A stretch of 24,359 nucleotides of DNA from a virus, in the IMG/VR virus record IMGVR_UViG_3300027985_000515, positions 1 to 24,359 of that record; one strand, given 5' to 3'. This document shows positions 1-24,359 of the stretch, piece by piece. Within the stretch, counting starts at the first letter, position 1; each line of letters starts with the position of its first letter. The notes under the pieces are model-generated. The model did not search any database. It worked only from the letters and a program-made list of their open reading frames with translations, and was not told where the DNA came from. The position numbers and the translations under genes are program-made.

Positions 1-2195
1 TTCGGCGCATCCGGGGCTGTCTCTGCCGGACTCCCGGATTCTGCAACCATGACCTGATTTTCCGGCTCCTGCACCTGCCCGTAAAAAAAGTCCCGGACAA
101 TTTTTTCCGCACCATCAGACATCCTGTTATTGCCGGTCAGGACTTTCTGGTCTCCGGCAAATATCCGGTATTTTCCATCCTTGCCCCTTATCGTTGCGGC
201 GTGGACTCCTTTCCGGTTTATCAGCCGGATGTCTTTTCCGTCCTGACGAACTCTCCATCCGTATTTCCCGACAACAGACTGCAAATCCCGAACAGGATCA
301 GGAGCGGGAGCAGCCTCTTCAGTTGTAAAGGATTCCTTTACAACTGCCGGGGCCTCTTCCGCCTGTCCTTCCAACGTGTTGATATTGCTTCCGGCATTAC
401 CTTCAGTAATGTCGGCTTGACCGGCAGCCACTTCCGGCACATTCTCCGGCATCTCCGGGACAGGCGATGCAGTTTCCTGTGTTACTGGCGCTACAGGTTC
501 AGCCGGTACTTCCGCCTGTGTAACCGGCGCTTCCATATCGGCAAGCCGTTTCCGTATCTGCCGGATACGGGTGGCAGGCATCCGGGGGTTTTCAATCACA
601 AGCTCACCGGCGGCTGTCCGTTCTTCCGGCGAAAGCCCGGATACATAATCCCGGTATTCCGCAAGGCTTTTCTCCCGTTTTGTCATCTTTTCCGGGACAA
701 CTTCCGGTGCGGCAACCGGCGCTTCAGGAGCAGGGAACGCCTCTGTTTGTCCCGCCCTCTGTTCTGTTTTCGGAGCAGCCGTCATCCCGGCCAGCTCTCT
801 TTGCATTTCCGGGGGAATATTTTCAACCGGTCTGGCAGGCCCGGTCACAGGCGTTTCCGGTTCAGGCAGCACTATCCCCTGACCGGATACAGTTCCGGGT
901 TCTGCGGGCGTCTCCGGTGGCGCAACCGGCATTTCCGGTGTCGTCTTCAGACTCCGTTCCCGCTCTGCCAGACTGGATAGCGGCCTGTCTTTCGGCAGGG
1001 TCGAAAGTTCCTGCCGGAAATCTTTGGCAAGTTCTGTCTGCGGTTCCGGGGCATCCGGTTTTTCAGCGGCCTTTGGCGCTTCCCCTTTCGGCGGTTTTTC
1101 GGCTCCGGTATATTTGCGGACCTGTTCCGCAAAATATTTCTCCCGCTCGGAAGGGTTCATGTCCTTCAGCCGCTCCCGGATTTTCTGCCCCTCGCTCCGG
1201 ATATCCTTTCCCAGTCCGCCCATGTCGCCCGAAGCCCCATACGAGGCAATCCGGTCTTCCATCCGCTTCATGGCCGCCGGTCCGCCATATCCCCACAGAT
1301 AATAAATATCCTGTGCCAGATCAAAGGCCCGTTCCGAAACCGGCCTCTGGTCATTTACAGGTGCATTCCCGGACAGCGCCCGCTGTCCTTCCAGCGCTGC
1401 AATGCCGGTTGCCAGCCGAACCAGCCTCTGTGGAATCTGCCCGGCAGCTCCGAAAATCGCACCGGTCTCGGCTCCTTCCCGAAGCGCCCGGAATTCCGAT
1501 TCAATGGCATTGACCGGCGTGGATTCCTTCAGGGCCTCACCGACATTCCGCACTCCGTAACCGGCAGCCAGACCGCCCGCACCGGCAGCAGCCGCCGCAC
1601 CGATTCGCCCGACAAGGCTGGACGCCTGCGGAAGTCTCTTGGCAATCTCCCGCCCGGCTGCCCCGGTCACATGACCCGCAAGCCCCGGAATATACCCGGC
1701 CAGTTCGCCAAGACCGCCCGCAATTCTCTCCCCGGAACTGGACGGTTGCGGAACCATCGGCTCACCGGTCATGGCCTCATGGATAGCCCCCGGTATGCCC
1801 AGAGAATAGGCATCCGTAAAACGCCCGGCAAACTGCTCCAGCGCTTTCGGTCCACCCACCATTTCGTCCATCGGAATTCCGGTATCTTTTGACCGCATCT
1901 CCACATAGGCACGGGCTTTCTGCTCCGGCGTCGGGCCGGTCGGTTCCACGCCCAGCATTCCCAGAAATTTCCCGACAAGGCTCCGGTCTTCCCGGTTTCT
2001 TTCGCCGGATTCCAGACCGGGGATTCCCGGACCATATACAAAATTCCGGCGCATGGCTCGCCGGTCAGCGGCTGGTATCTTTTTATCCCTGCCCTGATAA
2101 GCACCGAAAAATATATCCTTTACCGCCCGCTGCTTGTCTACCGGCGCTTTCCGGTATTTCGGCAGACTCTCGATCTGATCCCATTGCAAGGCCAT
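1..2195 (-). CDS. Large Pro/Glu-rich protein, partial (runs off left edge); possible internal virion or ejection protein
   Basis: I translated this by hand. An open frame starts at ATG 2195, with GGAG about 8 bases upstream, and stays open to base 1, giving at least 731 residues; the C-terminus lies outside the window. I recognise no family. Residues 1-60 are basic and helical. Residues about 158-230 are rich in Ala and Gly and hydrophobic (GRIGAAAAAGAGGLAAGYG), which could be a membrane-active or amphipathic stretch. Residues about 365-630 are a low-complexity linker of Pro, Glu, Ala and Val with many PEAPVAAPE-like units. A small folded segment follows at about 645-710 (KDIRLINRKGVHAATIRGKDGKYRIF). 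Position after the lysin and tail genes, large size and hydrophobic segment fit a DNA-ejection or internal virion protein of a podovirus, but that is inference. The plus-strand frames opposite are shadows. Confidence 0.75.
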   Translation of the reverse strand, partial: MALQWDQIESLPKYRKAPVDKQRAVKDIFFGAYQGRDKKIPAADRRAMRRNFVYGPGIPGLESGERNREDRSLVGKFLGMLGVEPTGPTPEQKARAYVEMRSKDTGIPMDEMVGGPKALEQFAGRFTDAYSLGIPGAIHEAMTGEPMVPQPSSSGERIAGGLGELAGYIPGLAGHVTGAAGREIAKRLPQASSLVGRIGAAAAAGAGGLAAGYGVRNVGEALKESTPVNAIESEFRALREGAETGAIFGAAGQIPQRLVRLATGIAALEGQRALSGNAPVNDQRPVSERAFDLAQDIYYLWGYGGPAAMKRMEDRIASYGASGDMGGLGKDIRSEGQKIRERLKDMNPSEREKYFAEQVRKYTGAEKPPKGEAPKAAEKPDAPEPQTELAKDFRQELSTLPKDRPLSSLAERERSLKTTPEMPVAPPETPAEPGTVSGQGIVLPEPETPVTGPARPVENIPPEMQRELAGMTAAPKTEQRAGQTEAFPAPEAPVAAPEVVPEKMTKREKSLAEYRDYVSGLSPEERTAAGELVIENPRMPATRIRQIRKRLADMEAPVTQAEVPAEPVAPVTQETASPVPEMPENVPEVAAGQADITEGNAGSNINTLEGQAEEAPAVVKESFTTEEAAPAPDPVRDLQSVVGKYGWRVRQDGKDIRLINRKGVHAATIRGKDGKYRIFAGDQKVLTGNNRMSDGAEKIVRDFFYGQVQEPENQVMVAESGSPAETAPDAP

Positions 2196-2218
2196 ATATC
2201 TACTCCAAGTACGTAATT

Positions 2219-2461
2219 CTAAATAAGCTCATAAGTTTTGTCAAAAATATCCGGCGTACATGGATAAAATTCTGAATTAATTCCTTTTATTATAAAGTCT
2301 CCAAGAGAGGCTTTAAGGTTTCCTTCAAGTGTTTTTATAATTAATGTTCCAGAATCGAAAGAACACCACGGATTGCAAAACTTGAATATTTCTTCATAAT
2401 TGTTGCCATTCCACTTTATAGCCTTAATGCGTATAGGCTTTTTTTGATATTCTTGAATCAT
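2219..2461 (-). CDS. Small PGDYG-like phage protein, AT-rich cargo (moron-like) gene
   Basis: This 80-residue protein starts at ATG 2461. AAGGAG lies six bases upstream, which favours this start over the in-frame TTG at 2467. The sequence (KKPIRIKAIKWNGNNYEEI near the start, then TLEGNLKASLGDFIIKG, then SEFYPCTPDIFDKTYELI) matches a small protein family common in phages and often labelled PGDYG-like; its function is unknown. The gene is markedly richer in A+T than its neighbours, sits directly behind an intrinsic terminator, and separates the lysin from the large gene to the left. Those are the usual signs of a recently acquired moron. No separate promoter is obvious in the short gap before it. 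Confidence 0.8.
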   Translation of the reverse strand: MIQEYQKKPIRIKAIKWNGNNYEEIFKFCNPWCSFDSGTLIIKTLEGNLKASLGDFIIKGINSEFYPCTPDIFDKTYELI

Positions 2462-2476
2462 TTTCAACTCCTTTTA

Positions 2477-2502
2477 TAAAAAAAGGGGCCGAAAGGCCCC
2501 TT
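2477..2502 (-). terminator. Intrinsic terminator after the lysin gene
   Basis: Read on the minus strand, AAGGGGCC-TTTC-GGCCCCTT forms an 8-bp perfect stem with a 4-base loop, followed by a run of seven T residues and then AT. It lies 24 bases beyond the endolysin stop codon and 16 bases before the next start codon. It should end or attenuate the late transcript, so the 80-aa gene and the large gene to the left depend on read-through, antitermination or an unseen promoter. Confidence 0.9.
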
Positions 2503-2525
2503 GATATTCAGCTTGTATTCCCTTG

Positions 2526-3113
2526 TCACAGGGCCTGATTCAGCATCTCCCGGACACCGAGCAAGGCCCTCTGCTGCTGCCACCCGTATTCATATTTCTC
2601 GTTTTTTTCCGCACTCCGGGCGCAGTTCACAAAATGCACCGACTTCTGTGCGGCCACCATAAAATACAGAACCTTGGCACCTTCCTGATTCCGTCTCCGG
2701 TCCAGATAGGATTTCAGGGCATGAAGCGTCATGGGTCCGATTACCCCGTCCTCGGAAACGTCCGGGTAATCCTTGCCTCTCTGATTCATGGCATTCAGGC
2801 ACATCTGAAGCGCTTTTGCGCTTCTCTGGGGTCCGGCCACAACGCCGAAATCCAGCAGGCTTTCACCCAGTTTCGGGAAGATTGCGCCCACCTTGTCAAA
2901 CCCCGGACCTGTCCAGTATCGTTTCAGGTAGATTTCCCTTGCCATATCTTCCGTCAGGTCACGCATGGAGCCGGTATATCCGTAGGCCCTTGCAGTGACT
3001 TCCGTAATTCCGTATTTCGTCGGCCCGCCGGAATCCGAAGGATCGTTTGTATAACAGCTGCCTTCTCTTTCCAGAATCCCGTTGATATATACTTCAGCGT
3101 ATCTGTCGCTCAT
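2526..3113 (-). CDS. Endolysin: GH108-type muramidase with C-terminal peptidoglycan-binding domain
   Basis: This 195-residue protein has the layout of the glycoside hydrolase 108 / N-acetylmuramidase family. The N-terminal catalytic motif is LEREGSCYTNDPSDSGG, followed by TKYGIT; family members usually read EGGYxxDPxDxGGxTxxGIT, and Glu17 would be the acid catalyst. The C-terminal part (about 95-190), with DGVIGPMTLHAL and a long Tyr/Trp-rich helix, matches the peptidoglycan-binding domain that follows GH108. The product would cleave host peptidoglycan for lysis. No signal peptide or SAR segment is visible, so it should need a holin. The start overlaps the previous gene's stop in an ATGA. The second Gly of the usual EGG is Ser here. 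An intrinsic terminator follows. Confidence 0.92.
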   Translation of the reverse strand: MSDRYAEVYINGILEREGSCYTNDPSDSGGPTKYGITEVTARAYGYTGSMRDLTEDMAREIYLKRYWTGPGFDKVGAIFPKLGESLLDFGVVAGPQRSAKALQMCLNAMNQRGKDYPDVSEDGVIGPMTLHALKSYLDRRRNQEGAKVLYFMVAAQKSVHFVNCARSAEKNEKYEYGWQQQRALLGVREMLNQAL

Positions 3114-4003
3114 TGGACTTCATTTCCCCCCAGTGCTTTCCGGATCTGCTCAAGAACATTCCGGTCATAATCTGTCATGGCTTCGGCATCTGCCTTCCCG
3201 GATGTGTCCTTACCGGATGGCTTCAGGCCCGGGATTTTCGGGTCCCATTCCATATCCGTTCCGGAATCCACCTGCCGCAATTTGGCCGCCGTATCCTTTA
3301 CCATCGTCATGTATTCGGCAATTTTCTTCTGCCGGTCTTCCGGCTTCATGAACCGGGCTTCCATCGGATCGATTGCAGATTTGACAAGCTGGGTTGCCGC
3401 AGACAGGTACGGGTCCTTGTCCACGCCGATCAGTTTCATCTGTGCAGGTGTGGCATTGCCGGACATATAGGCGGACCAGGCATCCGTTTTCATCCCGGAT
3501 AAACCGGACGAACCGGTGCGGGATGCAGGCGTATATCCTTCGGGAACTTCCGTCCCCGGCTGGACGTACTGGTATTTCCCCGAAGGCGTCTTGAACAGGT
3601 CCGGCCTCAATGCGCTTCCGCCGGGTCTGGCAGCAGGCCGGTATCCCTGCGGAACGCTCTGGCCGGGTGAGATATACTCATACTGCCCGGACGGCCCCTG
3701 AAACAGATCAGGCCGGAACTGCTGCCCGCCCTGCCGGTTCTGTGCTGCCCGGAAAGACACGAATTTACCGATAATATTGGTCGCACGGTCCGGCGGAATC
3801 TGATACTTTGCCGCCGCCTTCACAATCTGTTCCTCGGTCGGCATCTGGCCGGACGAAAAAAGCTCCTGCCCGAACGCCATATCCCGCTGCCGTTCTTCCT
3901 TGTCCCGTAATATCTGCCGGACAGCATCCACAACCTGAACGTTCTGTCCCGGCCTCTGTGACATGGCTGCCAGCGCATAAGGCAAAACGTCTTTTACAGC
4001 CAT
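3110..4003 (-). CDS. Virion-associated protein of unknown function with a duplicated 36-residue motif
   Basis: This 297-residue protein starts at ATG 4003 behind AGGGGG with a five-base spacer. I do not recognise it. The N-terminal 90 residues are helical and charged. Residues 96-124 and 132-160 are tandem copies of a short motif, RPDLFxxPSGxYxYxxPGxxVPxGYxPA. The C-terminal half is helical and ends in DYDRNVLEQIRKALGG. It overlaps the lysin start by four bases and follows the tail genes. In podoviruses this position often carries internal or ejection proteins, or a lysis accessory, but the sequence does not decide between them. Confidence 0.8.
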   Translation of the reverse strand: MAVKDVLPYALAAMSQRPGQNVQVVDAVRQILRDKEERQRDMAFGQELFSSGQMPTEEQIVKAAAKYQIPPDRATNIIGKFVSFRAAQNRQGGQQFRPDLFQGPSGQYEYISPGQSVPQGYRPAARPGGSALRPDLFKTPSGKYQYVQPGTEVPEGYTPASRTGSSGLSGMKTDAWSAYMSGNATPAQMKLIGVDKDPYLSAATQLVKSAIDPMEARFMKPEDRQKKIAEYMTMVKDTAAKLRQVDSGTDMEWDPKIPGLKPSGKDTSGKADAEAMTDYDRNVLEQIRKALGGNEVQ

Positions 4004-4015
4004 CCCAACCCCCTT

Positions 4016-4672
4016 TTATTCCGGAAGGTGCATCATGGCAAAATGAAGGAGTTTCACATTTTCCACTGTGCCTCTCCACAGCCCGCCCGCCACGCACTCA
4101 CCGCCGAGGCAGGTTCCGAACGCAACATTGTTCTCTGTGAAGGCTGCCCCGGTATTCTGGGCAACAAGATTCCCGCCGATATACAATCTCTGGTTATGCG
4201 TATCAATATCGTGCTGAAGGATATAGGTTGTATCCACGCCGAACGTGGTCGCCACATTCAGGCGCAATCCTTCAGGCCCGGCTCCGGCATAGAAATGCCC
4301 GTCTGTGTAAGGCTGTGCCTGCAACCCCGTAATCGCGGATCCGGCTGTTGCTCCAAGGGGCCACCATATCCATCCGGCTGTGGTTGCGCTCACAGCCAGC
4401 TTTCCACGCCATGCTGCTGTAATGCTTTTGTCCGATGCCAGCAGGGTCATCTGGCTGGATGTCGCCTGCGATGTCCACCCGGTCGCCTGCACCCATGCCG
4501 GATTGCCTGACGGGAATACCAGATTATTCCCGTTGCCTGTCAGGTCGATGTTGGCTGCCGAAGCGTCAGCCGCAAACCGGGCCTGCCATGCCGCATATGC
4601 ACCGCCACCGATGGTATACCACAACGGGATTTCCTGTTCGCTTCCCAGCAAAGGCCCTCTTATGGTGTGCAT
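4016..4672 (-). CDS. LamG-like (concanavalin A-like jelly-roll) protein, candidate receptor-binding or appendage protein
   Basis: The preferred start is ATG 4672 (218 residues); GAGG lies eight bases upstream, whereas the in-frame alternative at 4690 lacks a clear site. Residues about 85-218 look like a LamG-type jelly roll. They include a beta-rich GWIWWPLG stretch, then LYIGGNLVAQNTG (compare the usual LYVDGxLV) and a closing WRGTVENVKLLHFAM (compare GxVDNVRIYxRAL). Such domains bind sugars or proteins in phage tail appendages. The ATG lies one base beyond the stop of the 920-aa fibre gene, so the two are translationally close and probably assemble into the same appendage. Function is inferred from fold and position. 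Confidence 0.8.
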   Translation of the reverse strand: MHTIRGPLLGSEQEIPLWYTIGGGAYAAWQARFAADASAANIDLTGNGNNLVFPSGNPAWVQATGWTSQATSSQMTLLASDKSITAAWRGKLAVSATTAGWIWWPLGATAGSAITGLQAQPYTDGHFYAGAGPEGLRLNVATTFGVDTTYILQHDIDTHNQRLYIGGNLVAQNTGAAFTENNVAFGTCLGGECVAGGLWRGTVENVKLLHFAMMHLPE

Positions 4673-4673
4673 T

Positions 4674-7436
4674 TTACAGTCCTCTCGCAAAAATGCTTCC
4701 GACCCACTGCGAACCCGTCCACAGGAAGGTCAGAATATCCTTTTCCCCGGAACCGGAAAGATCAGGTACTCCCGGAAGCCCCCAGTTCACGCCGGTAAAC
4801 GTCGGCGTAAATGCACCGCCGGAAGTCAGCTCCAGCGTTACTACCGCACTCTTTCCGGACGCCGGAGCGTTTGAAAACGATACCGTATAGTTCCCGGTGG
4901 GCGTGAATGTGAAATGGTTTCCGGAAGACACATCCATAGTGGCAGATGTCCCGGTACTCAGCGCAACCACGGCGGAATGCAGCCCTTTTACCGTGTCTCC
5001 GCCCGCGTCCAGATTCCCCGAAGAATAGCTCCAGAATCCGCCGAAAGCCCCGCCGTCATTAAACTGTACACTTCCAGACACACCGCCCGGCTCAGGGATA
5101 AGCCCGGCCACTTCCACAATGGCCGACTGCACATCTGTAGAAGTGAGGCCACTGCTTCCGGGCGTGAAAGCATGATAATCCGCATCATACACATCCTGCC
5201 CCACACTCCCCGGATCATAAACGGTCTTCAGCATCGCCTTGCTGTTCAGGGTGGCGGTCAGGCTGGCAGGCGTTACCGCCCTCGTGGTATCTGTACCGGC
5301 AATGGATTCGTCATTGGTCGAAAGCTCTACAACGCCCTGGGCTGTCGTGGTCGCTGATACCGGAGACGCCGGAATCAGCCCGGCCACTTCCACGATGGCA
5401 GCCTGCACATTGGTAGACGACAGGCCGCTGCTTCCGGGATCAAAAGCCTGATAATCCGCATCAAACACATCCTGACCGATTCCGAGCGGGTCATAGGTCG
5501 CCATGAGCATGGCCTTGTCACTCAGGGCCTGTGTCAGACCCAGAGGCGTTACCGCCCTTGTGGCGTCCGTACCCGTAGAGGCTTCGGAAGTCGTCGCCAG
5601 TTCCACAAGCCCGGTGGAAACCGTGGTGGCTGTCCGTCCGTCCAGTGTGGCCTTAAGCCCGGAAGGCGTTACCGATCTTGTGGTATCCGTGCCGTTCTGT
5701 GCCTCGGCAGTTGTCGCCAGCTCCACAAGACCGGAAACTTCCGTTGTGGCGGTCGTAATGGCTTCCAGCTTGGCTTTCAGGGCATCCGTAAAGGCGTTTG
5801 TATCGGCATTGTTTTCATATGCCGTCTTGATCTGGGCATCGGTCATCGGGTCCCAGTCCACATCCCCGATCTTGACCCAGCTTCCCCCGGAATAGGTAAA
5901 CTGGGCTGCCGTTCCGTCGCCCTCATCCTGAACCAGAACGCACTCTCCGCCGGTAAAACCGCTGGTATCAATGGCCGCAAGAGCCGTCATATCGGCCACA
6001 GGGTCCAGCCATGTGGAACCTGCAAGCGTCGGCACATTGGCAAGCTGGCTCCAGTCTATTTTGGTTCCGTCTCCGCCCGTAGCCGCCAGTTCTGTCTTTG
6101 TCCAGTAATTGGCTGCCCGTGCAATTTCTGCCGGAATATCCGCTTCCACAAGGGTTCCGCCGTTTGTCACAAGGCCCTTGGAATCCACAATTACCTTGGT
6201 ATAGGTTCCGGCGGTGATTGCGGCGTTGGCATCCACCTTGTTTGCCAGCAATGCCGCAACCTCGTCATCACGGGCGATGGTATCCGGAATATCCGTATCC
6301 GCAAGAGCGCTGCCGTAGGTCACCAGGCCCTTGGAATCCACAATGACCTTGGTATAGGTTCCCGGCGTAATGGCAGGATTGGCGTTCACCTTGCCCGCAA
6401 GGGCTGCCGTAACTTCGGCATCACGGGCAATGGTGTCCGGAATGTCCGAATCCTCGATATAATCCAGAATATCGCTGTTGGCTTTTCCGTCCAGCGCCGT
6501 TCGGATTGCCCTCTCGGATACGATATTGGTATCCAGTCCGGGGCTTCCGATAGTGGTCACAAGGTCGGCAGACAGGATTGTCGGAACGTCGGTCAGGCTG
6601 TTGAAAGACCGCTCTGCCAGATCGGCCAGATTATGCGTATGGTTTCCGCGTGCCACTTCATTGGCACCGGTCCCGAAATTCTTGTTGAACGCCGTGTTTT
6701 TGGGAGAGATCAGAGGTTCATAGGCCTGCTCCCAGTAGGTCGTGTTGGTGGGCGCATTGCCGGAGTTGGAAATCTTGGCCCGGTAAATGGTCCCGTTATA
6801 GGATACCAGACTGCCCACCGGATAGGACGACGTTACCGACCACTCTCCCAGCCGGTCGGCGTCTGTCGTGGTAGTCCCGCCGGAAGAGGCTGTCACCGGC
6901 GGGAAATCCTGATGGTTGGCAAACGTCACCGTCCAGATCGCTCCGGCTTCATTCGGGTAATTGTTCGGGGCGTTCAGCGGGGCAACAATCCGGACATCCA
7001 TCACCGCCGGATCGGTCGTGACGCTGGCGGGGTCAATCATGGCCGCCGACTCTTCCCATATCGCCGGGGTATCCCCGTAGACAAACGCCGCATACCGTCC
7101 CCGGCTGGTCGGGTCCGGGATCACAGCGCCGTCCGGGTTGGCGATCAACTGGAATTCCTGCCAGGGATCACAGGCCACAATGGCCTTGTATCCGGTTCTG
7201 GATTTCCCCGGATAATATTTTACAGGAGTACCATTATAATTTTCGATACTGACCACAGCCCCCTGAACCGCATGGCCGGGCGTACACCGGGCAATCATTC
7301 CGGTGTCTGTTCTGTACACGGGGTCTCCAATCCGGATTTCGGTCTCGGATGCCTCGATCAGATATTCCCGCCGCTTGAAGTCACCCGTAGGGTCCGTAAC
7401 CGGGCGGAAACCGTATGTCCTTGCAGTGTTCGTCAT
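4674..7436 (-). CDS. Tail fibre or appendage protein, 920 aa, with N-terminal decoration-like domain
   Basis: This is a modular fibre. Residues 1-180 match the two decoration-like proteins at 15385-16761: GFRPVTDP, then RIGDPVYRTDTG, YNGTPVKYYPG and a closing WTVTFANHQ. Residues 195-240 resemble a CBM5/12-like module (YPVGSLVSYNGTIYRA, then YWEQ). Residues 245-345 hold typical fibre text (NKNFGTGANEVARGNHTH). Residues 347-397 and 398-448 are tandem 51-residue repeats (TYTKVIVDSKGLVT). Residues 530-560 read MTDAQIKTAYENNADTNAFT. The unit GLVELATTxEAxxGTDxTRxVTPxGL occurs three times (about 563-735), and a 42-residue YDPxxxGQDV unit twice (648-689, 740-781). The last 135 residues are a beta-rich tip. 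These repeats are common in phage side fibres. The start overlaps the previous stop (ATGA). Confidence 0.93.
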   Translation of the reverse strand: MTNTARTYGFRPVTDPTGDFKRREYLIEASETEIRIGDPVYRTDTGMIARCTPGHAVQGAVVSIENYNGTPVKYYPGKSRTGYKAIVACDPWQEFQLIANPDGAVIPDPTSRGRYAAFVYGDTPAIWEESAAMIDPASVTTDPAVMDVRIVAPLNAPNNYPNEAGAIWTVTFANHQDFPPVTASSGGTTTTDADRLGEWSVTSSYPVGSLVSYNGTIYRAKISNSGNAPTNTTYWEQAYEPLISPKNTAFNKNFGTGANEVARGNHTHNLADLAERSFNSLTDVPTILSADLVTTIGSPGLDTNIVSERAIRTALDGKANSDILDYIEDSDIPDTIARDAEVTAALAGKVNANPAITPGTYTKVIVDSKGLVTYGSALADTDIPDTIARDDEVAALLANKVDANAAITAGTYTKVIVDSKGLVTNGGTLVEADIPAEIARAANYWTKTELAATGGDGTKIDWSQLANVPTLAGSTWLDPVADMTALAAIDTSGFTGGECVLVQDEGDGTAAQFTYSGGSWVKIGDVDWDPMTDAQIKTAYENNADTNAFTDALKAKLEAITTATTEVSGLVELATTAEAQNGTDTTRSVTPSGLKATLDGRTATTVSTGLVELATTSEASTGTDATRAVTPLGLTQALSDKAMLMATYDPLGIGQDVFDADYQAFDPGSSGLSSTNVQAAIVEVAGLIPASPVSATTTAQGVVELSTNDESIAGTDTTRAVTPASLTATLNSKAMLKTVYDPGSVGQDVYDADYHAFTPGSSGLTSTDVQSAIVEVAGLIPEPGGVSGSVQFNDGGAFGGFWSYSSGNLDAGGDTVKGLHSAVVALSTGTSATMDVSSGNHFTFTPTGNYTVSFSNAPASGKSAVVTLELTSGGAFTPTFTGVNWGLPGVPDLSGSGEKDILTFLWTGSQWVGSIFARGL
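6093..6398 (-). repeat. Two tandem 153-bp repeats inside the fibre gene
   Basis: Units at 6246-6398 and 6093-6245 encode 51 residues each and are nearly identical around CTTGGAATCCACAAT (starting at 6177 and 6330, exactly 153 bases apart). They encode a fibre shaft repeat and could change copy number by recombination. Confidence 0.85.
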
Positions 7437-7711
7437 TTTTTACCCCACACGACATAAATCTGTAAGGCGGCAACCGATAGCCACCCGATAAGATTCAGAA
7501 GTTTTTCATAATTTGTAGACTTGCGGTCTTTACGTTCATCCATGATCTCATGAATACCGCAACCCCTCTGGGCTGTTGCCAGTTCTGTCACACTACGGGA
7601 AAGCTCATCCAGCTTTCCGTCCAGCTTCTCATATATTTTTTCGATAGAACCTATATTTCTATGTATATTATCTATTCTTTCATTGAGAAGCCTGATTTCT
7701 CCATCCGGCAT
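7433..7711 (-). CDS. XhlA/holin-like coiled-coil protein with one C-terminal membrane segment
   Basis: The true start is probably ATG 7711 (92 residues), because GGGGG lies just upstream and a longer frame would run through the preceding gene. Residues 1-45 form a charged coiled coil (INNERIDNI-like heptads: LLNERIDNIHRNIGSIEKIY), followed by DELSRSVTELATAQ. Residues about 68-88 form a single membrane helix (LLNLIGWLSVAALQIYVVW) ending in GKK. This layout is typical of XhlA-type haemolysin/holin partners, which help disrupt the inner membrane at lysis. It is not next to the lysin, which is about 4.3 kb downstream. It could instead be a structural coiled-coil membrane protein. Confidence 0.75.
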   Translation of the reverse strand: MPDGEIRLLNERIDNIHRNIGSIEKIYEKLDGKLDELSRSVTELATAQRGCGIHEIMDERKDRKSTNYEKLLNLIGWLSVAALQIYVVWGKK

Positions 7712-7725
7712 ATAATCCCCCGTAT

Positions 7726-8361
7726 CTACATCCCGAACATGGCAAGTGCAGCCGCAATCTGCATCAGATCCGCGTCGGACGAAGTGGTTGTTGTGGTCTG
7801 CCCGGTACGGTCGCCCTGAAGCGAACCCAGATAATTTTGCAGAAGCGTCAGCGGATACTGGTCGATTGACGCCTGACTGGACAGGGAAGTCGCATCCGTA
7901 GTCCGTGCAGAATCTGTAAGGCCGGACAGGGTACTCGCCTGATTGCTGTAATAATCCTGCCATGCCCCCGGCGTCAGACTGACGGAAGCCCCGCCCAGAG
8001 AGGTCGGAAGCGTGACAGACAAGCCGGGAATCGAGGAAACATTCTGGCTGTACTGGTCCGCTATATCGTTATATTGCTGGGTATAATTGTCCGCGAAACT
8101 CTGCCATTCGTCCGCAAGGGACATATAGTTGGACATGGCGTCGCTGGCATTATACACCCCCGGAATCGAGTTCCCGCTCTCGTCTGTCGTCAGAAACAGG
8201 CTGGAAATCTGGTCCCGGAGCGCCTGTTCCTCGGCAGTCGGCTCTGCGATGCTGGTGCTGGTCGTCGAACTGTTTCCAAGGGAATCTGTCAGAAGGCTGG
8301 TTGCCCCGCCGATCAGGTTGGTACTGCCCAGAACGTCGCTGATACTGTCAAAAAGTCCCAT
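7726..8361 (-). CDS. Ser/Thr/Gln-rich structural protein of unknown function, 211 aa
   Basis: It starts at ATG 8361 behind AGGTGA and ends in TAG 15 bases before the XhlA-like gene. I do not recognise it. It begins MGLFDSISDVLGS, is rich in Ser, Thr, Gln and Asp, and contains helical stretches (EWQSFADNYTQQYNDIADQY) and a Thr tract near the C-terminus. Its segments QYSQNVSSIPGL and ASTLSGLTD resemble QYSNIPGL and ADTLSGLAS in the next gene upstream, so the two may be old duplicates. Its position between the tail protein and the fibre suggests a tail or ejection component. Low-complexity composition argues against an enzyme. Confidence 0.75.
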   Translation of the reverse strand: MGLFDSISDVLGSTNLIGGATSLLTDSLGNSSTTSTSIAEPTAEEQALRDQISSLFLTTDESGNSIPGVYNASDAMSNYMSLADEWQSFADNYTQQYNDIADQYSQNVSSIPGLSVTLPTSLGGASVSLTPGAWQDYYSNQASTLSGLTDSARTTDATSLSSQASIDQYPLTLLQNYLGSLQGDRTGQTTTTTSSDADLMQIAAALAMFGM

Positions 8362-8368
8362 AGATCAC

Positions 8369-8782
8369 CTATCCGATGTATCCCGAAGAGAGCAGGGATA
8401 AAATGTTGCTCGCCCACGAACTGTCATTTGACAGCCCCAGATTGAGCAGGGAATTCCGCTGATTCAGAAGCTCTGTTGTCAGATCGCTCTGGTCGCTCGC
8501 CAGCCCGGAGAGCGTATCCGCCCGGAGATTTTGTGCCTCGGTGCCGTTCAGGATGCCCTGCGCCGCCCGCTGGTTTGCCACATCGTTAAACGCACTGGCA
8601 ATCTGGTTATATCCGGTCACGCTGGACGCAAGTCCGGGGATGTTGGAATACTGGCTCAGGGCGTTGTTATAGGCATCCTGAAATCCGGTCAGGACGCTGG
8701 ACAGGTCCAGAGTGCTTCCGGTTGTCGAGGATGTCAGCCCGGTCGTGGAATCCAGACCCGGTATCAGGTTCTCGTCGCTCAT
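8369..8782 (-). CDS. Ser/Asn-rich structural protein of unknown function, 137 aa
   Basis: It starts at ATG 8782 with AGGAG five bases upstream. The sequence is helical and polar (YNNALSQYSNIPGLASSVTG, then DLTTELLNQRNSLLNLGL) and has no Cys. I recognise no family. Shared short motifs with the neighbouring 211-aa protein (QYS with IPGL, and TLSGL) suggest common ancestry or a shared partner. It follows the 668-aa tail protein by eight bases in the same operon, so a tail-tip, needle or ejection role is plausible but unproven. Confidence 0.75.
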   Translation of the reverse strand: MSDENLIPGLDSTTGLTSSTTGSTLDLSSVLTGFQDAYNNALSQYSNIPGLASSVTGYNQIASAFNDVANQRAAQGILNGTEAQNLRADTLSGLASDQSDLTTELLNQRNSLLNLGLSNDSSWASNILSLLSSGYIG

Positions 8783-8790
8783 GCTGTCTC

Positions 8791-10797
8791 CTAATATCCG
8801 CCAACACTCCGGGTATCCATCCGCATCTCCTCAAAGTACAGATGGTCCTGACTGGGGACGATGTTGCATACCCGGACCATCAGCGCCCGGAAATTGAAAT
8901 TGACTTCCACCCGGTCATAAAAATTCGTATAAGGCTCATCGCCCGGAAGGTCTACATGGATCGTGTGCAGAACTTTCCGGCTGTGATTTGCGTAAAATTC
9001 TATATCGTAACTCCCGGCACCAAGGCTGAAGGCCGAATAGTTGAACTTCACCGCCGAAGCCTCGCCAAACCGGGTAGTCAGATAGTTGGTTGCAAACGAA
9101 TAGGACGGCTGCTCCCCGTTGTCATAAATCAGATTGTCCCGGCACAGATAGACCTTGCCCGCAGAAGTCCCGAACATCAGCCCGTCTGTTCCTCGCCCGA
9201 AGGCCGTCACTTCCTCGCCCTCGTCCAGAATGAATTCCCATGTCGTCACCGGTGCAACTGCTATTGTAACGTCTCCCTGACGAAATGCCGACTTGGCACG
9301 GGTATGCACGGCATAGAGTTTCCCGGTGCCGTCCAGAAGCTTGAGCAGATAGACCCCGGTATCCGGCTCGTACCCGGCAAAGGCAGACTTGATGTTGAAC
9401 CGGCTGGACATGATATGCCGCACACGGGAGGTCTGGGATACGGTCCGCACATCGCCGAACTCCCGGATATTGGTAATCGAGTCCACGCCGTCGAGATGCA
9501 GAAACCACACGTTGTCGGGAGCGCTGACCACGCTGCGCCAGTCTGCCGATATGTTCTGGAGACTTTCCCCCAGACTGTAATCCGCAGGCGTATCCCCGGT
9601 CAGGCGGGACAGGTGCGGTTCCCGCCATGTGCCGAACACCCATACCGAATTGTAAAAACTCGCAATGGCCCCGATCTCCCGGTCAATATCCGCATATCCG
9701 CCACCATCCGGCGTGGACCAGTCCAGCGGATTCCCGGCAGCGCAATACCAGAGATATGACGGATGTTCGCCGTCCATGCCCTCGATCACAAACATCCGGT
9801 TTTCATGCACGATGGCAAATTCACCGCTCGGACCCGGCCCCGGAGAAACCGCACAGACAAGGGAACCGTCAATCGCCTCATATGTCCCGTCGTCTGCAAT
9901 ACTCCCGGCCCCGGTCAGGCCGGAACACAGCCAGACCTGTACATTGGTCTCGTCGGTTGCAGTCCCGTCATAGTCCACCATCAGGTAATAGTCGGTCTGT
10001 GGTGTGAACTCCTCGTAGATGTCCTCTTCCAGAAGCAGGGCATAATATTCCTGCGCTGTTTCCGTCAGGTTCTCCGCCCATTCCAGCGTCTTTTCTGCTA
10101 CCAGATAGTCCGCATCCGGGTCCGGCGTTGCTCCGGCCATACGGTAAATCTTGACCAGAATGGCACCTGTCGGCTCTCCGGTTTTGGAAAGCCATGCAAA
10201 CGCCCGTGTCGGCGGAATCGTATAGGTCACATCCCATTCCACGCTCGTGAACTGCTGAATGATCTTCCCGGCAGTCACGGATGAGGAAGGCGTCTCATAC
10301 CGGGTGTTGATCTGGTAGGGAGACGTGGACCCGATACCGTCGTCATAGATCATCTTCAGGTCTGTGCCGGGTCCGGTCCAGTACCGCACCGGCCCGCCAT
10401 CCAGAACAATGAGCCAGTTGTTGAACGACAGGAAAAAGACATCGTTCCCGGTATAAATCCCGAACTGCGTTACAAGCGTGGAAATCTCCGAATGATTGCG
10501 GTAATAGAGCTTTCCGTCAGCGCTGGCCGCAATGGTATAATATTTCCCGTCCACCCGGCAGTCCGCAATCCGTCGGATTTCGCCGTCAATATGGAAATTC
10601 AGGGAATAGAAACCCGGACGGGTCCGGATGACACCGCCCTCGTTCAGGGCGATGTTCACCGCTTCCGAAAGCTCGTTTCTCGCCGCATGTTCGGCAGCCT
10701 TGTCTGTCCGAAGTCCGCCGGTCCATGTGCCAAACTGGAGCTTCTGGATTCCGACGGGTCCGATTCCGGACGCTGCTTTTGTCACCTGACCCAGCAT
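8791..10797 (-). CDS. Tail tubular B / DNA-stabilisation-like beta-propeller protein
   Basis: This 668-residue protein is rich in beta strands with repeated aromatic blades, for example GKYYTIAASADGKLYYR, VFFLSFNNWLIVLDGG and FGTSAGKVYLCRDN. The N-terminus (FGTWTGGLRTDKAAEHAARN, then LNEGGVIRTRPGF) is characteristic of podovirus tail proteins that follow the gp6-like adaptor, such as T7 gp12-like and P22 gp10-like stabilisation proteins. It would form the tail tube or nozzle below the adaptor and hold packaged DNA. Its ATG overlaps the adaptor's TAA by one base. The length falls between P22 gp10 and T7 gp12. The family name is inferred from order and strand pattern; no catalytic motif is seen. 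Confidence 0.8.
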   Translation of the reverse strand: MLGQVTKAASGIGPVGIQKLQFGTWTGGLRTDKAAEHAARNELSEAVNIALNEGGVIRTRPGFYSLNFHIDGEIRRIADCRVDGKYYTIAASADGKLYYRNHSEISTLVTQFGIYTGNDVFFLSFNNWLIVLDGGPVRYWTGPGTDLKMIYDDGIGSTSPYQINTRYETPSSSVTAGKIIQQFTSVEWDVTYTIPPTRAFAWLSKTGEPTGAILVKIYRMAGATPDPDADYLVAEKTLEWAENLTETAQEYYALLLEEDIYEEFTPQTDYYLMVDYDGTATDETNVQVWLCSGLTGAGSIADDGTYEAIDGSLVCAVSPGPGPSGEFAIVHENRMFVIEGMDGEHPSYLWYCAAGNPLDWSTPDGGGYADIDREIGAIASFYNSVWVFGTWREPHLSRLTGDTPADYSLGESLQNISADWRSVVSAPDNVWFLHLDGVDSITNIREFGDVRTVSQTSRVRHIMSSRFNIKSAFAGYEPDTGVYLLKLLDGTGKLYAVHTRAKSAFRQGDVTIAVAPVTTWEFILDEGEEVTAFGRGTDGLMFGTSAGKVYLCRDNLIYDNGEQPSYSFATNYLTTRFGEASAVKFNYSAFSLGAGSYDIEFYANHSRKVLHTIHVDLPGDEPYTNFYDRVEVNFNFRALMVRVCNIVPSQDHLYFEEMRMDTRSVGGY

Positions 10798-11441
10798 TAT
10801 TTAAACCTGTACCTCTGCTGATATACCCGTCTCTGGCGCTGCCGGACAATCTCCATTGCCCGGTCACTGAAAATCTGCTGGAGCTGTGCGTTCAGGGCCG
10901 GATTTTCAGCATTCCGGTGCTTGGCAAAAAGCTGGATTGCCTCGATCATCGCCAGATTGAAGAGATTGAGAAACGGCATGTTGCTTTCCGCATCCACCGG
11001 GACAAAGGCCGGAAAATAGATCACCTGAAAGGTCATCTCCGTAGCGGGAACCGGAACAAATCCGATTGAACTCCCCTCAAGGAAATACTGGCAGGGAAAG
11101 CCGGTCTGTATCCGGATACCGTCTGCCTGCCGGGAATACTCTTCCGAAAGTTCCAGAGGCGTATATCCCGGTCGGCTGATGGTCCAGATGGTCCATAAAT
11201 CCCCCATTCCGGCGTCGCCCAGATCGTACATTTCCTGCCCCGGAACCGTAACGATCTCTCCCCGGCCAGTCCGGACCAGATCAGACTGGACGCCCACAAG
11301 GATCATGTGGATCATCTCCAGACACTTGTTGACGTAGTTCAGCATCTCGGCATCCGGATACTGCCGTTTGGCCGTATTCCTCAGCTCATAATTTCCCCGC
11401 AGGATAATATCGCTGACGCTGACAACTGTAATATCCGCCAT
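10797..11441 (-). CDS. gp6-like / tail tubular A-like head-tail adaptor
   Basis: This 214-residue protein starts at ATG 11441 with GAGG nine bases upstream. It has the pattern of podovirus adaptors: an N-terminal helix with YPDAEMLNYVNKCLEMI, a middle beta region (VPGQEMYDLGDAGMGDLW, then YFLEGSSIGFVPVPATEMT), PAFVPVDAESNMPFLNLFN and a C-terminal helical tail rich in Arg and Gln (IVRQRQRRVYQQRYRFK). Such proteins form a 12-fold ring between portal and tail tube. It comes after the capsid gene and before the beta-propeller tail protein, the usual order. The basic C-terminus could insert into the portal, as in P22 gp4; that is inference. Confidence 0.83.
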   Translation of the reverse strand: MADITVVSVSDIILRGNYELRNTAKRQYPDAEMLNYVNKCLEMIHMILVGVQSDLVRTGRGEIVTVPGQEMYDLGDAGMGDLWTIWTISRPGYTPLELSEEYSRQADGIRIQTGFPCQYFLEGSSIGFVPVPATEMTFQVIYFPAFVPVDAESNMPFLNLFNLAMIEAIQLFAKHRNAENPALNAQLQQIFSDRAMEIVRQRQRRVYQQRYRFK

Positions 11442-11442
11442 G

Positions 11443-11655
11443 TCATTCCGCCTCGTCCCGGTCTATACATCGGTGGCAGACCACCCACCCGTTCGGGCTG
11501 GTCCCGGTACGGCTCTTCCGGTCCAGCCACACGCCGCATATGGCACAACACACCCTCGCTCCGGTAACGGTCCCGGCTTCCGGCATCGGAACGCCGGGAT
11601 CATCAATCTGTTCAACAGGTTCGTAAACGATAATTTCCCGGCACAGCTTCGCCAT
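11443..11655 (-). CDS. Small zinc-ribbon protein, 70 aa
   Basis: The ATG at 11655 is preceded by GAGG with a six-base spacer; the longer TTG start at 11667 would overlap the previous stop and has no site. Two CxxC pairs are visible, Cys37-AI-Cys40 and Cys60-HR-Cys63, separated by about 20 residues (RVCCAICGVW and WVVCHRCIDRD), which is a four-Cys zinc-ribbon arrangement. The gene lies between a 59-aa gene and the adaptor in the capsid/connector cluster. It may be a small virion or regulatory protein; function is not deducible. Confidence 0.8.
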   Translation of the reverse strand: MAKLCREIIVYEPVEQIDDPGVPMPEAGTVTGARVCCAICGVWLDRKSRTGTSPNGWVVCHRCIDRDEAE

Positions 11656-11656
11656 A

Positions 11657-11836
11657 TTAATCCTCAAGCACGATCTTCAGTGTATCCCCGGACCGGAACA
11701 CATCTCCCGGCTGAAGACCTGCCGCCTTTGCTTCCGCACTGGTGGCGAACTCTCTCGGCAGCCGGTATTCCGTTACCAGCCAGGGATCATAAATCCTCAG
11801 GCTGGTAAGCACCGTGGGTTTCTTTTTCTCTTCCAT
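11657..11836 (-). CDS. Small conserved-context protein, 59 aa
   Basis: I found this short gene by translating the gap after the capsid gene. ATG 11836 has AGGGGG four bases upstream, and the frame runs to TAA 11657, just before the next ATG. The protein reads MEEKKKPTVLTSLRIYDPWL at the start, has a central REFATSAEAKAAGLQPGDVF stretch and ends KIVLED. It has a Lys-rich start and a small beta-like domain with a LQPGD turn, as in SH3-like or SpoVT-like folds. I do not recognise the family. Tight fit between capsid and zinc-ribbon genes, a good ribosome site and non-overlapping ends support it as real; a head-completion or decoration role is a guess. Confidence 0.78.
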   Translation of the reverse strand: MEEKKKPTVLTSLRIYDPWLVTEYRLPREFATSAEAKAAGLQPGDVFRSGDTLKIVLED

Positions 11837-11844
11837 AAGACCCC

Positions 11845-12759
11845 CTATATTCCGGGAACCATGTAGACATGGGCCGGTCTGCCTGCTCTCTGTGACAACC
11901 GCATCCGGATCTGGTAAATGGCGTCACCGGTTTCATAGTCACCATGACGGGCGGTTGTGGCCGGAACCCTGTCAAATGCGATAAAGCCGACCAGCGGGTC
12001 TTTCTCGCCAAAGACAAACCAGCGGCTGTCCGTAATCCCCGGATTCACCACCAGCCTGATGTTCCGGCGGGTCTTCAGGGCGTTGATTGCATTGTTCGCC
12101 GTCTCCGCTTCCTGTGCAGATTCCAGAATCTTTGCCATCTGCATTTCCAGCAGCGGCCCGCACATAATTCCCTTGACCGTCCGCACCGCCATTTTTCCGC
12201 GTTCGTCCGGCATATTTTCATAGTTGAAAATGGATGCGGATACCGTGGCCTCGGTCGGGTCAGCCGCAACCGGATGGATATTGGACCACGTTCCACCGCC
12301 CAGCCGGTCATGATCCGGGGCAAAGATGGGTTTCAGATCACCGGCCTGAAGCTCCGGGTCTGTCGTCACCTGATCCCCCAGCATGAACAGCCGGTTCCGC
12401 AACAGCGCCTTGGTCGCCGCAGCAGAAATCCCCAGATCAGCCATGATCCGTTTCATGACACCGTAAAGCTCGTCCTCGATCAGCTCTTCCGTGATCCGGG
12501 CCGCAAGGCCGAAGGTACGGTGCGTGGTCGTGATTTCCGGTCCCTGAATCCGCTCGTCATATGCGTAGGGAGTTCCTTCCGGCTTGTGAACCATGTAGGA
12601 ATAACCGCTGACGTAGGTCGCCCGCTCATAGGCTTTTTTCGAGCCTTTCACGGTATAGACCTCTTTCCACGTCTGCGGGATCGTCCCGTAGGCTGCCGTC
12701 GCCACGCCGAACAGGCCCGGAGAAATCGTCAGATTGAATTTGGCTCTTGATTCAGCCAC
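11845..12759 (-). CDS. Major capsid protein (HK97 fold, Mu gpT-like)
   Basis: This 304-residue protein starts at GTG 12759 with GAGGTG ideally placed. It resembles Mu gpT-type major head proteins: an N-terminal stretch with TWKEVYTVKGSKKAYERATY, the loop TPYAYDERIQGPE, the helix GLAARITEELIEDELYGVMK (spine-helix-like; family members read GLxxxIxREMIEDDxYG), FAPDHDRLGGGTWSN and a C-terminal beta region ending MRLSQRAGRPAHVYMV. It would form the icosahedral shell. It is separated from the scaffold by six genes rather than following it directly. No N-terminal delta domain of HK97 type is obvious, in line with a separate scaffold protein. Confidence 0.88.
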   Translation of the reverse strand: MAESRAKFNLTISPGLFGVATAAYGTIPQTWKEVYTVKGSKKAYERATYVSGYSYMVHKPEGTPYAYDERIQGPEITTTHRTFGLAARITEELIEDELYGVMKRIMADLGISAAATKALLRNRLFMLGDQVTTDPELQAGDLKPIFAPDHDRLGGGTWSNIHPVAADPTEATVSASIFNYENMPDERGKMAVRTVKGIMCGPLLEMQMAKILESAQEAETANNAINALKTRRNIRLVVNPGITDSRWFVFGEKDPLVGFIAFDRVPATTARHGDYETGDAIYQIRMRLSQRAGRPAHVYMVPGI

Positions 12760-12848
12760 TTTTCACCTCATCATCAGGCCGGATAAAACAGCGGCCCCCA
12801 AAAACAGGATTGATAGATATATATCCAGATTCCGGATTACATGGGCGG

Positions 12849-13070
12849 CTACGCAGCCTTTTCCGGTTCCGGAGTTCCGGATTCCGATGCCTTCCGGATA
12901 GTGGCATTCTCCTGCTCGGTAAAAAACTTCAGGGCTTCCTGACTTGCCCTGACGTACAGGCCGTTTACCATATTTGCCGTAACCCGGTTGCCGTGGTCTT
13001 CTCCGACAAGCCTTGACGCTGTATGCCCCACCCATTCCGCCACCTGCTCCTTCGTCATGTCGATATCCAT
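12849..13070 (-). CDS. Small helical protein, 73 aa, unknown
   Basis: The frame runs from ATG 13070 (an alternative ATG lies at 13058) to TAG 12849. The AGGAG upstream is 12 bases from ATG 13070, a little far. The sequence (MTKEQVAEWVGHTASRLVGE, then RASQEALKFFTEQENATIRK and an acidic Pro/Glu/Ala tail) is soluble and helical, with normal composition. The competing frame 12763-13080, from a GTG nearer that AGGAG, is Arg/Gly-rich and looks like a shadow. Position just before the capsid gene suggests a small head component. About 90 bases with nothing recognisable separate it from the capsid start. Confidence 0.65.
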   Translation of the reverse strand: MDIDMTKEQVAEWVGHTASRLVGEDHGNRVTANMVNGLYVRASQEALKFFTEQENATIRKASESGTPEPEKAA

Positions 13071-13086
13071 ACAGATTCACAATCTC

Positions 13087-14388
13087 CTATGCAGTCTCTC
13101 CGATCAGGGAGAGAGTCTTGAAATCCGCAATCAAGGCCGCCACACGAGCCGCCAGTTCCGGAAGGGTAACTGTATCCACATCAAAACCTGTCCGCAGCGG
13201 TGTCCCCGTATTGGCTCCGTAATCCTGCCGGTCCGCTCCCAGTGACAACACAACCCTGGACGTATGCAGGACTTCCAGCCGTCCGGATGTAACACCCATG
13301 TGGACGTCGCCCGTATTCGTACAGAATCCGTTCGGGTAGGTGTCCGAAGCTCCGATACCGGCAAAGCTGATCGTATGGCCGGATGCCAGCGCAATCGCTG
13401 TCTCCGAACACGACATCAGGGTGAAGTCCATACCGATCCGGGCCAGACCCGTACCGGAATACATCACATCCACCGGGCTGGTTCCGGCGCTCTGGGGCCG
13501 GTATCCGATCCACGATTCCCCTTTGGCAGCCGTGTCATTGGTCCGGGTCATGTTGATGACATGACCGGCGCAGCAGACGTCATACCCGTCATCGTTAAGG
13601 TCGTACTCAACAGGATTGACATAAACGCTGTTTGCACCGCAGCCGACAGAGCCGTTCAGGATCACGCCCGCAGGATTTCCCACCCATGTCGTGTTCCCGA
13701 TGTCCGGTCCGTTCACCGTCACCATCGCATTATAGGCCACAGCGTCCCCCGCCCCGGAGTTCTGGAGAAAGACCTGATGCGCACATACCCCGGTCCGGCT
13801 CATGTCCGCAGATGTCCCCCCTGCTCCCACATGGGAATATCCGCCCTCGTTCAGGAAAACGGTGAAATGCGCAGCGGTCTGCGGGTTATACAGATACCCG
13901 GTCTCCGGAGTTCCGACGGTATCGTCTCCGGTGACATGCTTGTAAACAGCGGTTGCGCACCGGGAATAATCCCCGGCAAACACCGAATCCAGCCCCAGAT
14001 TCGGCGGAGCCGCCGCATCCCTTTCCGCTGCCGTCCATTCATGCCGGACATAATCCGGTGCCTGAAGCACACTGCTGATCCGGAGTTGTCCGGATCCGTA
14101 ATATCTTTTCTTCAGGGTCATTCCGGCAGGAACTTCCCACACACCCGCCGGAACATAGAAACACCCGATTTCCGTATCCGCTTCCATTGCCGTAAAGGCT
14201 GCGGTGTTGTCTTCACCTTCACCGGAGACAGTCCCGTAATTGGTCACCGGTACAGACGGCACCGTTGCCCGGAACGGTTTCCCGGCGGTTCCTTCTCCCA
14301 GCACGGTCTTGTCATTCCGGAACGGGAGAAGGTCCATCGGGCATTCCGCTGTCCCCAGACCGTAAAATCTTGAGGAAAAACTGGTCAT
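13087..14388 (-). CDS. Tailspike-like (pectin-lyase-type beta-helix) protein, 433 aa
   Basis: It starts at ATG 14388 overlapping the previous stop (ATGA), with AAGGA seven bases upstream. Residues 50-105 carry the signature of phage pectate-lyase-superfamily spikes: YGTVSGEGEDNTAAFTAM, then CFYVPAGVWEVPAGM and YYGSGQLR, comparable with yGAxgDGxtDdTaAxq and vPaGxY. The middle is beta-rich with repeated Gly, Asn and Thr. The C-terminal 30 residues (TLPELAARVAALIADFKTL) form a short coiled coil that could trimerise the protein. It would bind or degrade a surface sugar. Catalytic acids cannot be assigned. It sits among head genes, so a head-fibre role is also possible. Confidence 0.75.
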   Translation of the reverse strand: MTSFSSRFYGLGTAECPMDLLPFRNDKTVLGEGTAGKPFRATVPSVPVTNYGTVSGEGEDNTAAFTAMEADTEIGCFYVPAGVWEVPAGMTLKKRYYGSGQLRISSVLQAPDYVRHEWTAAERDAAAPPNLGLDSVFAGDYSRCATAVYKHVTGDDTVGTPETGYLYNPQTAAHFTVFLNEGGYSHVGAGGTSADMSRTGVCAHQVFLQNSGAGDAVAYNAMVTVNGPDIGNTTWVGNPAGVILNGSVGCGANSVYVNPVEYDLNDDGYDVCCAGHVINMTRTNDTAAKGESWIGYRPQSAGTSPVDVMYSGTGLARIGMDFTLMSCSETAIALASGHTISFAGIGASDTYPNGFCTNTGDVHMGVTSGRLEVLHTSRVVLSLGADRQDYGANTGTPLRTGFDVDTVTLPELAARVAALIADFKTLSLIGETA

Positions 14389-15368
14389 GCCGGAATCCTT
14401 CCGTCCAGATTGATCAGGTAAAGCGCTTGTTCTTCCAGCGTCCGAACAATGCCCTTGACGATTTCCGTAAGGTTCAGGCCGGATTTGGCAATTTCGTCTT
14501 CCGGCGGGATATGCGGAAGGTGCTTGTTCAGATCAACAAAATCGGAAAGTTCCGAAAGGTGCATCAGATCATAGCCATCTTCAAAGACCATATCCGGCCA
14601 TCCGGTGGCACTTCCGGTCAGGGTGGCGTCCCCGTTGATCAGGACTGGCCCTGAAAAATATCCGGCATACCGGTTTCCGCCGCTGTCCCTGAACCCCAGA
14701 TAGGCGTAAACCCCGGTATCCGGTGTAAGCCCGGTTGTGGTCAGGCCAAATTCGCCGCCATAGGATCCGATGGCATCGTTTGCCAGACCGGTCACCGCTC
14801 CCACAGACCCGGCGTTATATGTACACAGGGTTGCACGGGCCTTTACGGATTCAATATAGGCCTCGTAACAGGACGCCACGGTAGCGGGAGGCGTGGTCAT
14901 TTTAACGCCGAATCCGGTCGGCAGATCGGTATAGCTTCCGCCAATGTCGATGGTCCCGGAGGTAATGACGTACTCGCTTCCGGCGCTGTCGTTGGTGGGG
15001 TTGGTGTCAATCGTATCCGCTGCCACAAACTGGCCGGAGTCCGCATCCCACACCACAGTCTGTCCGTCCTGAATACCGTCCACACTGATTCCGGCACCAC
15101 CGGACCCCGCCACAAAGCTCTGGGTTTCCGCATCCCAGACCAGCGTCTGTCCGTCCGTGATACCCGTAATATCCACAGATGCACCGGCAATGGATGAACC
15201 GCCAGCCATATTGACCCATGCACCATGATGCCAGGTCAGGACATCCCCGTTTGCCAGAGCGTCCGGCGTAGTATTGACCCAGTACGACCCGTTCCAGAAC
15301 AGCATTGCGCCGGTCACCGGGGGCGTCTGGTTGATGATGACATCACACAGATCAGCCATTCTTCCCAT
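14385..15368 (-). CDS. Fibre-like protein with GQxLVWD repeats and C-terminal chaperone-like helix, 327 aa
   Basis: It starts at ATG 15368 behind AGGAGAGGGG. Residues 15-115 hold four copies of a short beta motif, as in GDVLTWHHGAWVN, GQTLVWDAETQSFVAGS and GQTVVWDADSGQFVA, a repeat common in phage and bacterial fibres. The middle (170-250) is a beta domain (GVYAYLGFRDSGGNRYAGYF). Residues 258-327 contain SELSDFVDLNKHLPHIPPED, NLTEIVKGIVRTLEEQ and ALYLINLDGR. This closely follows the HLPGIPSxxE/GxxLxEMxxxLLxKIEELTLYLI ending seen on many fibre-like proteins, where it forms a trimeric coiled coil. It lies between decoration-like genes and a spike gene. Confidence 0.82.
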   Translation of the reverse strand: MGRMADLCDVIINQTPPVTGAMLFWNGSYWVNTTPDALANGDVLTWHHGAWVNMAGGSSIAGASVDITGITDGQTLVWDAETQSFVAGSGGAGISVDGIQDGQTVVWDADSGQFVAADTIDTNPTNDSAGSEYVITSGTIDIGGSYTDLPTGFGVKMTTPPATVASCYEAYIESVKARATLCTYNAGSVGAVTGLANDAIGSYGGEFGLTTTGLTPDTGVYAYLGFRDSGGNRYAGYFSGPVLINGDATLTGSATGWPDMVFEDGYDLMHLSELSDFVDLNKHLPHIPPEDEIAKSGLNLTEIVKGIVRTLEEQALYLINLDGRIPA

Positions 15369-15384
15369 TTTGTGTCCCCTCTCC

Positions 15385-16038
15385 TCAGCTACAGATGATC
15401 CCGGTTACATCTCCGGGATCATTGTCGCAATAGTTCGGCCGGTGTCTGTCCGTAAATCTCTGGTAATAATTGATCTTAACGACATACCGGCAGTAAAATT
15501 CGTTGGCGATATTCCCCGGATTATCCAGCCGGTCAATGATGGTTATCTGGTCGTCTTCATACTGGCCCATACCGGCGGTATTGACCGAAAACGAATGGAT
15601 ACACACCCCGGACAATCCGGTGGCTGCTGAACCGCCTGTATCCATCAGGTTCGCATTCCCCCATCTGTGGTCCTCGATGCGGATGGAATTCCCGGAATCA
15701 ATCAGCGTATATTCCTGATCCGGATCATCACAGATCACGGCAGTCCAGGGCAGCCGGTGAACTCCTTCAGGCCGGTATGACCGGGGAACGCCCTCATGGT
15801 CATAGAGCTGGAGCAAAATCCCCTTGATCGGCTTTCCGCAGCCCATCCCGGCCTTGGTCACTCTCCGGGTCTGATGGTCCAGAATCACCGGGTCTCCGAT
15901 GTACAGGGCTTCCACAACCGGAGCCATGTTCCCGACCACAGGGCCGTCATCATAATTGCACGGGTACGATCTCCGGCGGACACCATGCGGGTGGTCCACA
16001 GGCTCAAAGCCACGAGGCATGAATAGATTCTTCTGCAT
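15385..16038 (-). CDS. Decoration-like capsid-associated protein, copy 2 (217 aa)
   Basis: It starts at ATG 16038 behind GGGGGTGG. It shares an ordered set of motifs with the neighbouring 236-aa protein and with the N-terminus of the 920-aa fibre: GFEPVDHP near the start, LYIGDPVILD, a YDHEGVPRSYRPEG block, DDPDQEYTLID and a C-terminal YVVKINYYQRF. Proteins with GDPV near the start and an INNHQ-like end are common beside phage capsid genes and are probably decoration or cement proteins; that role is inferred. It carries several Cys (CNYDDG, GCGKP and the C-terminal CDNDPGDVTGIICS), unusual among these copies. Confidence 0.75.
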   Translation of the reverse strand: MQKNLFMPRGFEPVDHPHGVRRRSYPCNYDDGPVVGNMAPVVEALYIGDPVILDHQTRRVTKAGMGCGKPIKGILLQLYDHEGVPRSYRPEGVHRLPWTAVICDDPDQEYTLIDSGNSIRIEDHRWGNANLMDTGGSAATGLSGVCIHSFSVNTAGMGQYEDDQITIIDRLDNPGNIANEFYCRYVVKINYYQRFTDRHRPNYCDNDPGDVTGIICS

Positions 16039-16050
16039 CTGCCACCCCCG

Positions 16051-16761
16051 TTATATGCCTGTGGTAGTCACCCGCTGGTGATTGTTGATCTGGACAATCC
16101 ACGAAATCACCGGCTGCGCAGTTTCTCCGATGGCGCAGACTGCCCAGTCAGACATTGCCGAATTGTCCGTATTCAGTGCGTAGTACCATTCTTCCAGATC
16201 CTGCCGGTAAACGACCTCTCCCTTTGCCGGAAGATCCTGACGGCCCCGGATACGGGTATCCGGGTCATACTTGAGCATCGTGTTCTCGTTCTGGAAAATC
16301 CGGAACGGATAATCCCTCAGCACCGGTTCAATCAGCCGGAGCTGGCCGGTGGCTGCCGTTGTCTTGCTTCCGGCGTTCAGAACCGCCCCGCTGACCGGGA
16401 TCACCTCGTTAACCGTCTCGAACCGGAAATTGATGTTCATTCCCCGGTCTGCCGGGTCTTCAAGGGCAACCGTCAAATCCTGAATCTCGTACTGCTGATG
16501 TTCCCACGTGTTGACTTCCGCAAACCATCCGGTCTCTCCGGCAGGATAAAAAATCTGCGGAATCCGGTCCGGGCCGTGGAAGGAGTTGATTACCCCGATC
16601 ATCGCCCCGCCTGCCGTTGCCCGGACGATCTTTCCGCTGGCATTGAGAACCACAGGATCATGGATATACAGATTCTGGCCGCCCGCCGGATCAACAGCGA
16701 TCCGTTCCCTGTCCGGTACATGCGGATGCTGGACCGGAACCAGCCCGTTTGCCTGAAACAT
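16051..16761 (-). CDS. Decoration-like capsid-associated protein, copy 1 (236 aa)
   Basis: It starts at ATG 16761 with GAGGTG five bases upstream. The motif order is the same as in the next gene and in the fibre N-terminus: GLVPVQHP, LYIHDPVVLNASGKIV, AMIGVINSFHGPDRIP, QIFYPAGETGWFAEVNTWEH and a terminal WIVQINNHQRV. Residues about 165-215 appear to be an insertion relative to the other copies (YRQDLEEWYYALNTDN). Position between scaffold and capsid genes, with a partner copy 13 bases downstream, suggests a pair of shell-surface proteins. Family placement is by motif pattern only; no biochemical role can be read from sequence. Confidence 0.75.
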   Translation of the reverse strand: MFQANGLVPVQHPHVPDRERIAVDPAGGQNLYIHDPVVLNASGKIVRATAGGAMIGVINSFHGPDRIPQIFYPAGETGWFAEVNTWEHQQYEIQDLTVALEDPADRGMNINFRFETVNEVIPVSGAVLNAGSKTTAATGQLRLIEPVLRDYPFRIFQNENTMLKYDPDTRIRGRQDLPAKGEVVYRQDLEEWYYALNTDNSAMSDWAVCAIGETAQPVISWIVQINNHQRVTTTGI

Positions 16762-16773
16762 ACGTCACCTCTC

Positions 16774-17358
16774 CTAATCCATCATGTCATCGTATTCGGG
16801 ACTCTCCTCGGTGAACACCGGGCTGTTCCCCGGCGCATTCCCGTAGCCGCCCTTCAGGTTGTCCGCAGGATAAAGAACGGCGACTTCATCGCCACCGGGT
16901 CCGTAATACTTTTTCTCGGCTTCCCTGCGGTCCATTGCCTTCTCGAAACTCCGGCGGATGCGCTTGTGGTTCACCACCCGATGGTCTTTCCACGTAAAGC
17001 AGAGCATTGAATCCCCGAAGAGGATGGCCCCGGTCGCCAGATCAAACGATACTTCCGGGATGTGCGGGTGGTTGCTTCGGGTAGCCACCGCCCATATCCC
17101 GCCCGAAGAGACCAGTTCGGGGTTCTCCCTCATCCGCTTGAATGCGTAGACATATTCCGCCCGCTTCCAGCTGACCGGGATCACCATCTTCAGCGGAACG
17201 TCCAGCTCTTCGGAACCCTCTGTCAGCGCCTTCGGTTTCGGCGGCACCTGCCCCTGTGTGGTCAGCGCCCGGATATTGCGCTGCATGTCCGTGAGCGCAG
17301 GCCGGACGCCTTCCGGTACAGCAGGTTCTGTCTTTTCGGTGCTGGCCTCAGTTTCCAT
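16774..17358 (-). CDS. Conserved head-cluster protein of unknown function, 194 aa
   Basis: It starts at ATG 17358, inside the last codons of the scaffold gene (11-base overlap), with GAGGA six bases upstream. The first 60 residues are Pro/Glu-rich and probably disordered. A folded core follows (PLKMVIPVSWKRAEYVYAFK, then SFDLATGAILFGDSMLCFTW) with a basic helix (DHRVVNHKRIRRSFEKAMDR), and the C-terminus is acidic (ESPEYDDMMD). I recognise no family. Translational coupling to the scaffold suggests a head-assembly accessory, but nothing in the sequence shows the mechanism. Confidence 0.75.
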   Translation of the reverse strand: METEASTEKTEPAVPEGVRPALTDMQRNIRALTTQGQVPPKPKALTEGSEELDVPLKMVIPVSWKRAEYVYAFKRMRENPELVSSGGIWAVATRSNHPHIPEVSFDLATGAILFGDSMLCFTWKDHRVVNHKRIRRSFEKAMDRREAEKKYYGPGGDEVAVLYPADNLKGGYGNAPGNSPVFTEESPEYDDMMD

Positions 17359-18187
17359 ATTTGGTCCTCATAAATGCGGCTACTGCTTTCGGATCGTTAT
17401 CGATTCCAAACGACTTCAGAGCCTTCATGTCTTCTGACGATGGTTTTCTGGTCCGGCTTCCGGCCTCGCTTCCCCGTCCTGCTCCGTGCATGGTTCCACG
17501 GACAGACCGCGCTTTCCGGATGCCTTCCTGATCCCGCTGTTCCCTGATCATCTGTCCAGCGATCCGGACAAACGAAGCCGGATCATTCTGGTTGGCGGGA
17601 TTGGCGTTATACAGTTCCCGGAACCGCATATTCTGGGGCGATCCTTCCTGTCCCAGTTCCGGGATCATCTCAATGGCTGCCCTGGCATACGTGCTTCGGG
17701 AATGGTTATAGACAATCTGCTCGGCCTGCTGCTGTTGCGCCCGCTTCGCTTCTTCGGCGGACCGGAATTCCGCAAGCTGAATATTGAACATTCTCCGGGA
17801 AGCCGCCACCGGATCATCATCCCATTCATCCCGGGTTGGCAACCGGGGCGGTTCATATGCCGGTGCTTCCGGAAAGCGGGGCTGCTGAACCGCAGGCCCT
17901 GCCGTCTGTCTTGCCGCCTTGAGAGCCGCAATCACGGCTTCCTGCTCCCGCACCCTGGACCGGAGACCGGAAAGCTCTTCAGGCTCCTTCTCCTTCTTTA
18001 CGTCGGAAGGCTTGCTTTCTTCCCCTTCAGGTTCGTCCTCGTCCGGCTTCTCTTCATCGGGGTTCTCCGGATCTTCGTAATCTTCAAAATCCTCGTCTTC
18101 CGGTCTGGGCGGAAGGTTGTCCAGAGCGTCCAGTCCTTCAAAATCCTCGTCCGGTGCGTCCTGATCAATCAGGATCCTCTTGTTCAT
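17348..18187 (-). CDS. Scaffolding protein
   Basis: This 279-residue protein starts at ATG 18187, overlapping the previous stop, with AGGTGGTG upstream. It has the classic scaffold layout: a very acidic N-terminus (about 10-65, DEDFEDYEDPENPDEEKPDE), a central coiled coil (LRSRVREQEAVIAALKAARQ), a Gln/Ala-rich helix (AEEAKRAQQQQAEQIVYNHS) and a basic C-terminal segment (about 225-260, RSVRGTMHGAGRGSEAGSRT) ending in a helical tail. Family members guide capsid assembly and leave or are degraded afterwards. Portal upstream and capsid downstream support this. Six other genes intervene before the capsid gene. Confidence 0.85.
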   Translation of the reverse strand: MNKRILIDQDAPDEDFEGLDALDNLPPRPEDEDFEDYEDPENPDEEKPDEDEPEGEESKPSDVKKEKEPEELSGLRSRVREQEAVIAALKAARQTAGPAVQQPRFPEAPAYEPPRLPTRDEWDDDPVAASRRMFNIQLAEFRSAEEAKRAQQQQAEQIVYNHSRSTYARAAIEMIPELGQEGSPQNMRFRELYNANPANQNDPASFVRIAGQMIREQRDQEGIRKARSVRGTMHGAGRGSEAGSRTRKPSSEDMKALKSFGIDNDPKAVAAFMRTKYGN

Positions 18188-18456
18188 AAATCACCACCTG
18201 CGATATGCAGCCCTGCTGCTGCCTTGAAATCGTTAATCATCTCCATCAGGTCATTGCGCTGTCTCGAATCCGGCACCTCGTTTACAAAGGCCATGATCGT
18301 GTCGCCAACCATTTCGACCCGGTGCTTCAACCGGATCAGGTTCTTCCGGGTCTCGCCGTCTTCCGAATTTACGGCCAGCGCCCACAGCGCCCCGCACTCT
18401 TCCCGGTATTTCTTCAGCAGCAGCCTGACTGCCGGTCTGGCTTCCTCGATGTCCAT
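18184..18456 (-). CDS. Small helical protein upstream of the scaffold, 90 aa, unknown
   Basis: ATG 18456 is the preferred start: GGAG lies six bases upstream, inside the ATGGAG that would serve a longer version starting at 18468. The protein is helical and charged (EEARPAVRLLLKKYREECGA, LIRLKHRVEMVGDTIMAFV, NDLMEMINDFKAAAG). I recognise no family. It overlaps the scaffold start by four bases. Its Shine-Dalgarno lies in the 3' arm of a perfect 6-bp hairpin (18463-18479), so translation may be controlled by RNA structure. A small regulatory or head-assembly helper is possible. Confidence 0.75.
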   Translation of the reverse strand: MDIEEARPAVRLLLKKYREECGALWALAVNSEDGETRKNLIRLKHRVEMVGDTIMAFVNEVPDSRQRNDLMEMINDFKAAAGLHIAGGDL

Positions 18457-18462
18457 TACATG

Positions 18463-18479
18463 CTCCATTTTTTATGGAG
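18463..18479 (-). promoter_or_regulatory. Hairpin covering the Shine-Dalgarno of the 90-aa gene
   Basis: On the minus strand CTCCAT-AAAAA-ATGGAG is a perfect 6-bp inverted repeat with a five-base loop. The 3' arm holds the GGAG that serves ATG 18456 and also an alternative in-frame ATG at 18468. If formed, it would hide the ribosome site. The hairpin is seen directly; control is inferred. Confidence 0.6.
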
Positions 18480-18482
18480 ATA

Positions 18483-18560
18483 GCGGGCAGGCCGCAGTTT
18501 AATATTCATTAGATGGGCCAGCACTCCCCTGTGGAGTTGTGGTCAGGCGCACCTGCCCGC
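18483..18560 (-). promoter_or_regulatory. Structured intergenic RNA element in the head operon
   Basis: GCGGGCAGG and CCTGCCCGC (18552-18560 and 18483-18491) form a perfect 9-bp outer stem. Inside lies a second hairpin: CCA and ACTCC pair with GGAGT and TGG across a 2x2 internal loop, with a five-base ACAGG loop. The 3' part is AT-rich and holds the palindrome AATATT. No T tract follows, so it is not a simple terminator, and no T-arm or 7-base anticodon loop is present, so it is not a tRNA. It sits between the 92-aa and 90-aa genes. Confidence 0.5.
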
Positions 18561-18579
18561 AGTCAAATCTGTAAATATC

Positions 18580-18858
18580 TCAGGCCGCAACCAGCTTTCT
18601 GCCTGCGTTTTCGTCGTCGATAATTTTTACTCCTGGCACAAATACCAGCGCCTCAGCAACATTATCTCCCTGCTGGGTTGTAACCTGAACGATACAGCCG
18701 ACTCCGGGAACTTCACATGCCTTGGTAGATTTCATCCAGCCTTCTCCTTGAGACGAAGCCTTGCAAAGCAAGCGAAACATATCGCCGTCTCCGACTACAA
18801 CCAGATCCTTAACATTATCTCTGGCACCTGATATTGTTGAATTATGTAATGTTTTCAT
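18580..18858 (-). CDS. Small head-cluster protein, 92 aa, unknown
   Basis: ATG 18858 gives MKTLHNSTISGARDNVKDL as the start. AAGGAG lies 13 bases upstream, a long spacing; a GTG at 18885 would add nine basic residues, lacks a close ribosome site and overlaps the portal end. The protein is small, Gly/Val-rich and beta-like (LVVVGDGDMFRLLCKASSQG, CIVQVTTQQGDNVAEALVFV), so it resembles a small decoration or head-stabilising protein, but I cannot place it in a family. It follows the portal gene and is separated from the next gene by the structured element at 18483-18560. Confidence 0.72.
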   Translation of the reverse strand: MKTLHNSTISGARDNVKDLVVVGDGDMFRLLCKASSQGEGWMKSTKACEVPGVGCIVQVTTQQGDNVAEALVFVPGVKIIDDENAGRKLVAA

Positions 18859-18881
18859 TGGTAATAACCGTCTCCTTGAAA

Positions 18882-20921
18882 TCACTCGTTTTGCGGAACC
18901 CCCATCGCCCGTTCGATCACAGGGCGGATCAGTTTCTTCTTGGCAGATTCCACCACCTGATCCTGTAATTTCTGATCTTCGGTCCCGCTGTTCTTTTCCG
19001 CAGTCCGGTAAAACTGTGTCCGTGTCACGTTCTGCCTTGCCTGATCGGCAAGCAGCTTTGCCTTCTGCTGTTCCTGTTTGCCCTGCAAATACTTCTGCGC
19101 CACCTGTATCAGTTCGGGATTCTGCTTCAGGAGCTTGACCATGACCGCCGAATTCGGGTTGATATACTTGTCAGGCTCATAAATCCCGTAGGCCGCAATC
19201 AGATCACGGGTGATGGCAATCGGGTCCACATTGGGATTCGCCTGAAACAACTGGTATCTTTCCGCTGCTTCCCGCCGGGCCAGCATCTTGTTTGATCCGC
19301 TGTCAGATACCTTGATGCGGATGTCGTACTCTCCCTGAAGGGCCTCTACATCCACAGTCTTGAATATCCACTGATTATCGTGGAATATCCTCATCTTGGC
19401 ATCTGCCGGGATATACCAGGCATAAATCTGGAAACACGCCTTGACCAGTTGCTCCACCACTTCCCGGACAGACTCGCCCCGGTAGCTGTGGGTAATCTGG
19501 CTCTCCGAAGAGATCAGGGCCATGCCGGAATAGGTTTCCGTACCGCCGCCTGCCCGCGTCCCGCCCGGATTCCCAGGCAGTATGGCGTCCATCAGGGATG
19601 TCAGACGTTCCAGAAATCCCATGAGCAGGCTGATGAAATTGATAAAATGCGCACTCTGTACGCCGGTCTTGGATGCCGGATGCGGAACCGCATCCTTGGG
19701 CAGGGTTCTCCATTTGCCCGGAGAAATCGTCAGGCTGTCCGTCGGAATCGTTCCCAAACCTTCGGATATGAATCCGGCGTCCGTAACATCCAGAATCCCC
19801 TGATCAATCATGATATTGTAAATGTCATCCACGCCCGTGGAATAGTCCTCGATCAGCTTGGGGATTCCGGTCCCAAGGCTCTCCCTTGTCTCCTTGTAAA
19901 TCGAAAGGCGGAAGACCGGTTTCCCCTCAAACGGGTAAACCTCGGACAACGGCTGGTTGCGAACTTCCCGGTATCCGGCATCTATGGCGATGGTGACGAT
20001 CCGCCATTCCTCGCCTTTCCACTTGATGTAACATTCCAGCAGCTTGACCTCTTTGGAATAGGCCGAGTATTCAATTTCCAGATCCTCGATTTCCTCGTCC
20101 GGGAGTTCCCTGTCCCGTGCGCTTTCACTGGCAAGATCATCCGTGATGTCAAAATAGGGTCCGCCATTCTCTTCGGACAGCGCCCGAAGCTCGTATATCG
20201 TCGGATAGATCAGGCGCATATACGGGGCATTATCCCAGTTATCCCAGTTATCCGGGAAAAAGGCGTCTTCCAGCGCCACCTGTTCCAGTTTCGTCCTGAA
20301 GCGTATGGCCGTCCGCTCTTCCCGGATGTCCGCCATTCCGATCATGCCGGACTGCTGCATCATGGCGAATTCAGGACGTGCCATGATTTCCGGCGGAACC
20401 GGGACCTCACCGTCCGCCAGCCGGAGAACCGGAACCGTCCGCCGTGCCTTGCGGATCACTTCCCGTTCGTGCCATACCGGGATAACATCCACAGTTCCGT
20501 CCACCAGCAGGTCATGAACAATCGGCCTCAGCTCGGACTTCAGGTGCATGGAGTTGTTCGCCATCCACTTCAGGAACTTCTGGACATCTTCCACGCTTTT
20601 TGAATCTTCAGCGTCCACAGGCTCGGCAGTCAGAAAGTCCGCGTCCGAAACCAGCTGGGCCATAAGCCGTGGGTCAAGATGCTCCACCGTGATCCGCTCC
20701 AGTTTCATGCTTTTGTCCGAGCAGCCCTTGAACGGAAACGTCTTTTCCGGGCGGATACCCTTCAGGCGTCGCCTGCCTTCTGCGATTTCGTCCAGCTTGT
20801 CCCGGCGATATTCCGAATCCCGGAACTCATCGTACAGGTCCACACAATACCGGACCATATCCGACAATTCGCTGTCATCCGCTTCGGTACGGGTTTCCCG
20901 ATCAAGCACAACGGGTTTCAT
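18882..20921 (-). CDS. Portal protein
   Basis: This 679-residue protein starts at ATG 20921, overlapping the previous stop (ATGA), with GAGAGGG upstream. It has portal features: an acidic N-terminus with the cluster EEFRDS-like YDEFRDSEYRRDKLDEIAEG, a beta-rich wing (VLRLADGEVPVP, RFRTKLEQVALEDAFFPDNW), a clip/stem region with YKETRESLGTGIPKLIEDYS and MGFLERLTSLMDAILPGNPG, and a Gln/Lys-rich helical C-terminus (AQKYLQGKQEQQKAKLLADQ). Portals of this length occur in podoviruses, including P22-like phages. It would form the 12-fold ring through which DNA enters. The position two genes after the terminase is as expected. Confidence 0.9.
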   Translation of the reverse strand: MKPVVLDRETRTEADDSELSDMVRYCVDLYDEFRDSEYRRDKLDEIAEGRRRLKGIRPEKTFPFKGCSDKSMKLERITVEHLDPRLMAQLVSDADFLTAEPVDAEDSKSVEDVQKFLKWMANNSMHLKSELRPIVHDLLVDGTVDVIPVWHEREVIRKARRTVPVLRLADGEVPVPPEIMARPEFAMMQQSGMIGMADIREERTAIRFRTKLEQVALEDAFFPDNWDNWDNAPYMRLIYPTIYELRALSEENGGPYFDITDDLASESARDRELPDEEIEDLEIEYSAYSKEVKLLECYIKWKGEEWRIVTIAIDAGYREVRNQPLSEVYPFEGKPVFRLSIYKETRESLGTGIPKLIEDYSTGVDDIYNIMIDQGILDVTDAGFISEGLGTIPTDSLTISPGKWRTLPKDAVPHPASKTGVQSAHFINFISLLMGFLERLTSLMDAILPGNPGGTRAGGGTETYSGMALISSESQITHSYRGESVREVVEQLVKACFQIYAWYIPADAKMRIFHDNQWIFKTVDVEALQGEYDIRIKVSDSGSNKMLARREAAERYQLFQANPNVDPIAITRDLIAAYGIYEPDKYINPNSAVMVKLLKQNPELIQVAQKYLQGKQEQQKAKLLADQARQNVTRTQFYRTAEKNSGTEDQKLQDQVVESAKKKLIRPVIERAMGVPQNE

Positions 20922-21580
20922 CTGTATCCCTCTCTGATTCCGGCCATGCCTGCCCTTGCCCGGCGAATCCGGCTGGCCGCAATTACAGACGGATAAAACT
21001 CAAAACCGGCAGCTACATAGCTCAGGGCTTCCATAGCCGGGCGGGTATCTACCGGAGACAAATTGTCTTTTCTCCGGAAATCGTCCTTCTGAAACGGAAC
21101 AAGCTCCTGACGGACAAGGCTCTGGTTGCCAATGGCAAGGGTTCTGGTTCTCAGGAGTTCTTCCGTAATCGGATAAGCCTTTTCGAAATCTGCAAACGAG
21201 GAGGCGTCAATAAACGGATACCGGCAATCAATTTCGGGATTTTCCCGGATGAATCTGGAAAGGGCCATAGAGTTCAACTGGTTTTTGTCAGACATATTCA
21301 GATAGGCTCTGGTGACGCCGTACCGGTTGGCGTTGATCAGGAAGTCGTGAAAGAATTTTTTCGTGTCCGGTACAGACTGTTCAAGAAGGAGGACGAGCGG
21401 GAATTTTTGGGAAACCGGGTCGTAATTATCCATCTGCCCGTAAATCGCAAAATATCCGGGATGATGTGCAGACGGCCATGACAGACCGGCCCGTCGGTCA
21501 AGGTATACAAACTCCTTGTCCCCGTCCCGCAGAATCAGATAGCCGTCTGTTTTTTCAATTTTCTTTTTCGGCGTCATCAT
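20918..21580 (-). CDS. Unknown protein between terminase and portal, 220 aa
   Basis: It starts at ATG 21580 (a second ATG follows at once), four bases before the terminase stop region, with only a weak GTGAG site, so it may be translated by coupling. I recognise no family. It has an alpha/beta pattern: LILRDGDKEFVYLDRRAGLS, FPLVLLLEQSVPDTKKFFHD and GVTRAYLNMSDKNQLNSMAL. The C-terminal third (NQSLVRQELVPFQKDDFRRK, then RPAMEALSYVAAGF) loosely recalls the end of terminase nuclease domains, where a QELxxF stretch precedes a DALxYA helix. An accessory packaging protein is a reasonable guess, not a conclusion. Confidence 0.75.
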   Translation of the reverse strand: MMTPKKKIEKTDGYLILRDGDKEFVYLDRRAGLSWPSAHHPGYFAIYGQMDNYDPVSQKFPLVLLLEQSVPDTKKFFHDFLINANRYGVTRAYLNMSDKNQLNSMALSRFIRENPEIDCRYPFIDASSFADFEKAYPITEELLRTRTLAIGNQSLVRQELVPFQKDDFRRKDNLSPVDTRPAMEALSYVAAGFEFYPSVIAASRIRRARAGMAGIREGYR

Positions 21581-21583
21581 GGC

Positions 21584-23569
21584 TCACAGATCGTATACGT
21601 TGTCCGGTTCAAAAAACGTCATACACACACTGACCGCCCTGTCCGGTGATCGCTTCAGAAGCGTCCGCAGGGTATCGCTGTCCGTAATCCTGATCTCGTC
21701 ATTCACCACGAAATATTCCGGTGCCAGAATCTCCTGAATCAGCAGGTCATCCGGCGGGAGCATGGCCTCGTCTGTTCGCAGCCACTCCCGGAGCATCCAC
21801 CAGAGCTGATCCCGCATCCGGTGAAAGCTGCCAAATTCGCAATTCCGGGTTGAACCGGATGCGGCCTTTACAGAGTAGGCGTTACAACCGTTCTTGATCA
21901 TCCGGGGCGCAACACCGGAACCGACTCCGGTCCCGTCTATGTTGGCGTATGCGACGTCATGTTTTGCATAAAACTCGGCAGAACGTTCTGCCGTTGTGTC
22001 CGTGTCAATCCCGGACCACGTTCTGATCCGGGAGAGAAATCCCCCGGAGCGAAGGACACACGCATTATAGTCTGTCCCGTACTCCGCAACATCCAGCCCC
22101 ATAATCGGGCGGGTGAATTGCGGAGGATTTTCCCCGTATTGAGAGACATAATTATCCCAGCGCAACCGGGCCTTATTGACCCATTCGATGCTCACAAGCT
22201 GGGCTGTACCCTCGGCAGGATACTTGCCCATAACCATGTAGTAAAATGCAGGTTCGATGATCTTGTAATGGCCCGCTGCCAGCGGAGGATACATACCGCC
22301 GTCTGTCCGTGGGCCTGCATAGCCTTCCAGATATTTGGGCAGGTCAAAGCAGGTATCATCCACTTCTTCATCTGCTGTCAGCGGGCGGCACCATTCCTGA
22401 ATCCGTTGCACCGTCTTGTCCCGCGTAACCGCTCCGGGAATCACATCGGTCCCCTTGACGACGTTGGGATGCGTAAACGCAGACAATTCCACTACTGTGG
22501 CCTCACCGTTGCGCTCCATCTCCCATACACGCCCCCGGCTTCCTCTGGGGTTGAACATGATCAGAAGGCGGGCATTACCGCCGGACATACACGATTCAAT
22601 CCCCTTGTAGACTTCAGGGTAAACGGCGTCGCCTTCATCCACGATAAAGAGCAGGTTGGGGCTGTGTTTTCCGCTGAATTTGGCTTCCCGATCATGACCT
22701 GAACCGCTGACCGGGATAGTCACACCAGTAAGAAAGTTTTCAGGGTCGGCCTGAATATGAAGCGCCTGTACCTTGTGATCCCGGAAAAGGTTGTTGTGCC
22801 TTTTCAGAACGCCCAATATCTCGCCCCAGAGGAGCTTTTTTAAATTTCCTTCGGGCGGGGCAGCCAATGTATAAACCCGGCTCTCCGGGAAGACCCTGCG
22901 CCACCACAGGGCCACACGGGCGGCACCGTGGGTCTTTCCTGTGGCATTGGCAGACCGGGCAAGGGTGATCGGGTTATCCCGGACACTCTCCATCATCCGG
23001 CAGATGTCGGATGTATAGGTTTCTCCAAGTTCAATTTCCCCGAAGGCCACCGGACTCCGCTGGTAGATCGTGTAATCCTTATCGCCACTTCCACCGGCTC
23101 CTGCCGCAAACTTCTGTTCAAGGAGCGGGCCGTATTCGTTCTTGATCAGGGCAAGGATATTGGTTGGGTCCTTGTCAGGCCCGGCCACATTCACGGCGAT
23201 CCTGACTTTTGTTTCAATCCCCCGCATCAGGTCATAGCCTGCCTGTCGCTTCTCCTTCACCGTTGTGTTCGGATCGCTGAACAGGCCATAATGGAATTCC
23301 TGTATTTTTTGCAGGAGGTTCAGGTCGTCCGGAAGGGTAGCCTGGGTGAAATCCTGAATCTGCTGGACAACCCTCTCCTGCCGCTCCTTGCGAATATCCA
23401 CAAGGTATCTGGAGACAGCAGGCTGGAGGATGCTGTCTTTTATCCCCCGGCCTGCCAGTTCATCCGTCAGCCTTTCAGCTACCGTTTCCATCGGGAGGCC
23501 AATCTCGAAATACAGATGCAGACACATATCCCGCAGCCCGTACTTCTCAATTTTGGCGACTCTCCCCAT
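21584..23569 (-). CDS. Terminase large subunit with an N-terminal small-subunit-like domain
   Basis: ATG 23569 gives 661 residues and has GAGGGG just upstream; a TTG at 23581 would add four. Residues about 165-661 are a full large terminase: Walker A SANATGKT (206-213), Walker B LLFIVDEGD with Asp311-Glu312, coupling motif FNP (339-341), and RNase H-like nuclease acids in MGLDVAEYGTD (Asp493), ANIDGTG (Asp545) and SPDRAV (Asp643). It would translocate and cut DNA at the portal. The first 165 residues are extra: a helix-turn-helix-like region (MCLHLYFEIGLPMETVAERL, then LQPAVSRYLVDIRKERQERV) reminiscent of DUF3486/Mu gp27-type small terminases, plus a helical linker. No separate small subunit gene is visible, so this may be a TerS-TerL fusion. 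Confidence 0.92.
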   Translation of the reverse strand: MGRVAKIEKYGLRDMCLHLYFEIGLPMETVAERLTDELAGRGIKDSILQPAVSRYLVDIRKERQERVVQQIQDFTQATLPDDLNLLQKIQEFHYGLFSDPNTTVKEKRQAGYDLMRGIETKVRIAVNVAGPDKDPTNILALIKNEYGPLLEQKFAAGAGGSGDKDYTIYQRSPVAFGEIELGETYTSDICRMMESVRDNPITLARSANATGKTHGAARVALWWRRVFPESRVYTLAAPPEGNLKKLLWGEILGVLKRHNNLFRDHKVQALHIQADPENFLTGVTIPVSGSGHDREAKFSGKHSPNLLFIVDEGDAVYPEVYKGIESCMSGGNARLLIMFNPRGSRGRVWEMERNGEATVVELSAFTHPNVVKGTDVIPGAVTRDKTVQRIQEWCRPLTADEEVDDTCFDLPKYLEGYAGPRTDGGMYPPLAAGHYKIIEPAFYYMVMGKYPAEGTAQLVSIEWVNKARLRWDNYVSQYGENPPQFTRPIMGLDVAEYGTDYNACVLRSGGFLSRIRTWSGIDTDTTAERSAEFYAKHDVAYANIDGTGVGSGVAPRMIKNGCNAYSVKAASGSTRNCEFGSFHRMRDQLWWMLREWLRTDEAMLPPDDLLIQEILAPEYFVVNDEIRITDSDTLRTLLKRSPDRAVSVCMTFFEPDNVYDL

Positions 23570-23647
23570 AACCCCTCGCAATGTCGAATGTTCAAGCTCG
23601 TCTCACGGCAGTGGCACTTGTAACACGGAGTTTATGCTCGGTGCGCC

Positions 23648-23688
23648 AAAGCAGCGTAAAAGCAGCGCAAAGCGACGCCAAAGCAGCG
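23648..23688. repeat. Four 9-bp iterons (AAAGCAGCG) in helical phase
   Basis: AAAGCAGCG occurs at 23648-23656, 23659-23667 and 23680-23688, with the variant AAAGCGACG at 23669-23677. Start-to-start spacings are 11, 10 and 11 bases, one DNA turn each, so bound proteins would line up on one face. The array lies about 80 bases upstream of the terminase start. A terminase recognition site (pac/cosB-like) or an operator is plausible. Confidence 0.7.
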
Positions 23689-23708
23689 TAAAAAAAACTT
23701 GACAGCAT

Positions 23709-23733
23709 CCCCCGCTCCCCCGGCTCCCCGCTC
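23709..23733. repeat. C-rich tandem repeat (three units of CCCCCGCT type)
   Basis: Three short units, CCCCCGCT, CCCCCGGCT and CCCCGCTC, follow each other. The minus strand carries three runs of four or five G within 25 bases. This is just short of a canonical four-run G-quadruplex. Function unknown. Confidence 0.5.
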
Positions 23734-23923
23734 AAGGACTGACAAGATCATGGAGGGGCAAATCACAAATCAAGTCTGAACCGGCATAATCATACAGACT
23801 CACCAGACACACCCCCGCCAAAAGGAGGCATACCCCCGGCGGAACTTTTGAGATTTTCAGGATATTTGAGACATATCTGTTTACAGCAGAGATACACAGG
23901 CAGGAATACCCAAAGCAGGCAAC

Positions 23924-23944
23924 ATTATAGATAACAGCATGTTA
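23924..23944 (-). promoter_or_regulatory. Possible late promoter -10 box with adjoining palindrome
   Basis: A perfect TATAAT on the minus strand occupies 23929-23924, about 345 bases upstream of the terminase ATG and reading toward it. The palindrome TAACA-GCA-TGTTA (23932-23944) lies where a -35 region or activator site would be. No TTGACA-like -35 is present at normal spacing, so an activator would be needed. Tentative. Confidence 0.35.
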
Positions 23945-23964
23945 CACGACTACAGCAGGATAAC

Positions 23965-23983
23965 GTGGGATATACAATCCCAC
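23965..23983. promoter_or_regulatory. Operator-like inverted repeat
   Basis: GTGGGAT-ATACA-ATCCCAC is a perfect 7-bp inverted repeat with a five-base spacer, the size and symmetry of a dimeric repressor or activator site. It has no T tract, so it is not a terminator. It lies 36 bases upstream of the TATAAT at 23924-23929. Confidence 0.5.
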
Positions 23984-24157
23984 ACTCACACTATTAAAAC
24001 CATCAGCATATCAATTATTTAAGACACAACGATATTCTACAGGTTGTTATTACGCCCTCTTTTCACACTTCCAAAACTCATTCCGGTTCTCCCTTCTCCC
24101 CTCGAAGATGGAGATCAGGGACCGGTTTCGGGTGATGGGCTTGCACAGCAATAACGA

Positions 24158-24181
24158 ATAAAAAAGGCCGCTCCGGGCGGC
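24158..24181 (-). terminator. Intrinsic terminator reading leftward
   Basis: On the minus strand GCCGC-CCGGA-GCGGC is followed by C and six T residues, then ATTC. It would stop transcripts entering from the right edge before they reach the terminase operon, unless antitermination occurs. Confidence 0.75.
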
Positions 24182-24257
24182 GTCTGGCGTGTGTTTATGC
24201 AGAATTATTCGTTTAATATATAATCAAGCATCCGTATTAACTGAAATATACAGATTT

Positions 24258-24301
24258 AACGTATTTTTTAAACGTATTTCCCAACGCATTCCAACGACAT
24301 T
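24258..24301. repeat. Four AACGNATT-type direct repeats in AT-rich DNA
   Basis: AACGTATTT (24258-24266), AACGTATTT (24271-24279), AACGCATTC (24283-24291) and AACGACATT (24293-24301) repeat at spacings of 13, 12 and 10 bases. They lie between the tandem TATAAT boxes and the terminator. They could be binding sites for a regulator or replication protein. Confidence 0.5.
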
Positions 24302-24331
24302 TTATATATATTAACTTTTTGAAAATATTAA

Positions 24332-24346
24332 ATTATACGAATTATA
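24332..24346 (-). promoter_or_regulatory. Tandem TATAAT boxes at the right edge
   Basis: Two perfect minus-strand TATAAT hexamers (24337-24332 and 24346-24341) sit in a 9-bp direct repeat (CGTATAATT twice). Any -35 for the outer one lies beyond the window. They read toward the terminator at 24158-24181. The AT-rich setting makes chance matches likelier. Confidence 0.35.
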
Positions 24347-24359
24347 CGAAATTTTTTTT

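Follow-up and report, generated by a model that had tools for sequence, protein, structure and literature searches.

Introduction

Does a single gene of this virus carry both subunits of its terminase? In phages with a two-subunit terminase, the small subunit (TerS) selects the viral DNA and the large subunit (TerL) cuts and pumps it. The mechanism of TerS is debated: DNA may pass through the TerS ring, DNA may be wrapped around the ring, or TerS may be a mere loading factor. Part of the debate stems from the mismatch between free TerS rings and the symmetry of the TerL motor. Free rings consist of 8-12 subunits (PMC9611059), and in phage P22 the TerL N-terminus (residues 1-58) binds the C-terminus of TerS (PMC9611059). 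In the literature searched, which comprised open-licence papers only, a naturally occurring TerS-TerL fusion was not described.

The stretch of DNA analysed here, hereafter the window, comprises the 24,359 bases of a virus record. It has no terminal repeat and is therefore probably a fragment. An earlier note had proposed that its terminase gene is a fusion of TerS and TerL. In this study, we compare the gene with its relatives in sequence, predicted structure and genomic context. We consider it probable (roughly 0.78) that it encodes a natural single-chain terminase, composed of a TerS domain of the Mu gp27/DUF3486 type (residues 1-130), a linker of about 35 residues and a complete TerL.

The proposed fusion gene and its domains

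The gene occupies positions 21584..23569 of the minus strand, from an ATG at 23569, directly preceded on its 5' side by GAGGGGTT, to a stop codon at 21584-21586. It encodes 661 aa, and the same architecture is present in two further contigs, L068 (IMGVR_UViG_3300018080_000469) and L069 (IMGVR_UViG_3300017963_000596), both from IMG/VR. Residues 1-59 (23393..23569, minus strand) are predicted to form a helix-turn-helix (HTH) DNA-binding domain with helices 13-23, 27-40 and 49 onward, based on an AF2 model and on the phrog_426 match of the relatives. A helical region, residues 60-130 (23180..23392, minus strand), is predicted by AF2 at moderate to low confidence, and VIA-align superposes the model on G20c/P74-26 TerS. 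It comprises the end of helix 49-78 and the helices 80-98 and 104-129, and is a putative oligomerisation core. The linker, residues 131-165 (23075..23179, minus strand), was delimited by TerL alignment and AF2; it includes a Gly-rich segment, AAGAGGSG, besides a short helix, and it takes the place of the N-terminus of about 36 aa found in stand-alone TerL.

Positions 21587..23074 (minus strand) encode the TerL ATPase and RNase H-like nuclease, as indicated by phrog_2 and by invariant alignment columns. A complete TerL begins at about residue 160, residues ~160-655 aligning over the full ATPase-nuclease (phrog_2, 3e-23). Conserved alignment columns include the Walker A motif (SANATGKT, 206-213), the Walker B motif (DEGD, 311-314) and acidic positions of the nuclease, D493 and D545 among them. 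With these motifs and both domains the C-terminal part is, by its sequence, a TerL, and it is 45-60% identical to many viral and prophage TerL proteins.

Elsewhere in the window, 4674-7436 encodes a 920-aa fibre-like protein; a 153-bp tandem repeat (6131-6453, 2.1 copies, 80% match) lies inside this gene. Part of the same ORF shares a domain with the ORFs 15385-16038 and 16051-16761 and with the G400 protein 12692-13228 (phrog_37556). A 101-aa ORF adjoining the portal gene (18580-18885, minus strand) is 71% identical over 89 aa to the G400 ORF 30171-30566. Since the G400 counterpart lies at a different place and in a different orientation, this small gene seems to be mobile.

Rarity and conservation of the extension

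For 108 related TerL loci whose 5' ends are closed, repeat fetches of one contig among them, we measured how many residues precede the position of window residue 166. This N-terminal length was 12-63 residues (median 36) in 106 of the 108, as against 165 in the window and, counted from the first possible start codon, 188 in L068 and 162 in L069. The extension is thus rare among these relatives (2/108). By this comparison the excess is genuine and amounts to about 125-130 aa beyond the ~36 aa of relatives.

L068 and L069 match window residues 1-660 at 53% identity as the same full-length fusion. For the N-domain alone identity to the window is 39% (L068) and 41% (L069), and further head-module genes are common to all three contigs in the same order. 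A comparison of L068 with L069 gave a dN/dS of 0.13 for residues 1-130 and of 0.05 for TerL. These values are rough, dS being near saturation; they indicate that the fusion, including its junction, is under purifying selection. Within the window, frame 0 is the frame favoured by codon usage along all of extension and linker, and no hidden frameshift was seen there, both other frames being stop-rich.

These data bear on the explanation that two overlapping genes were joined artificially, through an error in assembly or sequencing. In many relatives the upstream ORF overlaps terL by up to ~120 nt, and one indel could join such a pair. Such an error would, however, have to account for the same junction in two contigs whose protein has diverged from that of the window to the extent given above, for purifying selection across the junction and for the stop-rich alternative frames of the extension. 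We rejected this explanation, which retains a negligible probability and is in practice refuted by L068 and L069. As the same full-length fusion recurs in both, the extension is not an assembly error; judged from these sequences, the fusion is a conserved gene, and the central proposal of the earlier note is borne out in that the ORF is real and its extension conserved.

A further alternative is that translation of the gene also begins internally, so that a separate TerL is made alongside the fusion. The candidate start in the window is GTG codon 126, which follows an AGGA by about 7 nt and would yield a TerL of the usual size. Neither L068 nor L069, however, has a start codon at the corresponding position, and we regard a dual product as improbable.

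A TerL gene with an in-frame insert of about 370 aa was observed in a Smithella MAG contig (L031:913-3717). The insert has LAGLIDADG_3 (1.3e-15) and intein-splicing-like matches and is a probable intein.

Relationship of the N-terminal domain to small terminases

The family link of the N-domain becomes apparent through the relatives. L069 (4.1e-5, residues 1-86) and L068 (4.8e-4, residues 1-80) match phrog_426, 'terminase small subunit', in PHROGs. Because four PF11985 members taken from genomes match phrog_426 at 1e-18 to 1e-41, we regard it as the PHROGs counterpart of PF11985 (Mu gp27, DUF3486). The window N-domain would be included in this family by its 39-41% identity to L068 and L069. 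Searched alone, it gave no significant match in Pfam, PHROGs, NCBIfam, PDB sequences, IMG/VR or phages (tblastn), and scattered weak matches only in 395 genomes of the Desulfogranum phylum. None of the three fusion proteins matched the Pfam model of PF11985, even with E values up to 1 admitted. Weak matches to PriX, a transaminase and T2SSC, none of which reaches its cut-off, were judged to be due to chance.

In hhalign, the three fusion N-domains aligned to 12 PF11985 members with a score of 39.7 (probability 85); among 200 column shuffles the highest scores were 34.4, reached once, and 19.6, with a median of 12.5. The score dropped to 22.2 without L065 and L066, the members most like the fusion N-domain, and the window N-domain alone scored 19.2, which is shuffle level. 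Taken together, these matches point to a distant relative of the Mu gp27/DUF3486 class and not to a Pfam-defined member. In this distant form, resting on the phrog_426 matches of L068 and L069, the DUF3486-type assignment of the earlier note holds. That note had named an unrelated fold as counter-evidence; the extension appears related to a small-terminase family instead. Likeness to Mu gp27/DUF3486 also includes an N-terminal motif like M[GS]RxSK(V/I), an HTH with an SRxxxxRY-like helix and a helical remainder, in addition to the matches, by profile and in PHROGs, that the fused relatives provide. By contrast, gp27 is encoded by a separate gene in Mu-like phages, whereas here the domain forms the N-terminus of TerL, and past about residue 86 the fusion N-domain has no detectable family match.

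An AF2 model of the extension built from 11 alignment rows has a mean pLDDT of 76. Residues 1-60, at 82-97, are confidently modelled as an HTH, the N-terminal element generally found in TerS, in agreement with the HTH-like region recognised earlier; helices 80-98 and 104-129 are predicted at about 60-80. The top three VIA-align chains are all small terminases (6ejq, Z 6.9; 4xvn, 6.8; 6v1i, 6.7), and the helix order in the predicted model is similar to that of G20c/P74-26 TerS, which is, in contrast, a separate ring-forming protein. With Z below 8 (6.7-6.9) and an rmsd of 11-12 A this fold match is weak and within the chance range for helical models. Foldseek of the 11-row model against PDB and BFVD gave no match with E <0.001. 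Single-sequence AF2 of the extension was poor (pLDDT 55), and Foldseek on that model is meaningless.

The closest relatives with two genes carry a different TerS. In the Desulfogranum marinum/Deltaproteobacteria prophages L029 and L028, TerL is 54-60% identical to that of the window and terL is followed by a gene of ~220 aa, as in the window, but TerS (155-167 aa) and TerL are encoded by two genes, with TerS directly upstream and of different sequence. A TerS profile of L005, L028, L029, L038 and L039 scored 16.5 against the fusion N-domain, which is shuffle level, and the fused TerS and the TerS of its nearest relatives therefore seem to come from different TerS lineages.

Search for a separate small subunit

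Relatives place TerS beside TerL. We took 75 non-redundant loci, each extending 700 bp or more upstream, and counted same-strand ORFs of at least 100 aa abutting or overlapping the terL start. Such a TerS-sized ORF was present in 65 of the 75 loci, several of these ORFs carrying an HTH; none abuts or overlaps terL in L068 or L069. At one locus (L002:3-454) the upstream TerS-like gene lies in two frames, owing to a frameshift or a sequencing error.

PHROGs searches of ten other window ORFs found no TerS family, and TerS profiles run over all ORFs of the window, L068 and L069 revealed no separate TerS. No TerS family match occurred among the G400 ORFs tested, the coverage of G399 and G400 extending to part of their ORFs. 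A stand-alone TerS, which had been named as evidence against a fusion, was hence not encountered in the window or in two longer fused relatives, as far as their ORFs were tested. The statement that no TerS gene lies upstream of the terminase gene is correct for what is visible, namely 790 bp, at which distance the window ends; it does not extend beyond.

All three fusion contigs are probably fragments, which favours a P2-like arrangement, in which the extension would be an accessory HTH on TerL and a separate TerS would lie in the unsequenced part of the genome. In P2 gpP, a TerL composed of Terminase_5 and Terminase_6N/6C, about 160 residues precede the ATPase domain and begin with an HTH (Terminase_5, residues 12-69; ATPase match from residue 164); P2 has a separate TerS, gpM. 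It follows that an HTH before the ATPase domain is not in itself proof of a fused TerS, and we regard gpP as a partial precedent. The N-terminal parts are nevertheless not detectably similar: hhalign gave 14.6, at shuffle level, and the HTH of Terminase_5 (PF06056) is not matched at the fusion N-terminus. The TerS family match of the relatives' N-domain over residues 1-86, the searches described above and the position of TerS beside TerL in relatives also speak against a P2-like arrangement, which is unlikely.

L068 (1801-2088) and L069 (2323-2610) each contain, about 0.4-1.2 kb upstream of the fusion, a gene for a 95-aa winged-HTH protein; in the window, whose end comes first, it is not visible. 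This protein could be the true TerS, comparable to lambda Nu1, itself a winged-HTH protein, with the extension doing something else; it might also be a further protein of the packaging machinery. It is 77% conserved between the two contigs and HTH_17-like (E 0.003-0.004, below the Pfam cut-off). Yet its best PHROGs matches, which are weak, concern a DNA-binding protein and an excisionase/regulator, and no TerS is among them; the gene is short and does not adjoin terL; and if it were the TerS, the phrog_426-like domain would lack an explanation. By eye, L012 and L014 have small HTH genes of similar appearance upstream of their normal TerS genes, though HMM searches found no homologue. We consider this assignment very improbable.

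Tandem repeats upstream of the fusion gene

TRF detected 4.3 tandem copies of an 11-bp iteron, TTT[GT][GA]CG[TC][CT]GC in gene orientation, at 23648..23693 (minus strand), 79-124 bp upstream of the ATG. No array of that period and score appeared in 400 dinucleotide shuffles (0/400). The repeats reported in the earlier note are thus real, although they extend to 23693 and not to 23688, and repeats in a corresponding position accompany the gene in both fused relatives. L068 and L069 have 4.5 and 4.2 copies, respectively, of the 11-bp unit TTTGGGGTGTG, 33-80 bp upstream of the ATG, so that about four tandem 11-bp repeats lie within 125 bp upstream of all three fusion genes. The unit sequence of the window differs from that of the L068/L069 pair. 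Between L068 and L069 the iteron block is 96% identical, compared with 23-39% (ungapped) for the preceding 138 bp and 72% for the following 32 bp, and TTTGGGGTGTG has no other occurrence in either contig. Arrays of period 10-12 with at least four copies number nine in 643 kb of related loci, two of them being the L068 and L069 iterons.

From its sequence and position, the block is a candidate packaging-initiation site; a regulatory site is the alternative. The pac site of SPP1 spans the start of its TerS gene and contains direct repeats (PMC4737164). The iterons resemble the SPP1/SF6 arrangement in that direct repeats occur in the region spanning the start of the recognition-subunit gene (PMC4737164), but the repeat sequences differ, and those of the fusion genes mark a candidate site only. 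The DNA-binding domain of SF6 TerS has little specificity for the pac repeats (PMC4737164), and repeats therefore need not be the bound sequence.

A TerL relative lacking the fusion, L140, has 7.7 copies of the 11-bp repeat ATGGTTGGTTT (97%) at 990-1074, about 1.8-1.9 kb upstream of terL. This array is possibly the packaging site of L140.

Discussion

A small terminase is the best reading of the extension, since family match, HTH model, position and missing neighbour gene agree. As a single-chain terminase, the protein would most likely use its HTH to bind the 11-bp iterons that lie a short distance upstream of the gene encoding it, and the TerL nuclease joined to the HTH would thereby be positioned on the viral concatemer. 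TerL may then cut nearby, dock on the portal and package the DNA, while the helical region perhaps forms an oligomer. The tether of ~35 residues would replace the non-covalent contact between TerS C-terminus and TerL N-terminus and would force a 1:1 ratio. We find it rather plausible that a lineage of tailed phages merged both subunits into an obligate chain, lost its free TerS, and so couples recognition and motor at 1:1, with the adjacent iterons as cognate packaging site.

A natural 1:1 fusion would limit the models of TerS function. It can be reconciled with a ring of 8-12 subunits only if TerS part and motor have the same copy number or if the N-domain acts without a full ring; the TerS part would thus have to function in as many copies as the motor has, or else separately from the motor. 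If true, the fusion would provide a one-protein terminase for in vitro packaging, together with a clear pair of domain and candidate site.
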